Assembly (NCBI GenBank): GCA_900168235.1 | Contig: FUZG01000004.1 | Coordinates: forward strand, 124,001-188,000 | DNA length: 64,000 nt | Direction of reading: 5' to 3' | Source of the DNA: Lachnospiraceae bacterium | GTDB lineage: Bacteria; Bacillota; Clostridia; Lachnospirales; Lachnospiraceae | Shown: piece after piece, positions 1 through 64,000 of the stretch | Position numbering within the stretch: the stretch's first letter is position 1 | How the letters are laid out: every line of letters begins with the position of its first letter | Notes under the pieces: model-generated | Told to the model about the DNA's origin: nothing | Seen by the model: only the letters and a program-made list of their open reading frames with translations | The model's database searches: none | Program-made: the position numbers and the translations under genes

Positions 1-312
1 ATTTCCCGCAACAGTACCTACATTCCGTATAGCAGGAGAAGCTATCTCGCGCATGGTGTCACGAAGAACTTTCGGTACGCGCTCATCCTCGATAAGCTCT
101 GCGTAAGTGCATCCTGCTCCTATACTCAAAAAATCTCCGTCTTCTTCGACAGTCTTTAATTCAGCCAAAGAACTCAGATAAATGATATTTTCAGCAGTTT
201 TATGTATGACCATTACATCACTGCCGCCCATCACAAGAACTGCGTCATTCTGCTTTTCCTTTTTTACTGACAGCGCTTCTGCAAGGCTCTCAGGATAATA
301 TGCATTTACCAT
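1..312 (-). CDS. xdhB: xanthine dehydrogenase-type FAD-binding subunit (partial, C-terminus beyond window)
   Basis: This is the N-terminal ~104 residues of the FAD-binding subunit of a molybdenum hydroxylase; the rest lies left of base 1. The translation from the ATG at 312 contains VLVMGGSDVMV, matching the first FAD-contact loop of the CoxM/XdhB family, and ends in SPAIRNVGTVAGN, which matches the family's second FAD motif (IRNxGTxxGN). The ATG overlaps the end of the 2Fe-2S subunit gene by 7 nt (ATGGTAA), a sign of translational coupling. In this family the subunit passes electrons from the iron-sulfur clusters to FAD and on to an acceptor. Family assignment is firm. The substrate of the complex cannot be read from this fragment. 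Confidence 0.85.
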   Translation of the reverse strand, partial: MVNAYYPESLAEALSVKKEKQNDAVLVMGGSDVMVIHKTAENIIYLSSLAELKTVEEDGDFLSIGAGCTYAELIEDERVPKVLRDTMREIASPAIRNVGTVAGN

Positions 313-773
313 AATCCTGCTCCTTTCTCCGCTGCCATGCTGACGGCATCGATTATCATGTTATAGCCTGTGCATCTGCAAAGATTTCCCGACAAGCCTT
401 CCCTTATCTCATCCTCCGTGGGATGCGGTTTTCGGAGAAGCAGTGCTTCTGAAGCCATTATCATTCCCGGTATGCAGAAACCGCACTGTACAGCCCCTGC
501 ATCAGCAAAACACTTTTCCAAAAGCTTGTACTCTTCGCTGTCACGAAAGCCTTCAAGAGTGATCACATTTTTGCCCCTAACATTTCCAAGAGGAGTTATG
601 CAGGAGTTCCATAATTTTCCGTCCACAAGCACGGAACAGGCACCACATTCACCTTCTCCGCAGCCTTCCTTTGGACCTGTGAGCTCAAATTCCTCACGGA
701 GCACATCCAGCAGTCTCGTATCAGGAGACATCTGACTGCTTCTTTTCTTGCCATTTAACGTAAACTCAACCAT
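306..773 (-). CDS. xdhC: xanthine dehydrogenase-type 2Fe-2S subunit
   Basis: Small two-[2Fe-2S] subunit of a molybdenum hydroxylase, 155 aa, the usual size. The N-terminal plant-ferredoxin-like domain has CGEGECGAC (Cys38, 43, 46) plus Cys58. The C-terminal helical domain has CGFC and CRC, the ligands of the second cluster near the molybdopterin. It relays electrons from the Mo centre to the FAD subunit. I chose the ATG at 773 rather than an upstream in-frame start at 806 because AAGGAG lies 10 nt before it and the protein then begins MVEFTLNG, as in relatives. It lies 20 bp after the catalytic subunit and overlaps the FAD subunit by 7 nt, so the three genes form one transcript. Confidence 0.92.
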   Translation of the reverse strand: MVEFTLNGKKRSSQMSPDTRLLDVLREEFELTGPKEGCGEGECGACSVLVDGKLWNSCITPLGNVRGKNVITLEGFRDSEEYKLLEKCFADAGAVQCGFCIPGMIMASEALLLRKPHPTEDEIREGLSGNLCRCTGYNMIIDAVSMAAEKGAGLW

Positions 774-793
774 AGTCTGATTTCTCCTTATTT

Positions 794-2899
794 TTAATCT
801 GCGCACAGTATCTTTTCAGGCGTGAGCGGTATCACGGAAAAATGCTTTCCTGAAGCCTGTTCCACCGCTGCCTCATACGCAGGAGCTCCTCCAACGAGAG
901 TGAGCTCACCCGCGCCCTTTGCACCGAAAGGTCCGTCATTATACGGATTATCTATAAATACGATCTCATTTCTCACTGTGTCCATAGCAGTCGGGATCAT
1001 GTAATCTGTAAAGCTGTTCTGACGTATCCTGCCCTTAAAGGACTCCATGTTTTCCATCGAACCATAGCCGATTCCCTGTAACATACCGCCCTGAGCCTGA
1101 CCGTCCATTATCAGCGTATCGATAGCTTTACCTACATCAAAAATTCCCCAGACACCGAGAAGATCCGTTGATCCCGTAAGGGTATCCTCCTGAAGCTCCA
1201 CCACATTTAATCCCCATGAAAAAGTGGGGTAAGCATCGCCGTGGAATTTCGACAGATCCCAGGGGACCGATTCGCGGTTTTCTGTATAGTTTTCGATGAT
1301 TTCCTGCTCTTTACCGGGAATCCATTCATCCTTTAGCTTTTTAGCCGCCCGCTCGATCAGCTTTCCGTCGATCATGAGCGATCTGGAAGCTACCGTAGGA
1401 CCGGAATTTGGAACCCTATCTGTGTCAGGATTTTCGATTATTATCTGAGAATACGGAATCTCAAGCACGTGTGACGCGATCTTGCTGAAAGTAGTCTTTA
1501 GTCCCTGACCCATATCCGTATTGCTTGCAAGGATCTCAACCCTGTCATCCGCATATTTACGAAGCTTTATCTGTGACTTAATAAAATCCTTTTCCGCTGA
1601 GCCCGTAAATCCGCATCCATGGAAAAATATGGACATTCCGATACCTTTTCTGTACCGTCCGCTCTGAGGCTTTGCGTATTCTTTATATTTTCTGCTGTAA
1701 TCTGAGATTTCTTCTGCCTTTGCGATCATTTCAGGTATCGGAACGTGATGCCAGAACTTTCCACCTGTTCCGGTCTCATCACCCTGTTTTACAAAGTGCA
1801 TATTTCTGTATGACAGCGGATCCATATCATATTTATCCGCCAAATGATTCATAAGGGTTTCCATTGCGAAAAATGCCTGAGGCGCACCGAAGCCTCTGTA
1901 GGCACCATTATTAACGAGATTTGTTGTCATGGCATTACCGGTGACATACAGATTATCAATCTTGTAAACACCGCTTGCCGCCAGAAGTGTGCGCTGCATA
2001 ACAACGCTTGTAAGACCCGGATAAGCACCGGAATCCAGCCGGATATCGGCTTTAAGAGCTGTGATGTGTCCTTTGTCATCAAGAGCCACATTGTATTTAA
2101 GAATAGCAGGATGACGCTTCGTCGTTACAGACATGTCTTCTCTCCGGTTCAGCACTATACGTACCGGATGGCCGGATTTTTTTGCAGCAGCAACTGCCTG
2201 ACAGCCGAGAAGTGACGGGAAATCTTCCTTTCCGCCGAAGCCTCCGCCTGTAACCTCCTGAACTACCCGCGCGTGAGATTCGTCTACCTTAAAAGCATGC
2301 ATAAGTGCAGAATGAACATAGTAAGGACACTGCATGGAGCCGTATAAAACAGCTTTTCCTTCCTTATCATCCCATACACCGACTACACTCTGGGGCTCCA
2401 GATAAGCCTGCTCCTGATACCCTGTCCTGAAGGTCTCAGAATAGGTACTTGCAGCAGAAGAAAAAGCAGCATCAACATCGCCTTTTTTGTAATCATAGTG
2501 GATCGCAGCTTCCGTTGCATCATCAAGACATGTCACCGCAGGAAGCTCCTCATAGATGACCCTGGTCTCTTCACAGAGCTTCTTTACCATATCCTTATCA
2601 GGACCGCAGATGAGCAGTATCGCTTCACCTATAAACATTACTTCTTTGTCAGCAAAGACAGGCTGTTCATCAGTGATACAGCTGCAATGATTATAGGGCA
2701 CATCTTCTCCGGACACACTAAAATAGCCATCCGGAAGCGTCGGCAGCTCAATACTTTTAATAAGAGCATGCGGAACTTCTGACCGCACAAATGAAGAATA
2801 CAACATTCCTTTAAGCTTCATATCCGCTGTGTATTCCGCACGGCCGGACATCTTCATCCGGTGATCTTTTTTCTCAACAGGCGTACCGATATCTTTCAT
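794..2899 (-). CDS. xdhA: xanthine dehydrogenase-type molybdopterin-binding catalytic subunit
   Basis: Large molybdopterin-cytosine-dinucleotide subunit of the xanthine dehydrogenase/aldehyde oxidase family, 701 aa. Visible signatures are GGGFGGKE at 218-225, AYRGFGAPQ with Arg335, and GAKGAGE ending at Glu665. These correspond to the active-site Glu, the substrate-orienting Arg and the base Glu of xanthine dehydrogenases, so the enzyme looks active. It should hydroxylate a purine or related heterocycle with water as oxygen source; the neighbouring apt supports purines, but the substrate is inferred. RBS GGGAGGAA precedes the ATG. It is the first gene of an xdhA-xdhC-xdhB operon and has a structured 5' leader. 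No molybdenum-cofactor genes are in the window. Confidence 0.9.
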   Translation of the reverse strand: MKDIGTPVEKKDHRMKMSGRAEYTADMKLKGMLYSSFVRSEVPHALIKSIELPTLPDGYFSVSGEDVPYNHCSCITDEQPVFADKEVMFIGEAILLICGPDKDMVKKLCEETRVIYEELPAVTCLDDATEAAIHYDYKKGDVDAAFSSAASTYSETFRTGYQEQAYLEPQSVVGVWDDKEGKAVLYGSMQCPYYVHSALMHAFKVDESHARVVQEVTGGGFGGKEDFPSLLGCQAVAAAKKSGHPVRIVLNRREDMSVTTKRHPAILKYNVALDDKGHITALKADIRLDSGAYPGLTSVVMQRTLLAASGVYKIDNLYVTGNAMTTNLVNNGAYRGFGAPQAFFAMETLMNHLADKYDMDPLSYRNMHFVKQGDETGTGGKFWHHVPIPEMIAKAEEISDYSRKYKEYAKPQSGRYRKGIGMSIFFHGCGFTGSAEKDFIKSQIKLRKYADDRVEILASNTDMGQGLKTTFSKIASHVLEIPYSQIIIENPDTDRVPNSGPTVASRSLMIDGKLIERAAKKLKDEWIPGKEQEIIENYTENRESVPWDLSKFHGDAYPTFSWGLNVVELQEDTLTGSTDLLGVWGIFDVGKAIDTLIMDGQAQGGMLQGIGYGSMENMESFKGRIRQNSFTDYMIPTAMDTVRNEIVFIDNPYNDGPFGAKGAGELTLVGGAPAYEAAVEQASGKHFSVIPLTPEKILCAD

Positions 2900-2953
2900 A
2901 TGATTCCTCCCTTACTGTCGATACTCTTCAGTCCAACACCAGCCATTATTTTG

Positions 2954-2996
2954 AAAAAGGAGCTGTAAATGCAATCTATACACTTACAGCTCCTTT
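2954..2996 (-). terminator. terminator-like hairpin upstream of xdhA (apt terminator or xdhA attenuator)
   Basis: Perfect 13-bp arms (2956-2968 and 2984-2996) enclose a 15-nt loop. Read on the minus strand, the second arm runs into TTTTT. It lies 139 nt past the apt stop and 55 nt before the xdhA ATG, and downstream of a promoter-like pair at 3071-3099. It could therefore end apt transcripts, attenuate xdhA, or both. Confidence 0.75.
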
Positions 2997-3012
2997 GCCT
3001 GTCACTTCAATA

Positions 3013-3043
3013 TGAGCACCCAACGACCAAAAAACTTTGCTCA
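3013..3043 (-). promoter_or_regulatory. leader stem-loop upstream of the xdhA terminator-like hairpin
   Basis: Arms TGAGCA and TGCTCA (3038-3043 and 3013-3018) are exact complements around a 19-nt loop, in the predicted xdhA leader RNA. It precedes the terminator-like hairpin at 2954-2996, the arrangement expected of an attenuator or riboswitch. It does not match the purine riboswitch core or another class I recognise. Confidence 0.35.
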
Positions 3044-3070
3044 AAAAATGCTAATTATCTCTATGAACTA

Positions 3071-3099
3071 ATAGTACTATTCTTTTTTTGACCAGTCAA
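3071..3099 (-). promoter_or_regulatory. putative xdhA promoter
   Basis: On the minus strand TTGACT (3099-3094) and TACTAT (3076-3071) are separated by exactly 17 nt, a good sigma-A-type pair. Transcripts would start near 3064 and carry a leader of about 165 nt before xdhA. The -35 hexamer lies on the inverted repeat at 3095-3118. Confidence 0.55.
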
Positions 3100-3118
3100 T
3101 CAAATTTTTGTGATTGAC
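3095..3118. promoter_or_regulatory. putative operator: inverted repeat over the xdhA -35 region
   Basis: GTCAATCA (3095-3102) and TGATTGAC (3111-3118) are perfect inverted arms around 8 A/T-rich bases, covering the -35 of the predicted xdhA promoter. This is the typical size of a dimeric repressor site. The regulator is not identifiable here. Confidence 0.45.
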
Positions 3119-3134
3119 CAATTTTTTGTACGGA

Positions 3135-3659
3135 TTATTTACCCGGATAAGAAACTACGCTGCTCACATCGTACTTCTTAAGCTTCTCACGACCGTTAAG
3201 TCCTGCAAGCTCCAGAAGGAAGCTGATATGAACTACTTCGCCGCCGAGAGACTCAACCATCTTTACGATAGCTTCGATAGTTCCGCCTGTAGCGATAAGG
3301 TCATCAACGATAACAACCTTCTGACCCGGCTTGATAGAATCCTTATGCATCTCCACTGTAGCCTGACCATACTCAAGGTCATAGCTCTGCTCGATAGTCT
3401 CACAGGGAAGCTTACCCTTCTTGCGGACCATAACGAATCCCTTATGCAGATTATATGCGATAGGCATTCCGAATACAAAGCCTCTGGACTCAGCACCGAC
3501 AACAACATCAAAGTCGATACCTTCAAGCTGTCTCTGCATCTCATCTATAGCAAGCTTAAGTCCATCCGGATCCTCTACAACTGTTGTAATATCACGGAAC
3601 ATGATACCCGGCTGCGGATAATCAGGAATGGTTCTGATATAATCTTCAACTGTTTTCAT
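3135..3659 (-). CDS. apt: adenine phosphoribosyltransferase
   Basis: Cytosolic purine-salvage enzyme converting adenine and PRPP to AMP and pyrophosphate. It is 174 aa, the normal size for short bacterial Apt. The PRPP loop VVIVDDLIATGGT lies at 115-127 and the ESRGF motif at 56-60. The N-terminal YPQPGIMFRDIT is also typical of Apt. RBS GAGGT lies 5 nt before the ATG. It stands alone between its own promoter-like sequence and the xdh leader, not overlapping a neighbour. Its position just upstream of a xanthine-dehydrogenase-like operon suggests a local purine theme. Identification is secure. Confidence 0.96.
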   Translation of the reverse strand: MKTVEDYIRTIPDYPQPGIMFRDITTVVEDPDGLKLAIDEMQRQLEGIDFDVVVGAESRGFVFGMPIAYNLHKGFVMVRKKGKLPCETIEQSYDLEYGQATVEMHKDSIKPGQKVVIVDDLIATGGTIEAIVKMVESLGGEVVHISFLLELAGLNGREKLKKYDVSSVVSYPGK

Positions 3660-3695
3660 GATAATACCTCATTTCTATTGATATCAAACTTTACT

Positions 3696-3724
3696 AGTTT
3701 ACATGGTGATCAAAGATTAATCAA
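3696..3724 (-). promoter_or_regulatory. putative apt promoter
   Basis: Minus-strand TTGATT (3724-3719) and TAAACT (3701-3696) are spaced by 17 nt, 37 nt before the apt ATG. The -10 matches the consensus at 4 of 6 positions, so this is a moderate prediction. Confidence 0.4.
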
Positions 3725-3743
3725 GCCCGAATTTCAAATAAAC

Positions 3744-3783
3744 AAAAAATATGCCAGGACCGATATATAAACCAGTCCTGACA
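3744..3783 (-). terminator. terminator after the chemotaxis receptor gene
   Basis: The stem (3752-3762 with 3772-3783, containing CAGGAC / GTCCTG and G-U pairs) is followed on the minus strand by six T's. It lies about 20 nt past the receptor stop codon and separates it from apt. Confidence 0.75.
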
Positions 3784-3803
3784 CATATTATAACAAAATA
3801 TTG

Positions 3804-5513
3804 TTAAAACTGAAACTTGGCAATAGATTCCTGCTGATCCTGTGCAAGGGATGCAAGAGACTCTGATGCAGCCGCGATCTCCTGATTTGTAGCGGACTGC
3901 TCTTCTGTTGCAGCACTTACAGTTTCCATGTTTTCAGAAATCTTATCGCTATGCTTATTGATAGCCTGTACACCTGTTGCGATAAGGGTTGCCTCACTTA
4001 CAAGAGTTCCTACAGAATCAGATACATTATCCATCTGTCCGGATACGTTTGCTACAAGGTCATTGATCTGATCGAATACATCCTTCAGATCCTCTATAGT
4101 TCTCGCACCTTCGATAACTGCATCCTTTCCGGAGTTCATAGCATTAACTGCTTTCTGAGTATCAATCTGGATGCCCTTTATAAGAGATGCTATCTTTTCT
4201 GTAGAAAGCTGTGACTCACTTGCGAGCTTACTAACTTCCTCAGCTACTACCGCAAATCCCTTTCCGTGCTCGCCGGCTCTGGCAGCTTCGATAGTCGCAT
4301 TGAGAGCAAGAAGGTTTGTCTGATCAGCAATGCTTGAGATAGCGTCTACTATCTCACCGATTTCCTGAGAACGTACGCCAAGCTGATTTACAAGCTCTGA
4401 TGATTCTGTAACGAGAGATTCTACGTTCTTGATAGTTCTTACAGAAGTATCAACGGCATTCTTTCCTTCAGCAGATTTATCCGCTGCGATCTTGGAGCCT
4501 TCCGCAACCTTAACAGATTCATGCTTAACCTGCTCAACCGCAGCATTAACTTTATCGAGAGACTGATTACTCTCTTTAACTGCGATTATCTGACCGTCGA
4601 TAAGGTCAACTACAACCTGCGCTGAACCTGCTACCTGATTGGAAGCCTGAGCTGACTGGTCGGCACTTGCTGCGAGTTCCTCGGAAGAAGCCGCGATCTG
4701 CTCGGAAGAGATACTTACCTGCTTCATGAGCTCACCAAGAGATGCCTTCATATCTCTTAAGGACAGAGCCATTGTTCCAAATTCATCCTTACGGATCATC
4801 TGCTTTTCAGAAAATCTGAAGTCACCATTCTTCATTTTTTCAATCTCTGCCATGAATGTATTCAGAGTCTTCATAATATCAAGAATGATAACTGTACTGA
4901 GAAGAGCAAGAACACCAATGCAGACAACGATCAGAATGATAGTTAAAGCAAGCTGACTATGACTTCTTTCATCTGTTTCCTTCTTTAAGATATCTGCATT
5001 GTCATTTGCGATCTGCTGGAGGTTCTGAAGTTCATGAAGAAGTTCCTGTGTAGGACCTGCTTCTACATCCTTGTAATACTTCCACGCTTTATCAGTATCA
5101 CCTGTCTTTACAATCTTTTTTGTTTCTTCAATACCGGACTTATATGTTTCCCATGCACTTTCTGCACCGGGAATGATCGCTGCTACGGAAGGAAGCATGT
5201 TTCCGAGCCTTGCATACTCCGGCCATGTTTCTTCATAACTATCAATAGCAGACTGAATTGAATTTTCTATATCTTTATCATCCGGATCAAGGATATGCTT
5301 TACAATTCTAACCTGGATCATTCTCATGTAGTTGATCTCATTACCGAGCAGTTTAACTGCCTGAAGCTTTCGATCATACATATTATTCATATCAGCACTT
5401 GCCTTGTTTACGGAAGATATTCCCATTACACCGAGGATTGCCATTCCAAGAGCACCGATCACTACCAGGATCAATATCTTTACGCTAACCTTCATGTTTT
5501 GAACGAGTTTCAT
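3804..5513 (-). CDS. methyl-accepting chemotaxis protein
   Basis: Transmembrane chemoreceptor, 569 aa. Residues 11-33 form TM1; 34-186 are an extracellular, helix-rich sensor of the four-helix-bundle type; 187-211 form TM2; about 212-265 are HAMP; 266-569 are the cytoplasmic signalling coiled coil. The hairpin tip that binds CheA/CheW is at about 395-430 ([19 protein letters not shown]). It should sense an unknown extracellular ligand and control CheA. No CheB/CheR-docking pentapeptide is seen at the C-terminus (ends KFQF). RBS AAGGAA precedes the ATG. It is monocistronic with a long upstream region and its own terminator. No other chemotaxis genes are nearby. Confidence 0.95.
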
Positions 5514-5653
5514 TTGGGGGTTCCTTTCTGTTGGTTGTTTCCAGGTTCAAAAATTTGACCGGTCGTGTTTCTCACGTTTGTATAGAAAATTTAAATTTTG
5601 AAATACTGACGGACCAAACGTGTTTCGGTCCTGTTCTCAAAAAAACCTCAGCA

Positions 5654-5683
5654 AGGGTACCATTTTTGTATACAATCAGTCAA
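5654..5683 (-). promoter_or_regulatory. weak putative promoter of the chemotaxis receptor
   Basis: Minus-strand TTGACT (5683-5678) lies 18 nt before TACCCT (5659-5654). The -35 is good and the -10 poor. A stable hairpin at 5611-5631 would lie in the resulting leader RNA. No sigma-28-type GCCGATAA box was seen. Confidence 0.25.
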
Positions 5684-5804
5684 CACCTCAAAATGTATCT
5701 TTGCGGATACAAATAATTACATCTCCCTAATATCGTTATTTTTTTAGGCAATACGGGATTTCTAAAGAAAATGTAAACTTTATTAACAATTTAAATTCAA
5801 TAAA

Positions 5805-5846
5805 CAAGTTACGCTAGGCTCGACAAAACCTCGCCAAGCGAACTTG
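5805..5846. repeat. short dispersed repeat, copy A
   Basis: CAAGTTACGCT...AGCGAACTTG can fold into a stem of about 10 bp with one bulge. The core (CTAGGCTCGACAAAACCTCG) recurs with few changes at 5855-5889 and at 31298-31339. Confidence 0.6.
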
Positions 5847-5854
5847 CATAACAC

Positions 5855-5889
5855 GCACTAAGCTCGAAAATACCTCGCTAAGTGCTCCG
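5855..5889. repeat. short dispersed repeat, copy B
   Basis: Shares CTAAGCTCG, ACCTCGCTAA and TGCTCCG with the copy at 31298-31339, and most of its core with the adjacent copy at 5805-5846. It begins GCACT and returns to AGTGC near its end, so the outer bases can pair. Confidence 0.6.
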
Positions 5890-5925
5890 AAAAAAAAGTG
5901 CACGCAAGCATTAGCCTGCGCGCAC
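5890..5925 (-). terminator. terminator of the gene at 5940-6626
   Basis: Minus strand: arms GTGCGCGCA and TGCGTGCAC (one G-U pair) are followed directly by eight T's. It lies 14 nt past the stop codon. Confidence 0.85.
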
Positions 5926-5939
5926 CAAATAACAATATA

Positions 5940-6626
5940 TCATGCAAGTTGCTTTTTAACAAAATCACGGACCTCATTCAGATCTGTGCTGTCCGCACCT
6001 GAGCTCTCCAGGTCGTCCATAAAAGTAGTATAACCATATCTGAATATTTCCTTCCCCTCGGTATCTACAACTGCACAAAATGCAATGTGACAGGGACGGA
6101 TCTTCTGATTTGCGAGACAGATATTCGCAACTACATCAGCTACTTCTTCAGCGTTTCCTCCATCATAGACAACTGTAAACTCATTAGCGGCTTCATCCTT
6201 TGAAAGGTCTTCCCACGAACAATATTTACTCAGGTCAAACTTTCCTTTTAATTCCTGTTCGATAAGCTTTGCACCGTAGTTATCACGGACATTGTAATAA
6301 TCATATTCATGGGTATCACCGTCATGGCGATTCATGCCATAGGTGTAATCGTATGCATCAAACAACAGACCCGAATCATCAGCCATAAGGAAATGCACCG
6401 TATACTTGTATCTATTCCCCTGCTTTTCGACATTACAATCCTTTTTTACGACCTTAAAATCATCGTCATATAATATTGATAATCTGTAATCAACTGAATT
6501 TTTTGCATGAATATTGTCTTTACCGTAAAAATAAAAAACCTTTAAAAGACAGAAAACACCGAAAAACACAACAGCGGCTATCAATAAGATAACCGCCGGT
6601 GCTGCAATTATTTTTTTCTTTACCAT
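5940..6626 (-). CDS. membrane-anchored protein of unknown function
   Basis: I do not recognise this 228-residue protein. A Lys-rich start and one hydrophobic segment (residues 7-28) form a signal anchor, so the rest (about 200 aa, acidic and Tyr-rich) should lie outside the membrane. The two cysteines at the membrane segment do not form a convincing lipobox. The C-terminal third resembles small secreted domains with alternating strands and helices, but no motif is clear. Translation starts at ATG 6626; the nearest purine-rich stretch is a weak match, so the start is moderately sure. The gene has its own terminator and is separated from the next gene upstream by a gene remnant. Confidence 0.65.
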   Translation of the reverse strand: MVKKKIIAAPAVILLIAAVVFFGVFCLLKVFYFYGKDNIHAKNSVDYRLSILYDDDFKVVKKDCNVEKQGNRYKYTVHFLMADDSGLLFDAYDYTYGMNRHDGDTHEYDYYNVRDNYGAKLIEQELKGKFDLSKYCSWEDLSKDEAANEFTVVYDGGNAEEVADVVANICLANQKIRPCHIAFCAVVDTEGKEIFRYGYTTFMDDLESSGADSTDLNEVRDFVKKQLA

Positions 6627-6735
6627 TTACAGCCCCGCATCCTTTCATCGGAAATAAAATTCGCTCAAACACTATAAAGTATAGCGTTTTTCATACTGAA
6701 ATATCCGTATCAAATGCGGTGGTTTTTCTTAAAAA

Positions 6736-6897
6736 TTAATTAACTACCCTTACCTTGATCTTATACTTTCTCTTAGATCCAAACTTATCTTTAACGCCGT
6801 TTCCGTTATAAACTGCATAAACTACGGCTTTTGTCTCCGTCTGAGCAGCAACCACTGCTCCGATCTCTCCTGCATAGACAGGCAGTCCTCCATTCAA
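6736..6897 (-). pseudogene. C-terminal remnant of an unidentified protein
   Basis: Directly after the stop of the membrane acyltransferase-like gene, the same frame stays open for 53 codons, reading LPVYAGEIGAVVA... and ending KIKVRVVN before TAA (6738-6736). Its composition is protein-like (Lys/Val-rich end, as in C-termini of secreted repeat proteins), and it has no clear start codon with an RBS. It looks like the tail of a gene whose front has been lost. It is less likely an extension of the acyltransferase through a nonsense change at 6900. Confidence 0.45.
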
Positions 6898-7971
6898 CTA
6901 ATTTTTCAAGGCTTTTTGTTTCTTTGCTTTCTGTATTGCTGAAATTTTATTAGCAAGTTTAACCGATACGACAAATATCGCTATGCTGGCAAACATTGCA
7001 TCAAGGAGTCCGAGGACGCTCTCTTCTTTTGCTATAAACACATATGCGTAAACAATTATCGCGTACTGGATCACATATATTTTCGTGATATTGGTACTAA
7101 GATTCTTAAAATTATCAATTACCGCTTTGGGTAGCTTTTTTTCTATAAAGTAGCAGGCTGCTATCCACGATAAAGCGAAGCTTACGAGGCAGATACCGCC
7201 ATATAAACCCATGTGATAGTAGCTCATCTGATAATCGCCCTTTATCTGTCCGAAATCTATAAATCTTTCAAGCGAATTTAAGAGCAGGACAAAATAGACC
7301 GGCGCACAGGCTTTTAATATATTTTTGTAAAATACGCGCTTTGAATAGCACATACTCAGCATCTTTCCAAATATATATCCTGCGATCGGAAAGATTATCC
7401 ATGAACAATACGGAAAAAATGCAGCTTCGTTTATTCCAAAGAACAGCCCGAAGAAATACCGCGGAAAGCCCTCAGGAAACGTTACGTGATCTGTTATCCA
7501 TTCACCGACTACTACTATAAGCAGCGTACATTCGACTAAATGGACATGCTTCATGTGCAATTTTTTGACAAGTGCAAATGTCAGGAACGAAAGTGAAGCG
7601 AACTGCAGGATGTCGACATTTGCAAATTCTTCGATGGCAACAGGAATTTTTTCAGAATCCCCGTCTCTGAAATAGACTATGAGATGCGGAAGCGCATAAA
7701 CAAAAAAGTTATACACATAACTCAGTGCAAATAGCTTGAGTCCGCGAAGAGCAAGCTGTTTTGGAGTATTGTTACGGGAATAGACAATTCCGATGCCAAG
7801 CGCGAGCATGAAAACAGGAGCAGCCGGCGGACTTCCCAAAAACTCGATCACCTGCACTGCCCAGGGTATACTCTCATTATAAAAATATTCTTCAGCATGT
7901 ACGAGAACCATGCAGAGTATCGCAAATCCTTTTGCGATATCGATTTCCACTTGTCTGCCAGGGTTATTCAT
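6898..7971 (-). CDS. multi-pass membrane protein, acyltransferase / DUF1624-like
   Basis: Integral membrane protein of 357 aa with about 9-10 hydrophobic helices. The N-terminus (RQVEIDIAKGFAILCMVLVHAEE) carries the ID-x-x-KG-x-AI...MV-x-VH signature of heparan-alpha-glucosaminide N-acetyltransferase (DUF1624) and acyltransferase-3-like proteins, in which the first helix and its His are part of the catalytic site. Such proteins transfer acyl groups to sugars or envelope polymers across the membrane; the substrate here is unknown. RBS GGGAG precedes ATG 7971. It stands alone on the minus strand, and a coding remnant begins right after its TAG stop. Family confidence is fair, function low. Confidence 0.65.
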   Translation of the reverse strand: MNNPGRQVEIDIAKGFAILCMVLVHAEEYFYNESIPWAVQVIEFLGSPPAAPVFMLALGIGIVYSRNNTPKQLALRGLKLFALSYVYNFFVYALPHLIVYFRDGDSEKIPVAIEEFANVDILQFASLSFLTFALVKKLHMKHVHLVECTLLIVVVGEWITDHVTFPEGFPRYFFGLFFGINEAAFFPYCSWIIFPIAGYIFGKMLSMCYSKRVFYKNILKACAPVYFVLLLNSLERFIDFGQIKGDYQMSYYHMGLYGGICLVSFALSWIAACYFIEKKLPKAVIDNFKNLSTNITKIYVIQYAIIVYAYVFIAKEESVLGLLDAMFASIAIFVVSVKLANKISAIQKAKKQKALKN

Positions 7972-8081
7972 CTGATTTCTCCCGCATGCATAAAACCCGT
8001 CAAAAATCCCCTACAAAACTTTATCGGCGCGAAAAAATCATACAAATAGATGAATATTGTCCTTTTTCAGGAAACTCTGTG

Positions 8082-8253
8082 CTATAGCACAAAAACAGCC
8101 ACAATCATTTTTATGATTGCTTTTACATCCTCGATAACAGATGCCATATCCTGAACTGTGCCATTCAGTTTTTCGACAAATGCATCGGCAGAAGTATCTG
8201 CTCCGCCGATCTTATCATTTCCCTGACCAAGCTCGTAATGAGAAATTTTTACA
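8082..8253 (-). pseudogene. possible coding remnant downstream of the clostripain-like gene
   Basis: Just after the protease stop, another frame is open for about 57 codons, including ELGQGNDKIGGADTSADAF and ending IIKMIVAVFVL before TAG (8084-8082). The amphipathic, protein-like sequence has no ATG/GTG/TTG start with an RBS. It resembles the C-terminal end of a helical surface or toxin-like protein but is not identifiable, and may be chance. Confidence 0.3.
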
Positions 8254-9912
8254 TTAATCCTCCATCAAAACCCAGCCGCCATCTTCTTCGTCGTAATAGT
8301 AGATCTCGTCATTATCTTCGTCGTAGTAGCACATAGTGCCGCTCTCTTCATCGTAAAGATAAAGCGTATCATACTCGTACAGATACCAGATATCCTCGTC
8401 GTAGTCGTATATCCAGTCATTTTCCTCGCTGTCGCCGTAGTCATAGCCATACTCGCAGGAACCGCCTCCGCTTATGTTGCATCCGTACTCATTTTCGTAA
8501 GAGCCCCAGCCGTCCCAGTTGTCCTCAAAATCATCATAGTCGTAGTAATCGTCCGAACTTCTGCTGTCAGCAAAGTTTCCAAGCCACTCAATATAATCGT
8601 CATCGAAATCAAGCCCGGAATAAACGTCTCTTAACTGCTCATAGAACTCAGGATCACCGTAAGGGAGCGATACCGCAAGCCCCGTAAGCTCATTTTTATC
8701 CGAAGTATGACCGTAGTAAGTAACACTGGCTTTCAGCGCACTCATAAGGTTCTTCGCAGCTTCGCTTTCCGTATCAACGCTTTCTATAAGAGCCAGCATG
8801 TCACTGATATAGAAGTCCGACAGTGTGACGTTACTCATGTCGTTATCCCAGCTGTCCCAAAAGCTCTTGGAATATCTGCCCTTTGCTCTGTGATAACGGC
8901 TGTAGTTTTTATTTAAGAGTGCATCCTCATTTTGGTAGGCATATTCCTTCCATGCAGAATAAAGGCTCTTCATGGTTGAGGAATTATAGAGCCCTACACA
9001 TGCTGAATCGCCGCCGTAATCTTCTTCATTAGAACTAATGATATCGTCAACAATGCATTTACCGAGAAAAGGCGTGGAAATGCCGGGGTCCTCTTCTAAC
9101 TGTTTCATCCAGTTCGTATAATCCCAGCCGAGTCCGGATTCAAAATCTTCTGAGAGAAGGGTGTAGCTGCAATATGGCGCCAGCGCATAGCATGTTTCCA
9201 GATTCGCCATGATACAGCAGTCCATGCCGATAATGTCAAACTGAATATCCGAGTTTTCCGAAAAAGCCCGGGACATCTCGGCAATAGTGAGACTTGCTCT
9301 TTCATCCTGCCACTCATCATATCCAAAGCCGTAGACAGGACCGCCGCCATGATTCCAGAACAAAAAAATGTACCTATCCGCAGGATAATCAGTTTTGCAG
9401 AATTCGATAAACTCAGACAACGTATCATAGGATGTGCAGTCAAGCTGTCCAAGATCATCCCGAATAAGCGATAACTCTCCATCTTCCACTTTGTAAGTCT
9501 GTGCGGTCTTGGACGAAATACCATAGTCATGCCATTTTTTTGTACCCATGGTCTGGATGATGACATTTGCGTTGTCTCCAATCCCCGATGAAAGCATCTC
9601 TGAAATATCCTGAGATGCTTCACTCACCTCAGATTCAAGATCAGAACCATTCATATAGACCATGACAGTTGCAGACTTTGCATCTGTTCCGACAGAAATC
9701 GTTTCCACCGACGGAACTGCCTCAGGCGCTCCGCCTGCATTTATGCCTTCATGATCTTCCTGCTTTACAACAGTTTCCTGCACTGATTCTTCACGGACAC
9801 TCTCGGCTTCGGAATACTCCTGTTCATCATCGGGAAGGAGCATTATCACGATGAACAAAACTCCAAGTGTAGCCAATACAGTTATCACTATCAGTTTGAT
9901 CTTTTCTTTCAT
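8254..9912 (-). CDS. clostripain-family (C11) cysteine protease, membrane-anchored or secreted
   Basis: Extracytoplasmic cysteine peptidase of 552 aa. A hydrophobic segment at 6-26 acts as signal or anchor, followed by an acidic linker (27-80). The C11 domain spans about 80-450 with the catalytic His188 in FLFWNHGGGP and Cys233 in GMDCCIMAN, equivalent to the clostripain dyad. C11 enzymes usually cleave after Arg/Lys and often self-activate. Residues ~455-552 form a striking tail of Asp, Tyr and Glu (YYDYDD, IWYLYEYDTLYLYD), possibly a calcium- or wall-binding region. RBS GAGAGGGA precedes the ATG. It lies 25 bp after the DUF89 gene and is probably co-transcribed with it. Confidence 0.88.
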   Translation of the reverse strand: MKEKIKLIVITVLATLGVLFIVIMLLPDDEQEYSEAESVREESVQETVVKQEDHEGINAGGAPEAVPSVETISVGTDAKSATVMVYMNGSDLESEVSEASQDISEMLSSGIGDNANVIIQTMGTKKWHDYGISSKTAQTYKVEDGELSLIRDDLGQLDCTSYDTLSEFIEFCKTDYPADRYIFLFWNHGGGPVYGFGYDEWQDERASLTIAEMSRAFSENSDIQFDIIGMDCCIMANLETCYALAPYCSYTLLSEDFESGLGWDYTNWMKQLEEDPGISTPFLGKCIVDDIISSNEEDYGGDSACVGLYNSSTMKSLYSAWKEYAYQNEDALLNKNYSRYHRAKGRYSKSFWDSWDNDMSNVTLSDFYISDMLALIESVDTESEAAKNLMSALKASVTYYGHTSDKNELTGLAVSLPYGDPEFYEQLRDVYSGLDFDDDYIEWLGNFADSRSSDDYYDYDDFEDNWDGWGSYENEYGCNISGGGSCEYGYDYGDSEENDWIYDYDEDIWYLYEYDTLYLYDEESGTMCYYDEDNDEIYYYDEEDGGWVLMED

Positions 9913-9937
9913 TCGTCCCTCTCATAAGCCTGATCGC

Positions 9938-10780
9938 TTACTTTTCTTCCACAAAGATACCTGTAAGCTTCGGTACGCTGAATCTGCCCGTAAACAACTC
10001 GCATTTGCACAGGAAAGAATAGAAAATGTGATGACCCTGTTTGCATAACGACTCGTAATTGCCCTGACCCTTTGCCAGAATAACGTCAGCGGTATCCAGT
10101 GCATGCTTTGCATCATCAGGCAGCATGCCATAGACCGTTCCTGCTATAGATTTTCCGTTCGATATTATTTCTGCATATTTGTCTATACCCACATAATGGG
10201 CATCTTCCGCAGTCGCGTCATTCAGAACTTCATTACCGCGGACCATTACTTTTACTTTGATATTCGGATATATTTTTAGAAGCTGTTCGACAAACAGCTT
10301 ATCCAGTACGATCTCACCGCAGTTATCGGCTATCAGTAAAAAGCTTTTTGCCGCAGATAACTGATCAAAAAAGGAATCTAACGCTTCCCTGTCTCTATCA
10401 TGAACCTCATTATTTTCAAACAGAGAAAGGAACGTATCGTCATCCACGCTGTTCATGGCACCAAAATCAATATAGTTTCCGATACGTGCATATACCAATG
10501 CAGTTTCAAGAGGTTTCTCTGACTGTTCAATCTTATTTCGGAGATCATCCTCCATGGAAAGAACCATGTCATTATACTTTTTCTTAACTTCTTTATAAGA
10601 TGCCCGCTTGCCAAAACGTTTCTCATAGGTTTTAGCGAATAGGTAGACTAAATATGGAGAGGTATCATCCTCTGTTCTGTTATCAATGATGCTTTTCACT
10701 TCATCCAAATATTCCTTGTCATCTGTCAGATGGCTTTGCTTGTCATACAAGCACTTTGCACAGCTTTCGATAATTCTCAT
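9938..10780 (-). CDS. DUF89 / ARMT1-like damage-control phosphatase
   Basis: 280-residue cytosolic protein of the DUF89 family, metal-dependent phosphatases that remove damaged or surplus phosphometabolites. Visible features are an N-terminal Cys pair (CAKC), the helical part with RIGNYIDF, the metal-binding DNCGEIV loop near the middle, VRGNEVLND, and the late AKGQGNYESL motif, all in family order. I moved the start from a GTG at 10786 to the ATG at 10780 because AGGAG lies 5 nt before that ATG and overlaps the GTG. It precedes the clostripain-like gene by 25 bp. The substrate is unknown. Confidence 0.85.
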   Translation of the reverse strand: MRIIESCAKCLYDKQSHLTDDKEYLDEVKSIIDNRTEDDTSPYLVYLFAKTYEKRFGKRASYKEVKKKYNDMVLSMEDDLRNKIEQSEKPLETALVYARIGNYIDFGAMNSVDDDTFLSLFENNEVHDRDREALDSFFDQLSAAKSFLLIADNCGEIVLDKLFVEQLLKIYPNIKVKVMVRGNEVLNDATAEDAHYVGIDKYAEIISNGKSIAGTVYGMLPDDAKHALDTADVILAKGQGNYESLCKQGHHIFYSFLCKCELFTGRFSVPKLTGIFVEEK

Positions 10781-10801
10781 ATACACTCCTGCTCGATGTT
10801 T

Positions 10802-10992
10802 TTAAATAAATGAAGTATGGCTGACTTTCCACTGAATAAGCTTTATGCCTGTCCACAAGCCGTAGATTCCGCAAGTGATAATACTGAGAAGAAACCACTT
10901 GATCCAGTTACCGAAGAGTCCTAACCATTAATTCTTAAAACTCATTAAACTGATTTCAACCGGTGTATCTCCGCTTCCGTCAAAATACTTTA
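10802..10992 (-). pseudogene. remnant of a DUF898-like / zinc-ribbon membrane protein
   Basis: One minus-strand frame reads KYFDGSGDTPVEI...SFKN, then an in-frame TAA, then WLGLFGNWIKWFLLSIITCG and IYGLWTGIKLIQW...SHTSF before a final TAA (10804-10802). The pattern FDG-x-G...LFGNWIKWFLLSIIT-x-GIY-x-W...W-x-x-HT is the repeat of small DUF898-like membrane proteins that often carry an N-terminal zinc ribbon. The front is missing and there is an internal stop, so it is a decayed gene end downstream of the lipoprotein at 10990-12384. Confidence 0.55.
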
Positions 10993-12384
10993 CTGTCGGG
11001 AAGAAAACGGCGTAAACCGAATCTTCATATAAGCCAGCTTGGCTTTCCGATAGTAGAAGGAATACTCCTCTTCGGTGATCTGTTTTGAGTTATAGTCCCA
11101 GGAATAACCGTCATCAGAGTATATCCAGTAGTCTGTGTCGTTCTCAACGTAATGAGCAACGCCATCAATGGGAGTCAAAAATTTGTACGATCCCTGCATT
11201 TCTAAATGAGTTACAGAGTCCCTGCCGCCATTTGATAACTGCTCCTCGTAAAAGCTTCCGTCAGGCATGAGATAATACTTATTGTTAAAATCCGACATAC
11301 AGATACGTGTCCATGTACCCTTGTGGATCGTAAACGCATCGTAGACCGCATCCACATAGCCCCGCTTATTTGCGCCGATAAAAAGCTCATCTATTCCGTC
11401 ATGGTCAATATCAGTGAGATAATATCCGAGAACATCCGCAGGATCATCATGGAATCCTTTTGCAGTATAAACATCAGCGCAAAGCGTACTGCAGTTATTG
11501 CTTCTCAAAGTGTCGGCATCCTGATATTCAGAAACTGCCTTTGCATATCTTTTTATAATGTCGTCATACATTTCAGAGACAGCTTCTGCCTTATCCCTGC
11601 CCGGATCCCATTCATTTGAAACAAATCTGTATCCGCTGTCAGTTTTATACATAATAAGCTTAAACTTCGTCGCGTCTCCGAAATCTGACGCTCCTTCATC
11701 ATACCAGGCTGAGACAAATTCGACCGTGAGCTTGTCGCCCTCTGCCGTACCTGAGATACATTTCACAGGAGCGTAATTTGTGTCACCATGTTCAAAAGCG
11801 TACAGATCCAGCTTTTTAATGTATCTCCAGTTAAGCGGATGCGATGCGGATGAATAGGAAGCACCTGTTGTTTCCTGTACAAATTTTTCTACATCGGCTT
11901 TGCTGATATAGGTCAGATCACCGTAAAGCTCTTCCTCTTCATTAGCTGATTCCTTCAAATATTCGTCGACAACCGTACTATGATCAATTTCCGTCGCTTC
12001 GATCTCTGCACCGTTATAAAAAACCTCATCCCACCAGATATTTTCCGGTGAATCAAACTCCGCTGTTGTAAAGCCGTTATAACGAGTTGAGTTCAGGTCT
12101 TCCTCAATAGAAGACAGCTCTGCTGAAGAAAGCTCTTTCACTTCAGCCGAATCTTCTTCAGAAGCCGACTCTTCTTTTGAATCCGTTGAAGAATCAACAT
12201 CTGATGCAGCCTCGCTTTCTGAAGCCGGATCCTCAGACTCCTCCGAAGCATCATCTTCCTCTGATGAAATCACACTCTCCGAATCACCCTTCCCGAAAGG
12301 CAGAAAACTGCATCCTGTGATCAGGCTTACGCATAAACCTGAAATAAGCACAAGCTCGGATAATCTATAGAACCTTTTTAACAT
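10990..12384 (-). CDS. lipoprotein of unknown function with Ser/Glu-rich linker
   Basis: Secreted lipoprotein of 464 aa. The signal peptide ends in the lipobox LITGC with Cys25 as lipidation site. Residues ~33-95 are a Ser/Glu/Asp-rich linker, probably spanning the wall. The folded part (~100-464) contains a DIDHDGIDELFIG segment, an EF-hand-like calcium loop of the kind seen in FG-GAP-like surface proteins, and many aromatic residues. I do not recognise the family. RBS GGAGGAG precedes the ATG. The stop at 10990 runs straight into a DUF898-like remnant in another frame, so the last few residues may be altered. Monocistronic as far as can be seen. Confidence 0.75.
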   Translation of the reverse strand: MLKRFYRLSELVLISGLCVSLITGCSFLPFGKGDSESVISSEEDDASEESEDPASESEAASDVDSSTDSKEESASEEDSAEVKELSSAELSSIEEDLNSTRYNGFTTAEFDSPENIWWDEVFYNGAEIEATEIDHSTVVDEYLKESANEEEELYGDLTYISKADVEKFVQETTGASYSSASHPLNWRYIKKLDLYAFEHGDTNYAPVKCISGTAEGDKLTVEFVSAWYDEGASDFGDATKFKLIMYKTDSGYRFVSNEWDPGRDKAEAVSEMYDDIIKRYAKAVSEYQDADTLRSNNCSTLCADVYTAKGFHDDPADVLGYYLTDIDHDGIDELFIGANKRGYVDAVYDAFTIHKGTWTRICMSDFNNKYYLMPDGSFYEEQLSNGGRDSVTHLEMQGSYKFLTPIDGVAHYVENDTDYWIYSDDGYSWDYNSKQITEEEYSFYYRKAKLAYMKIRFTPFSSRQ

Positions 12385-12560
12385 AAATCTCCTCCGTTAT
12401 TTATTTCATCTTTCTCTTTACGGCTCATTTTACCATGTACATATTTTTTAATCGCCCGGTACCGAAAATTGTACAATCTTAATTATACCTTAAGACCGTT
12501 TCCCGCTCATTTGTTGTGCTATACTTTATTATAGAAAAAATATTTTCGGGAGAGTTCAGA

Positions 12561-13820
12561 ATGAAATTACCTTTTTTAGATGATAACAATGTAAAATGGG
12601 GCGTTACCGCCTTTTATGTAATAGTTGCAAGCATTCTCTTTACGTTTGCTCTTTTTAACTATCCTATCTTTTTTGGATGGATCGGAGCCATCTTAAAAGT
12701 TCTTACTCCGATAATATACGGTCTTCTGATCGCTTATGTATTGTCACCTGTTATCAACTGGTTTGATAACGTTATATTCCCGCCTGTCTGCAAAAAATTG
12801 AACTTATCACCGGGGCCCAGAGGAAAACGGCGCCTGCGCTATCTTTCAATTTTACTTACGATACTCATGCTGTTCTGCATGCTGAGCTTTTTCATAAGTC
12901 TCATCATTCCTTCACTTATAAGCAGTGTCACAAGCATCGTGAACAACATACCGACATACGTTAATCATGTGATCGAGTTTACAAATAAGAAGTTCGATGA
13001 CAACCCGGAGATCGCGGCGTATATTAACAGCTATTCTGACACACTGACAGACTGGTCAAATAATTTCATTACAAATGTTATGCCGCACTTGAATCAACTG
13101 ATCTCATCTATTTCAATAGGCATCATCAGATCAGTGTCCTTCATATGGAATCTGGTGATAGGACTCATCCTTGCGCTGTATATACTTGCAAAAAAGGAAC
13201 ACTTTACTGCCCAGGCCAGAAAAGTTATTTTTGCTATGACAAAAAATGGCTCACCCTTTGAAATACTTGATGAACTTAGCCAGGTAAACAATACCTTTAA
13301 TAAATATATCGTGAGTTCCATCGTGGATTCTCTTATTATCGGAGTTATCTGTTTCGCAGCGTGTGTTATCCTTCGTATACCGTATCCTACACTTATTGCG
13401 GTTGTAGTAGGCGTAACGAACATCATCCCGTTTTTTGGCCCGTTCCTCGGTGCTGTGCCATGCGCGATCATCATCCTGATGGTAAAACCGCTGTCAGCCA
13501 TTACATTCCTGATAATGGTGCTGATACTCCAGCAGTGTGACGGAAATATCATAAAACCCAGGCTTTTTGGTGAGTCAACGGGTCTTCCGGGATTTTGGGT
13601 CATTGTTGCCATCCTTGTAGGCGGCGGCCTTTTTGGAGTTCCCGGAATGTATCTTGGAACACCGGTACTATCTCTGATCTACATGGCAATCAAAAAGAAT
13701 ATCAACAGCAGACTCAGAGAAAAGGGACTTCCGATCGATACCAAACAGTATGCGAGTCCTAATGAATTGAAATATTCCAGTCAGTTTGAAGACACTGACG
13801 AAATAGACGAAAAAGAATAA
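12561..13820 (+). CDS. AI-2E transporter / PerM family membrane protein
   Basis: Integral membrane protein of 419 aa in the PF01594 (YdiK/PerM/TqsA) family. It has two N-terminal TM helices (about 10-55), a TM near 85-110, an extracytoplasmic helical region (about 110-180), and five or so C-terminal helices with the family segment IIPFFGPFLGAVPCAIIILM near residue 290-310 and GLPGFWVIVAILVGGGLFG later. The family includes AI-2 exporters and Na+/H+ antiporters; the substrate here is unknown. I use ATG 12561, preceded by GGGAGAG, rather than the ATG at 12516, which lacks an RBS. It is convergent with the PNPOx-like gene across a shared terminator. Confidence 0.88.
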   Translation: MKLPFLDDNNVKWGVTAFYVIVASILFTFALFNYPIFFGWIGAILKVLTPIIYGLLIAYVLSPVINWFDNVIFPPVCKKLNLSPGPRGKRRLRYLSILLTILMLFCMLSFFISLIIPSLISSVTSIVNNIPTYVNHVIEFTNKKFDDNPEIAAYINSYSDTLTDWSNNFITNVMPHLNQLISSISIGIIRSVSFIWNLVIGLILALYILAKKEHFTAQARKVIFAMTKNGSPFEILDELSQVNNTFNKYIVSSIVDSLIIGVICFAACVILRIPYPTLIAVVVGVTNIIPFFGPFLGAVPCAIIILMVKPLSAITFLIMVLILQQCDGNIIKPRLFGESTGLPGFWVIVAILVGGGLFGVPGMYLGTPVLSLIYMAIKKNINSRLREKGLPIDTKQYASPNELKYSSQFEDTDEIDEKE

Positions 13821-13868
13821 AAAAAGACACATGAACCGTGATATTCACATGGGTTCATGTGTCTTTTT
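13821..13868. terminator. bidirectional terminator
   Basis: Perfect 17-bp arms (13821-13837, 13852-13868), with A's on one flank and T's on the other in both directions. It sits between convergent genes, 1 nt past the plus-strand stop and 23 nt past the minus-strand stop. Confidence 0.93.
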
Positions 13869-13890
13869 TTCTCAGGTCAGATATACTCCC

Positions 13891-14283
13891 TTAGAACTCC
13901 ACTGTTTTCGGAGCTGCTGTGAATGATGAGAATGTAGCCTTTGCATCCTTGAAGTAAAGAACTTCTGTATTCTCATCCTCTGCGGAGTACATATTCTTTA
14001 AGGACGGATATGCATCGAGCATGTGAGCCTTTGCCTCTACACGGTCATCGCGTACCAGTGTTCCTGCAACTCTGAGCCATGTACCTGCCTTAAATGCGCA
14101 GAGCTCAACCTTCGGATTTGCCTGGATCTGCTTTGAAACGTCCTTTGATTTTCCTGTCTGGATATAGAGCTTTCCTTCAAAGATCTCGATAGTTCCAAAA
14201 GGACGAACTCTCGGCTGATCACCGTCAACTGTTGCAAGATAATATGTCTCTGCTTCTTTTAAAAACTTATATACTTCTTCCAT
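13891..14283 (-). CDS. PNPOx-like FMN-binding split-barrel protein
   Basis: Small cytosolic flavoprotein-type domain of 130 aa related to pyridoxamine 5'-phosphate oxidase. Typical features are the N-terminal EVYKFLKEAETYYLATVDGDQPRVRPFG, in which the strand before the Arg-Pro-Phe contacts FMN, then GKLYIQTGKSKDV and a central strand KVELCAFK. Such stand-alone proteins reduce or bind flavin-dependent substrates; no specific substrate is indicated. ATG 14283 is chosen over an upstream start because AAGGAG lies 7 nt before it. Downstream is the shared terminator at 13821-13868, and the SGNH hydrolase gene lies 112 bp upstream. Confidence 0.85.
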   Translation of the reverse strand: MEEVYKFLKEAETYYLATVDGDQPRVRPFGTIEIFEGKLYIQTGKSKDVSKQIQANPKVELCAFKAGTWLRVAGTLVRDDRVEAKAHMLDAYPSLKNMYSAEDENTEVLYFKDAKATFSSFTAAPKTVEF

Positions 14284-14394
14284 TCTGCATCTCCTTTTTT
14301 GAAATAACATTGCAGTTAAGCAAAATTATGATCATATTTTTGCATTTGCTCTGTACGAACATAATATCACGTAACACCCCATTTAAAACTCTCA

Positions 14395-15018
14395 TCAGAT
14401 AATTTTTCTTAAATATTTAGAAACTACCTCTGCAAACTTTCTGTGGCCGGTTTCGTCCATGTGCTCATCATCGATCTCACTGGGAGTAACGTAATCAGAT
14501 GCTGCAAGAAAATGTACACCTCGTTTATCTGCTATCTCCTTATAAACCTCCTTCAGCCCCTTGCTCACGAGTACGGAGTTTTCATTAAATTCAGGATCTT
14601 TTTCCGGTCTCCACACTTCATCACCGAGATGCATTGGTGAGATTAAAAGGATCTTACTTGGTTTTACATATTTTTGTACAAGGTCAAGACACAGTTCTAT
14701 ACCCTTTCCGATCACGTATGGTGACGCATTGTAGCAGGTCTTGCAGTCATTTGTTCCGAGCATGACGATGGCACCGTCTATCGGATAATGGCTCTCAAGA
14801 AGCGGTGACAGCGTGCTGAGCCCCCTCCTGCCCTTACGTATGCTGTCTTCAAAAACAGTTGTCCTTCCGCAGAGACCGTCTTCCAGTATTCTGATGTCTG
14901 AATATTTTTCCTGAAGGATGCTTGTCCAGCGGGTTCCCCAGGGATACCTCTCAAAAGGATATGAACCGGGAACAAGTCCCCATGTATTTGAATCTCCAAA
15001 TGCCATTATCTGCTTCAT
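14395..15018 (-). CDS. SGNH/GDSL-family hydrolase (arylesterase-like)
   Basis: 207-residue esterase or lipase-like enzyme without a signal peptide. The nucleophile block FGDSNTWG places catalytic Ser at 10. The oxyanion Asn is in LGTNDCK, and the C-terminal block DDEHMDETGHRKFAE supplies the Asp and His. The sequence resembles TesA/arylesterase-type and carbohydrate-esterase SGNH proteins, so it may remove acetyl or other acyl groups; the substrate is not predictable. The open frame extends to a TTG at 15036, but ATG 15018 gives the canonical N-terminus (MKQIMAFGDSN) and has GAGGG/CAGG upstream. Upstream lies a 400-bp region with an inverted repeat copy. Confidence 0.9.
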   Translation of the reverse strand: MKQIMAFGDSNTWGLVPGSYPFERYPWGTRWTSILQEKYSDIRILEDGLCGRTTVFEDSIRKGRRGLSTLSPLLESHYPIDGAIVMLGTNDCKTCYNASPYVIGKGIELCLDLVQKYVKPSKILLISPMHLGDEVWRPEKDPEFNENSVLVSKGLKEVYKEIADKRGVHFLAASDYVTPSEIDDEHMDETGHRKFAEVVSKYLRKII

Positions 15019-15155
15019 ACGCCTGCCCTCACACAACCTGTAACCATCAATTCCATTCGATGGTTATACTATAAACCTGATCAATAAGAGCGGGTATTAT
15101 TGATGTTTTATTGCCTGTAATAAATTTTAGTTATCACAGACAATAAAAATGCATA

Positions 15156-15294
15156 GTTTTGAAACTAACAATCAGAAACACGCATTTACTGCGGGTTTCG
15201 TATGAAAGTTTTCACTGAACAGAAATGGGCAATTTTTAAATGCGAAGCATTGCCCATTTCATGGCTTTTGGAATGCTTGCATTTCAAAAGTCAT
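15156..15294 (+). repeat. three-hairpin inverted repeat element, copy 1
   Basis: About 139 bp nearly identical to the reverse complement of 21831-21968. It holds three potential stem-loops: GAAACACGCA...TGCGGGTTTC (one mismatch here), AAATGGGCAA...TTGCCCATTT (perfect) and ATGGCTTTTGGAATG...CATTTCAAAAGTCAT. Both ends carry TTTTGAAA in opposite orientation. It looks like a small non-autonomous element or a regulatory repeat. It ends 126 bp before the peptide precursor ATG. Confidence 0.85.
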
Positions 15295-15338
15295 ACAAAT
15301 GTAACACTTTTGTTAGAGTTATCTCTAAATTTATGTTG

Positions 15339-15344
15339 TATAAT
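15339..15344 (+). promoter_or_regulatory. -10-like box before the RiPP precursor
   Basis: A perfect TATAAT lies 76 nt upstream of the precursor ATG, in an A/T-rich stretch just outside the repeat copy. No good -35 is visible at 17 nt, so the promoter may need an activator. Confidence 0.35.
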
Positions 15345-15420
15345 GGTATACACGATAGAATTAAAAAAATATTAAGAAAGTCGTCACAATATCGTAAGAT
15401 ATCCGACGCAGGAGACAAAC

Positions 15421-15624
15421 ATGAAAAAGCAGTGGGGAACACCCGAATTAATGGAACTTAACATCAATGAGACAGCCCACAGATGGTTGGGTTGTTTTTG
15501 GGATGGCGGATACATCGGAGATGGAATAATCTCCGGTCACGGCACTTTTGATCCGAACGAAAGCCCTTGCTTCAATAAGCCTGAAGAGCCCAACCGCAGC
15601 AATCCGACTGAGCCGAAGAGCTGA
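15421..15624 (+). CDS. RiPP precursor peptide, lasso-peptide-like (paeninodin-type leader)
   Basis: 67-residue peptide with RBS CAGGAG before the ATG. The first 19 residues look like a lasso leader: W5-x-x-P8-x-L10...L13 matches the YxxPxL recognition motif with Trp for Tyr, and Thr18-Ala19 fits the conserved Thr at position -2. The predicted core starts at His20 and has Asp28 at position 9, where a macrolactam acceptor is expected. The rest has Cys25 and Cys50, a Gly-rich stretch (GDGIISGHG, 33-41), a Pro-rich tail and a C-terminal Ser67. A terminal Ser next to an HPr-kinase-like gene matches paeninodin-type lasso peptides phosphorylated on the last Ser. A 48-residue core would be long for a lasso, so further trimming or another fold is possible. 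Confidence 0.72.
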   Translation: MKKQWGTPELMELNINETAHRWLGCFWDGGYIGDGIISGHGTFDPNESPCFNKPEEPNRSNPTEPKS

Positions 15625-15649
15625 GTTCTGTTAAGATAATCAGATTTAG

Positions 15650-15689
15650 ATACCTTTGTATCATCCATATTGATACAAAGGTATTTTTT
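15650..15689 (+). terminator. strong terminator between RiPP precursor and its enzymes
   Basis: Perfect 13-bp arms (15650-15662, 15672-15684) with a 9-nt loop, followed by six T's. It lies 26 nt past the precursor stop and 37 nt before the kinase ATG. Partial read-through would give much precursor and little enzyme. Confidence 0.92.
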
Positions 15690-15726
15690 CGTATTGATAA
15701 AATGCTGAACAAACGGAAGGATAAGT

Positions 15727-16629
15727 ATGTTTCAATATCGGATATATGGTCTGAAACTGGATTCTGATATCCCGTTCAGACAGCTTATAGAAGATTCATC
15801 AGACACTGCTCCTGATATAATTTTAAGAAAAAGCGAACCGTCTCCTGCCCTTCTGGATCTTTCAAAAGATTCTTTTTTTGACATGGACCCGAAATTCTGC
15901 TGGTTCCATAACACCACACTTTTCTGTTGGATCGAGGACGGGACCCGTATTTTCTATTCACCGCAGGAAAATGCCAATGAAGAGTATCTGAAAACCTATA
16001 TATTGGGTTATGCCCTGTCCATGCTCTTTTATCAGCGAAAGATGCCCGCCATTCACTGCAGTGGACTCAGAAAGGGAGATCACGCCATTCTAATTTCCGG
16101 AAAGAGCGGTTCAGGTAAATCTACCATGGCTTCTCTTTTTCTTGATAACGGCTATGACCTTATGGCTGATGACGTTTTGGTCACAGCAGTCCGTGATAAT
16201 ACAGTTTACGGCTACCCTGCTTTTCCATGGACAAAGCTCCAGCGTTCTATTGCTGAAAAGCGCTTCCCGAATCTGGCAAATCTCATATATATTGACGAGG
16301 ATAAGGACAAATTTCTCGTTCCCTGGGAAGGCGAATTTCGTACAGACAGCGCTGTGGTCGATTCCATGTATATAATTATTGTTGCGCCTCCCGATACAGA
16401 ACTGCGTATTACAGAAGTGACCGGTCCGGATAAGATCATGCTGATCCTTGACAACATGTTCCCGCGACGCGAGATACTTCTTGATAAAAATAATCCTCTC
16501 GCAGTATCAATGGCGGCAAAGCTTGCATCATCACTGCGTCTGTACGCAGTCTTTCGCCCTGACGGGCAGGATACAGCTGAAAAAATGTATCAAATAATCA
16601 ACGAAACTATCGATTCGAGGGAAAAATAA
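15727..16629 (+). CDS. HPr-kinase-like P-loop kinase of the RiPP locus
   Basis: 300-residue protein resembling the C-terminal catalytic domain of HPr kinase/phosphorylase and the kinases of paeninodin-type lasso clusters. The Walker A loop GKSGSGKS lies at 125-132, preceded by His110 in AIHCSGL, and an acidic pair Asp148-Asp149 (MADDVL) follows, as in HprK-type kinases. In known lasso clusters such enzymes phosphorylate the C-terminal Ser of the precursor, and the precursor here ends in Ser. That role is inferred from context. The first ~100 residues are a less conserved N-domain. RBS GGAAGG precedes the ATG. The stop overlaps the cyclase ATG (TAATG), so the two are translationally coupled. 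Confidence 0.82.
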   Translation: MFQYRIYGLKLDSDIPFRQLIEDSSDTAPDIILRKSEPSPALLDLSKDSFFDMDPKFCWFHNTTLFCWIEDGTRIFYSPQENANEEYLKTYILGYALSMLFYQRKMPAIHCSGLRKGDHAILISGKSGSGKSTMASLFLDNGYDLMADDVLVTAVRDNTVYGYPAFPWTKLQRSIAEKRFPNLANLIYIDEDKDKFLVPWEGEFRTDSAVVDSMYIIIVAPPDTELRITEVTGPDKIMLILDNMFPRREILLDKNNPLAVSMAAKLASSLRLYAVFRPDGQDTAEKMYQIINETIDSREK

Positions 16630-18638
16630 TGTCAGCTATTATTGGATATCTGTTAAGTAAGAACGATACACGCGATGCTTCCGGCTTTCCGTCCACTATG
16701 GAAAGGACACTTCAAAAAAACGCACGGTTGGATTCTGTACAAAAAATTGTTAAAGACAGTGCTTATCTAGCTTGCGGACTTCAAAATATAACCGCCGAAT
16801 CTGCTTATGAGAAGCTCCCATTTTATAATGAAGAGCGCGGTTTTCTCTTCTCTTTTGACGGTATCCTTGATAACAGGGAAGCGCTGATCCGTGATCTCGG
16901 TCTTTCCTGCGAGCCAAATGAGATGATCGCTGACGGAACCATAGCATATCACGCATTTCTAAAGTGGGGAAACAGCACCCCCGAGCATTTCACCGGACTT
17001 TTCAGTTTTGCTGTGATCGATGAAAAGTCGGGCACAGTGCGTTTATTTACCGACCCTGTAGCTTCCCGCTGTCTCTATTACTATAAAAATCCTGCGGGCT
17101 CAATATTTTTCTCTACTCTTGCAGCTCCGATACGCGCCGTCTGTCCCGAGATCGGCATAAATGAGACTTATATGCAGGATTTTCTGGCAGCTCCGGGACT
17201 TATGCCAAATCTGGTGTCATATGAAACACCTTACAGCGATGTCTATATCATGGATCCGGGTAAAATGATTACACTCTCCGCGGATAAGCTTGAACAGAAA
17301 GCATGGTTTGATATCAGCTTCTGCAGCGAATCTTATGATTTTTCAAGCGCAGATAAGGCAGGCCAAGCTTTTCGGGCTTTATACGACGAGTGTGTGAAGG
17401 ATGCGACCCGTACAAGCGGCGAGATCGGAATTGCCATGAGCAGCGGCTTCGATTCCGCGACAGTCGGTTCTATTGCGGCAGACCATCTTTATAAACAGGA
17501 CCGTACGCTTTACTCATATACTTATTGCCCTCTGGAAAGAAAAGAACGCGAAAAAAACTTTGTTTTTGATGAAAGGGCAGATGTACAAAATATTGCATCT
17601 ATGCACCCTGCGATCAAAACACATTTTACAAATAATGACGGCAAGAATTGCCTGCAGGACCTTGAGCAGATCATTTCTATACTGGAGATGCCTGTTAAAG
17701 CTATTGCAAATTTCCCTAATCTCTGCGAGATTTACAAAAAAGCATCGGATCAGGGCTGTCGTATAGTACTCAGCGGACAGTGCGGAAACAGCACGGTTTC
17801 TCATGGTTACATTGATGATGTCCTGTGTGACCTGTTTCTCAAGAAAAAGTACTTCACATTTCTGCGCTATCTTAACCGCTACAGCAAAACTGTCCGTGAA
17901 AGCCGTAAAATGGCATTAAAGAACTGTATACGTTATTTCCGGTTTGCAGAAAGTGTCCTCTCCGGCAAAGCGGGATCAATATCCGAATATACTCCTTCTA
18001 ACAAATTTGTGAAAAAGGACTATTTTAAGGACTATCCGATTCGTGACAGATTTAAGAAGGGTGAGATTCCATACCTTGAGTCGATTCCTACCACCCATGA
18101 GCTTTACAGAACTTTTCTGCAGAAAAAAGCCCTTTGGACGTACATGGGCGCAATGGAAACGAAGCTGGGGCTTTATTATGGAATCGTTCTCCGGGATCCT
18201 ACAAAGGATGTCCGCATGCTCCGCTTCTGCTATGCCCTTCCGTATAAATATTTTGCATACATGGGTGAGCCTCGGTGGCTTGTCAGAGGAAACTGCAGGG
18301 ATCTGCTGCCTGCAGACCTTATTAATGACTGGATGCGGTACAGTGTACAAAATTATGACTATCTCGACCGCATCGAACGCGACTGGACTGATGTGAAAAA
18401 GAACCTTGCTTTTATTCTGGACATGGACTATTCTTCTTTTGCAGACCAGACTGAATTAAATACTTTTATTAACGGTGAGGAACCTGTTTCTAAAAGATAT
18501 TCCGACCCGGAAATAAAAGATTTTTTATTTGTTCTTTCTGCGGCTCTGTTTGCTAAGTGCAATTCTAACAACCAAATTGGAGGAATACATGCTAAAAACC
18601 ACAGTCAAAATAGATGGGATGATGTGCGGAATGTGTGA
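16629..18638 (+). CDS. asparagine-synthetase-like macrolactam cyclase (lasso cyclase-type)
   Basis: 669-residue protein with the AsnB two-domain plan. Residues 1-~210 resemble the class II glutaminase domain but start MSAIIG without the catalytic Cys2, so it cannot hydrolyse glutamine. The synthetase domain has the PPi-loop SSGFDS at 271-276 and a later LSGQCGNSTVSHGY block equivalent to the LSGxGGDE region. Loss of Cys2 with a retained ATP site is typical of lasso cyclases, which adenylate an Asp/Glu side chain and close the ring. RBS is within the kinase gene end. Its last ~50 nt overlap the next gene, and the C-terminal ~17 residues look non-conserved. The real substrate is unproven. Confidence 0.82.
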   Translation: MSAIIGYLLSKNDTRDASGFPSTMERTLQKNARLDSVQKIVKDSAYLACGLQNITAESAYEKLPFYNEERGFLFSFDGILDNREALIRDLGLSCEPNEMIADGTIAYHAFLKWGNSTPEHFTGLFSFAVIDEKSGTVRLFTDPVASRCLYYYKNPAGSIFFSTLAAPIRAVCPEIGINETYMQDFLAAPGLMPNLVSYETPYSDVYIMDPGKMITLSADKLEQKAWFDISFCSESYDFSSADKAGQAFRALYDECVKDATRTSGEIGIAMSSGFDSATVGSIAADHLYKQDRTLYSYTYCPLERKEREKNFVFDERADVQNIASMHPAIKTHFTNNDGKNCLQDLEQIISILEMPVKAIANFPNLCEIYKKASDQGCRIVLSGQCGNSTVSHGYIDDVLCDLFLKKKYFTFLRYLNRYSKTVRESRKMALKNCIRYFRFAESVLSGKAGSISEYTPSNKFVKKDYFKDYPIRDRFKKGEIPYLESIPTTHELYRTFLQKKALWTYMGAMETKLGLYYGIVLRDPTKDVRMLRFCYALPYKYFAYMGEPRWLVRGNCRDLLPADLINDWMRYSVQNYDYLDRIERDWTDVKKNLAFILDMDYSSFADQTELNTFINGEEPVSKRYSDPEIKDFLFVLSAALFAKCNSNNQIGGIHAKNHSQNRWDDVRNV

Positions 18639-18843
18639 AGCGCACATTAAAGACGTTATAAGAAAAACCTTTCCTGATGCGAAAAAGGTCTCTGCCTCAC
18701 ACGCTAAGGGTGAAGCGAGCTTCGTATCAGAAAAGGTTGATGAAGCACTATTAAAAACTGCCATAACCGATACAGGTTACACCTTTGTATCAGCAGATTC
18801 AGCGCCTTATGAGAAAAAAGGATTATTCGGCTTATTCAAATAA
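18589..18843 (+). CDS. HMA-domain (copper-chaperone-like) protein
   Basis: 84-residue protein with a heavy-metal-associated domain. KIDGMMCGMCEAH contains the MxCxxC motif (Cys13, Cys16) that binds Cu(I) or a similar metal, followed by a beta-alpha-beta-like pattern and a short basic, Phe-rich tail (KKGLFGLFK). The usual family length is ~70. RBS TTGGAGG lies inside the cyclase gene, and the ATG at 18589 lies 50 nt before the cyclase stop, so translation is probably coupled. No metal P-type ATPase or CopY/CsoR is in the window. A role in the RiPP pathway is not indicated except by overlap. Confidence 0.85.
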   Translation: MLKTTVKIDGMMCGMCEAHIKDVIRKTFPDAKKVSASHAKGEASFVSEKVDEALLKTAITDTGYTFVSADSAPYEKKGLFGLFK

Positions 18844-18844
18844 C

Positions 18845-19288
18845 TCAGCGCTCATCTAAACGTTCTAAAAGACTGCGCTTAAGAAATTCATAACGGGCCT
18901 TCTTTTCCTCTTTGGCAAAATGAACCTCGCGGAACTGTTCCGGATTATCGGTATAGTCCAGTTTTTCATCGCCAAACTGCTCACTTGTAAGGTCAAAAGC
19001 GCAGTCTCCAATGACGTTGTAACAGTGGAAGTTTCCTCCCGGACGTTTGATTCCGTATACTTTTCCGCCAAAAACATCCTGTGCGAGAAATGCAGTTATG
19101 GAGCACTGCCCGAGAGTCTTGTTCTCAGGAGTCCAGTCCGTCCTCATACGCGGAGCACATGTTTCCGCGCACCATATCTCCGACAAAATATCGTACATGT
19201 CTTTCGGATCCTTTATCTTCTGAAATTCATCAGAAACAGGCTTCATATCCGCATTTTCATTTCCCCAGAATTTATAATCATTTGCCAT
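18845..19288 (-). CDS. YunG-like protein with putative Cys-His-Asp site
   Basis: 147-residue cytosolic protein. CSITAFLAQDVFGGKVYG, FHCYNVIGD and FDLTSEQFG form the pattern seen in the YunG family of Firmicutes, with Cys62, His88 and Asp99 in the order of a papain or transglutaminase-like triad. The family's function is unknown to me; the triad suggests hydrolase or transferase activity. It converges with the HMA gene (1 bp between stops) and lies downstream of the AlkD-like gene (6 bp). The start is ATG 19288 with a purine-poor upstream region, so it may depend on coupling. Confidence 0.7.
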   Translation of the reverse strand: MANDYKFWGNENADMKPVSDEFQKIKDPKDMYDILSEIWCAETCAPRMRTDWTPENKTLGQCSITAFLAQDVFGGKVYGIKRPGGNFHCYNVIGDCAFDLTSEQFGDEKLDYTDNPEQFREVHFAKEEKKARYEFLKRSLLERLDER

Positions 19289-19294
19289 TTTATT

Positions 19295-19987
19295 TCACTG
19301 CTTCTTTATCTTTAATGTTTTAAGGTATGTTTTTTGTTCAAGTGTGATGCGATAGCTTTCTACTGACTTTTGGATCGTCTTATTGTGAGTCCAGGTGTCG
19401 AGCCTCCGCTCCTCAATGAAAGGAATGATGTCATCATACTGTTTTGCAAGAGCCGTAGCAAAATACCACGCGATCATCATATTTACGTAATACTCTTCCG
19501 AGCGGACTGATGCGACCTTCTCAGGATATTTCAGATCAAAATCTTCATCCAGAAAATGCTCCATAAGCATCCCTATACCAAACCTTATGGTATAAGGCTT
19601 ATCAGAATCGATCCAGTCTGGTATGAGTTCCAGCAGTTCTGCCCGATGCTTCTTAAATATCTTTGGAGACATCTGGTCGCAGGTCGCCCAGTTATTTACA
19701 TACGGCAGGAACTTCTGAAGTTCAGCTGTACATTTATCAAGATCCTTCATTTCCGAAATGATAAATGCATGAAGCTGGTCCTCATCAAAATACTTATGAG
19801 GAAGATCGTTCAGAAACTCAGAAACAGCCTTTTCCCTTGCGACACTCTTTGCGAGCTTTCTAAGCTCAGGCGTCCTTACACCTATGATCGAATCCGCTTC
19901 AACCGTAGGCAATATCTTTACCTGCATATCACGGTATCCCGAATCCTGCAGTTCGAAAAGCTTTGTCCTAATATCTTCTATCAACAT
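19295..19987 (-). CDS. DNA alkylation repair protein, AlkD-like (HEAT-like)
   Basis: 230-residue all-helical protein of the DNA alkylation repair (AlkC/AlkD) family, glycosylases that remove N3/N7-alkyl purines from DNA. Diagnostic segments are IGVRTPELRKLAK near residue 36-48, NNWATCDQM near 98-106, YTIRFGIGMLMEHFLD near 131-146, and NMMIAWYFATALAK followed by THNKTIQKSVESYR. The catalytic Asp of AlkD corresponds to Asp in the ATCDQ stretch. The start is ATG 19987 (an adjacent GTG at 19990 is possible), with a weak GGTGAA upstream. It lies 10 bp after the STAS gene and is probably part of that operon. No ada-type regulator is seen. Confidence 0.88.
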   Translation of the reverse strand: MLIEDIRTKLFELQDSGYRDMQVKILPTVEADSIIGVRTPELRKLAKSVAREKAVSEFLNDLPHKYFDEDQLHAFIISEMKDLDKCTAELQKFLPYVNNWATCDQMSPKIFKKHRAELLELIPDWIDSDKPYTIRFGIGMLMEHFLDEDFDLKYPEKVASVRSEEYYVNMMIAWYFATALAKQYDDIIPFIEERRLDTWTHNKTIQKSVESYRITLEQKTYLKTLKIKKQ

Positions 19988-19997
19988 CACTTCACCA

Positions 19998-20294
19998 TTA
20001 CTCGATAGTTAAAATGTCAATAAATCCTGTAACTTCCAGAATCTCATTGATCGATTCCGCCACATTCCGTAAAACCATGGAGCCCTGGTTTTTCATCATT
20101 TTCTGCGCAGAAAGAAGCACTCTGAGTCCGGCAGATGAAATGTACTCCAGTTCTTTCATATCAAAAACAAGTTTATTCACGTCAGAGCCTATTGCCTTTA
20201 TCTCTTCCTCAAGCTGAGGTGATGTTGCTGTATCAAGTCTTCCAACAAGCCCAATAGTAAGCTCACTTCCGTTAAGTTCTTTGTTAATAGTCAT
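19998..20294 (-). CDS. STAS-domain anti-sigma factor antagonist
   Basis: 98-residue single STAS domain of the SpoIIAA/RsbV type. It has the N-terminal strand pair, GRLDTATSPQLE, VFDMKELEYIS and then Ser53-Ser54 in YISSAGLRVLL. One of these is the residue phosphorylated by the partner kinase, since SxxGLxxL is the switch loop. Unphosphorylated antagonist binds the RsbW-like kinase and frees its sigma factor or other target. ATG 20294 has GGAGGGAAC upstream; the longer open frame to 20342 lacks an RBS. It lies 28 bp after the RsbW-like gene. Together with the PP2C phosphatase at 22046 it forms a complete partner switch. Confidence 0.92.
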   Translation of the reverse strand: MTINKELNGSELTIGLVGRLDTATSPQLEEEIKAIGSDVNKLVFDMKELEYISSAGLRVLLSAQKMMKNQGSMVLRNVAESINEILEVTGFIDILTIE

Positions 20295-20322
20295 AATCTT
20301 GTTCCCTCCATCCGTGATATTC

Positions 20323-20736
20323 TCATTTATTGGTAGACGCAATTATGGTTAAAATATTTTTCCCGTCTTCATGCGTATAAATAACATCGTCCATAGTCTT
20401 TTTTACTATAAATATACCCAGTCCGCCTATTGGACGCTCCTCGGCAGACAAAGTAACATCCGGATCCTCTTTCTTCAGAGGATCATACGGAACACCCTCA
20501 TCTATAAAAGTAATAGTCGCCTTTGAATTGTCAGGATCCGTGTCAATTTTTATGAAAGCGTTTCCGTCATCACCTTCATAGGCATAGCTTGCGATATTGA
20601 CAAAGAGCTCTTCGACTGCCACATCGATCTGCATCTGTGACTTCATGGAACACCCCATAATCTCAAGCTCGGTGTCTATAAATGCAAGAACATCATTTAG
20701 TTTATCCTTTTTTGCTTCTATAGATAGTTCTTTCAT
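20323..20736 (-). CDS. RsbW/SpoIIAB-like serine-protein kinase (anti-sigma factor)
   Basis: 137-residue HATPase_c protein. The N-box VEELFVNIASYAY carries Glu43 and Asn47, the G1 box IDEG is at 78-81, and the glycine-rich G2 GGLGIFIVKK is at 104-113. This is the fold of stand-alone anti-sigma kinases, which phosphorylate a STAS antagonist on Ser. RBS GGAAAG overlaps the PAP2 gene end (stop 3 bp upstream of this ATG), and the STAS partner follows after 28 bp. No sigma factor gene is adjacent, so its output target lies elsewhere or is not a sigma factor. Confidence 0.92.
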   Translation of the reverse strand: MKELSIEAKKDKLNDVLAFIDTELEIMGCSMKSQMQIDVAVEELFVNIASYAYEGDDGNAFIKIDTDPDNSKATITFIDEGVPYDPLKKEDPDVTLSAEERPIGGLGIFIVKKTMDDVIYTHEDGKNILTIIASTNK

Positions 20737-20739
20737 ACA

Positions 20740-21699
20740 CTATGCTTTCCTTTTACTAGTCTCATTTAATATGACTACAGGCCATATAACAAGAGCAAAT
20801 AATGTCATGAGAGCTCTTCCGATAAAATTTCCCCAGTGTCCGCCGAGCATTGGAACGATCGTTGCTGGCGCAAACCATTCTTTCCACGCAAACAGGATCC
20901 CGGCACCGATGGCTGTCAGCATCGGAAGATTTGATGCAGCTTTACCCTCAGGTATCTCGTAATTCAGATAATGACGATCAACGTAGCTTCCTATCAGGAA
21001 TCCTAAAAATCCTCCGCATGCCTTGAATGTATCATTCATCATTTTATTCGGATCAACCAGTAATGCACCATCCACATAATCCATCGGATACGGCTTCACC
21101 TTAATATAGATGATCGTGAGAATTATAGAAACGATTCCGAGAAGTGTAAGCATGTCTTTCAGCTTTTCATTATCTCCTACCTTCTTTTCGGCAATTCCTA
21201 TAATAAATATGAGAAGTACCGAGCTGGAAAAACCAACGACTACATCCTGCGGTGTATGCACGCCGAGGAAATTTCGTGAAAAACAGGTAAGCACCAAAAG
21301 TCCGGCGCAAACAGCTGCAAGCCACCCTCGCCTTTCTCTCTGCCAGACGACTACCGAACCATACAACGTGGTCGCAACTGTTGAATGTCCGCTCGGGAAA
21401 GAATATCCCGTAGCAGCAACTTTCGAATCTCCTGCAGGTTCGATGAGTTCCGATCTGATCCACGGTCGATAAGCACATACTGTGAGTTTAATGATTCCAT
21501 TCATCATTTCAGCACACCATATGCTGGTCATGAACCTATAACCCCATTTTTTACTTGCTCCCCAATAAATAATGTACGGAAGAAACGGAAGGATATCTAC
21601 CGCAAATTTCGACAACGCGTTGAAAAATTCGTCGAACATGCCCCCCGTCGCATTCCTAAGCTCCTGAAGCCATAAAAGATACTGAATGTCGATACTCAT
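20740..21699 (-). CDS. PAP2-family membrane phosphatase
   Basis: 319-residue integral membrane protein with about 8 TM helices. All three PAP2 phosphatase motifs are present: Lys71 to Arg78-Pro79 (KLTVCAYRP), SGHS at 103-106 and SRNFLGVHTPQD with His148. This predicts a lipid phosphatase acting on phosphatidate-, PGP- or undecaprenyl-pyrophosphate-like substrates at the outer face. RBS GGAGAGGAG precedes ATG 21699. It is the first gene of a four-gene operon (PAP2, RsbW-like, STAS, AlkD-like), divergent from the Cache-PP2C phosphatase gene. Pairing with a partner switch suggests an envelope-related stress response, which is inference. Confidence 0.93.
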   Translation of the reverse strand: MSIDIQYLLWLQELRNATGGMFDEFFNALSKFAVDILPFLPYIIYWGASKKWGYRFMTSIWCAEMMNGIIKLTVCAYRPWIRSELIEPAGDSKVAATGYSFPSGHSTVATTLYGSVVVWQRERRGWLAAVCAGLLVLTCFSRNFLGVHTPQDVVVGFSSSVLLIFIIGIAEKKVGDNEKLKDMLTLLGIVSIILTIIYIKVKPYPMDYVDGALLVDPNKMMNDTFKACGGFLGFLIGSYVDRHYLNYEIPEGKAASNLPMLTAIGAGILFAWKEWFAPATIVPMLGGHWGNFIGRALMTLFALVIWPVVILNETSKRKA

Positions 21700-22045
21700 A
21701 GTTTCTCTCCTCTCCCTCTGAATTGCAACAAAAAATTCCCCATAACTATATCGTCATGTCCATTTATTTAATGAACAAAAAACGTCCAAAGCAAATCATG
21801 TATCCTGTATTCATTTTAATGTTAAAAATCATGACTTTTGAAATGCAGTCATTCCAAAAGCCATGAAATGGGCAATGCTTCGCATTTAAAAATTGCCCAT
21901 TTCTGCGCAGTAAAAACTTTCATACGAAACACGCAGTAAATGCGTGTTTCTGATTATTAGTTTCAAAAACATTATTTTTCTAAAACATGGTATAATCTTT
22001 CTTAAAAAAATCTAAAATTCCTTAAAAAGGATTAATATTTTACGT
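21700..22045. other. 346-bp divergent intergenic region
   Basis: It contains copy 2 of the structured repeat (21831-21968) and A/T-rich promoter sequence for both directions. No coding sequence is visible. Confidence 0.6.
21831..21968 (-). repeat. three-hairpin inverted repeat element, copy 2
   Basis: This is the reverse-orientation partner of 15156-15294, with roughly 95% identity by eye over ~138 bp. Here the stem GAAACACGCA/TGCGTGTTTC is perfect, and the AAATGGGCAA/TTGCCCATTT stem is conserved. Read in its own forward sense, it ends 132 bp before the PAP2 start codon, nearly the distance copy 1 keeps from the peptide gene. Confidence 0.85.
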
Positions 22046-24169
22046 ATGAAGAAAAAAATCCTCAAGTTTACTTTTTTTATAATAGTTATAGTGATCATAA
22101 CCCTTGGAACGACTGCATTATATGAGTTCAGCAGCATGCGGAAGATCATTATCTCCAATTCTCTGAAAGCCGGCGAAGAAGTCGAAAACTTCTCAGAGAC
22201 CGCCATGAAGGAAGAAATAACTTCCAGACTGTACGCAACAGCTCTGGGCTGCGCATATACAGCAAATGCTAAGCTTGAAAGTCTTGCCGGCTCTGTCAGA
22301 GTTGTAGCTGATTCTGCAACCGATATCTATAACAATCCCAAAGAATATGGCAGGACTCATGTCGGAAAGCTTACCCCAAACATGATCGGCAAGCGTGGTG
22401 CACAGTTTGTTTATGCCGAGGGTATCGATCCCGACTCACCCAAAGTACAGGAAGAACTTTCCATGATTGGCAACCTTAAGGGAAATCTTGCTGCTCTATA
22501 CACCCAGTTTCCCGAGCTTGCCGCCGACTACATCGGAACAAAGAGCGGTATAATGCTCCTTTCCGGTCCTATTCTTTCTGAAAGATGGGATAAAGACGGC
22601 AATTACAACTATCTCGACCCAAGAGAACGTCCATGGTATAAGGGTGCCGTCAAAAATAATGGTACTTATTTTTCCGGCGTAACTACAGATTATGACACCG
22701 GAGAATCAACCATCATGTGTTCCTACCCCATCTATAAAGACGGAGATATCGTAGCCGTCGCAGGAGCCGGAATTTATCTCGAAGATATCAAACGGTTCAT
22801 GCGAAATGCGAAGATCGTTGATACCGGTGCTGCATGTATTATCGATAACGAGGGTTCTGTCATTTTTTCAACCAATGAAACAGGCGAACTTGAACTACAA
22901 AAAAATATCCTGTCTTATGAAAATGAGAACACAGCATTAAAAGAAATCGTTGCGAAATGTAATTCCGGTGAAACAGATGTTGAATCGCTGACTATCGACG
23001 ATGAAAAATGTTATGCCGCCTTTTCGCCTGTTTCCATAGTGAACTGGACATTTATCTCTATAATTCCTGAAAAACTGGTGACAGAACCTACGACAGAACT
23101 TCTTTCTTCTCTCGATCTAAACCGTGAGAAGGAAACGATCACCGTTGATTACATCATCAAACGTTCAATTTTTGTTACATTTTTCATCCTCATAACAGTG
23201 ACTTTATTCGCAGGATTTCTGGCAAATAAACTGGTTGATAATATTACAGGTCCTATACGTATACTCACAAATAAGGTCGAAAGAATCGGCGGTGACAACC
23301 TTGATTTCACCTGGGAATTAGAATCAAACGATGAAACCGAAGCTCTTGCCCTCACTTTTGGATCAATGACACGCCGTTTGAAGCAGTACATCATAGATAA
23401 TGCACTTATGACTGCCGAAAAAGAGCGTATAACTGCCGAGCTCAACGTCGCGCGGGATATTCAGGCAGCAATGCTTCCTAATGTTTTCCCGCCTTTCCCT
23501 GACAGGAAAGACTTTGATATCTATGCCCAGATGCATCCCGCAAAGGAAGTTGGCGGTGATCTCTATGACTTTTTCCTTATAGACGATGACCACCTGGCTC
23601 TTACTGTTGCTGATGTTTCCGGAAAAGGTGTCCCGGCATCACTCTTTATGATGACCACAAAAACACACTTGAAAAACCGGATACTGCACGGCAGTAAAAG
23701 TCCTTCGGAAATACTCTATGATGTAAATAACCTTCTGTGCGAAGGCAATGATATGAACCTGTTTGTAACAGTCTGGCTCGGTATAGTAACACTTTCTACA
23801 GGTCATGTGATCGCATCAAATGCAGGACACGAATATCCTGTGATCATGGATTCAAACGGAGTCTTCAGTCTCCTGAAGGACAGACATGGACTGCCTCTCG
23901 CTGCAGTTGAGGACAATGTTTACGGCGAATATGAATTTAATCTGGAACGTAACGGCGGATTCTTTATATACAGCGACGGTGTTCCCGAAGCAACTGACAG
24001 TTCAGATGAATTATATGGAACAGACCGGATGATCACAGCACTGAACAGTGACAGTGACAATGAACCAAAGAAAGTGATCCAACGAGTTGAAAATGATGTA
24101 AGGTTCTTTTATGGAGATGCACCCCAGTTTGATGATATGACTATGATGTGCTTTAAGTGGAGAGGCTGA
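22046..24169 (+). CDS. Cache-HAMP-PP2C (SpoIIE/RsbU-type) membrane phosphatase
   Basis: 707-residue sensor phosphatase. TM1 at 7-26; extracellular double-Cache sensor at ~45-365 with the DPRERPWYKG signature at 191-200; TM2 at 373-394; HAMP at ~395-450; coiled linker; SpoIIE/PP2C domain from ~480 with EVGGDLYDFF (metal Asp505) and TVADVSGKGVPASLF (Asp522). It should sense a small ligand outside and dephosphorylate a phospho-STAS antagonist inside. The STAS and RsbW-like genes are just across the divergent promoter region, so they are the likely partners. The RBS is weak and distant (AAAGGATT). It ends in a terminator shared with the convergent lipoprotein gene. Confidence 0.93.
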   Translation: MKKKILKFTFFIIVIVIITLGTTALYEFSSMRKIIISNSLKAGEEVENFSETAMKEEITSRLYATALGCAYTANAKLESLAGSVRVVADSATDIYNNPKEYGRTHVGKLTPNMIGKRGAQFVYAEGIDPDSPKVQEELSMIGNLKGNLAALYTQFPELAADYIGTKSGIMLLSGPILSERWDKDGNYNYLDPRERPWYKGAVKNNGTYFSGVTTDYDTGESTIMCSYPIYKDGDIVAVAGAGIYLEDIKRFMRNAKIVDTGAACIIDNEGSVIFSTNETGELELQKNILSYENENTALKEIVAKCNSGETDVESLTIDDEKCYAAFSPVSIVNWTFISIIPEKLVTEPTTELLSSLDLNREKETITVDYIIKRSIFVTFFILITVTLFAGFLANKLVDNITGPIRILTNKVERIGGDNLDFTWELESNDETEALALTFGSMTRRLKQYIIDNALMTAEKERITAELNVARDIQAAMLPNVFPPFPDRKDFDIYAQMHPAKEVGGDLYDFFLIDDDHLALTVADVSGKGVPASLFMMTTKTHLKNRILHGSKSPSEILYDVNNLLCEGNDMNLFVTVWLGIVTLSTGHVIASNAGHEYPVIMDSNGVFSLLKDRHGLPLAAVEDNVYGEYEFNLERNGGFFIYSDGVPEATDSSDELYGTDRMITALNSDSDNEPKKVIQRVENDVRFFYGDAPQFDDMTMMCFKWRG

Positions 24170-24191
24170 TATAGCCCCTCCACTTATTTTT
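24155..24191. terminator. terminator after the PP2C phosphatase
   Basis: Stem 24155-24167 with 24173-24185 (13 bp, one mismatch), followed on the plus strand by five T's. It overlaps the phosphatase stop codon and lies just past the stop of the convergent lipoprotein gene. Confidence 0.8.
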
Positions 24192-24197
24192 GTGTGG

Positions 24198-24758
24198 TCA
24201 ACCGCCAAGGGTCTGACTTACGTAATCTCTCGCTTCTTCTTCAGTGAGCTCAACAGCATCAAACATTGTTCCTTCAGTATCGATGATAATGCCGCTCACA
24301 ATATCCTCATTAAAAAGATAGCCATATTCATAGCCATCAATGATCATTCTTGCGTATGATCTGCCATCCTCGAGCGTTCCTGTTTGTGTGGAAATGATGC
24401 CATAGTTGATGACCCCATCTTCAACTACGATGCCAACAAACTCAGCATCCTCATTTCGAAAGATTGAAAGACGGATATCTTTTTCAGCGTCTTTCCCAGT
24501 CTTCAGACCGCCAACAAATACCAGTGTATCCTGAACGGCCTGAATCTGCGAATTATAATTACTAAACTCCCCCTCTATTACTTCATCCTCTCCGGATGTA
24601 GCAACCTTTTCTTCCACTTCGGAAACAACTTCCGACATTACCTGACCGGCAGTATTATAAACTGCAGCATCAACCGAACTTCCGCAAGCAGATATCGACA
24701 CCATGATAATAACTGCTGCCGCAGTGGCGATTAATTGTCTTATAAATAACTTCTCCAT
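24198..24758 (-). CDS. lipoprotein of unknown function
   Basis: 186-residue secreted lipoprotein. The signal peptide ends in SISAC with Cys25 as lipidation site. After a short Val/Ser/Glu linker comes a domain of ~110 residues with alternating strands (FVGIVVEDGVINYGIIST, GYEYGYLFNEDIVSGIIIDT) that I do not recognise. The final LTEEEARDYVSQTLGG looks like a closing helix. It faces the PP2C gene across a shared terminator and is probably monocistronic. No operon partner is seen. Confidence 0.72.
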   Translation of the reverse strand: MEKLFIRQLIATAAAVIIMVSISACGSSVDAAVYNTAGQVMSEVVSEVEEKVATSGEDEVIEGEFSNYNSQIQAVQDTLVFVGGLKTGKDAEKDIRLSIFRNEDAEFVGIVVEDGVINYGIISTQTGTLEDGRSYARMIIDGYEYGYLFNEDIVSGIIIDTEGTMFDAVELTEEEARDYVSQTLGG

Positions 24759-24930
24759 ATATCTGCCCTCTTTATAAACCCTCTTTGGCTGCGCTGTTCC
24801 TTATGGTGAAATAATATCACAGCTTTTATCACAGTTCTGTCACACCATATCACAATAAAATCTCTATTTTTTTATTCGGCAAAAATATAGTAAAATCAAT
24901 ATGCAGAAGATGTATTTCGGGAGGGTAATA

Positions 24931-25443
24931 ATGGCTATTGCAAAAAATGTAAGCGGGAAAGAACTATACGAAGCGATAATCCGCTTTGAAGAAAGCGAAG
25001 AAGCACAGGAGTACTATTACAAAACCATGGACCTGCCTACAGGAAAGAAAAATACGGATGGAACGGATGAAACTGTCCGCGACAGGATATTAAAGGCGTA
25101 TGCTGTCCTTTTCTGTGAAGATGCAGATCTTGACATGGGAGAAAAAGCAAATGTGGATCATGTTGCCGACACAGCAGACAGATTATACATTAATTCTGCC
25201 AGCTACGATCCTGAGCATTGGTATCGTATGAAGTACCATTTTCCGGTGATAGACGACGATAATTATGACAGATTTGCAGCACTTATCCTGTCTGATATGA
25301 ATGCAGGTCCGCTCCATGATGCTGCTCTTAATGACGGCGAGACACTTGTGATCGGCGAGGCTGATCCTCTTCACATGACTGCCCAGCAGCGGAAAAACCA
25401 GAATCTGAAGGCTGTTTCCTTACCTTCAGGAGGTCAGCCATGA
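24931..25443 (+). CDS. cytosolic protein of unknown function, partner of the atypical response regulator
   Basis: 170-residue acidic protein without signal peptide or TM segment. I do not recognise it. It contains the acidic helix ELYEAIIRFEESEEAQEYYY, a central RDRILKAYAVLFCEDADLDM and a later AALILSDMNAGPLHDA. The start ATG 24931 has a clear GGGAGG; an upstream in-frame ATG at 24901 lacks one. Its stop overlaps the start of the downstream regulator gene by 4 nt (ATGA), so the two are made together and may interact. Confidence 0.6.
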   Translation: MAIAKNVSGKELYEAIIRFEESEEAQEYYYKTMDLPTGKKNTDGTDETVRDRILKAYAVLFCEDADLDMGEKANVDHVADTADRLYINSASYDPEHWYRMKYHFPVIDDDNYDRFAALILSDMNAGPLHDAALNDGETLVIGEADPLHMTAQQRKNQNLKAVSLPSGGQP

Positions 25444-26237
25444 ACATACTCGCTGTCGATACAGACAGCTCAACATTAAAAAAACTTGAAAAAAGTCTTC
25501 ATAAAACCGTGCCGGATGCAGAACGATTCTTTTTCGACAGTTCACTCTCCGCTCTGGCCAAAGCCCGTGAATCTGAAGTAGACATCGCGATTCTCGAAAC
25601 AGATATGCCTGAGCTTAACGGTATCGATCTCGGGATTTATTTAAAAGAACTCAATCCCAACATCAATCTTATTTATATCTCAAATTCCACAGATCACGCA
25701 TATGACGCACTCAGGATCCATTCAAGCGGTTATCTGAAGAAGCCCTTTACAGATAAGGATCTGAAAAAAGAACTGGATTCACTCAGATACCCTGAGATCC
25801 AGAAAAAATATAAGCGTGTTTTTGCCCAGACTTTCGGCAACTTTGAGTTATTCGTAGACGGTTCTCCTGTGGAATTTAAATATAAACGTACAAAAGAGAT
25901 CGTCGCTCTCCTAATCAGCAATAAAGGCGCTCAGACCACTAATGGTGAGATCATTGCCTCTCTATGGGAAGATGATGGAGATCCCGACAAAAAATTGTCC
26001 TATCTCTGTAACTTAAGACAGGATCTGCAAAACACATTTTCAAAGTTAAAACTAAACGGAATCATCCTGAAACAGCGCGGAAGTATGGCGATTTCAAAGG
26101 ACAGCATCGAATGTGACCTGTACGACTGGCTCGAAAAAAAAGATGCCTCAAAATACAGATATACAGGTGAGTTCATGAACCAGTACAGCTGGGCAGAATA
26201 CTATCACGAAGGTCTCGATGACTACGGCTATATGTAA
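25440..26237 (+). CDS. response regulator with SARP-like winged-helix output; atypical receiver
   Basis: 265-residue protein. Receiver-like domain 1-~118: the acidic pocket is incomplete (Asp7, then Thr8), the normal phospho-acceptor Asp is Glu53 in ILETDMPEL, and the lysine of YLKKPF is kept (about 104). Residues ~130-225 form an OmpR/SARP-type winged helix (TFGNFELFVDG...FKYKRTKEIVALLI...LWEDD). A Glu at the acceptor site suggests a constitutively active-like state or control by protein contact rather than phosphorylation. ATGA overlap couples it to the upstream gene. No histidine kinase is nearby. DNA targets are unknown. Confidence 0.82.
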   Translation: MNILAVDTDSSTLKKLEKSLHKTVPDAERFFFDSSLSALAKARESEVDIAILETDMPELNGIDLGIYLKELNPNINLIYISNSTDHAYDALRIHSSGYLKKPFTDKDLKKELDSLRYPEIQKKYKRVFAQTFGNFELFVDGSPVEFKYKRTKEIVALLISNKGAQTTNGEIIASLWEDDGDPDKKLSYLCNLRQDLQNTFSKLKLNGIILKQRGSMAISKDSIECDLYDWLEKKDASKYRYTGEFMNQYSWAEYYHEGLDDYGYM

Positions 26238-26255
26238 CAGATCTCATGAGATATT

Positions 26256-26295
26256 AAAAAACAAGGGAACAACCTGTCATGGCTGTTCCCTTGTT
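26256..26295 (-). terminator. terminator of the esterase gene (convergent region)
   Basis: Perfect 12-bp arms (26260-26271, 26284-26295). On the minus strand the second arm runs into six T's. It lies just past the esterase stop and 19 nt or more past the regulator's stop. Confidence 0.85.
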
Positions 26296-26301
26296 CTATG
26301 T

Positions 26302-26931
26302 TCAATTATTTGTGCCAATAATCCACGAAAAACCCTTTGCTGTCCTTATATCCGCATCTCTGAAATGATTACCCTCGTTCCATTCAAGAATACTGTTGAC
26401 TTTCTGCTCCCTGAGCAGCATTTCAGTCGATCGTATTTTATCTCCGACAGATGCCAGAACAGGATTTTTTGCATTTTCTTCTCTGTCACCCAGGCTTAGA
26501 TACACGTTTCCGCACTTGATCTCATTTTCTTTCAAATAATCATAAAAGTTCGGAAACCATACTGAAGGTGATACCGCGGCTGCTCCGGTAAACAGGTCTG
26601 TCTGATGAACTGCCCAAAGCGAAAACAGTCCCGCCAGCGAATACCCGCCGATAAAATATGTTTTGCTCTTATCCTGACAGTACTTTACTATCTCATCCAG
26701 CGTTCCCTGCGCGCCGTCACCAAAATCATCTTTTCCAAAGACGGCAGGAGCTTTCCATGGAGAGAGATCCTTATTCCAGTCATTTACCTTGAAAGCCGCC
26801 AGCATAAAATCTCTATCTGTTCTCGCCTTTATTTCTTCGATCTCACCTTCGATCTTTTCAAGATAATGCTCTTCAACCGGTTGTATCAGGACAATATCCG
26901 CTGATTTATTTCCGTATTCATATATCTCCAT
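26302..26931 (-). CDS. alpha/beta-hydrolase, putative esterase
   Basis: 209-residue cytosolic alpha/beta-hydrolase-fold protein. The nucleophile elbow GGYSLAGLFSLW places Ser at 98-99, VYLSLGDREE offers the acid and EGNHFRD the His, as in esterase D / enterochelin-esterase-like proteins. GAAAVSPSVWFPNF after the elbow is typical of that group. Start ATG 26931 (a GTG precedes it), with a weak TAGGA upstream. It is minus strand, ends in a terminator, and follows the M15 peptidase gene at some distance upstream. The substrate is unknown. Confidence 0.82.
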   Translation of the reverse strand: MEIYEYGNKSADIVLIQPVEEHYLEKIEGEIEEIKARTDRDFMLAAFKVNDWNKDLSPWKAPAVFGKDDFGDGAQGTLDEIVKYCQDKSKTYFIGGYSLAGLFSLWAVHQTDLFTGAAAVSPSVWFPNFYDYLKENEIKCGNVYLSLGDREENAKNPVLASVGDKIRSTEMLLREQKVNSILEWNEGNHFRDADIRTAKGFSWIIGTNN

Positions 26932-26983
26932 CACACTGGTCCTATCTCAGCAACTGCTGGGTTTTTATCAAACCTGCTAACTT

Positions 26984-27742
26984 TTATCTCTCGAAATGCT
27001 GGAAATCCTTTACTGTTTTCCAGCTTCCACCCCATGCAAAACCATTGGCTGTAAATACCTGATAAGCTGTGTCAGTGCTTGTGATCGCATGTGCTTTTCC
27101 GCTCCTGTCAGTGAGATAACCTTCTGCATAGAGCTCAGGATGGAACATTGAGAGCGTTCCGTTCGGCATTACTTTTGCATATGGATTCTCATGAGGGTTG
27201 ATATCTATCGCGAGACCAAGTGCATGCTTGGAAATCTTGGATGACCCCTGAACTACTCTGTAATTAAAGCAGGATGTGTTGTCTACCAGCATGCAGACAT
27301 CGTCTGTTACAGAACTGTTTACGTTCCAGAAATCATCAACGAGATGCATCTGCCTTATACCGTATTTCTGGGTAAAAAGAGAAGTGAAAACTGCTAAAGT
27401 GCTGGCGGAGATCGACTTATTTACGATCATCTCACCGACCTGTACATTACCGTCAAAATTATAGTGAAGCATCTTCAGATATCTAAGATCTGAAAGAGCG
27501 ATATTTGAATTATCTACATAGGATTTGCCATAGATTCTGTTATAAACGCTGTCCCCTGCGTTTATCGGTGATGATGTGAAATACTGCCGCAGATTTGCCA
27601 TGTCTATTTCTGATGCATTTAAGACAGTTCCTGCGGGATAACCGCTGATGTCAGTTACCATAGCATATGCGTCCGCCTTGATCAAAATAACACTGCATGC
27701 ACAAAAAATTGCAAACAGCATCCCTTTTACTAAATTTTTCAT
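26984..27742 (-). CDS. M15-family D,D-carboxypeptidase-like protein (VanY/Peptidase_M15_4), secreted
   Basis: 252-residue exported protein. The signal segment is at 5-27, ending ADAYA. The C-terminal half carries the zinc-peptidase motif SKHALGLAIDIN with His173 and Asp180, and the last motif WKTVKDFQHFE with His249, the ligands of M15 enzymes. The central region (about 85-150) contains the substrate-binding strands. It should trim D-Ala or cross-bridge residues of peptidoglycan. RBS AGGAGG lies 6-8 nt before the ATG. Neighbours are the esterase downstream and the PEP-synthase-like gene upstream, separated by a hairpin. Confidence 0.88.
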   Translation of the reverse strand: MKNLVKGMLFAIFCACSVILIKADAYAMVTDISGYPAGTVLNASEIDMANLRQYFTSSPINAGDSVYNRIYGKSYVDNSNIALSDLRYLKMLHYNFDGNVQVGEMIVNKSISASTLAVFTSLFTQKYGIRQMHLVDDFWNVNSSVTDDVCMLVDNTSCFNYRVVQGSSKISKHALGLAIDINPHENPYAKVMPNGTLSMFHPELYAEGYLTDRSGKAHAITSTDTAYQVFTANGFAWGGSWKTVKDFQHFER

Positions 27743-27764
27743 TTGTGCCTCCTGATCATAATTT

Positions 27765-27803
27765 TGTCAGGGTTCCGGGTTGCGAATCCTTTGAACCCTG
27801 ACA
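27765..27803. terminator. hairpin between the PEP-synthase-like and M15 genes
   Basis: Perfect 11-bp arms (27765-27775, 27793-27803) with a 17-nt loop lie about 43 nt past the PEP-synthase-like stop. The following minus-strand sequence is AAAATTATG rather than a T-run, so it is a weak terminator or an RNA-protecting stem. Confidence 0.45.
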
Positions 27804-27845
27804 TCATAAATTATAAAAGAGGCTGGCATTTACCGCAACCGTGCC

Positions 27846-30422
27846 TCAGACTCTCGCGCATAATATCCGCTCTTTTTTCATGTCGTGATATATGCAGATA
27901 TTGTCCTCCGAAACATCATATACTGCGACGATGTCTTTTATTGCCTGATTTGCTGACAACTGATCATCGAATATATTCTTAAATTCAGTAAATATACTCG
28001 TATCAAATCTAAGTGTCTTGTCATTTTCAAAAATAGCATTATAAAGAATCCCGGATTCCACGAGATCCTGGAAGAAATGACTTCCATAGGATAATTCAGG
28101 GTTGTAACCAACCTTTGAATCTGCGATCTCGCACACTGCATCAAATTCACTGATGTCAGAAAATGCCGTCGGTACACCGAGTTCAGGTGAAGAAGTTCCT
28201 ATCCTCCCCGGGACCATTAGGAGCATGTGCTTTCCTTTTCCGCGCATCTCCCAGTTTATCTTGCCCACAGCTCTTGCCACCTGATTTTTATCCTGATAAG
28301 GCATGCTGTAGTATTTTACGGGATCCACGTACACTATGAGATCCAGTTTTTCGGACATAGAAAGCCCCATGGCTGATTTTTCACATTCAAATAAAATGTT
28401 GTCATCATCAACGTGCTCAGGCATTTTCAAGTCTTCTACGTCCTGATAAACCTGTAGTGGTCTGCACTGAAGCATGTTTATGACATAATCTCCGTTTTCA
28501 GAGAAGTTTATGGTAAATTCGATGTCCACAGGATACTCATATTCCTTTTGCAGTGCACTGAGGATATCCTTCATCTCTGCCATAAGCCTTTCTTTTTTAA
28601 CGATACCCTGACAGGAAATAAACTCGATCTCTCTGTCGATGCCCCTGTCTCTAAATGTCTGCTCTGCATCAGTATCATGCTCCAGCAGAAGCCTTTTCAG
28701 GAAATACGGCATATCCGGCTTTATATCCTCGAGAGCTACTCGCTCAAGGCTCCTTGTCCCACGGTTCATGAGTTCCAGTTTTCGCTGGGAATACTGATGT
28801 TTTTCCACTGAATTTCTGGAAATAGTCGCAAGAGGCTTATCCAAGCTCACAAGCCTCGGGTACGAGCCCTCTGTCCTGTCTACCGCCGATGTTCCGAGTC
28901 CCATTACTAAACGGAGCATCCCGGCCGACTGATCAATGGACTCCATAAATTTGTACGGGCTGTATGAATAACCGACACCTGCCGCACATGGCATGTAAAA
29001 CTCTCCGTAATAAGAACCCGATACCCTCTGCACAAGAAGCGCCATCTGCTCATCACGCGCCTGCAGTCCCCTTCTGCTCCTGTAATCAAGGGCTGACTTA
29101 CTCATGGTACTTGCATAGACTGTCCGTATCGCATTTTCCAGTTCCTCTACTCTCTGCTCCATACTTCCCGTATTTGAGCAGAAAACAGATTCATACTTTC
29201 CGGCAAATGCATTTCCAAAGCCATCCTCGAGAATAGAGCTGGACCGCACGATTATCGGATCTTGTCCGTAGTACTCCAGCAGTTTCTCAAACTGCTCTTC
29301 CATATTTCTTGAAAAAGAGCCTTTTCTGAGATTTTCCGCAAATTCCTCAGCAACCGAGAAGAACTCCTCTTTTGTGCGCTGTCTGAGCCTCAGATCCCAA
29401 AAATGATTTTCGACGATAAACGAATAGAATACATCCGAACCAATATAAAATGAATCATGGGGTTCCATCGACTCATATACTTCCGGACACCTGCGCTCTA
29501 TGATCTTTCGGGCGAGCAGCATACCGCATGCTTTACCGCCTATCATGCCTGTTCCGATCATCCTGTCTTTTACAGATAGATAGTCCTCTGGCGTGAACAA
29601 TTTTTTGATCATCTCACGCAGACGTTCATCACGAGTCATCATGATATTACACATCCGGCTGCAGTTTTCCGACACATCCTGCCCTGCCTGATGAAGCGCA
29701 CGGGTAAGGTCAAAAAATCGGTCCCAGCTGTCCATATTTTCGCTGTCAGATAAAGAACCGCTCTTACCGAGAACCTGATAAAAATGACTCGCCATTACCC
29801 CGTCAAGTATCGGCTTAAATTCACCTGTCTCAGGATTATATATCTGAGGCAGGAACATGGTTTCAGAGTACCTGTTCCATACTTTATCGGGGCGCACATA
29901 TACATTTTTTTGATCAGAGTACACATCCAGAAAAAGCTGTGTAGTATCCCTGATCTTCGCGATCGCATGAAAGGAATGTTTTCCCCTGATAAGCGGAAAA
30001 AACGCTACCGTATCAAGCGTGAAGAGATACGGACATGTGACGCGGAAGAAGTTTCCCATCATCAGATCTGTTGCCCACGCAGTCTGCAGTTCTGACAGGC
30101 AGTCAAATACATAAAAGGCGTCTCTTCCCTCACGGCTTATGATCTCATGAATCTCCACAGTGAAATTTTCGAATCTGTGATTAAGCTCTACATTTATGAT
30201 CTTAAGCCCTTCCTGCGCTTCCAGAAGGGACTCATGAGCCGCGAACCTTACGTAGATAAGATTTCTCTTATCAGCGATAGCCTGCTTCACATACGGCTCC
30301 ACAAATAGTTTGAACTGGTCCAGATCATCTACCCGCCAAACCACATTGTCTCCCAGACGGATATTATCAAAAACCTTATCCATCTCAGGTATCCCGGAAC
30401 AAACTCTGTCAAATGCAGCCAT
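27846..30422 (-). CDS. PEP/pyruvate-binding domain protein (PEP synthase N-terminal-like)
   Basis: 858-residue cytosolic protein. The N-terminal ~230 residues resemble a RecA/KaiC-like module. The middle carries PPDK/PEP-synthase N-terminal signatures: MIGTGMIGGKACGMLLAR near residue 290-310 and DPIIVRSSSILEDGFGNAFAGKYESVFC near 410-435, the ATP-grasp nucleotide and phosphate loop. The phospho-His swivelling domain and PEP/pyruvate TIM barrel are absent, so it cannot be a full PEP synthase. It may phosphorylate or sense another substrate. ATG 30422 has AAGGGG 4 nt before it; the upstream start at 30458 has none. It is flanked by terminator hairpins and apparently alone. Confidence 0.78.
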   Translation of the reverse strand: MAAFDRVCSGIPEMDKVFDNIRLGDNVVWRVDDLDQFKLFVEPYVKQAIADKRNLIYVRFAAHESLLEAQEGLKIINVELNHRFENFTVEIHEIISREGRDAFYVFDCLSELQTAWATDLMMGNFFRVTCPYLFTLDTVAFFPLIRGKHSFHAIAKIRDTTQLFLDVYSDQKNVYVRPDKVWNRYSETMFLPQIYNPETGEFKPILDGVMASHFYQVLGKSGSLSDSENMDSWDRFFDLTRALHQAGQDVSENCSRMCNIMMTRDERLREMIKKLFTPEDYLSVKDRMIGTGMIGGKACGMLLARKIIERRCPEVYESMEPHDSFYIGSDVFYSFIVENHFWDLRLRQRTKEEFFSVAEEFAENLRKGSFSRNMEEQFEKLLEYYGQDPIIVRSSSILEDGFGNAFAGKYESVFCSNTGSMEQRVEELENAIRTVYASTMSKSALDYRSRRGLQARDEQMALLVQRVSGSYYGEFYMPCAAGVGYSYSPYKFMESIDQSAGMLRLVMGLGTSAVDRTEGSYPRLVSLDKPLATISRNSVEKHQYSQRKLELMNRGTRSLERVALEDIKPDMPYFLKRLLLEHDTDAEQTFRDRGIDREIEFISCQGIVKKERLMAEMKDILSALQKEYEYPVDIEFTINFSENGDYVINMLQCRPLQVYQDVEDLKMPEHVDDDNILFECEKSAMGLSMSEKLDLIVYVDPVKYYSMPYQDKNQVARAVGKINWEMRGKGKHMLLMVPGRIGTSSPELGVPTAFSDISEFDAVCEIADSKVGYNPELSYGSHFFQDLVESGILYNAIFENDKTLRFDTSIFTEFKNIFDDQLSANQAIKDIVAVYDVSEDNICIYHDMKKERILCARV

Positions 30423-30469
30423 AGTACCCCTTCCCAACGCGCAGCTCTGCGCATACATGCTGTAAAAAC

Positions 30470-30516
30470 AAAAAAGGGCAAAGATATCTTGTCATTAAAC
30501 AAGCACCTTTGCCCTT
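30470..30516 (-). terminator. terminator of the cytidylate-kinase-like gene
   Basis: Minus-strand arms AAGGGCAAAG and CTTTGCCCTT (30507-30516, 30474-30483) with an internal sub-stem are followed by six T's. It lies 20 nt past the stop codon. Confidence 0.88.
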
Positions 30517-30535
30517 AGTCTATTTTATGCTATTT

Positions 30536-31192
30536 TCAGTCTTTTCCTTCAAAAGACTTTTTTCCGCCAGCCTTTTCAAAATCCTCGATGAACTGGATTA
30601 TGAGATTAACAGTTCCATCGATACCGAGAACTGATGAATCAACGGAAAGATCATAAGTACCGGTGTGTCCCCATTTTCTTGAGGAATAGTAATCGTAGTA
30701 ACTGCGTCTCTGCTTATCCTTTTTAATGATCATATTCTTGGCTTTTTCAGGAGTTTCGATATCATCAAAACGCTTCATCACACGCCTGATCCTTGACTCC
30801 ATCTTGCCGTAAATAAAGATATTGAGAACATTCGGCATATCCTGCAAAGCGTAGTCAGCGCATCTTCCTACGATGACACACGGACCATCTTTTGCGATAT
30901 TCTTGATGGCATCAAACTGCGCCAGAAAAACCTTGTGGCTCACCGGCATATCCATATATGCAGAATTATTGTAACCAAAGGAATATGTATCCATTACGAG
31001 ATTATAGAGAAATGAACTTGTGGGTCTCTCATCGTGGTTCTCAAAAACTTCTTCACAAAGACCGCTGTCCTTTGCTGCTCTCGCAAGCAATTCCTTGTCA
31101 TAACACTTTATCCCAAAGTACTCTGCAAGTTTCTCGCCTATTTCACGTCCACCGGATCCGAACTCTCGTCCGATCGTAATAACAGTATTCAT
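30536..31192 (-). CDS. cytidylate-kinase-like family protein
   Basis: 218-residue P-loop protein with ITIGREFGSGGREIG at its N-terminus, the nucleotide loop of the cytidylate-kinase-like family (PF13189), then YDKELLARAAK and later VIVGRCADYAL. True CMP kinases have a longer, different CMP-binding insert, so the substrate may not be CMP. Many Clostridia carry several such paralogues. RBS GGAGG precedes the ATG at 31192, and a terminator follows. It is monocistronic between two hairpins. Confidence 0.85.
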   Translation of the reverse strand: MNTVITIGREFGSGGREIGEKLAEYFGIKCYDKELLARAAKDSGLCEEVFENHDERPTSSFLYNLVMDTYSFGYNNSAYMDMPVSHKVFLAQFDAIKNIAKDGPCVIVGRCADYALQDMPNVLNIFIYGKMESRIRRVMKRFDDIETPEKAKNMIIKKDKQRRSYYDYYSSRKWGHTGTYDLSVDSSVLGIDGTVNLIIQFIEDFEKAGGKKSFEGKD

Positions 31193-31297
31193 AAGCCTCC
31201 ACCATGCCTTTCCCGGATTTCAAAAAGCGAAAACCATTTGATTTGTACATATTATACCATAAAACATATTCTTTTTGGTAGCTATTTGGTATTTTTA

Positions 31298-31339
31298 ACA
31301 AGTTGCGCTAAGCTCGATAAGACCTCGCTAAATGCTCCG
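31298..31339. repeat. short dispersed repeat, copy C
   Basis: ACAAGTTGCGCTAAGCTCGA and the following ACCTCGCTAA...TGCTCCG match the copies at 5805-5846 and 5855-5889. It lies between a cytidylate-kinase-like gene and the terminator of the RluA gene, as intergenic as the other copies. Confidence 0.6.
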
Positions 31340-31345
31340 CACAGC

Positions 31346-31379
31346 AAAGGCATCGGAACCAACCGGCTCCGATGCCTTT
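31346..31379 (-). terminator. hairpin after the RluA-family gene
   Basis: Perfect 12-bp arms (31346-31357, 31368-31379) lie within 41 nt of the pseudouridine synthase stop. Only three T's follow on the minus strand, so termination may be partial. Confidence 0.65.
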
Positions 31380-31386
31380 ATAATAA

Positions 31387-32316
31387 TCATTTATTTCTAA
31401 GTCCGTTCAGGATTTTTTCAAAATATTCCGGAATCGGTGCATTTACTTCTATATACTCGCCTGTTGTAGGCTGCTTAAAGCCCAGTGTCATGGCGTGAAG
31501 AGCCTGACCTTCTGTGTGCCACGGCGACTTTCCGCTGCTGTAGACCTCATCACCCACTATAGGATGACCGATCTTAGCCATGTGAACACGGATCTGGTGG
31601 GTTCTTCCCGTCTCAAGCACACATTCCACATAAGTATGATTCTGGAACTGCTCGAGAACATGATAATGAGTCACTGCATTTTTGCCGCCCTGCTGTACGA
31701 CAGCCATCTTCTTTCGGTCCTTGGGATTTCTGCCGATAGGGGCATCTACAACACCATCTTCTGCAATCCTGCCGTTTACAATGGCACGATAACGGCGATT
31801 GATGGTGTGGTCTTTAAGCTGTTCTGCGAGAGATCTATGTGCATTATCATTTTTGCAGATAATGAGCGAACCCGTCGTATCACGGTCTATCCTGTGAACG
31901 ATTCCCGGGCGCAGAACACCATTAATACCGGAGAGATCACTGCAATGGTACATTATGGCGTTTACAAGTGTACCACTGTAATGTCCCGGCGCCGGATGTA
32001 CCACCATTCCCTTTGGTTTATTCACCACCAGTACATCCTGATCTTCGTACAGGATCTCTATCGGGATGTTTTCCGGCTCTATCTTAGGAACTTCCGCCGG
32101 AGGAAGTATGAAGCACACTTCATCATCTTCGTGAACGGCAGTCTTGCTTTTCTGCACAACCTCAGAATTGATGGTGACACCGCCATCCGCGATTATTTTT
32201 GCTATATAGCTTCTGGAAACACGATCATAGGCATTTGCGATACACTTATCTACACGAACGCCATCCTGCTCAGGTGCAACTGTAAATAGAAATCGTTCTC
32301 CCTGAATATCAGCCAT
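31387..32316 (-). CDS. RluA-family pseudouridine synthase (RluD/YlyB-like)
   Basis: 309-residue RNA modification enzyme that converts uridine to pseudouridine in rRNA. The S4 RNA-binding domain spans ~18-65, followed by the linker LPP and the catalytic domain with VNKPKGMVVHP (about 98-108) and the active-site HRIDRDTTG with Asp144. The C-terminal TGRTHQIRVHM and GD-x-Y motifs are present. It follows lspA by 20 bp, the standard Firmicutes lspA-ylyB order, in the aroB-lspA-rluA operon. The exact target uridines (23S positions of RluD in E. coli) are inferred from homology only. Confidence 0.93.
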   Translation of the reverse strand: MADIQGERFLFTVAPEQDGVRVDKCIANAYDRVSRSYIAKIIADGGVTINSEVVQKSKTAVHEDDEVCFILPPAEVPKIEPENIPIEILYEDQDVLVVNKPKGMVVHPAPGHYSGTLVNAIMYHCSDLSGINGVLRPGIVHRIDRDTTGSLIICKNDNAHRSLAEQLKDHTINRRYRAIVNGRIAEDGVVDAPIGRNPKDRKKMAVVQQGGKNAVTHYHVLEQFQNHTYVECVLETGRTHQIRVHMAKIGHPIVGDEVYSSGKSPWHTEGQALHAMTLGFKQPTTGEYIEVNAPIPEYFEKILNGLRNK

Positions 32317-32336
32317 GAATAATTCTTCCTCTTATC

Positions 32337-32912
32337 TTATTTCTTACTCTTAGGATCCTTATCATCCTGATTCTCATCTGTAAGGAATGAAGAATGTATC
32401 TTTCCCTTACGGGCTTTCTTCAGATTCAGATCTTCATCCTTGTAAACAAACAGAAACAGGATCACCAGTGCTGCAGCTGAAACAGTTACATATATATCAG
32501 CCACATTGAATATCGGAAAATTGATGCAGATCACGTAGATAAAATCCACAACATATTCCAGATTTACGCGGTCGATCATATTTCCTGCCGCACCTGCTGT
32601 CATGAGACACAGGAAAAACCGAAGAATATGATACTTTTTTGATGCCGGTATCAGGAACAGGCTTACCATCATTACTGCGATAAATACTGTACCGATAGTG
32701 ACAAAGAATATTTTCTGGTTCTGGAGCATACCGAAAGCTGCTCCTCTGTTCTCGAGATATTCCAGCACGAGATAGCCCGGTATGATCTGAACAGGCGCTT
32801 TACCCATAAGATTCGATACAGCCAACTGCTTTGTGAACTGATCAAACCATACGAGCGCCCCCATCAGGATGACATCCAGTATAAAAAAGAGTATATTATG
32901 TGGTTTTTTCAT
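32337..32912 (-). CDS. lspA: lipoprotein signal peptidase (signal peptidase II)
   Basis: 191-residue membrane aspartyl protease that cleaves signal peptides of lipoproteins. It has four TM segments (about 8-28, 60-82, 95-112, 133-155), the conserved FDQFTK near the first helix, and the catalytic Asp residues in NMIDRV and NVADIYV. The N-terminus is normal for LspA if ATG 32912 is used; GAGGGG lies upstream, and longer open frame to 32972 overlaps aroB. A basic, hydrophilic tail of ~35 residues (KKARKGKIHSSF...) is longer than usual. It lies 14 bp after aroB. It would process the many lipoproteins encoded in this window. Confidence 0.93.
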   Translation of the reverse strand: MKKPHNILFFILDVILMGALVWFDQFTKQLAVSNLMGKAPVQIIPGYLVLEYLENRGAAFGMLQNQKIFFVTIGTVFIAVMMVSLFLIPASKKYHILRFFLCLMTAGAAGNMIDRVNLEYVVDFIYVICINFPIFNVADIYVTVSAAALVILFLFVYKDEDLNLKKARKGKIHSSFLTDENQDDKDPKSKK

Positions 32913-32925
32913 TTCTTTAATCCCC

Positions 32926-34029
32926 TCAGTTTTCTGTGATGATAAGCTGCTGCAGTGCATCCAGCATTTCATCCTCTGTGACCGTAGTATCGATCACAGC
33001 CTTACCCGGCTCTTTCAGCAGGATAAACTTTACTTTCTTTCCGTCCATTTTTTTGTCAGACTTAGATATCTCAAGAATTTTTTTCGCATCTGCATCATCC
33101 GGTAATGTTATCGGAAGTCCAAACGGAACAAACATATCACGGATTTCATAAAATTCCATGTCGCTTAAGTTTCCGCGCTTATATGAGATCCACGCTGCAG
33201 CTACAGATCCAAGCGCAACACACTCTCCATGTGTAAATGAGAAGTTCATGTATCTCTCGATCGCATGACCAAGTGTGTGTCCGAAATTCAGGATTGCACG
33301 AACACCCTGCTCTGTAGGATCTTCCTCAACAACAGCAGCCTTTATCTCACAGCTTCCGGCAATCATATGCTCAAGCACTTCCGGTTCACGGTCTGTAATC
33401 TCATTAAAGTTATTTACAAGCCAGCTGTAGTATCCTTCGTCACGAATGAGTCCATGCTTTAAGATCTCACCCATTCCTGAAGCAAAATCACGCCCGGAAA
33501 GGGTCTTGAGCACAGACGTATTCATGTAAACCAGTGAAGGCTGATGAAATGCGCCTACCATATTTTTGTACGCATCAAAATCAACGCCTGTCTTTCCTCC
33601 GATAGAACTGTCTGTCTGAGCGAGAAGTGTTGTAGGAACCTGTATAAATTTAATACCACGAAGATAAACCGATGATGCAAAGCCTGCAAGATCACCGACT
33701 ACACCGCCTCCAAGTGCCAGGATGAAGTCCTTCCTGTCAAAATGTGCACTGATAAGCTTAACGAGAACTGTTCTTACCGTGTCCAAATTTTTGTTTTCTT
33801 CTCCGGCAGGTATCTGCATAGCATACACAGAATCAAATATCGGAGTGATGGCATCGGATACTTCCTGCAGGTACAAAGGTCCCACATTTGAATCCGTTAC
33901 AATAAGGCACTTTCTGCCTTTAACCGGAAGCTTTGCAATTTCTTCCGCAAGCTTTCCAAAATCAGACTCGATCACAATATCGTATGCATCACCTGAAACT
34001 GTTTTAGCTACACTGACTCTCTCTGACAT
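32926..34029 (-). CDS. aroB: 3-dehydroquinate synthase
   Basis: Second step of the shikimate pathway: converts DAHP to 3-dehydroquinate, using NAD+ and a divalent metal. 367 residues, the usual size. Signatures are LGGGVVGDLAGF at ~106-117 (NAD loop), QVPTTLLAQTDSSIGGKTGV following it, GEILKHGLI and NFGHTLGHAIE (metal ligands). RBS AAAGGAT precedes ATG 34029. It is the first gene of aroB-lspA-rluA, separated from sepF by a terminator. Identification is secure. Confidence 0.97.
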   Translation of the reverse strand: MSERVSVAKTVSGDAYDIVIESDFGKLAEEIAKLPVKGRKCLIVTDSNVGPLYLQEVSDAITPIFDSVYAMQIPAGEENKNLDTVRTVLVKLISAHFDRKDFILALGGGVVGDLAGFASSVYLRGIKFIQVPTTLLAQTDSSIGGKTGVDFDAYKNMVGAFHQPSLVYMNTSVLKTLSGRDFASGMGEILKHGLIRDEGYYSWLVNNFNEITDREPEVLEHMIAGSCEIKAAVVEEDPTEQGVRAILNFGHTLGHAIERYMNFSFTHGECVALGSVAAAWISYKRGNLSDMEFYEIRDMFVPFGLPITLPDDADAKKILEISKSDKKMDGKKVKFILLKEPGKAVIDTTVTEDEMLDALQQLIITEN

Positions 34030-34052
34030 CCGTTTATCCTTTCAATCGCGAA

Positions 34053-34082
34053 AGAAGGCGGGGCTAAATGGCCCCGCCTTCT
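34053..34082 (-). terminator. terminator between sepF and aroB
   Basis: Perfect 12-bp GC-rich arms (34053-34064, 34071-34082) with a 6-nt loop, 18 nt past the sepF stop. A short T-run (TTT) follows on the minus strand. Confidence 0.85.
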
Positions 34083-34100
34083 CAGATTACATTAACTGAA

Positions 34101-34610
34101 TTACATTCTGCCAACTACTGCCTGCAGATCAAAAGCCTCCTGCATCATATCGCCCTGGTTTTCTCCGGAGAGCTCAACACTCTTCGGTGCGATAATAAAG
34201 ATGTAGTTTGAAATCTTCAGGATGTGTGCCTTTAATGCATAGCATGCACCTGAAACCTGATCGATGATCTTCTGTGCAAGATCTTCATTGATACCTTCAA
34301 GATTAAGCACAGCTGTTCTATCTGAAAGAAGTGCATCGATGATGTCACATGACTCATCTGATGTCTTAGGCTTAAACATGCAGATCTCGCGATCTCTGCC
34401 GTCAGATCTCTTTCTGGCCTGACGCATCGGCATGATATTTGACTTTGCACTTCTTGTCTCTTCGTCCTTTATCTCTTCCTTCTTGGAAAAGAAACGTCTG
34501 GGCTGAGCAGGCTCGTCATCCTCATCATAAAATTCATCGTCATCGTAATCGTAATCTTCGTCTTCGTCATCGATATTCATTACATGAACAAGCTTGTCTA
34601 ATAATCCCAT
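34101..34610 (-). CDS. sepF: cell division protein SepF
   Basis: 169-residue cytosolic division protein that bundles FtsZ and tethers it to the membrane. The N-terminal amphipathic helix (MGLLDKLVHVM) is the membrane anchor, followed by a strongly acidic linker (13-34) and the C-terminal DUF552 fold (~80-165) with TAVLNLEGINEDLAQKIIDQ and GACYALKAHILKISNYIFII. ATG 34610 has GAGGAGGGAA upstream; the extra 15 codons upstream lack SepF character. It follows yggS by 50 bp, the usual Firmicutes arrangement. Confidence 0.95.
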   Translation of the reverse strand: MGLLDKLVHVMNIDDEDEDYDYDDDEFYDEDDEPAQPRRFFSKKEEIKDEETRSAKSNIMPMRQARKRSDGRDREICMFKPKTSDESCDIIDALLSDRTAVLNLEGINEDLAQKIIDQVSGACYALKAHILKISNYIFIIAPKSVELSGENQGDMMQEAFDLQAVVGRM

Positions 34611-34660
34611 ACTTTCCCTCCTCGCAGCATGCGCTGCACCGGCTAGTCTCTCCATCCGGC

Positions 34661-35371
34661 TCAGATACTATAATTACGTACGCCAAAAATTCCGGTCCCA
34701 ACACGAACCATAGTAGCGCCCTCTTCAACCGCCACCTGAAAATCCCCGGTCATACCCATTGACAGTACGCCCATGTGAATATTATGACCGTTAAGAGAAT
34801 TTATGTCAACAGCTTTCTGTCGCATTTTAGCAAAAAATTGTCTATTATCTTCGGGATTTTCCACATTTGGAGCGATGCACATCAAACCATGAACAGCAAC
34901 ATTTGGTAAACCGATTATTTTGTCAACCAATTCTGTCGCCTTGTCATAAGGCACACCGAACTTAGTCTCTTCATCTCCGATATTGATCTCAATAAGGATA
35001 TTCGCCGTGCAGTTCTTTTTCACTGCCTGCTTACTTATCTCCCGGGCAAGTTCAAATGAATCAACACCATGGATAAGAGCAGCCTTATCAACAATATATT
35101 TAACCTTATTTCTCTGGAGATGACCGATCATGTGCCAATGGATATCCTTTGGCATCTGCTCATACTTATCCACCAGCTCCTGAACCTTATTTTCTCCAAA
35201 TTCACGGATACCTGCATTATAAGCTTCCATGAGAAGTGAAACAGGCTTTGTCTTGCTGACAGCGATCAGCGTCACATCTTTCCTGTCTCTTCCCGACTTA
35301 TCACATGCTTCCTGAATTTTCTGTTCAGTGATCTTCAGGTTTTCGACTACATTTACTACTTCGTCACTCAT
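34661..35371 (-). CDS. YggS-family PLP-binding protein
   Basis: 236-residue pyridoxal-phosphate homeostasis protein (YggS/YlmE/PROSC family), a single-domain relative of alanine racemase's barrel. Lys40 in LIAVSKTKPV binds PLP, and HMIGHLQRNK, HGVDSF and GLMCIAP mark the family. It influences PLP balance and amino acid pools, without known catalysis. ATG 35371 follows GAGGA by 8 nt. It sits just upstream of sepF, as in most Firmicutes (ylmE-sepF). The gene upstream is the HlyD-like protein. Confidence 0.93.
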   Translation of the reverse strand: MSDEVVNVVENLKITEQKIQEACDKSGRDRKDVTLIAVSKTKPVSLLMEAYNAGIREFGENKVQELVDKYEQMPKDIHWHMIGHLQRNKVKYIVDKAALIHGVDSFELAREISKQAVKKNCTANILIEINIGDEETKFGVPYDKATELVDKIIGLPNVAVHGLMCIAPNVENPEDNRQFFAKMRQKAVDINSLNGHNIHMGVLSMGMTGDFQVAVEEGATMVRVGTGIFGVRNYSI

Positions 35372-35527
35372 GTCAGTTCCTCTTTCCAAAAGAAAATTTT
35401 TGTACACATATTTACTTGTACATGTACAAAAACTTTCCTAAACAGTTATACCGCATTTTTGCTCATCAATCCACATGAAACTGCAAAAAGCCATATGAAT
35501 ATTTTCTTAAGATGACAGATCTGATCT

Positions 35528-37063
35528 TTACCTCACCTGCTCAAAGACCAGATCATCATCGTTTACACTCTCACCGTCAAGAACTATATGATCATATACT
35601 CTAAGACCATACACAGTTCCGGACTGAACGATGGAATACTCCTTATTTGAGTAAAGGACCATTATCTTTGTAAAATCAGCATAACCGTTATTCATGTTAT
35701 AAACTCCGGTAAGCTTGTCTTTTGCACTGACTGTGAATGTCTCTTCCGAGTCCGGTTTTACAATGACATCTCCTGCATTGAAAATCGCAGTGTCGATATA
35801 GACATTGCCATCTTCCTTGTCATAAACATCCGCTTCCACAAATTCAATGCTCTTAGAACCGTTTTCAAGGTATGTTTCACGCATAAAACCGTCTGAATCG
35901 GAATCTCCGCCCTTTGTAAGATAATCTTCCGGAATCAGATAAAATTCTTTTTCCACGATAGACGAATTTGGTATTTTCAAGCCCGTCTTTGAATTTGTAA
36001 GTAATTCAATATCTATATAACGATCTGTTGCAAAAGTGAGCATAGAGTTTGTAAACGAAAGCTGCAGATATTTTCCGTCCTCATTTGAAAGGAATTTCAT
36101 CTTACCCCAGCTTGTCAGATTGTTCTTCAAGAATCTGACATTAACGTAATCGCCGTCCTCCAGCTCATTTTCCCACGCATCGTTAAAAGGAACTACAATG
36201 GACCAGTTTTCATCCGTAATGAGCTTATATGCATTTTCTCCGGTCGTAACAACCGACTGCTCATTATAAACAGTTCTCTGATGATCTGATTCATTAAAGG
36301 TTTCTTTTGTCACCATATCCGGTGTCAGATTCTCCAGACCATCTGTGCCGTAAACAACGATTCCGCTGTTTCCCGAATATCCCATCGCCACAGATTTACC
36401 GACTGCTGCGTTTCCTGAAAGCGACTGGAGCACTTCCATTACATTCGCATTTTTTAATCGTGAAACGAGTCCTTCAAGAGAATATTTGAAATCGTAAACC
36501 GTACTAAATTCTGAATCTGCAAAATTTTTCTGGTAATTCTCTATCTCTGAACGGAGTTCTGTAAGGTCATTCTCTGTGAAATTGCTGCTGACCGTATTCG
36601 CTTCGTTTAAGAGATCTGACAGCTGACCGCTCTCATCGATCGAATAAACGAGGGCACCATTGGCAACCCGTTCTGATTCCCGAGCATAATAATTCATATA
36701 ACCATTTGCCGTTGTGGAATAGACTTCTTCCGCTCTGACTGCCACACCGCGTGCAGTCGTATCCACCGCCAGTGATCCCAGTTTTACCTCGTATCCTGTG
36801 ATCGGCGTAGTCCGAAAATACATGGAAAGATATAGAACGATATAGAGAAAGATCCCGACAAAGATGAACATTCCGAGATTTATATGATGAAGCTGATGCT
36901 TGTGATAGCGTACAACCTTCTTTTTCCTTACCTTTTCTCTGCGCCTGCGTTTGCTTTTGCTTTTTACAGAGGTCCTGGTCTTTCTTTTGTTTTTTGTCTC
37001 GCTCATACGGACCGGACGTTTCCGTACTGAGCTTTTTCTTCTGCTTCTTTTACCTCTGTTCAA
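35528..37063 (-). CDS. HlyD-like membrane-anchored protein with basic N-terminus
   Basis: 511-residue protein with a strongly Arg/Lys-rich N-terminal ~60 residues (cytosolic), one TM helix near 65-83, and an extracellular part of ~420 residues. The outer part has the barrel-sandwich-like start ITGYEVKLGSLAVDTTARG (RND/HlyD family) and a later beta-rich region. Relatives are found next to yggS-sepF in Lachnospiraceae, which suggests a role in division or envelope, but this is inferred. The open frame starts at TTG 37069; a TTG at 37063 fits the AGGGG RBS better. A later in-frame ATG at 37006 has no RBS. The start is uncertain. Confidence 0.65.
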   Translation of the reverse strand: MNRGKRSRRKSSVRKRPVRMSETKNKRKTRTSVKSKSKRRRREKVRKKKVVRYHKHQLHHINLGMFIFVGIFLYIVLYLSMYFRTTPITGYEVKLGSLAVDTTARGVAVRAEEVYSTTANGYMNYYARESERVANGALVYSIDESGQLSDLLNEANTVSSNFTENDLTELRSEIENYQKNFADSEFSTVYDFKYSLEGLVSRLKNANVMEVLQSLSGNAAVGKSVAMGYSGNSGIVVYGTDGLENLTPDMVTKETFNESDHQRTVYNEQSVVTTGENAYKLITDENWSIVVPFNDAWENELEDGDYVNVRFLKNNLTSWGKMKFLSNEDGKYLQLSFTNSMLTFATDRYIDIELLTNSKTGLKIPNSSIVEKEFYLIPEDYLTKGGDSDSDGFMRETYLENGSKSIEFVEADVYDKEDGNVYIDTAIFNAGDVIVKPDSEETFTVSAKDKLTGVYNMNNGYADFTKIMVLYSNKEYSIVQSGTVYGLRVYDHIVLDGESVNDDDLVFEQVR

Positions 37064-37137
37064 ACTCAAACCCCTAAGTACCCGGACGTTAATTTTTACA
37101 TCCTGTATTAAAAACTACCGACATCTATCATACCATA

Positions 37138-37175
37138 AAAAAGCTGGCGAAGAATCTATTCCGCGCCAGCTTTTT
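37138..37175. terminator. terminator downstream of the small P-loop gene
   Basis: 12-bp arms (37138-37149, 37164-37175) with a 14-nt loop and a T-run on the minus strand. It lies 23 nt past the stop of the gene at 37198. Confidence 0.88.
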
Positions 37176-37197
37176 AGTATTCAATTTTTTAATCTTC

Positions 37198-37620
37198 TCA
37201 AAGTGCAACAAGAACCTTTTCCTGAAGATCAGCAGGCAGCTGCTCTTTTGACAGGGAAAGGCTCACAGTAATTTTCACATCAGACTTATTGCTGAGTTCT
37301 TCAATCTTTCTCAGCGAATCTGCAACTTCGTCTTTATCTTTTTGATAGGAAACAAGGAGGAAACGATCAATGAAAAGATCTTCAAGATCATGGTCGGCAG
37401 ACATGATACCACTTACAAATCCATTAAATTCATCAGGATTTGTGATTCCGTACTCAGAGCAGTTAATGAGTCTAACGGAATTTTTAACTTCGTAAATGTG
37501 TGACATATCCTTATCGATAAATACTACATTACCCTTAGCGGAAGCTGCTGCTTCACCTAATTTCTCAAGAAGTACCTTGGTCTTGCCCTTACCCTTTTCT
37601 CCTACAATTAACTGAATCAT
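37198..37620 (-). CDS. small P-loop protein of unknown function
   Basis: 140-residue cytosolic protein starting MIQLIVGEKGKGKTKVL, a P-loop (GEKGKGKT) with no other recognised family motif. It has an acidic middle (LEDLFIDRFL) and a C-terminal KITVSLSLSKEQLPADL. Size and position resemble small ATP-binding proteins of Lachnospiraceae of unknown role. RBS AGGAGG lies 6 nt before the ATG. It has a good promoter-like pair upstream (37746-37774) and a terminator downstream, so it is transcribed alone. Confidence 0.65.
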   Translation of the reverse strand: MIQLIVGEKGKGKTKVLLEKLGEAAASAKGNVVFIDKDMSHIYEVKNSVRLINCSEYGITNPDEFNGFVSGIMSADHDLEDLFIDRFLLVSYQKDKDEVADSLRKIEELSNKSDVKITVSLSLSKEQLPADLQEKVLVAL

Positions 37621-37745
37621 AGTCGTGTCCTCCTTCTCGTTTATGCTTTTTGGACTGTAGTGACAAATCTATTCCTTGATAGCAATGTGATTTTTCACAA
37701 AAAACTTATCTTGAAAAGGTTTTTTTACTACAGTTTGCCTAATTG

Positions 37746-37774
37746 AATTATATAATAAACAAGAAGAAAGTACA
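37746..37774 (-). promoter_or_regulatory. putative promoter of the small P-loop gene
   Basis: Minus-strand TTGTAC (37774-37769) and a perfect TATAAT (37751-37746) are spaced by 17 nt, about 126 nt before the ATG. Confidence 0.45.
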
Positions 37775-37778
37775 ACTG

Positions 37779-38780
37779 TCAGTTTGAATCAATCATTGAT
37801 AAAAGCGAATTTGTTTTGGAATAAGTGACGTCAATATTATTGCCCTTCATAACACAGGTGATGTAATTTCTGCCTGCTGAATCTCTGGAAAGCTGTACAA
37901 GGCACGCGCCGGCTGCGATAGTGGTACCCGTCTTTCCGCCAACAACAGTTACATTTGAAGGAGATGTCACAAGACCTTTCAGATAGCGATTAGTGGTATC
38001 ACAGCTGAAAGTAACCTCCTCACCTGCAGAATTTTTGTATGAAGTTGTATACGAGTTCATTCCGATGATCTGCGTGATCGTATCGTCCTTTATCGCCTCG
38101 TTAAATATGAGATACATATCATACGCAGTAGTGTAATGCTGTTCATCATGAAGACCGTGAGGATTCACAAAATTGGAATTTGTGGCACCAAGCTCCCGCG
38201 CCTTCGCGTTCATCATCGTACTGAATCCCTCAATGCTTCCGCCGATATTCTCTGCAATAAGTGCAGCAACATCATTAGCTGAATATATGAGCAGCAGATG
38301 AAGCGCCTGATCGAGAGTCATTGTATCTCCCGGCTTCAAACCAATTTTTTGTACATCACCCGCAGTAAAGACACAGTTGTCATTTGCGGTAAGCACGGTA
38401 TCAAGGCTGGCATTTTCCAATGCCACAACAGCTGTAAGTACTTTTGTCATACTTGCAGGATAGAGCTGAGCCGTCGCATTACGCGAGTACATGACTTCGT
38501 GCTTATCCACATTCACAAGTATCGCTGAACCATATGAATTTTCACCAAAGGAAATCTCTTCACCGGGTGTCATATCTCCGCTGACAACTGCAAGATTTTC
38601 GGCAAAAGAAGATGCGATGCTTCTGGAATTATTGGTTTCAAAACGAAATGCACTCTTTGTCGTATTTACATCAAAGGGAACTGAATATGACTTGCTTCCA
38701 CAGGAAGTGAAAAGCATTACCGAGGCAAGAAACAGTCCGGCCATTGCAGCCGGACGTCTGATCAAATTATATAGACTCAT
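37779..38780 (-). CDS. D-alanyl-D-alanine carboxypeptidase (S11), lipoprotein-type
   Basis: Penicillin-binding D,D-carboxypeptidase of 333 aa that trims the pentapeptide stem of peptidoglycan. It has all S11 motifs: Ser110-x-x-Lys113 in PASMTKV, SAN at 167-169 and KTG in GGKTGTT. The N-terminus has a signal with lipobox LFTSC (Cys27), so it is a membrane-anchored lipoprotein rather than the usual C-terminally anchored DacA. ATG 38780 overlaps the mgsA gene end (TAATATG); no strong RBS is visible, so coupling is likely. The longer open frame to 38822 is inside mgsA. Confidence 0.92.
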   Translation of the reverse strand: MSLYNLIRRPAAMAGLFLASVMLFTSCGSKSYSVPFDVNTTKSAFRFETNNSRSIASSFAENLAVVSGDMTPGEEISFGENSYGSAILVNVDKHEVMYSRNATAQLYPASMTKVLTAVVALENASLDTVLTANDNCVFTAGDVQKIGLKPGDTMTLDQALHLLLIYSANDVAALIAENIGGSIEGFSTMMNAKARELGATNSNFVNPHGLHDEQHYTTAYDMYLIFNEAIKDDTITQIIGMNSYTTSYKNSAGEEVTFSCDTTNRYLKGLVTSPSNVTVVGGKTGTTIAAGACLVQLSRDSAGRNYITCVMKGNNIDVTYSKTNSLLSMIDSN

Positions 38781-38781
38781 A

Positions 38782-39177
38782 TTATTTATACATCTCACGC
38801 CATTCAAGATCGCCTCTGTCAAGAGATTTGATCAAGAGCTCTGCAGTTGCAAGATTTGTAGCAAGCGGAATGTTATGTGTATCACAGAGACGGACAATGT
38901 TATTTACATCCGGCTCATGATTTTTAACTGTAAGAGGATCGCGAAGAAAGATCACAAGATCCATCTCATTATGCTCGATCTGTGCGCCAAGCTGCTGTTC
39001 TCCTCCAAGATGTCCTGCAAGGAACTTATGCACGCTCAGATTGGTAACTTCTTCTATAAGTCTACCTGTTGTTCCGGTAGCATAGAGATCGTTTTTCGCA
39101 AGTATACCTCTGTAAGCAATGCAGAAATTCTGCATTAACTTCTTTTTTGCATCATGTGCAACAAGACCAATGTTCAT
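38782..39177 (-). CDS. mgsA: methylglyoxal synthase
   Basis: 131-residue cytosolic lyase that converts dihydroxyacetone phosphate to methylglyoxal plus phosphate, bypassing lower glycolysis when phosphate is short. Conserved elements are [10 protein letters not shown] at the start, GTTGRLI (35-41), [10 protein letters not shown] (about 58-67), VIFLRDP with the catalytic Asp near residue 80, and the later [26 protein letters not shown] precedes the ATG. It follows rodA at 149 bp and couples to the carboxypeptidase gene downstream. This neighbourhood (rodA-mgsA) is common in Clostridia. Confidence 0.95.
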
Positions 39178-39326
39178 ATTTTACCTTCTTCCCTTCGTTT
39201 CCGGATAATATTATGAACCCTATAAACAAAATTCGGAAACTCTGATTTTATATCCGCCAGTGCCCCACCACTAAACGGCTGTACCGCCTTTAATCAAGCA
39301 ATCATTTATACATTATCTATAGAAGA

Positions 39327-40451
39327 TCAGAACCTGACATTATCTCTTTCTCTTAAACGCAGGAGTCCGACATTCAAAACAACACCAATTTCCATGAACA
39401 GACTTATAAGCGAAGTCATTCCGTAGCTGACGAACGGAAGCGGGATACCGGTATTCGGCATAACACCTGTTGCTACCGCGATGTTCAGGAATGTCTGAAA
39501 GCCGATGTGAGCCGCCACACCGGCACATATCAGTGTTCCTGATAACTCCGATGCATTTCGCCCAATGCGAAGCGTTTCTATCACGATAAGCGCAGCAAGT
39601 GCGAGTATCGCGATTCCACCGATAAAGCCCATTTCTTCACCAACTATGGCAAAGATAAAGTCTGTCTGCGGTTCAGAAATGAAGTTACCGTTCTTTACAG
39701 AACCAACCTCATTATTTTTATATCCTTTACCGACTAACTGACCGGATCCGATGGCAACAATGGAATTTTGCTGCTGATATCCTTCTTCATTTGAATACTT
39801 ATCAGGCTGCAGCCACGCAAGGATACGTGTCTGCTGATAATCCTTGATGATTTCCTGATTCGGCTGAAGGACAAGCATCAATCCGATCACCAGAACCGGT
39901 ATCGCTACTGCAAGCGTACCGAATATGATCTTCCAGCTAAGACCCGCAATGAAGATCATTGAAAGGAAAATACAGATCAGTACAATACTGGTAGAAAGAT
40001 CCGGTTCATCATAAACCAGGTACCAGGGGATCAGGAAAAGTGCGATCGTAAGCAACAAACTTCCCGGCCGGCTGATCCTATTTCTGTGTAACATTATAAA
40101 ATTTGCAAAGAATAAAATCAACAGGAACTTAGCCGTCTCAGAAGGCTGAAACTGTATGCCTGCAAGAATGATCCACCTCTTTGCACCGCCTCTCGTAACT
40201 CCGAGAAAACGTACTGAAAGAAGCAATATGATACTTGCGACATAATATATCCAATAGAAATTCAATATGGACCGATAATCGATCAGTGACAGAACCGCCA
40301 TAACGACAAGTCCCAGAACAAGACCGATTATCTGTCTTGATTGAACAGATTCCTTCGCGCTGCCTATGATGATGATACCGTAAACCGATATTGCCACCGC
40401 AAACAGCACCAGAAAGAAATCATAGTTTTTCAGATGATAATTTTTTGGCAT
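39327..40451 (-). CDS. rodA: RodA-type SEDS peptidoglycan polymerase
   Basis: 374-residue integral membrane glycosyltransferase of the SEDS family with about 10 TM helices, polymerising lipid II during cell elongation together with PBP2. Signature segments are FLGVTRGGAKRWI near the first third, EPDLSTSIVLI in the middle and NTGIPLPFVSYGMTSLI near the C-terminus, as in RodA/FtsW. I use ATG 40451, with GGAG 9 nt upstream inside the PBP2 gene end; the longer frame overlaps PBP2 further. The two are thus tightly coupled. MinCDE genes, often between them in relatives, are absent here. Confidence 0.93.
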   Translation of the reverse strand: MPKNYHLKNYDFFLVLFAVAISVYGIIIIGSAKESVQSRQIIGLVLGLVVMAVLSLIDYRSILNFYWIYYVASIILLLSVRFLGVTRGGAKRWIILAGIQFQPSETAKFLLILFFANFIMLHRNRISRPGSLLLTIALFLIPWYLVYDEPDLSTSIVLICIFLSMIFIAGLSWKIIFGTLAVAIPVLVIGLMLVLQPNQEIIKDYQQTRILAWLQPDKYSNEEGYQQQNSIVAIGSGQLVGKGYKNNEVGSVKNGNFISEPQTDFIFAIVGEEMGFIGGIAILALAALIVIETLRIGRNASELSGTLICAGVAAHIGFQTFLNIAVATGVMPNTGIPLPFVSYGMTSLISLFMEIGVVLNVGLLRLRERDNVRF

Positions 40452-40455
40452 GGCA

Positions 40456-43350
40456 TTAATCTCCGATTGCTGCACTGTCAGGTAATACTGCAGCTCCCGT
40501 AATGATATTGTCCTTATCCTCGAGCTTGAAGTAATACTTCATAACTTCTCTTGAAACTTCAGCCGCATTTGAAGATGTATAACCATAAGCAATTCGTGTC
40601 GTGATGGCTATTTCAGGTTCATTATACGGAGCAAAACCTATAAACAGAGCGTGGTTCGGACGGCTTGTTGTCTGCTGAGCAGTACCAGTCTTACCGGCAG
40701 CTGTAATAGGGAAGTCTTCAAAAGCGTCATAATGAGCAACCGCTTCTCTCATACCTTCATGGATCAGATTCCATGTTGAACTTGCAACATTTACTTCGTT
40801 TCTTACTGACGGAGTATAATCTGTCAGTACATTACCGTTAGAATCTGTAAGCTTATCCAGAAGACTCAGGTTATAGCACGTTCCTTCATTTGCAACCGTA
40901 GTTACATATCTTGCCAGACCTACTGTTGTATAGGCATTTTTACCCTGACCGATAGCAGAACGGACAGCATCAAAAGTTGATACCTGCGGTTCTGATTCTG
41001 TTATTTCGATACCTGATTTTTCAGACAGGCCGTATAAATTTACATATTCAGCCAGTTTTTTCAGACCAGTATCAGAATCGTACTTTCCGTTGACCAGTGA
41101 CAGCCTGTAACCAACTTCATAGAAGAAAAAGTTACAAGAATTTTGTATCGCTCCGACAATATTCAATGGTCCGTGCGTTGAACGCGGATAAACCCAGCAG
41201 TGCGGAGGCGGTGAGATTTTTTCGTACTCACCTTCACAGTCAATGGTCTCTCCTGCTGTAACAGCACCTTCCTCAAGTGCCGCAGTTGAGCTTAACGGCT
41301 TGAAAGTTGAACCCGGAGCTGTTTTCTGCTGTGTCGCATAATTATACAAAGGAAGCGCCTTATTTTTCTGAAGACTTGCAAAATAAGCAGAATCCACAGA
41401 ATTTGCAAGACGGCTGTTATTGTAACTCGGATAAGATACTACCGCCAGAACCTCTCCGGTCTTTACGTTTGTAACTACACATGAACCGGAACACGGATCA
41501 AGTGCAAGATCAGCCGGAGTGATCTCAAGCGAACGTATTCTTGATGCCATAAAACTGTACGCACTTACTGTCCCTGCATCGAGATCTGCAAGCGCCCCTG
41601 TATTATCGGCAAGCTTTCCCTGCTCATACGGGAGATGGCATATCTGATATCCGGAAATCTCGTTCTTTCTGATCATGTAACGATAAATTTCCTTGGCAAA
41701 TGTCTGATCATCAACCAGCTCGTCGCAGATATAATCAACTAAAGCTTTATAGATCTCATCCGAATCGAGGTACTGCTCTTTTGTTTTAATCTTTGTGGTA
41801 TCGATCCAGTCTTTGGCAACAGCCTCAGCGAGATACTCCTTAAGCGAACACGTACCTTCCTTCCACTTCAGATAAATCTCATTTTCCGCATCAATAGCCG
41901 AAACATCAAATATATTGACTGCTGATGACTGGAGCATTGTAACAGTATATGCCTCATACGCCTGCATTTCCTGCTCAGAATCATTATATGCAGTTGTACC
42001 GTTCAAAAGCTCTTCTTTTATGTCAGACAAAGCCTGCTGCTTTTGTGCAGAAAAAACAGAATACACCTGTTTTTCATAATTACCCGCATTTGGAGATGCA
42101 AGATGGCTCATATCAATATAGTTATTATCAAAGAGCGCAAAATAAACTTCATCTATCGAAATTCTGATATCTGACGAAGAGGACTGACCGCTAAGATCAG
42201 CTTCTTTTCTATCTGTAAGCTTTGATAATACGATTCCGGCTATTTTCTGCTCAAGTATCTGATAAATAGCTTTCTGAAGGTCAGAATCGATCGTGAGATA
42301 AAGATTGCTTCCCGCTACAGGATCAGTCTTTTCTCCGGTCTCAGTCACACGTCCCAGGTTATCAACAAATATCGTCTGTTTTCCTTTGCGTCCCTGGAGC
42401 TTTGTCTCCATGACCTGCTCGATACCTGATTTTCCGACCATATCGTTCAGCTCATAGTCGGTCGCATCTGTACTGTCTCCCTTTTTCTCTGCACCATTAT
42501 ATTCAGCAAGCTCCTCATTTGAGATCTTACCTGTATAGCCCAAAATATGTGAGAAACTGGGATCATCGATATAAGTTCTGACAGTATCCTCCGCAATGTT
42601 CACACCCTGCAGTGAATCCTGATTCTCAAGAACTTCCGCAACTGTCTTTTCATTTACATTTGTAGCAACGGTTGTAGCGATATACTTCTGATAACTGTTA
42701 AGACCCAGATTATAACGAACAGTTACGACTTTCAGAAGTTCTTCATTCGTATAACCTTCTTCAGGCTTAAAATCATAACTACCGTCTGTTTTTTCAGTAT
42801 ATGTTCCAATACCATACACTTTGGGACCGCAAAGATATGCGATTACATCATCTGCGGTAGCATTTCGTTCCTTATTTTTCAGATTTTCGATGGATGTTCT
42901 TCCGTAGATATCTGCAAGGAATCTTAACTGCTGTTTTCCCTCAAGAGTAAACGCAAAATGCCCGTTCTGATCTACAACGATATTAAAATCATTGTTCAGC
43001 GTATCGCCGTTTTTCTCGACAATACCTATCAAACGGTTGATGGTATTATTCAGTTTCATATTACGAGTACCATCAGAATCGTAATTATCTTCGATAGTGA
43101 CAGAATATGCCAGCTTGTCGCTGGCAAGGATATTACCGTTTCTGTCATAGATGGTACCACGTGTACTTTTTATTGTTTTTTCTCTCTCGATACGAAGGGT
43201 AAAATTGTCCTGATAAGACTCACCTTTTATAATCTGGAGATTAAAGAGACGATATACAAGAACCGAAAAGAGGGCAATGAGAACAACGCCCAGAATAAAC
43301 AGTCTTGATGTGATAAAACCGATCAGTTTATCGCGAATCTCACCAAACAT
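40456..43350 (-). CDS. mrdA: penicillin-binding protein 2 (transpeptidase, elongation)
   Basis: Class B PBP of 964 aa, a single N-terminal TM (about 12-32) followed by a dimerisation domain and the transpeptidase domain. The active site has Ser in PGSTFKP, the SxN motif in NSCNFFFYE and KTG in AGKTGTAQQT. It cross-links peptidoglycan with RodA during side-wall growth. At 964 aa it is longer than typical PBP2 (600-750) because of a large insertion between about 370 and 620, a feature of Lachnospiraceae homologues. It lies 32 bp after mreD and overlaps the rodA RBS. Identification is secure. Confidence 0.94.
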   Translation of the reverse strand: MFGEIRDKLIGFITSRLFILGVVLIALFSVLVYRLFNLQIIKGESYQDNFTLRIEREKTIKSTRGTIYDRNGNILASDKLAYSVTIEDNYDSDGTRNMKLNNTINRLIGIVEKNGDTLNNDFNIVVDQNGHFAFTLEGKQQLRFLADIYGRTSIENLKNKERNATADDVIAYLCGPKVYGIGTYTEKTDGSYDFKPEEGYTNEELLKVVTVRYNLGLNSYQKYIATTVATNVNEKTVAEVLENQDSLQGVNIAEDTVRTYIDDPSFSHILGYTGKISNEELAEYNGAEKKGDSTDATDYELNDMVGKSGIEQVMETKLQGRKGKQTIFVDNLGRVTETGEKTDPVAGSNLYLTIDSDLQKAIYQILEQKIAGIVLSKLTDRKEADLSGQSSSSDIRISIDEVYFALFDNNYIDMSHLASPNAGNYEKQVYSVFSAQKQQALSDIKEELLNGTTAYNDSEQEMQAYEAYTVTMLQSSAVNIFDVSAIDAENEIYLKWKEGTCSLKEYLAEAVAKDWIDTTKIKTKEQYLDSDEIYKALVDYICDELVDDQTFAKEIYRYMIRKNEISGYQICHLPYEQGKLADNTGALADLDAGTVSAYSFMASRIRSLEITPADLALDPCSGSCVVTNVKTGEVLAVVSYPSYNNSRLANSVDSAYFASLQKNKALPLYNYATQQKTAPGSTFKPLSSTAALEEGAVTAGETIDCEGEYEKISPPPHCWVYPRSTHGPLNIVGAIQNSCNFFFYEVGYRLSLVNGKYDSDTGLKKLAEYVNLYGLSEKSGIEITESEPQVSTFDAVRSAIGQGKNAYTTVGLARYVTTVANEGTCYNLSLLDKLTDSNGNVLTDYTPSVRNEVNVASSTWNLIHEGMREAVAHYDAFEDFPITAAGKTGTAQQTTSRPNHALFIGFAPYNEPEIAITTRIAYGYTSSNAAEVSREVMKYYFKLEDKDNIITGAAVLPDSAAIGD

Positions 43351-43382
43351 TTATGCGATCAACTCCTTTGCACAGGAGAATG

Positions 43383-43898
43383 TCATTCCATGTCTTCCTG
43401 CTTTTCACGTAATTCCATAACTTCCTCGAAATACAGAAGCAAACGATAAACAACGACCGTTACCAAAATTGTATAGATTGCTTCCGGAAGGACTATGTGC
43501 AGCATGTAATATCCGAGATCCAGTCTTGAGCGGAGAAGAAATGTAAATACATAGTACACAAAACCATAGACCAGATCACTGACGCCGATCAGAACGATCG
43601 GGAACTTTATATCTTCCGGATAGAAAAGCGTGTTAAACAATCCGTTTCCGCATCCTATCCAAACATATATCAATGCATACAGTCCGATAATTCCGTTTCC
43701 AAATAGAATATCTGTTAAAATACCGCAGAAAAAGCCGACAAACATGCCTTCTTTTTTTCCTCGCATAAATCCGAAGGCACTTGTCAAAATGATCATCATA
43801 TTCGGCACGACATTGCCCAGCGCTATGAGCCTGAATACCGTACACTGCAATATAAAGGCTATAAATATAATGATTATCTCAAGGATCTTTCTTCTCAC
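43383..43898 (-). CDS. mreD: rod shape-determining membrane protein MreD
   Basis: 171-residue integral membrane protein with five hydrophobic segments. It has the MreD pattern of a short N-terminus, LQCTVFRLIALGNVVPNMMIIL and GKKEGMFVGFFCGILTDILFG. It helps MreC connect MreB filaments to the elongation machinery. Its start overlaps the mreC stop by 4 nt (ATGA type), and PBP2 follows after 32 bp. The assignment relies on position and topology as much as sequence. Confidence 0.88.
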   Translation of the reverse strand: MRRKILEIIIIFIAFILQCTVFRLIALGNVVPNMMIILTSAFGFMRGKKEGMFVGFFCGILTDILFGNGIIGLYALIYVWIGCGNGLFNTLFYPEDIKFPIVLIGVSDLVYGFVYYVFTFLLRSRLDLGYYMLHIVLPEAIYTILVTVVVYRLLLYFEEVMELREKQEDME

Positions 43899-44767
43899 TG
43901 CTTCTCCGATCCACTGTTTTTCAGCTCTTTAATGACAAGCACTGTATTTATATGGCGAAAATCAACTGCCGGAGTCAATGTTCCGGATTTAGTAAGATTA
44001 TTCGCATCTTTATCTACTGAACTGATGTATCCGATCGTAATATTCGGAAGATATTTGTTTGAAATATTACTTGTTACTATCTCATCACCGACAACAACTG
44101 CGTCTGCATCATCAGTAAGCTGATCAAAACGGATATCTCCGGACTCCATCAGCTTCAGATCACCACTCACCATGCATGTATCCGATGTAGAAAGGACCAT
44201 GGCTGAAACATTGCTGGCATCATCTATAACAGAACGGACTGTTGCCCAGTTAGGACCCACTTCCGTAATGATGCCGACAAGACCGTTTCCTGCCATAACA
44301 TTCATGTTTACTTCAAGTCCGTCATCTGTTCCCTTATCGATAAGAAATACAGAGAACCAGTTTCCCGGATCCTTTCCAATGACCCTTGCTCCGACTTTCT
44401 CATAATCAGAGAATCTGTCATCAAGGTCATACAGATTACGAAGCTCGGTAAGCTCATACTTATCTTCGATCAGATTATTCTTTTCCTGTGACAACTCTTC
44501 AACCTGCTGCTTTAACGCTTTGTTCTCTGAAAGAACCGCCTCAAGTGACTGAAACTGCTCCATTCTCTCTCTGAAACGGGAGCCCACTGTATCAAGTCCG
44601 CTTTCAACAGGCACTATTGTATATGCAGCCACATAGGAAAGAGGTCCCGATACCGCATCTGTGAAGTAAGTAAGAAGCATCATGGCAATACAGAGAGTAG
44701 TCAGGATCAGCAGTACATACCGACCCGGCATTGTAAATTTTCTTCTTTTTAGACGAACTCTTGCCAT
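43895..44767 (-). CDS. mreC: rod shape-determining protein MreC
   Basis: 290-residue protein with a basic N-terminus, a single TM (about 14-34), a coiled coil (about 60-105) and a beta-rich extracellular domain. The family region GARVIGKDPGNWFSVFLIDKG, VMAGNGLVGIITEVG and DDASNVSAMV is present, so it is a standard MreC. It forms a scaffold for PBP2/RodA. It lies 12 bp after mreB and overlaps mreD by 4 nt. RBS GGAGG precedes ATG 44767. Confidence 0.94.
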   Translation of the reverse strand: MARVRLKRRKFTMPGRYVLLILTTLCIAMMLLTYFTDAVSGPLSYVAAYTIVPVESGLDTVGSRFRERMEQFQSLEAVLSENKALKQQVEELSQEKNNLIEDKYELTELRNLYDLDDRFSDYEKVGARVIGKDPGNWFSVFLIDKGTDDGLEVNMNVMAGNGLVGIITEVGPNWATVRSVIDDASNVSAMVLSTSDTCMVSGDLKLMESGDIRFDQLTDDADAVVVGDEIVTSNISNKYLPNITIGYISSVDKDANNLTKSGTLTPAVDFRHINTVLVIKELKNSGSEKQ

Positions 44768-44779
44768 GAGCCGGCCTCC

Positions 44780-45802
44780 TTATTTACCGGATAATCCCTG
44801 AATAGAGTACGCAACTGACTTGAAGTTATCATCCTTGATAACACGGGCAAGTCCATTAGCAACTGTACTGATGGGATCTTCTGTAAGATTAACCTTAAGG
44901 TTTGTGCCCTTATTGATCATGACATCGAGGTTCTTGAGCTTTGCAGAACCACCTGTTACGAAAATACCGTGTCTGTAGATATCTGCGGCAAGTTCAGGCG
45001 GAGTTCTCTCAAGGATGACCTTGATATTATCAATGATCGAATTGATATGCTCATTAAGAGCTGACTCGATGAGATCTGTAGGGATCTTTCTCTCTACAGG
45101 AAGTCCTGTAACGATATCACGACCGTAAACGATGGAGTCTTCCTCAGCTGCTTCAGGATTAGAAAGAGCGATCTTTACCTTTTCAGCAGTCTTGCTTCCG
45201 ATAATGAGGTTATATTCTCTGCGGACTGCATTGCGGATAGCTTCGTCAAACTTTCTTCCGCCGACCTTAATGAGCTTGGAAAGAACGATACCGCCAAGTG
45301 ACAGGATAGAGATCTCTGTTGTATCAAAACCAACATTGACGATCATGACACCCTGGCTTGTCTTTACATCGATATCAAGACCAAGTCCGTCTGCGATAGC
45401 CTTATCGACCATGAGAACATTCTTTGCTTTTACATTTGCATCCTTAACAAGGTCATAAAAAGCACGCTTCTCAACCTCAGTAATGTCCTTCGGTACAGAA
45501 ATGTAAAAGTCAGCTCCTGTAAACTTTGACTTTTCTGTCATATCTGTGATGAAGCACTTCAGAACGGTCTGCATATCTTTGATATCAGCAATAACGCCGT
45601 TTGCAAGCGGGAATGATGTACGGATATTAGCCGGAGCTTTTTCATACATATCAAAAGCTTCATCACCATAAGCAAACAGTGTGTTCTTGTTGATAACAGC
45701 GATCATGTTCTTCTCACGAAAAACAGTGCCGTCTGTATTGTTATAAATTTTGATGTTTCCGGTACCAAGATCGATACCGAATGCAGTACTGGTATTTGGC
45801 AT
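44780..45802 (-). CDS. mreB: MreB-family actin-like protein, divergent
   Basis: 340-residue actin-fold ATPase that scaffolds elongation. It starts FGIDLGTGNIKIY, where classical MreB has GTANT, and the second phosphate loop reads VNVGFDTTEISILSLGGIV instead of the usual DIGGGTT, so the catalytic-region Asp is Asn and the GGG is GFD. Other parts (SVPKDITEVEKRAF, GGRKFDEAIRNAV, IFVTGGSAKLKNLD) are MreB-like. This changed loop could alter ATP hydrolysis; MreB of this kind occurs beside mreCD in Lachnospiraceae, so it is probably functional. RBS AAAGGGG precedes the ATG. Its own promoter region separates it from radC. Confidence 0.9.
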   Translation of the reverse strand: MPNTSTAFGIDLGTGNIKIYNNTDGTVFREKNMIAVINKNTLFAYGDEAFDMYEKAPANIRTSFPLANGVIADIKDMQTVLKCFITDMTEKSKFTGADFYISVPKDITEVEKRAFYDLVKDANVKAKNVLMVDKAIADGLGLDIDVKTSQGVMIVNVGFDTTEISILSLGGIVLSKLIKVGGRKFDEAIRNAVRREYNLIIGSKTAEKVKIALSNPEAAEEDSIVYGRDIVTGLPVERKIPTDLIESALNEHINSIIDNIKVILERTPPELAADIYRHGIFVTGGSAKLKNLDVMINKGTNLKVNLTEDPISTVANGLARVIKDDNFKSVAYSIQGLSGK

Positions 45803-45870
45803 TTTCTTCCCCTTTCGGTATATTAATTCAGGATTTCTGCCATATTTATTCTGGAGCCCGGCAGCACCTG

Positions 45871-46569
45871 CTACCAGGATATCCTTTTGTTTTGACGAAG
45901 ACTTGTATAAACACCGTCTCCAATAATGATAGAATCCAGGAGCATTACGTCCATAATGGTTCCTGCTATCACAACCCTCTGCGTCGAAGCAATATCCTCT
46001 TCGCTCGCTTTGGGATCACCTGATGGATGATTATGCACCATAACAATACGGGCTGCGCCCAAACGAAACGCCTCTATCATAATGTCCCTTGTAGAAAATA
46101 ATGTCGACTTAAGCGTTCCCACCGACAAAATCTTCACTCCAAGAAACCGGCATTTGAGATCAAGATAAAGAATCCTCAGCTCTTCATGATCTAAATGACG
46201 CATATCTTCCATAAAATAAGCTGCTATATCCGTTGAATCCCGGAAATAAAGCCGCTCTTTTAATCGGGATTTCCAGAGCCGTCTTGAAAATTCATACATT
46301 ACCTTGAGCTGGATAGCTTTTACCTTTCCCACACCGGGAACAGCCTGAAGCTCTCCTATACTGAACTTGTCGATATCTGCAAGTGACGGTTCATCCCCCG
46401 TCAGCTTCAGTATCTCATGTGCCATTTCGACAGAACCTTTATTTTTAGAACCTGTCCGAAGCACCACCGCTATAAGCTCAGCATCCGTCAGAACCTGCGG
46501 TCCCAACGCCAGACAACGTTCATAGGGACGTTCAGGTTCAGGTAAATTCTTCTTTCTTTGAATCATCAT
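45871..46569 (-). CDS. radC: RadC-family JAB/MPN domain protein
   Basis: 233-residue protein with an N-terminal UPF0758 helix-hairpin region (residues ~10-100, including ELQAVPGVGKVKAIQL) and a C-terminal JAMM/MPN domain with HNHPSGDPKASEED (His179, His181, Asp184) and the preceding ESxxx-like strand. It is a putative metal-dependent hydrolase, formerly linked to DNA repair; its real role is unclear. ATG 46569 or the adjacent ATG 46566 follows GGAGAAAG. It is co-directional with the PLP enzyme upstream (120 bp) and mreB downstream. Confidence 0.93.
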   Translation of the reverse strand: MMIQRKKNLPEPERPYERCLALGPQVLTDAELIAVVLRTGSKNKGSVEMAHEILKLTGDEPSLADIDKFSIGELQAVPGVGKVKAIQLKVMYEFSRRLWKSRLKERLYFRDSTDIAAYFMEDMRHLDHEELRILYLDLKCRFLGVKILSVGTLKSTLFSTRDIMIEAFRLGAARIVMVHNHPSGDPKASEEDIASTQRVVIAGTIMDVMLLDSIIIGDGVYTSLRQNKRISW

Positions 46570-46693
46570 CTTTCTCCGATTACCGAAGAAAGAACGTTCT
46601 TTCAAATAACCCGAAACCCGTCCGAGGCAAACTCTCACCCAGACGGCATTTTTTATCTTATCATAAAATTACGCCAAAGTATATTAAACCTTT

Positions 46694-47989
46694 TTATTTC
46701 AATACATCTTCGGTGATAACATTATCCCTTAAGAGATACTCAACAGTATTCATGATACCGTACTTTGCATGCTGCCATGTAAGTCCGCCCTGGAAATAAA
46801 CTGAGTAAGGCGGTTTGATCGGGCCGTCAGCACTGAGCTCGATAGATGAACCAGATACAAAGTTGCCTGCAGCCATGATAACGTCACTGTCATATCCGGG
46901 CATAGGCCAGGGCTCGGGAGTTGCAAAGCTGTCAACAGGTGACGCAGCCTGTATTCCCTTACAGAATGCGATAACACCTTCCGGCTTTCCGAAAGTCACT
47001 GCCTGGATAATATCATGTCTCGGCTCTGTTCCGTTGGGAAGTACTGAAAAACCAAGCTTCTCATAAAGGTTTGCTGCGAAGATCGCACCCTTAAGCGCAG
47101 ATGCAGTAACGGTAGGAGCCATGAAGAGACCCTGATAGAACTGCGGAAGGATACCAAGGGATGCTCCTACTTCTTTACCGAGTCCCGGTGAAGTAAGTCT
47201 GTGAGCAGCATTTTCAATACATTCTTTCTTTCCTGCGATATAACCGCCGATAGGTGCCAGTCCGCCGCCGGGATTCTTGATAAGTGAGCCGACGATCATA
47301 TCTGCACCTACAGAAAGCGGTTCCTTTGTTTCAACAAATTCACCGTAACAGTTATCTACCATGATGATAACTTCCGGCTTGATGGAACGGATAAACTTAA
47401 CAGCCTCACCGATCTCATCTACAGAAAGTGTAGGTCTTGTCTGGTATCCCTTTGATCTCTGGATAGTTACAAGCTTTGTACGCTCATTGAGGTTTGCACG
47501 GATCGCATCAAAATCAAACCCGCCCTCAGGCTTAAGATCTGCCTGAGCATAAGTGATTCCGTACTCAGCAAGTGATCCCTGTGAAGGACGGATTCCGATA
47601 ACCTCTTCCAGTGTATCGTAAGGCTTTCCTGCCGCACTTAAAAGCTCATCGCCCGGACGTAGATTTGAAAAAAGTGCCAGTGCAAGTGCATGTGTACCAC
47701 ATGTTATCTGCGGACGGACAAGAGCATCCTCAGCCTCAAAAAGATCTGCATAAACCTTCTCCAGCGTATCTCTTCCGATATCGTTATAGCCGTAGCCTGT
47801 TGTTCCTGTGAGGCATGCCTCGCCTACGTTATTTTTATGCATCGCATTAATAACCTTTAACTGGTTAAATTCTGCGACTTCATCAATACTGCGGAAACGC
47901 TCTTTAAGTCCCTCGGCAATTTTTTCACCAAAATCATAAACTGCGGGACGGATTCCCATTTCCTCATATATTTTTCTTGTTTCCTGCAT
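46694..47989 (-). CDS. methionine gamma-lyase family PLP enzyme (YnbB-like)
   Basis: 431-residue PLP-dependent enzyme of the family once annotated as aluminium-resistance protein, related to Cys/Met-metabolism gamma-lyases. It has an N-terminal region with GYGYNDIGRDTLE, the substrate loop DNCYGEFVE, and the PLP lysine in VGSLIKNPGGGLAP. It is probably a C-S or C-C lyase whose substrate is unknown. ATG 47989 has AAGGAAGG upstream and overlaps the miaA stop by one base (TAATG), so the two are coupled. This miaA-ynbB pair is typical of Firmicutes. Confidence 0.92.
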   Translation of the reverse strand: MQETRKIYEEMGIRPAVYDFGEKIAEGLKERFRSIDEVAEFNQLKVINAMHKNNVGEACLTGTTGYGYNDIGRDTLEKVYADLFEAEDALVRPQITCGTHALALALFSNLRPGDELLSAAGKPYDTLEEVIGIRPSQGSLAEYGITYAQADLKPEGGFDFDAIRANLNERTKLVTIQRSKGYQTRPTLSVDEIGEAVKFIRSIKPEVIIMVDNCYGEFVETKEPLSVGADMIVGSLIKNPGGGLAPIGGYIAGKKECIENAAHRLTSPGLGKEVGASLGILPQFYQGLFMAPTVTASALKGAIFAANLYEKLGFSVLPNGTEPRHDIIQAVTFGKPEGVIAFCKGIQAASPVDSFATPEPWPMPGYDSDVIMAAGNFVSGSSIELSADGPIKPPYSVYFQGGLTWQHAKYGIMNTVEYLLRDNVITEDVLK

Positions 47990-48996
47990 TAATAATTCCT
48001 TCCTTCCGGCAGCATATTGTCTATTTTCTGTCCGGAAAGGACAGCTTCTGCCGTTTCCTGCAAATAAGCACAAAGTGCATTATTGTCCGTAAACTGCTGT
48101 CTGTCAACCCATATTACATTTTTCTCACGTCTGAACCAGGTGAGCTGACGTTTTGCAAAGTGACGAGTTTCTTTTTTTATAAGGTCAACCGCCGCGTCGA
48201 GACTTGTTTTTCCCTGGAGATAATGCACGATCTGACGGTATCCGAGTCCCTGCATGGATGTCATATTTTCTGTGACACCCATATCCATAAGCCTCCGGAC
48301 TTCATCAACCAGTCCCTCTTCCATCATCTGATCAACACGGAGATCGATTCTCTTATAAAGAATGTCCCTCGGCATGGTGAGGACAAAAAATGCCGCATTA
48401 TATGCAGGTTCTTTCCTGCGTTCCTCTTCATTATGTACAGAAATCTGCTTTCCTGTGGAATGATAATACTCAAGCGCACGTATCACACGCTTCATATTTC
48501 CTGCGGGGATCGCATCCGCCGAAGCAGGATCCACTTCCCGAAGCTTTGCATGAAGGAACTCTTTTCCGCGGAGTTCTCCTTCTTTCTCCAGTTCTGCTCT
48601 GTAAGCCGTGTCAACCTCTGTAGTCTTAAAATCGATATCATAGAGAACTGACTGGATATAAAAACCTGTTCCGCCTGCTATGACAGGAATGTCTCCGGCT
48701 TCATAGATTTCATCCATAGCCTTGTATGCCATATCCTGAAAAAGCGTTACATTAAACTCTTCCGTAGGATCAAGGCAGTCTATGAGGTGATGCGGAACCC
48801 CCTCAGTTTCTTCAGGGCGGATCTTTGCGGAACCGATATCCATATGACGGTAAACCTGCATCGAATCAGCAGAAACAACCTGTCCTCTCATCTTTTTTGC
48901 GAGCTGCACGGCAGCGGCAGATTTTCCAACAGCAGTTGGTCCTGCTACGATGATAAGCTTCTTTTTTTCAAGATCATTTCTATCGGTTTCCGTCAT
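47989..48996 (-). CDS. miaA: tRNA dimethylallyltransferase
   Basis: 335-residue enzyme that adds a dimethylallyl group to A37 of tRNAs that read UNN codons. It has the P-loop AGPTAVGKS (18-26), SADSMQVYRHMDIGSAK (the switch region with Asp44) and GGTGFYIQSVLYDID, all typical. It lies 15 bp after mutL, and its product is the substrate of MiaB encoded nearby, so both steps of ms2i6A formation are in this operon region. RBS GGAAG precedes ATG 48996. Confidence 0.96.
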   Translation of the reverse strand: MTETDRNDLEKKKLIIVAGPTAVGKSAAAVQLAKKMRGQVVSADSMQVYRHMDIGSAKIRPEETEGVPHHLIDCLDPTEEFNVTLFQDMAYKAMDEIYEAGDIPVIAGGTGFYIQSVLYDIDFKTTEVDTAYRAELEKEGELRGKEFLHAKLREVDPASADAIPAGNMKRVIRALEYYHSTGKQISVHNEEERRKEPAYNAAFFVLTMPRDILYKRIDLRVDQMMEEGLVDEVRRLMDMGVTENMTSMQGLGYRQIVHYLQGKTSLDAAVDLIKKETRHFAKRQLTWFRREKNVIWVDRQQFTDNNALCAYLQETAEAVLSGQKIDNMLPEGRNY

Positions 48997-49011
48997 ATAA
49001 TCTTCCTTTCA

Positions 49012-51024
49012 TCAGACAATTCTCTTGAACTTCTTTTCCATTTCCTGCTTTGACATCTGAATGACTGTAGGACGTCCATGAGGGCAGTTATAGGGATTTT
49101 CACAGGACAAAAGCTTGTCTATGAGTTCCTCTGCTTCCATCATAGAAAGCCTGTTATTTCCCTTAACAGCGGCTTTACAAGCCATTGTAGCGATCCTGTC
49201 ATGAATGAGGCTTATCTCAGAAAGCTTTGTACCGTCCTGAAGCTCATCAAGGAGTGATATAAATACGTCCTTTTCCTGAAGACCGTACATATCCTCCGGA
49301 ATCGCACGGATGGCAAATTCATTTCCGCCGAAAGCCTCTATCTCAAATCCCATTTCCTTGAATTTATCCATATATTTATCAAGGATAAGCCTGTGAGCGC
49401 CGTCAAGGGTGATTATCCTTGGCGGATTGCATATCTGGGTCGTTACCTCGTGTTCTTCAAACTGCTTCATGAAATGCTCATAATTGACCTTTTCGTGGGC
49501 AGCATGCTGATCGATCATCATCATGGTGTCCCTGTACTCGATTATCCAGTAAGTATCAAAGACCTGTCCCACGATGCGAAATTCCTGCGAAGCCTTACGT
49601 GTCAGTATCTTTTCCTCAAATAGATCCAGCTGCTTCGGTTTTTCTTCTGTTATATCAGCAGTCTTATTCTCTTTGATCTCCGGCTCGATAACTTCCTGAG
49701 GTTTTATGGCAGCGGCTTCCTTCAGAACTGCTCTGGATGTTGCCATCTCAGATGCAAAAGTTCTTTCTAAAGGTGCAGAATTTTGTACATATTTATTCTC
49801 ATCAGAAGCTCCTTCATGCAATACCTCTGATTTCAGGCTTTCCTGCTTAAAAGAAACGGATGAAGACGGCCATTTAGCTACAGGAACACGTGAGATTGGC
49901 GGCTTTGAATATGAAGGGATCTCTACACGTACAGGCTCAGACTTTTTCTGGAAGGGTTCCGGCGCATGCTTCGGTGCCTGCGGAGGCGGTGCGGGACGAT
50001 CGTAATCCTTTCCAAATGTAAATCGATTTATAAGCTCTTTTCCGCCAAGGACAGAACGAACGCTTTCCCTTATAAAATCATACACGGAAGATGTTTCAGA
50101 AAACTTGATCTCCATTTTCCGGGGATGAACATTCACGTCGAGTTCATCAGGCGGAACCGTAAGAGACAATGCACAGAACGGGAATCTATGCTGCATCAGA
50201 AATCCCGCATAGCCGTCTTCCAGAGCCTTTGCAAAGGTCTTATCCTTAACGTATCGTCCATTTACGAAGTAATTCTCCATGGCACGGCTGTTTCTGGCTA
50301 CCACAGGCTTTGCAAGGTAACCCGTGAGGCTCATTCCGGACTGCTCAGCTTCTACCGGAAGAAGTGCGTCTGCAATATCACGTCCATAAATCCTGTAGAC
50401 TACTTCCTTCAGATCACCGTTTCCCTGCGTCACGAGCTTATTACTGCCATTAACCGTGTATTTGAAAGAAATATCAGGACGGACCATCGCCATTTCTTCA
50501 ACAAGTGCTGTAACGTATCCTGCCTCAGTCATTGGGCTCTTAAGAAACTTTTTTCTGGCAGGAGTATTATAAAAAATATTCCTCACAACGAAGGTTGTAC
50601 CATCAGGTACTCCGGCTTCATCGAGGGAGACTTCTGTTCCTCCGTTTATCTGATAACGCGCTCCAGTAACCGAATCAGCGGTCTTTGTCATGATCTCGAC
50701 TTCTGATATCGATGCAATACTGGGAAGGGCTTCACCACGGAATCCAAGACTGCTTATGGACATCAGATCTTCGATTTTTCTAAGCTTACTGGTCGCATGA
50801 GGAAGAAACGCTGTACGCACCTGATCCAACGGGATACCACTGCCATTATCAGTGACACGGATAAGGTCGATTCCGCCGTTTTTGATCTCAACAGAAATAG
50901 CAGTTGCTCCTGCATCCAGCGCATTTTCCATGAGTTCTTTTACGACAGATGCAGGTCTTTCAATGACCTCGCCTGCCGCGATCCTGTCTATAGTCTTGTC
51001 ATCCAGAACTTTAATCTCACTCAA
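49012..51024 (-). CDS. mutL: DNA mismatch repair protein MutL
   Basis: 670-residue GHKL ATPase and endonuclease of mismatch repair. The N-terminal ATPase has DRIAAGEVIERP, ELMENALDAGA and GFRGEAL. The C-terminal part has DQHAAHEKVNYE, the DQHA(x)2E(x)4E metal motif, and CPHGRPT, so it is a nicking-competent MutL, as expected in a species without MutH. A Pro/Glu/Ser-rich linker (about 330-480) joins the halves. The start codon is TTG at 51024, with GGGAGG 9 nt before it. It lies 32 bp after mutS. Confidence 0.97.
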   Translation of the reverse strand: MSEIKVLDDKTIDRIAAGEVIERPASVVKELMENALDAGATAISVEIKNGGIDLIRVTDNGSGIPLDQVRTAFLPHATSKLRKIEDLMSISSLGFRGEALPSIASISEVEIMTKTADSVTGARYQINGGTEVSLDEAGVPDGTTFVVRNIFYNTPARKKFLKSPMTEAGYVTALVEEMAMVRPDISFKYTVNGSNKLVTQGNGDLKEVVYRIYGRDIADALLPVEAEQSGMSLTGYLAKPVVARNSRAMENYFVNGRYVKDKTFAKALEDGYAGFLMQHRFPFCALSLTVPPDELDVNVHPRKMEIKFSETSSVYDFIRESVRSVLGGKELINRFTFGKDYDRPAPPPQAPKHAPEPFQKKSEPVRVEIPSYSKPPISRVPVAKWPSSSVSFKQESLKSEVLHEGASDENKYVQNSAPLERTFASEMATSRAVLKEAAAIKPQEVIEPEIKENKTADITEEKPKQLDLFEEKILTRKASQEFRIVGQVFDTYWIIEYRDTMMMIDQHAAHEKVNYEHFMKQFEEHEVTTQICNPPRIITLDGAHRLILDKYMDKFKEMGFEIEAFGGNEFAIRAIPEDMYGLQEKDVFISLLDELQDGTKLSEISLIHDRIATMACKAAVKGNNRLSMMEAEELIDKLLSCENPYNCPHGRPTVIQMSKQEMEKKFKRIV

Positions 51025-51056
51025 CTCGAATTACCTCCCGGCTTTCCTGTGATTAT

Positions 51057-53750
51057 TCACACCTTCCAGCGATTATTCAGATCATTCTGAAGTTTATACA
51101 AAGTATTAAGTGCATCCATGGGCGTCATATGCGCAAGATCCAGCCCTTTAAGCTCGTCAAGAATATCATTATCGCTCAGCGTATCAAATAATGACATCTG
51201 TCCGAGATCCACTTCATCCAGCTTTCTCTGTTTCTTTGCCTTTGAAATGACCTGCTCAGCGCTTTCCTCTGCGATAGCCTTGATATTATAAGTAATATCA
51301 TTATCCGAAAGCTCCGTCACGATATCATTCGCTCTGGAGATTACAGATTCGGGAACACCTGCAAGACGGGCAACATGGATACCATAGGATTTATCCGCGC
51401 CTCCGGGAACGATCTTTCGGAGAAATACCACATCATCTCCGTTTTCCTTTACAGCAAAACAGAAATTGTTGATACCTGCAACTTTTCCTTCAAGCTCGGT
51501 AAGCTCATGATAATGTGTGGCAAAAAGTGTCTTTGCGCCAAGCCTCTTTTTATCAGCAATATGTTCAACAACCGCCCATGCAATGCTGAGTCCGTCAAAA
51601 GTCGAGGTTCCTCTGCCTATCTCATCAAGAATGAGCAGAGAATTTTTGGTTGCATTTCGAAGAATATTTGCGACTTCGTTCATTTCTACCATGAAAGTAG
51701 ACTGACCGCTTGCCAGATCATCAGATGCTCCGACACGTGTAAATATCCTGTCAACGATACAGATATCCGCATCCTCTGCAGGAACGAAAGAACCAAGTGC
51801 GGCCATCAGCACTATAAGCGCGCACTGACGCATGTATGTGGACTTACCTGCCATATTCGGTCCGGTGATGATGGAGATCATATTTTTATTCTGATCAAGA
51901 GTCACATTATTCGGTACAAAAGTACCCTGATCGATCATCTTTTCAACAACAGGGTGACGGCCATTCTTTATCTTAAGCACGCCCTTTGTATTGATCTTTG
52001 GGCGGATATACTGACCGTGCTCTGCCGTATATGAAAGAGACTGGAGAACATCTACCATCGCAACAGCCTTTGCAGTCGTAAGAATCCTTTCTACATTTGA
52101 TCCGATTTCCTTACGAACCTCGTCGAATAGCTCGTACTCCAAAGAAGTTAGCCTGTCTTCCGCATTAAGGATAGTGTCTTCAAGCTTCTTTAATTCATCT
52201 GTTATAAAACGCTCTCCGCCCGTAAGAGTCTGCTTACGTACATAGTCCTGAGGAACCTGTGACAAAAATGAGTTAGTCACTTCAAATGCGTATCCAAAAA
52301 CCTTACTGAACTTGATCTTTAGATTTTTGATGCCCGTTCTCTCGCGTTCGCGTTCCTCCAGCTCCATAAGCCACTGCTTACCGTTTCTGCTGGCGCCGCG
52401 GAGTCTGTCAACTTCTTCATTATATCCGTCACGGATGATTCCGCCTTCCTTCTGGGCGATCGGCGGTTCCTCCACGATTGCGCGTCCGATGAGATCTGTC
52501 AGATCTTCCAGTCCGTCAATATTTCCTGCAAGCTCCTGTAAAAGTGATGTATTAAAGTCAGCTAACACATTCTTGATCGGAGTAAGCATGGAAAGCGAGC
52601 CATGAAGAGCTACAAGATCCCTGGGATTCGCAGAACCGTAAGTCACCTTACAGATAAGACGCTCCAGATCATAGATAGCACTCATGTACTCTCTCAATTC
52701 ATCACGATCCATGATCCGGGAATTAAATTCCTCTACTGCATCAAGTCTTCTGTTTATCTCGTCAGGATCGATAAGCGGTTCTTCGATAAGATTCTTTAAC
52801 TTTCTTGCTCCCATTGCAGTTCTTGTGTGATCCAGAACCCACAGGAGACTACCTCTCTTTCTCTTTTCACGAAGAGTTTCACAGAGCTCCAGATTACGCC
52901 TTGTTGAAGAATCTATCACAAGGAAATTTGAAGTTGTGTAGGGAGTGATCTTCAAAATATTTGAAAGATCATTTTTCTGCGTCTCAATGAGGTAAGTGAG
53001 TACAGCACCTGCCGCACGGATACCAGCAGGATAATCAATAAGACCGAGTCCCTCAAGACTCTTCACGCGGAAGTGCGACAGAACAGCCTCTCCCGCATTT
53101 CTGTCCTCGAAATAACGCGCATCCAGCGGATTTACCGCTATCTCTAATCTGGTCTTCAGATCCTCGATATTGACTCCGCTCATAAAGAGCTCAGAATTGC
53201 AGATGATCTCTTTTGGTGAAAATTTTGATATCTCATCCATAAGACGGCTTATGGAATCGACCTCTGTCACAAAAAAATCTCCCGTGGTAACATCCGCCAC
53301 CGAGAGACCAAAATGATCCGCCACATAGACTATGGCCATCAGATAATTATTTTCACCTTCATCAATGGACTGCATGTCCATATTGGTTCCGGGAGTTACG
53401 ACTCTTGTAACCTCACGCTTAACAATGCCCTTTGCACTCTTCGGGTCCTCGATCTGTTCACAGATAGCCACCTTGTACCCTCTGGATACAAGGCGGTTAA
53501 GGTAACTGTCTAATGCATGAAAAGGAACACCACACATAGGTGCGCGCTCCGGCAGACCACATGACTTTCCTGTAAGAGTGAGCTCAAGCTCTTCTGAAAC
53601 AGTCTTTGCATCATCAAAGAACATCTCATAGAAGTCTCCGAGCCTGTAGAAAAGAATACAGCCGGGATACTGCTGTTTTGTGGTCAGATAGTGCTGCATC
53701 ATGGGTGAAACCTGATCCATAATCTCATTTATGTCCATCTTTTCTGTCAT
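51057..53750 (-). CDS. mutS: DNA mismatch repair protein MutS
   Basis: 897-residue mismatch recognition ATPase. Domain I carries YRLGDFYEMFFDDA, the mismatch-wedge Phe-x-Glu being in FYEMF; the Walker A GPNMAGKSTYMRQ, DEIGRGTSTFDG and FATHYHEL lie in the C-terminal ATPase. It is of ordinary MutS1 length. It binds mispairs and recruits MutL from the next gene. RBS GAAAGGAA precedes ATG 53750. It follows miaB by 34 bp. Confidence 0.97.
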   Translation of the reverse strand: MTEKMDINEIMDQVSPMMQHYLTTKQQYPGCILFYRLGDFYEMFFDDAKTVSEELELTLTGKSCGLPERAPMCGVPFHALDSYLNRLVSRGYKVAICEQIEDPKSAKGIVKREVTRVVTPGTNMDMQSIDEGENNYLMAIVYVADHFGLSVADVTTGDFFVTEVDSISRLMDEISKFSPKEIICNSELFMSGVNIEDLKTRLEIAVNPLDARYFEDRNAGEAVLSHFRVKSLEGLGLIDYPAGIRAAGAVLTYLIETQKNDLSNILKITPYTTSNFLVIDSSTRRNLELCETLREKRKRGSLLWVLDHTRTAMGARKLKNLIEEPLIDPDEINRRLDAVEEFNSRIMDRDELREYMSAIYDLERLICKVTYGSANPRDLVALHGSLSMLTPIKNVLADFNTSLLQELAGNIDGLEDLTDLIGRAIVEEPPIAQKEGGIIRDGYNEEVDRLRGASRNGKQWLMELEERERERTGIKNLKIKFSKVFGYAFEVTNSFLSQVPQDYVRKQTLTGGERFITDELKKLEDTILNAEDRLTSLEYELFDEVRKEIGSNVERILTTAKAVAMVDVLQSLSYTAEHGQYIRPKINTKGVLKIKNGRHPVVEKMIDQGTFVPNNVTLDQNKNMISIITGPNMAGKSTYMRQCALIVLMAALGSFVPAEDADICIVDRIFTRVGASDDLASGQSTFMVEMNEVANILRNATKNSLLILDEIGRGTSTFDGLSIAWAVVEHIADKKRLGAKTLFATHYHELTELEGKVAGINNFCFAVKENGDDVVFLRKIVPGGADKSYGIHVARLAGVPESVISRANDIVTELSDNDITYNIKAIAEESAEQVISKAKKQRKLDEVDLGQMSLFDTLSDNDILDELKGLDLAHMTPMDALNTLYKLQNDLNNRWKV

Positions 53751-53784
53751 TTCCTTTCATGCAGATCATCAGTCGAAACTGTTT

Positions 53785-55191
53785 TTAGTCGACCATTGTT
53801 CCCAGATAATAGAATCCAAGACACTGATCCAGGTGAACTGTTACTATATTTCCGATAAGAGAAGCATCTCCCTTGAAATGAACCACGTGGTTCTGGGAAA
53901 TTCTTCCTGTTACCATTGAAGGATCCTTTTCATTTACAGATTCAACAAGAACAGTCATTGTCTGTCCTTCAAATCTCTGAACCTGCTCCTTTGATACATC
54001 CTGAACTGTCTTTAATACTCTGTCAAATTCAACATGAACAGTATCGGGATCTACCTGATCAGGCATAGATGCCGCAGGAGTTCCTGTTCTCTTTGAATAG
54101 ATAAATGTAAATGCACCGTCAAAACGTGCCTTCTTTATAACGTCGATAGTCTCATCAACATCCTCATGAGTCTCACCCGGGAATCCAACGATAATGTCTG
54201 TTGTGACCGCGAGATCAGGCATAGCTTCTCTCATCTTACGGATGATCTCAAGAAACTCTTCCTTTGTGTAATGGCGGTTCATTTTTTCAAGAAGCCTTGA
54301 GCTTCCTGACTGCATTGCAAGATGCAGATGACGACAAATTTTTGTAGAGTTTGCCATTACGTCGATGAGTTCATCAGAAAGATCCTTAGGGTGTGATGAC
54401 ATGAAACGGATTCTCTCAAGTCCCTCGATCTTTTCAACTTCTCTAAGAAGTTCAGGGAAAGTAATAGCAGGCTCAAGTCCTTTTCCGTAGGAATTTACAT
54501 TCTGTCCGAGGAGCATTACTTCCTTCACTCCATCAGCCACAAGTCTCTCGATCTCACGAATGATGTCCTTAGGATCACGGCTTCTCTCACGTCCTCTTAC
54601 ATATGGCACGATACAGTAACTGCAGAAATTATTGCAGCCAAACATGATATTTACACCGCTCTTGAAAGAATACTTTCTCTTAACAGGAAGATCCTCGATG
54701 ATCTCCTGTGTATCCTTCCAGATATCGATTATCTGAGTACCTGACTCAAATCTGGAAACCAGAAGCTCCGCGAACTTAAAGATATTGTGTGTTCCAAAGA
54801 TCAGATCAACATAACGGTAGCTCTGACGGATCTTTTCGATGACAAGATCTTCCTGCATCATGCATCCGCAAAGGCAGATAAGAAGCTCAGGATTCTTATC
54901 CTTTAATCCCTTGAGCACACCGAGACGTCCGAAAACTCTCTGATCCGCATTATCACGGACTGTACATGTATTATAAAGGATAATATCAGCTTCTTCCTCT
55001 GCTTCAGCCTTGATATATCCAATGTTTTCAAGGATTCCGGAAAGCTTCTCGGAGTCTCTCTCATTCATCTGGCAGCCAAAAGTCTGCACGAAATATCTTA
55101 AAGGTCTGCCAAGACTTTCACTCTTTTTCTTCAGTATTTCTGAAGCTTCACTCATAAAGTCATACTGTTTTCTGGTTTCTTCTGCGTTCAT
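53785..55191 (-). CDS. miaB: tRNA-2-methylthio-N6-dimethylallyladenosine synthase
   Basis: 468-residue radical-SAM methylthiotransferase that converts i6A37 to ms2i6A37. The N-terminal UPF0004 domain binds the second Fe-S cluster through Cys40, Cys76 and Cys110 (TFGCQMNERDS, YNTCTVRD, CLCGCMMQ). The radical-SAM motif is CNNFCSYC (Cys186, 190, 193), and a TRAM domain spans ~400-468. It is first of miaB-mutS-mutL-miaA. No strong RBS: the best is GAAAGATA. The N-terminal 30 residues are unusually long and basic/acidic but present in relatives. Confidence 0.96.
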   Translation of the reverse strand: MNAEETRKQYDFMSEASEILKKKSESLGRPLRYFVQTFGCQMNERDSEKLSGILENIGYIKAEAEEEADIILYNTCTVRDNADQRVFGRLGVLKGLKDKNPELLICLCGCMMQEDLVIEKIRQSYRYVDLIFGTHNIFKFAELLVSRFESGTQIIDIWKDTQEIIEDLPVKRKYSFKSGVNIMFGCNNFCSYCIVPYVRGRERSRDPKDIIREIERLVADGVKEVMLLGQNVNSYGKGLEPAITFPELLREVEKIEGLERIRFMSSHPKDLSDELIDVMANSTKICRHLHLAMQSGSSRLLEKMNRHYTKEEFLEIIRKMREAMPDLAVTTDIIVGFPGETHEDVDETIDVIKKARFDGAFTFIYSKRTGTPAASMPDQVDPDTVHVEFDRVLKTVQDVSKEQVQRFEGQTMTVLVESVNEKDPSMVTGRISQNHVVHFKGDASLIGNIVTVHLDQCLGFYYLGTMVD

Positions 55192-55225
55192 ATTCTTATC
55201 TTTCTAAAATCACGTAAAACTATCT

Positions 55226-55807
55226 TTAATATCCTATGATCCTCTCTTCCGTGATAACCATATCAACAGGAAGATCAAGCGCACCATGAGGTACATTTTC
55301 CACTATCTGAAGCTCAAAGGCAAGTGCGGCATTTGGTACACCGCCGAGACCTGATAAAAACCGGTCATAATAACCCATTCCGTATCCCATTCTATGCCTT
55401 TCTCCATCGAAAGCCACACCGGGGATAATGATGAGATCAGGCTTTTCATACGTACTCTTCCATGAAGCAAGAGGTTCAGGAATACCATGACGGTCAGGCA
55501 CAAGACCGTTAAGGTCATTTATCTCATAAAACTTCATTTCCGTATCGCTCATAACCCGTGGGATAAAAATACGTTTCCCCATTGAAAGCGCATGAAGAAT
55601 CATGAAATCCGTTTTTACCTCTGTGGAATATCCATAAAAGAAGAAAATCTTTTCTGCTTTCTTCCAAATATTGAGTTCAAAAAGACTGGTCTCAATACTT
55701 TCAGACTTTTCACATATCTCATCAGAAGATAACGAATTTCTTATGGACAAAATTTTTCTTCTAAGTGCCTTTTTTTGTACTTTTATCAGTTCGGCATCAC
55801 TCTGCAT
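55226..55807 (-). CDS. 5-formyltetrahydrofolate cyclo-ligase
   Basis: 193-residue cytosolic enzyme that converts 5-formyl-THF to 5,10-methenyl-THF with ATP. The family motif GMGYGMGYYDRFL (about 147-157 region, with RMGYGMGYYDRF) and an N-terminal ALRRKILSIRNSL are visible, as is the C-terminal VDMVITEERII. The start is ambiguous: GTG 55813 (overlapping the upstream stop as ATGTGA) or ATG 55807; the latter has AAGGAA 10 nt upstream and is used. It is directly downstream of the FAD-dependent oxidoreductase gene, overlapping or nearly so. Confidence 0.92.
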   Translation of the reverse strand: MQSDAELIKVQKKALRRKILSIRNSLSSDEICEKSESIETSLFELNIWKKAEKIFFFYGYSTEVKTDFMILHALSMGKRIFIPRVMSDTEMKFYEINDLNGLVPDRHGIPEPLASWKSTYEKPDLIIIPGVAFDGERHRMGYGMGYYDRFLSGLGGVPNAALAFELQIVENVPHGALDLPVDMVITEERIIGY

Positions 55808-55809
55808 TG

Positions 55810-57429
55810 TCACATATTTCCTTTATAAAATCTGACAACATTTTCCGCAGTTTTAAGACCATCCATAGCAGCAGACATGATACCGCCTGCATATCCCGCG
55901 CCTTCTCCTGCCGGGAACAGTCCATCTATCTCTGATTCACCGCTCTTTCGTCTGGGAATCCTTACCGGAGATGATGTGCGGCTTTCCACGCCTGCGAGGA
56001 TAACGTCAGGATCATCAAAACCACGTATCTTTCGACCAAACTGCTCCATTCCCTCAATGATGTCATGCGACAAAAATTCAGGAAGGACCTGTCGAAGATT
56101 TCCCATTCCTACAAGTCCGCAGCACTGAGGTTTAACCAAACCAAATTCTTCTGTTAAGCGGTTCTCACGGAAATCTTCAAATCTCTGGCACGGAATTTTT
56201 CCATTCGCTGCTTCAAAAGCCTTTTTCTCAAGCTCTCTCTGGAAAGCAATTCCGGCAAGCGGTTCTGAAGAACCGAAGTCCTCAGGAGTCACTGTCACAA
56301 CAATGGCACTGTTTGCATTTTCTCCGTCACGGGCTGAATAACTCATTCCATTCACGGCAAGCATACCCGGTTCACTGGATGCATTGACCACATAACCGCC
56401 CGGGCACATGCAGAATGAATAAACACCACGCCCGTCAGATGCCTTTGCAGTGACTTTATACGGAGATGCAGGAAGCTTATCAGAATAATCATCACCGTAC
56501 TGAGCTCTGTTTATGAGCTCCTGTCTATGCTGAACACGGACTCCCACCGCAAATGCCTTTGGTTCCAGACCTAATCCGTTCTCAAAAAGCATCGCAAAAG
56601 TATCACGTGCAGAATGACCCGGAGCAAGTATAACGCTTCCGCACTCAAGCCATTCGCTGTTATTCACCTGAACTTTACAGATTTTTCCGTCCGCATTTTT
56701 TTCATAACCTGTGAAGCAGGAATTAAACCGAACCTCTCCGCCGAGACGGATAACTTCCTCTCGAAGATTTTTTACAACGACACGGAGCACATCCGATCCG
56801 ATATGAGGCTTTGCATCAGTAAGGATTGCTTTATCAGCGCCGAACCGCACAAATGAATCCAGCACAAAACGGTTCCTTCCGGATTCATCATGAACAAGTG
56901 TGTTCAGCTTACCGTCTGAAAATGTACCTGCGCCGCCCTCACCGAACTGCGTATTGCTCTCAGGATCAAGCTCTCCGCCTTCCCAGAATTTCTTTACTTT
57001 ATCAGACCTCGTATCAACATCGGAACCTCTTTCAAGGACGATCGGACGAAGACCAGCCGATGCAAGGGATAACGCACAGAACATTCCCGCAGGACCAAAG
57101 CCCACGATCACAGGACGTCCATTTGACTCTGCGACTTTTTCTGCATCAGATGAATCCGCAGAAACTCTCGGAAGTCTGTACTCAGGAAGCTGATAAATGG
57201 ATACATCCCTGGAATTAGCCTTTTGAACCAGCTTTTTTTCGTTATGAGCTGTCACAAGTACTGAATATATGTAGAGGATGCGGTCTTTTCGACGGGCATC
57301 CACAGATTTTTTAAGGATCTTCAGATTCTGAAGTTCTTCCGGTCTGACATGAAGTGCACGTCCTGCTTTTTTCTTCAGTTCCTTCGGTTCCAGTTCATGA
57401 TCTGAACGGATCTGATTGATTCTGATCAT
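55810..57429 (-). CDS. FAD-dependent oxidoreductase (uncharacterised dehydrogenase family)
   Basis: 539-residue flavoprotein. A N-terminal ~90-residue domain (with LKKAGRALHV, KKSVDARRKDRILYIY) precedes the FAD-binding GFGPAGMFCALSLASAG at about 112-128 and the later GEGGAGTFSDGKL, CPGGYVVN and PAGEGAGYAGGI signatures of this family. Such proteins occur widely in Firmicutes; the physiological substrate is unknown. RBS GAAAGGAT precedes ATG 57429. It is adjacent to another flavoprotein, HI0933-like, upstream. Confidence 0.88.
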   Translation of the reverse strand: MIRINQIRSDHELEPKELKKKAGRALHVRPEELQNLKILKKSVDARRKDRILYIYSVLVTAHNEKKLVQKANSRDVSIYQLPEYRLPRVSADSSDAEKVAESNGRPVIVGFGPAGMFCALSLASAGLRPIVLERGSDVDTRSDKVKKFWEGGELDPESNTQFGEGGAGTFSDGKLNTLVHDESGRNRFVLDSFVRFGADKAILTDAKPHIGSDVLRVVVKNLREEVIRLGGEVRFNSCFTGYEKNADGKICKVQVNNSEWLECGSVILAPGHSARDTFAMLFENGLGLEPKAFAVGVRVQHRQELINRAQYGDDYSDKLPASPYKVTAKASDGRGVYSFCMCPGGYVVNASSEPGMLAVNGMSYSARDGENANSAIVVTVTPEDFGSSEPLAGIAFQRELEKKAFEAANGKIPCQRFEDFRENRLTEEFGLVKPQCCGLVGMGNLRQVLPEFLSHDIIEGMEQFGRKIRGFDDPDVILAGVESRTSSPVRIPRRKSGESEIDGLFPAGEGAGYAGGIMSAAMDGLKTAENVVRFYKGNM

Positions 57430-57444
57430 ATTAATCCTTTCTCA

Positions 57445-58656
57445 TTACTTCCCTGACGCCGTCATTCCGGCAATATATCCTGAGCTCCACGCCCACTGCA
57501 GGTTGTATCCTCCGCATATGCCGTCACAGTCGACAACTTCACCAACTGCAAAAAATCCAGGAACATCCTTTACTTCCAGCTCATCCGTGAGCTGATCCGC
57601 AAGTATTCCGCCAGAAGTGACCTGACACCGGTCAAATCCGCCTGTTCCCTTGATATTTACAGCAAGAAAACTGATGCATCCTGCAAGTCTGCGAACGTCT
57701 GCATCTTTCAGTTTTTTAACAGATGCGTCAATATTTATATCCGCCTGCTGCAAAATAACACGGCAGAGCTTCTCCGGGAAAACTCCGATAAGAAATTCAC
57801 TGCACTTTCTGCTGTCGAGACCGCTTCGTCTTCCATTAAGGAATGATACAACTTCCTCAAATGACATATCCGGCATAAAATTGAGAAGCACCTTAACTTT
57901 ATGTCCCTCTTTCAGCATACGACCTGCCTGCGCAGATAACTGAAATGTGCAGATTCCTGATATACCCTGATCAGTGAGCTGAAGTTCGCCTCTTGAAGAA
58001 TCAAGTTCTTTACCGTCACTCATTAGCTTAAGCGACGCTTCGACACGTACTCCTGCCACATTCTTAAACCACTTCTCAGTTCCCGTAAGATACGTAAGCG
58101 CCGGAAGTGCCTCATTAGAATGAACTCCAAGCTTCTCAGCAAGATAATATCCGTCTCCTGTAGATCCCGATTTCGGTGAAGCCTTTCCTCCGGTAGACAG
58201 TATTACAGCGTCAAAAAATTGATCATCTACAACGAATCCGTTTTTCTTTTTCTGAATGTTTCGCACCTGATGACCAAGGACAAGCTTTACTTTTCTCCTT
58301 ATAAGCTCCAGATACATTGCATCCTTTATGGCAGATGCCTGTTCAGAGAAGGGGTAATATCCTCCATAACGGACTCTTGGTAAGATACCGATGGACTCAA
58401 AAAATTCCACCGCTTTATTTTCATCAAATCTTTCCAGGACCTTTTTTACGAGACCTGTATCTCGCGCTGATCCGTGAAAGCAGTCTTCATTCATGACAGT
58501 GTTCGAAAAATTGCACTTTCCGTTTCCGGTCTGCAATATCTTTTTTCCAACCTGATCATTTCTTTCATACAACGTAACGGACGCACCCGCAGAGGCTGCC
58601 GTTATGGCAGCCATCATTCCGGATGCGCCTGCACCGATTACCGCTATATTTTTCAT
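57445..58656 (-). CDS. HI0933-like NAD(P)/FAD-dependent oxidoreductase
   Basis: 403-residue flavoprotein of the HI0933/YhiN family. The Rossmann motif VIGAGASGMMAAITAASAG starts at residue 5, the GNGKCNFSN motif follows near 48-56, and the C-terminal FFAVGEVVDCDGICGGYNLQ motif binds FAD. The function is not known; homologues occur in many bacteria. ATG 58656 follows GGAG by 6 nt; the longer frame to 58671 overlaps the upstream flippase stop. It is probably co-transcribed with the flippase upstream and the next flavoprotein. Confidence 0.9.
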   Translation of the reverse strand: MKNIAVIGAGASGMMAAITAASAGASVTLYERNDQVGKKILQTGNGKCNFSNTVMNEDCFHGSARDTGLVKKVLERFDENKAVEFFESIGILPRVRYGGYYPFSEQASAIKDAMYLELIRRKVKLVLGHQVRNIQKKKNGFVVDDQFFDAVILSTGGKASPKSGSTGDGYYLAEKLGVHSNEALPALTYLTGTEKWFKNVAGVRVEASLKLMSDGKELDSSRGELQLTDQGISGICTFQLSAQAGRMLKEGHKVKVLLNFMPDMSFEEVVSFLNGRRSGLDSRKCSEFLIGVFPEKLCRVILQQADINIDASVKKLKDADVRRLAGCISFLAVNIKGTGGFDRCQVTSGGILADQLTDELEVKDVPGFFAVGEVVDCDGICGGYNLQWAWSSGYIAGMTASGK

Positions 58657-58670
58657 ATAGTGCTCCATCA

Positions 58671-60323
58671 TCAGAGGATCCGGAACAACTTGGCGATCCG
58701 TACAAGGATTCCGCCGCCCGGGATCTCATAAAGCTCCTCTTTACGTATACCGCGGAGCTTTAATATGCTGGTGAAATAGATAATTGATCCAAAGAGGATC
58801 GAAACAAAAACTGAAATCGTGCTTCCAAGGAATACAGAGAAAAGTCTGTAGACAGCAAGCACTACAACGCCCATGATAAATGACGAGATCGCAGGAATCA
58901 CAAAAGTTCTGGGAACTTCCTGCTTATAATGCAGATATCTCCTGATAGAGAACTGATTCATAAAGCACATCAGAACTACAAAGAAGAGATTTGCAAAAAT
59001 AACACCATATATTCCCATGTTGAGCTTGTCAAGCATCACATAGAGCACCAACAGATGGAGCATCAGGGAAATGGCTGAGTGACGTACAGGTACTTCCAAA
59101 TGGTTGATTCCCTGAAGGATACCATTGGAAAGTGTTGATATGGATGTAAATATGATTGTGATACATCCAACTCTCATCATCTGTGCACCCATTGTGATAT
59201 CACCCTTGAAAAGCATGGAAAGGATCGGCTCCGCGAGGATTCCGAGTCCTACCGTGCAGGGAAATGCAATGAGCATTGTAAAGCGCATAGCGCTGAATAT
59301 CTTTCGCTTTGCACCACGGATATTGTCCGCAGCCATACAAGCTGTAAGCGTAGGAACAACCGATGAACACATGGCATTTGCAAGTGCTATCGGAACATTC
59401 ATCATGAGACGGTATTTACCGGAGTAGATTCCCCAGATAGCAGTCTTTTCAACTCCGTGTCCCTTTGCCGTCATGATCTTGTTAAAGATACCATTATCAA
59501 GAACATCACTTACATTGTATATTGCAGTACTGAGGATGACCGGAATCGCAGTGATAAGGATAAGTCTCATGATATCATTCATGGATTCTTCCTTATTCGG
59601 TTCCTCATTTCTCATATTTCGGCGGATAGCCGCATTGACGAGTAAAAGGATCACTAACAGGAATATGAGACCCGCAAGAGCGCCAAGGCTTGTTCCGAGA
59701 GTACTTCCTGCTGCACCGTAAGCTGCTTCATAATGCTCATTTTTAAGAAGAGCTGCAACTTTTCGTCCATATCCCACAAGCATTTTCGCCGCAAGGATAC
59801 TTACTACAGCATTAACGATCTGCTCAATGATCTGAGACACCGCGGTAGGAACCATGGTTCCCATACCCTGGAAATATCCTCTTACTACACCCATTACAGC
59901 AACTACAAGAAGTGTAGGAGCAAAGATCCTGAGCGCGATGGCACTCATAGGCTCACTCATAAGGTGTCCGGCAAAGAAATCAGCGCCGAAATATACCAGC
60001 AGGCACACTATTCCGCCTGAAATAAAGGCAAATATCAAACCACCATGAAATACACGATTGGAATTGCGATATTCCTGCTTTGAGTATCTGGCTGATACTA
60101 TTTTTGAAATGGCAAGCGGAAGGCTGTATGAAGATATCAGAAGCATGATGTTATAGATCTGATAAGCAGCCGCATAGTAACCGTTACCTTCATCACCGAT
60201 AATATTTGTTACAGGTATTCTGTAAAAAAGACCGATAATACGGGTGATGATACCTGCGATCGCAAGTATACCGCCCTGAACTATGAAATTGTGACCTGAT
60301 TTTTCGCGTTTTCTTGGTGCCAT
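58671..60323 (-). CDS. SpoVB/MurJ-type polysaccharide flippase
   Basis: 550-residue integral membrane protein of the MVF/MATE-like family with about 14 TM helices. The N-terminus GGILAIAGIITRIIGLFYRIPVTNIIG is the typical SpoVB/RfbX start, and conserved segments such as GYFQGMGTMVPTAVSQIIEQIVNA follow. It would flip lipid-linked cell-wall or polysaccharide precursors; lipid II is possible. It lies 2 bp after the DUF3048 lipoprotein. The RBS is not strong (CTAAATATG). Confidence 0.88.
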   Translation of the reverse strand: MAPRKREKSGHNFIVQGGILAIAGIITRIIGLFYRIPVTNIIGDEGNGYYAAAYQIYNIMLLISSYSLPLAISKIVSARYSKQEYRNSNRVFHGGLIFAFISGGIVCLLVYFGADFFAGHLMSEPMSAIALRIFAPTLLVVAVMGVVRGYFQGMGTMVPTAVSQIIEQIVNAVVSILAAKMLVGYGRKVAALLKNEHYEAAYGAAGSTLGTSLGALAGLIFLLVILLLVNAAIRRNMRNEEPNKEESMNDIMRLILITAIPVILSTAIYNVSDVLDNGIFNKIMTAKGHGVEKTAIWGIYSGKYRLMMNVPIALANAMCSSVVPTLTACMAADNIRGAKRKIFSAMRFTMLIAFPCTVGLGILAEPILSMLFKGDITMGAQMMRVGCITIIFTSISTLSNGILQGINHLEVPVRHSAISLMLHLLVLYVMLDKLNMGIYGVIFANLFFVVLMCFMNQFSIRRYLHYKQEVPRTFVIPAISSFIMGVVVLAVYRLFSVFLGSTISVFVSILFGSIIYFTSILKLRGIRKEELYEIPGGGILVRIAKLFRIL

Positions 60324-60325
60324 AT

Positions 60326-61501
60326 TTAGTTGATCACCACTTTATCGGACATGGTATCCTGAATGATCTCGATCCATGTCTTACCCTGATTGATTACGAT
60401 TTCCTTACCCTCAGAATCAAAGTAACGAACTGATCCCTGGTCACCATCAAAACGGATCCATGTGCCGTTACGAGCCATACCATGAGTAATGTAGGTCATC
60501 TTTCCGCCGGAGTGGCAGTCAAATCCGAGATAACCCTTATCATCAACCTCTTCCCATGCAGAATACTGAAGGATGACATTATCTACAGCAAGCTGTTCAT
60601 TATTATCGCCGTCAACCTGCGGTCCGCCGTACTGGAAACGATAGTACTTCTGATCGTCAGCATTGTATTCGAACCAAGGCTTATTTATGAGATAGCCGGG
60701 TTCGATATGAGTTGCCTTGTATGAATCAGCAGAATCAGGAACGATTGTTTCTCCATCCTTTGCAAATGTGAACTTACCCTTGTAATCAGGTGAGTAAGCT
60801 GTATCATAGCCAAGCTGCTCGATCCCCTTCTTTACGCCCTTTGCAGATGCGTAAGCATTGTGAGGAGCTACGCGGTCGGTACTTCTGTAAAATACAGTAT
60901 CTCCTTCGCTTGAAAGACCTGAAAGATTATCTACGAAATCCTGCTGAAGAAGAGGCATTGCGTATGCTGACTGACCGTAATGACAATAGATGGAATCGAA
61001 CTCAAGCGCATAATAAACAAAATAGTTTCTGCAGCTTCTGACGGAACCGATTCTCTTCAGATCATCATAATTTTCAAAAATTCCCATCATTCTTGTGAGG
61101 GAACCTTCTACAACACACTCATAAAGGATATCTGCCTTGGATGTGCCTGACATAGGCTGAGCTTCTTCGATATTATTGAGCATCACTGCTATCGGACGGC
61201 GTTCGCCGACTTTCTTGTCTACGAACTTACCTGTAAGATAACTTCTTATCTGATTTCCATTCTCTTCTCTAGGCATACCGTAACTGGTAGTATACCCGTA
61301 TTCTGCCTGGAGACCGCTTGCTGATCCGGTTTCTCCTCCGCTCTGAGCTTCAAATTTATCATACGCATTCGGATCGGAAACAGATTCTGTTCCGGCTTCT
61401 TCTGTAGCAGAAGGACTTACATGTCCGCATGATGTCATAAGAAGTGCAGACCCTAAAATGCCCAGCAATAATGCTGAGCAGATACGTTTCTTATTGATCA
61501 C
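60326..61501 (-). CDS. DUF3048-family lipoprotein (YerB-like)
   Basis: 391-residue secreted lipoprotein. The signal ends LLMTSC with Cys25 as lipidation site, followed by a short Ser/Glu linker. The DUF3048 domain (about 90-380) has RPIAVMLNNIEEAQPMSG, ADILYECVVEGSLTRMMGIF and RNGTWIRFDGD, as in YerB. Function is unknown; these proteins are surface-exposed. It lies 2 bp before the flippase and ~67 bp after ybeY, so an envelope role is plausible. Confidence 0.9.
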   Translation of the reverse strand: MINKKRICSALLLGILGSALLMTSCGHVSPSATEEAGTESVSDPNAYDKFEAQSGGETGSASGLQAEYGYTTSYGMPREENGNQIRSYLTGKFVDKKVGERRPIAVMLNNIEEAQPMSGTSKADILYECVVEGSLTRMMGIFENYDDLKRIGSVRSCRNYFVYYALEFDSIYCHYGQSAYAMPLLQQDFVDNLSGLSSEGDTVFYRSTDRVAPHNAYASAKGVKKGIEQLGYDTAYSPDYKGKFTFAKDGETIVPDSADSYKATHIEPGYLINKPWFEYNADDQKYYRFQYGGPQVDGDNNEQLAVDNVILQYSAWEEVDDKGYLGFDCHSGGKMTYITHGMARNGTWIRFDGDQGSVRYFDSEGKEIVINQGKTWIEIIQDTMSDKVVIN

Positions 61502-61568
61502 AGATTTACTCCGTTTCTGAGCCCCGATTAATTTACGGACCTCACGTTTTTTCTGATATAACGAGAAC

Positions 61569-62066
61569 TTATCTCGTTATTCCAAGATGATCGAGCGCCT
61601 GTCTTTGCTTTGCTTCCATAACACGTGCTTCTTCATCTTCCATATGGTCAAACCCTAGTAAGTGTAACATACTATGTGCGATAAGAAAAGCAAATTCTCG
61701 CTTCACGCTATGTCCGTACTCCTCTGCCTGCTCCTTGGCACGGTCAAGGCAGATCACGATATCCCCCAGCATAAGCTCGCCTGTTTCGGGATTGAAGCAG
61801 TCAGAAAAACGCTCTTCTACCTGTGAAAAATCCCCCGGCTCATCATAGTCTATCATCGGAAATGAAAGAACATCTGTTACGCGATCGATACCACGAAATT
61901 CACGATTTGTTTCCTGAATATCATGCGGATCCACCAGCGTAAGGCTCACCTCTACTTCATAGGGGCAGCCTTCCTGATTGAGCACTTCAAGTGCAACCTC
62001 ATGATATATCTCTTCATAAGGAATCCCAAGTTCAGTTTCTGTTTCTTTCTCAATGTAAAAAGTCAT
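61569..62066 (-). CDS. ybeY: endoribonuclease YbeY (16S rRNA 3' maturation)
   Basis: 165-residue metal-dependent RNase required for 16S rRNA 3'-end maturation and ribosome quality control. The zinc motif HSMLHLLGFDHM (H-x3-H-x5-H) and the strand FRGIDRVTDVLSFPM are diagnostic. ATG 62066 is used; GGAG lies 12 nt upstream, inside the end of the upstream HD-protein gene, which it overlaps by 17 nt. It ends in a hairpin at the stop codon. The phoH-(HD protein)-ybeY order is the normal one in Firmicutes. Confidence 0.95.
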   Translation of the reverse strand: MTFYIEKETETELGIPYEEIYHEVALEVLNQEGCPYEVEVSLTLVDPHDIQETNREFRGIDRVTDVLSFPMIDYDEPGDFSQVEERFSDCFNPETGELMLGDIVICLDRAKEQAEEYGHSVKREFAFLIAHSMLHLLGFDHMEDEEARVMEAKQRQALDHLGITR

Positions 62067-63258
62067 AATACAATTTTTCTCCAAGAAGTCTCTTTTCCAT
62101 CTTCTCAAGATCACTGAGGGTCAGCCAGGACTCACGGATCTCGCGGGTTTTTAAGAGACTGTTGATAGTTTTTGCGATTATCACAGAGTATTCGGGTTTC
62201 TGATCAGGGTGAGCGTGAAGCTCCTCATAGATAGCCGCCACCACGTGATCCGCCACAAAAACCACGGCAGTTTCACGGCTCATACGACATCCCGGAAGAC
62301 TCCAGTACTCCTGCAGTGACTCAATGATCTCCTGCGGAAATTCGTCCTCTCTCACCATCGAAAGTGTCTTTTCCGCAAGCTGATTCTGGTCTCCGCGAAG
62401 GACTCCGATCCTGTGATAATATGCTGTAACCTTCGCTTTCCTTCGGTCAGCACCGATCCTGTCAGCGATCCTGTCACTCAAATATGCTGTATGGATCGCT
62501 CTTTCAAACTCGTGCTTCTCCTGCTTCTTAAACTTAAGCAAAAGAGAATACTCCGGGTCGTTAATCTCATCATAAAAATCATCTGCCTTAAATACAAGCT
62601 CTTCACGTATTTTCGGCAAAAATATCAATACAACAATAAGATCCACGAATAGTCCGCAAAGCGGAAGAACTGCTATCTGCAGTGTAATCTTCACATTAAA
62701 GAAGATGATCACTGCGGAATAAAGCACGATTGAAAGAATGAGCCATACAAATAACGGCGTATATTCGGTCTCTTTTCGCACTTTCAGACGGTTCTTCATG
62801 ATAAAGGATAAGAGCAGGCTGTTAAAAAGTATCAAAAAGAAATAAGGTCCGCTCTCTGACAGTACGATCATGGAAATCATAGCCGACATCAGTGCAGCAG
62901 CCGCACCTGCCGGAAATCCGTCAAGAAAAGTGATAAGGAGACACACCGCCGAAAAAGGAACGATGAACTCCGGAAGAAATCCCGATGCAAAGGACAGTAT
63001 CTGCAGTGCAAACACAGGATAAAAAATACGTCCCGGATAAAGATTTCCGTTCATGGGAATCGTACCTTCCTGATCCTCATTGTTTATAACGAGAAGAAAG
63101 ATACCTGTCGCAAGAAGGGACATTACAGCTCCCGGGATCGCAGCTCTTAACGGAAAACCATTATATAAAGACGTCGCAAGGATTCCCACCGCCGAGATCA
63201 CAAGTGTCAATATATTAAAAACTTTCCAGAGGATCTCCTGATTCTTATCTCTTTTCAT
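62050..63258 (-). CDS. PgpH-like 7TM-HD membrane protein with degenerate HD motif
   Basis: 402-residue membrane protein located where PgpH (c-di-AMP phosphodiesterase) usually is, between phoH and ybeY. It has about 8 TM helices (10-215) and a cytosolic HD-like domain (~240-402). The large extracellular 7TMR-HDED domain of normal PgpH is missing. The first His of HD phosphodiesterases is present (His256 in AIHTAYL), but the catalytic His-Asp pair reads His282-Arg283 (YYHRIG in place of YYHDIG). It is therefore probably not an active phosphodiesterase. RBS GAGGATAT precedes ATG 63258. It overlaps phoH by 14 nt. Confidence 0.8.
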
Positions 63259-64000
63259 GATATCCTCCGTTTTTCTTACGGAATCTGTGCGGACGTCTGT
63301 CTTTATTCTTTTCCTGATTCCTGTTTTCGTATTCTTCGTATGCCTTTACAATTTTCTGTACAAGAGGGTGACGCACCACATCCTTTGAAGTTAGATACAT
63401 AAAACCGATATCATCGATCCTGTGGAGAACCTTCTCTGCCATATCAAGACCGGACACAGCATCTACGGAAAGATCCTTCTGGGTCTTATCACCTGTGATA
63501 ACTGCCTTAGAACCGAATCCTATTCTTGTAAGGAACATCTTCATCTGAGCAGGAGTAGTATTCTGTGCTTCATCAAGGATGATATATGCATTATCAAGAG
63601 TACGTCCTCTCATGTAAGCAAGGGGAGCAACCTCGATAAGTCCCTTTTCCATATTCTTCTGAAATGCCTCGGCACCCATTATCTGGTACAGGGCATCATA
63701 CAGAGGTCTGAGATACGGGTCAACCTTGCTCTGGAGGTCTCCCGGAAGGAAACCGAGTTTCTCACCTGCCTCGATAGCCGGACGGGTGAGGATGATCCTG
63801 CTGACTTCCTCATTTTTAAAAGCTGTGATTGCCATAGCCATAGCAAGATATGTCTTGCCAGTACCGGCAGGACCGATACCGAAAACTATCATCTTGTCAC
63901 GGATTGCTTCCACATATTTCTTCTGACCAAGAGTCTTTGGCTTTACAGGCTTTCCCTGTACTGTATGACAAATGACCGTGTCATCGATCTCGCCAAGAGA
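63245..64000 (-). CDS. phoH: PhoH-family ATPase (partial, N-terminus beyond window)
   Basis: C-terminal ~251 residues of a PhoH/YbeZ-like cytosolic ATPase. The frame is open through base 64000, so the codon at 63913 (GTG) is internal and the start lies outside the window. It has the Walker A GPAGTGKT, the [11 protein letters not shown] Walker B region and the GDKTQKDL segment of the family. PhoH proteins associate with YbeY in RNA metabolism. The tail is basic ([15 protein letters not shown]). It overlaps the next gene by 14 nt, so the cluster phoH-HD-ybeY is one operon. Confidence 0.94.

Follow-up and report, generated by a model that had tools for sequence, protein, structure and literature searches.

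We identified in the window (the whole stretch of 64,000 nucleotides analysed here, from the Lachnospiraceae bacterium contig FUZG01000004.1, positions 124,001 to 188,000) a paeninodin-type lasso peptide cassette, which belongs to a clade whose cassettes lack a full set of B genes. It comprises a precursor, a kinase and a cyclase gene with conserved motifs and under purifying selection, and the genome encodes B1 and B2 only elsewhere. We consider it likely that this is a satellite cassette, served in trans by a B1/B2 pair that the genome shares between lasso loci; the most likely source of both proteins is the single pair on another contig, C11 (the window itself lies on contig C13). The features of the locus are the following:

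15421..15624, + strand: precursor peptide A, 67 aa (open reading frame and sequence comparison)
15433-15450, + strand: W-x-x-P-x-L leader motif of the precursor (W5, P8, L10)
15472-15474, + strand: precursor T18 codon
15502-15504, + strand: codon of D28, the putative ring acceptor
15502-15540, + strand: DGGYIGDGIISGH block of the precursor core
15619-15621, + strand: codon of the C-terminal Ser of the precursor
15648..15691, + strand: hairpin of 16 pairs followed by a T-rich tail, between precursor and kinase (z -5.9)
15727..16629, + strand: HprK-like tailoring kinase K, 300 aa (H110, K131, D148, D149)
16629..18638, + strand: lasso-type cyclase C, 669 aa, without Cys2, with an SSGFDS nucleotide-binding motif
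18560..18590, + strand: 3' junction of the cassette, where homology to related cyclases ends and their stop codon and following hairpin are missing

The paeninodin cluster is made up of PadeA/C/K/B1/B2. Like clusters of this type, the window locus has a WxxPxL leader, within the pattern [W/Y]xxPx[L/V/I] and with a Thr close to the cut, an HprK-like kinase with His-Lys-Asp-Asp, an AsnB-like cyclase of the lasso kind, without Cys2 and not hydrolysing glutamine, and a C-terminal Ser in the precursor. Unlike them, it has no B1 or B2 in the cluster (none on C13, both on C11), its predicted core is 47-48 aa long, and this core would begin with a residue other than Gly. Its leader and the spacing of its D/E residue also resemble those of the lasso loci predicted in rumen Lachnospiraceae, as given in the available part of PMC7533575.

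The 67-residue peptide with a W-x-x-P-x-L leader that the preliminary description had proposed was recovered as an open reading frame with W5, P8, L10 and T18 in place. It begins MKKQWGTPELMELNINETAHRWLGCFWDGGYIGDGIISGHGTF and ends in KS, and a ribosome-binding site (AGGAGA) ends 5 bases upstream of its ATG. The leader scored 17.9 bits with the NCBIfam paeninodin model NF033524, under the cut-off of 27. The spacing from W to T was 13 residues in all 26 precursors compared. In the sub-family of the window (8 loci), a D at T+10 or T+11 is followed by G[GA]xxGDG, and seven of the eight precursors have a C-terminal Ser, that of NK4A144 ending in Ser-Cys. The clade contains a second sub-family (5 loci), with two NPYW-like repeats in the tail and a C-terminal residue other than Ser; at loci L073 and L079 no precursor was recognised nearby. 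A leader-plus-core motif, derived from these same peptides, was scanned against 202 sequences (1.62 Mb, many overlapping and mostly lasso loci) and found at 8 distinct loci, every one adjoining a cyclase of the window's clade, whereas 20 versions of the window shuffled by mononucleotide gave no match. Relatives of the precursor, whose absence beside such enzymes the preliminary description would have counted against its reading, thus occur where it had proposed to look for them. The core is long, as it had also stated, but long cores are not rare among rumen lasso predictions, which reach 42-44 aa in the part of PMC7533575 available.

The P-loop kinase of HprK type expected after the precursor is likewise present, and its His-Lys-Asp-Asp residues are intact in 16 of 16 aligned kinases. 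This motif, together with a C-terminal Ser as substrate, marks lasso kinases in the accessible text of PMC9266682. Neither kinase nor precursor reached the cut-off of any curated model, and a comparison of the kinase with PDB sequences gave weak P-loop matches only. The hairpin between the two genes may act as a terminator or attenuator favouring the precursor over the enzymes.

The cyclase was correctly foreseen as an AsnB-like protein without the glutaminase Cys: it starts MSAII and therefore lacks Cys2. In the HMM comparison that had been suggested, the lasso cyclase model was the best NCBIfam match to the cyclase, at 191 bits and below its cut-off of 525, and the cut-offs of general Pfam domains were the only ones reached. 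Eight other cyclases of the group (five from other lasso loci and three of the window's clade) scored 169-216 bits with the same model, none of the nine reaching 525, so a score under the cut-off is normal here. In a phylogeny, the 15 intact clade cyclases formed one group (100/100), placed with resident lasso cyclases and apart from the four AsnB sequences tried; the grouping with ordinary asparagine synthetases that would have told against the locus was therefore not observed. The tree has no outside root, long branches were flagged among the AsnB entries and four resident ones, and the duplicate L071 and the partial L077, L080 and L081 were left out. Because five members of the satellite set supplied the profile used to collect that set, the unity of the clade is partly by construction; whether B genes were absent was assessed separately. 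Relative to NK4A144, dN/dS was about 0.22 for the precursor, 0.085 for the kinase and 0.10 for the cyclase, with dS near 1; each of the three is under purifying selection.

The preliminary description had noted the absence of B1 and B2 around the cassette, and we found none on the entire contig: when the full assembly (3.79 Mb, 99.9% complete) was searched, PF13471 and PF05402 had no match on C13 at E up to 10. The genome-wide search that it had recommended identified one strong copy of each gene, both on C11. A single B2 exceeded the Pfam cut-off (62 bits; 63.9 bits with NF033537, cut-off 33), and a single strong B1 of the lasso (PqqD) type was found (58 bits). C11 also carries a second precursor, together with a kinase and a cyclase that are 28% and 29% identical, respectively, to those of the window. 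This cyclase gene has B1 at most 1.5 kb away; B2 is at a distance of about 9.4 kb, surrounded by glycosyltransferase genes and close to a gene for a PF14907 nucleotidyltransferase. A weaker PqqD protein (C11:182447, 37 bits), near transporter-like and metabolic genes, was excluded from the lasso B1 counts. The C11 precursor is letter-identical to LasA of Lachnospiraceae bacterium KH1P17 (PMC7533575, Table 3), for which one LasA is listed and the locus is scored as having LasB and LasC; this identity places the window in KH1P17 or a strain closely related to it. The precursor and cassette of the window do not appear in the account of KH1P17 in the available part of that source. At the positions of PbaB1 E75 and Q79, mapped by hand, the C11 B1 has Thr69 and Gly73, which counts against sharing; according to the portion of the PbaB1 source paper available, these positions are not strongly conserved.

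The separation of cassette and B genes recurs among relatives. Cyclases at E <=1e-60 were present in 11 of 397 genomes of the family, five of them with a cyclase of the window's clade, and a pattern scan of an 84,980-species collection yielded 21 loci. The first kinase profile used in the neighbour scans also matched PF14907 nucleotidyltransferases, and a later scan used a clean profile. At none of the 15 intact clade loci, as assembled, did the flank searched (<=10 kb) contain B1 together with B2. Neither gene was near in 12 of them, three of these on short contigs (short contigs hold L064, L066 and L072), and one B gene adjoined the other three: B2 at L068 and L079, and B1 at L067, where 3.8 kb are available on the right. 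In genome G399, the contig carrying L067 and the one carrying a B2 locus (L107) terminate in precursor genes that resemble each other (90% over 280 bases); the two contigs may therefore be neighbours, with both B genes near. The genome of NK4A144, of the same genus, mirrors the window's layout, with the cassette on its contig C5 and, on its C2, a second lasso locus accompanied by B1 and B2; a third genome of the genus yielded no cyclase at E up to 1e-60 and no B2. Butyrivibrio sp. INlla14 has three cassettes on three contigs. B2 adjoins one of these cassettes, while the single B1 identified lies on a fourth contig without other lasso genes; if every cassette needs B1, this B1 must act in trans.

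B2 also co-occurs with the clade. It was found in 12 of the 397 family genomes: in four of the five with a clade cyclase versus eight of the 392 others (Fisher p 2.4e-6), that is, about 40 times more commonly in cassette genomes of this sample. Across the 17 genomes with a clade cyclase, two of them known solely from partial genes (L077, L081), 13 encode both B proteins, one B1 alone and three neither. The isolates named by their records (NK4A144, Acetitomaculum ruminis and Butyrivibrio sp. INlla14) are all among the 13 with both. The four genomes with no B2 over the cut-off are all metagenome assemblies, one of them 93% complete. At least two lasso cyclases were present in 13 of the 17, and 11 of those 13 have exactly one B2 and one strong B1, the exceptions being G115, with two B2, and G285, with none over the cut-off. 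In these counts B2 was scored over its cut-off and a strong B1 at 47 bits or more, B1 was searched to E 1e-8 in 12 genomes, and NF033535 matches were called lasso cyclases by neighbours, N-terminus and score, excluding the doubtful L172, L185 and L195. Such co-occurrence could also arise if lasso-rich genomes carry both. The leaders of satellite and resident precursors were not more alike within than between genomes (p 0.23 in 11 genomes; p 0.24 in 9), and thus give no sign of tuning to a shared B1.

The preliminary description placed the Thr at -2 of the cut site, as in published lasso leaders (available text of PMC10368454); the rumen predictions, in the part of PMC7533575 at hand, mostly have Thr at -3 with Gly1. 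In each of the 15 resident lasso precursors compared, T+3 is Gly, and either T+10 or T+11 is D or E. With Thr at -3, the window core would start at Arg21 and close on Asp28 in a ring of 8, and the same rule gives Gly1 and Asp8 in NK4A144. With Thr at -2, the core would start at His20, with a ring of 9, and the relatives L064 and L074 would need a ring of 10; Thr at -3 is the more likely by family comparison. Lasso peptides of this type have their Asp/Glu acceptor at core position 7-9; D28 would give a ring of 8 or of 9, depending on which putative cut site applies, and residue 1 would be Arg21 or His20, either of which is outside the residues listed as observed in the available part of PMC12670498, which are Gly, Ala, Ser or Cys, with Asn once, in metanodin.

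The 3' end of the cassette differs from that of its relatives. The last ~23 residues of the cyclase have no homology to its closest relatives, and a gene for a heavy-metal-associated (HMA) domain starts at 18589, within the cyclase frame. Window proteins outside the cassette had no match in the 7-9 kb beside the NK4A144 cassette, nor in the 9 kb left of that of L064. This mismatch of the flanks, together with the lost cyclase stop, fits relocation of a three-gene unit. We identified no mobile element at the cassette, no flanking repeats of 16 or more at its ends and no Rfam families in the window; G+C was 0.42-0.46 over the enzyme genes versus 0.38-0.43 around, with no clear step. Three distant relatives (27-35% identical) are on plasmids, and the one whose surroundings were read, Butyrivibrio fibrisolvens pNP243, carries a complete locus. 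By eye, the left flanks of NK4A144 and L064 resemble each other.

A product other than a lasso, with the cyclase making a crosslink different from an N-terminal macrolactam, appears unlikely for the window. In its favour, if Thr is at -3, six of the eight sub-family precursors would have a core starting with a residue other than Gly, the DGGYIGDGxISGH-type core is unusually conserved and its tail long, and two of the five precursors of the sister sub-family (G401, G402) have no D/E at T+7 to T+12. Against this, an Asp occupies T+10 or T+11 in all eight precursors of the window's sub-family, with D or E there in 15 of 15 residents, the cyclase groups with lasso cyclases, and the Asn of metanodin (PMC12670498, in the part available) is a precedent for another residue 1. 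The window's sub-family has the leader motif, the acceptor Asp, the kinase and a cyclase of the lasso clade, and so needs no such product to be explained; a non-lasso product is more plausible in the sister sub-family, the one with NPYW repeats. We also regard as improbable that the cassette works without B1 and B2, a general protease trimming the leader and the cyclase taking the trimmed peptide. A 2019 study of pseudomycoidin reportedly claims, in its title, lasso synthesis without leader and leader peptidase, which would be a precedent, and four of the 17 clade-cyclase genomes have no B2 over the cut-off; but those four are metagenome assemblies, B2 is strongly enriched in cassette genomes, and a B-free pathway would not need the WxxPxL (or WxxA) motif and T at fixed spacing, kept under purifying selection.

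The absence of B1 and B2 nearby, and a cyclase that runs into the next gene without the stop of its relatives, would suit a decaying remnant of a formerly complete cluster. This is very doubtful given dN/dS of 0.085-0.22, intact conserved motifs and a layout with no B genes or half of them throughout the clade. A small ORF arisen by chance, next to an unrelated kinase and an ordinary asparagine synthetase, would agree with the sub-cut-off scores of kinase and precursor and with the general Pfam matches of the cyclase, but is hardly conceivable in view of the kinase residues, cyclase scores, tree, purifying selection and conserved precursor motif. We rejected these readings (remnant, ordinary asparagine synthetase, chance ORF) because of the conserved residues, scores, tree, dN/dS and motif loci.

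If the cassette is a satellite served in trans, its kinase would phosphorylate the C-terminal Ser of the precursor, and the C11 B1 would bind the WxxPxL leader and present it to the C11 B2, which would cut just past the T-A region. The cassette's cyclase would then activate Asp28 with ATP and join it to the new N-terminus. The predicted product has a ring of 8 (or 9) residues and a long Pro/Asn-rich tail, which the ring would surround in a presumably threaded shape. The preliminary description had raised a sub-family using B proteins in trans; the gene content agrees with it and the split recurs in relatives, and from these we infer the sharing itself. A leader-removing enzyme encoded elsewhere is also found with the unclustered lanthipeptide proteases (PMC8960859, available part), although these concern another peptide class and protease, and here the leader-binding protein is elsewhere too. 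Linear polyphosphorylated peptides (LPP), which share genomes with lasso loci, have a similar [Y/W]xxPx[L/V]-type leader and HprK-like kinase; they differ from the window locus, with its WxxP and cyclase, in that their leader is of the YxxP kind, their peptidase is SpI-like and a cyclase is lacking (accessible portion of PMC13381572). Among the matches listed, we found no report of lasso B proteins shared in trans in the open-access literature.

Lasso mining usually seeks precursor, B and C genes side by side, and cassettes without B genes are therefore counted as incomplete or missed. We tentatively propose, as a generalization that falls somewhat short of probable, that in Lachnospiraceae one B1 and one B2 serve several movable cassettes, and that the window's clade makes new long-tailed, C-terminally phosphorylated lassos with a core of [HY]-x-W-x-G-x-Y-x-DGGYIGDG-x-[IV]-SGH-type, some with a residue 1, such as Arg, off the observed list. 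The conserved core, with a predicted residue 1 other than Gly, would allow the tolerance of lasso cyclases at that position to be tested. Sharing of one B1/B2 pair among several cassettes would mean that a genome's number of lasso products is underestimated; B1 specificity would then be a property of the genome, and a cassette could settle wherever a resident pair exists.

The reading frame of the window cyclase runs into the gene that follows it, which encodes an HMA-domain protein and begins inside the cyclase frame, with a GGAGG 5' of its ATG:

window 18560-18638, overlap of the cyclase frame and the start of the HMA-domain gene

From the sequence, the final ~23 residues of the cyclase look like read-through beyond a lost stop codon. 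Next to the related cassette of the same-genus isolate NK4A144 we found two ORFs, which we take to resemble an AbiE-type pair:

L031 11918-13266, two ORFs adjoining the NK4A144 cassette

Two of the fetched loci (L101 and L102) carried genes for the leader-binding protein B1 and the leader peptidase B2 without a cyclase within the fetched 20 kb, the lasso cassettes of these genomes being located elsewhere; in L101, a PF14907 nucleotidyltransferase gene adjoins B2. In one of these genomes, G407, the closest lasso cassette found was ~20 kb off. A complete lasso locus, flanked by glycosyltransferase genes, was also present on the 243-kb plasmid pNP243 of Butyrivibrio fibrisolvens D1 (L201).

Within the clade of the window cyclase, we compared five precursors of the sister sub-family (locus positions):

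near 12000-12400, sister precursors of L069, L070, L075 and L083
7741-7935, sister precursor of L072

All five share the tail LGxCxNxYWxGNG...NP[YF]W. One contig of genome G401 had the same cassette twice (L070 and L071), in opposite orientation near both contig ends, with identical gene coordinates and an identical precursor, reflecting either a duplication or an assembly artefact. Since two of the five sister precursors have neither Asp nor Glu where the ring normally closes, the sequences suggest that the product of this sub-family may be other than an ordinary lasso.
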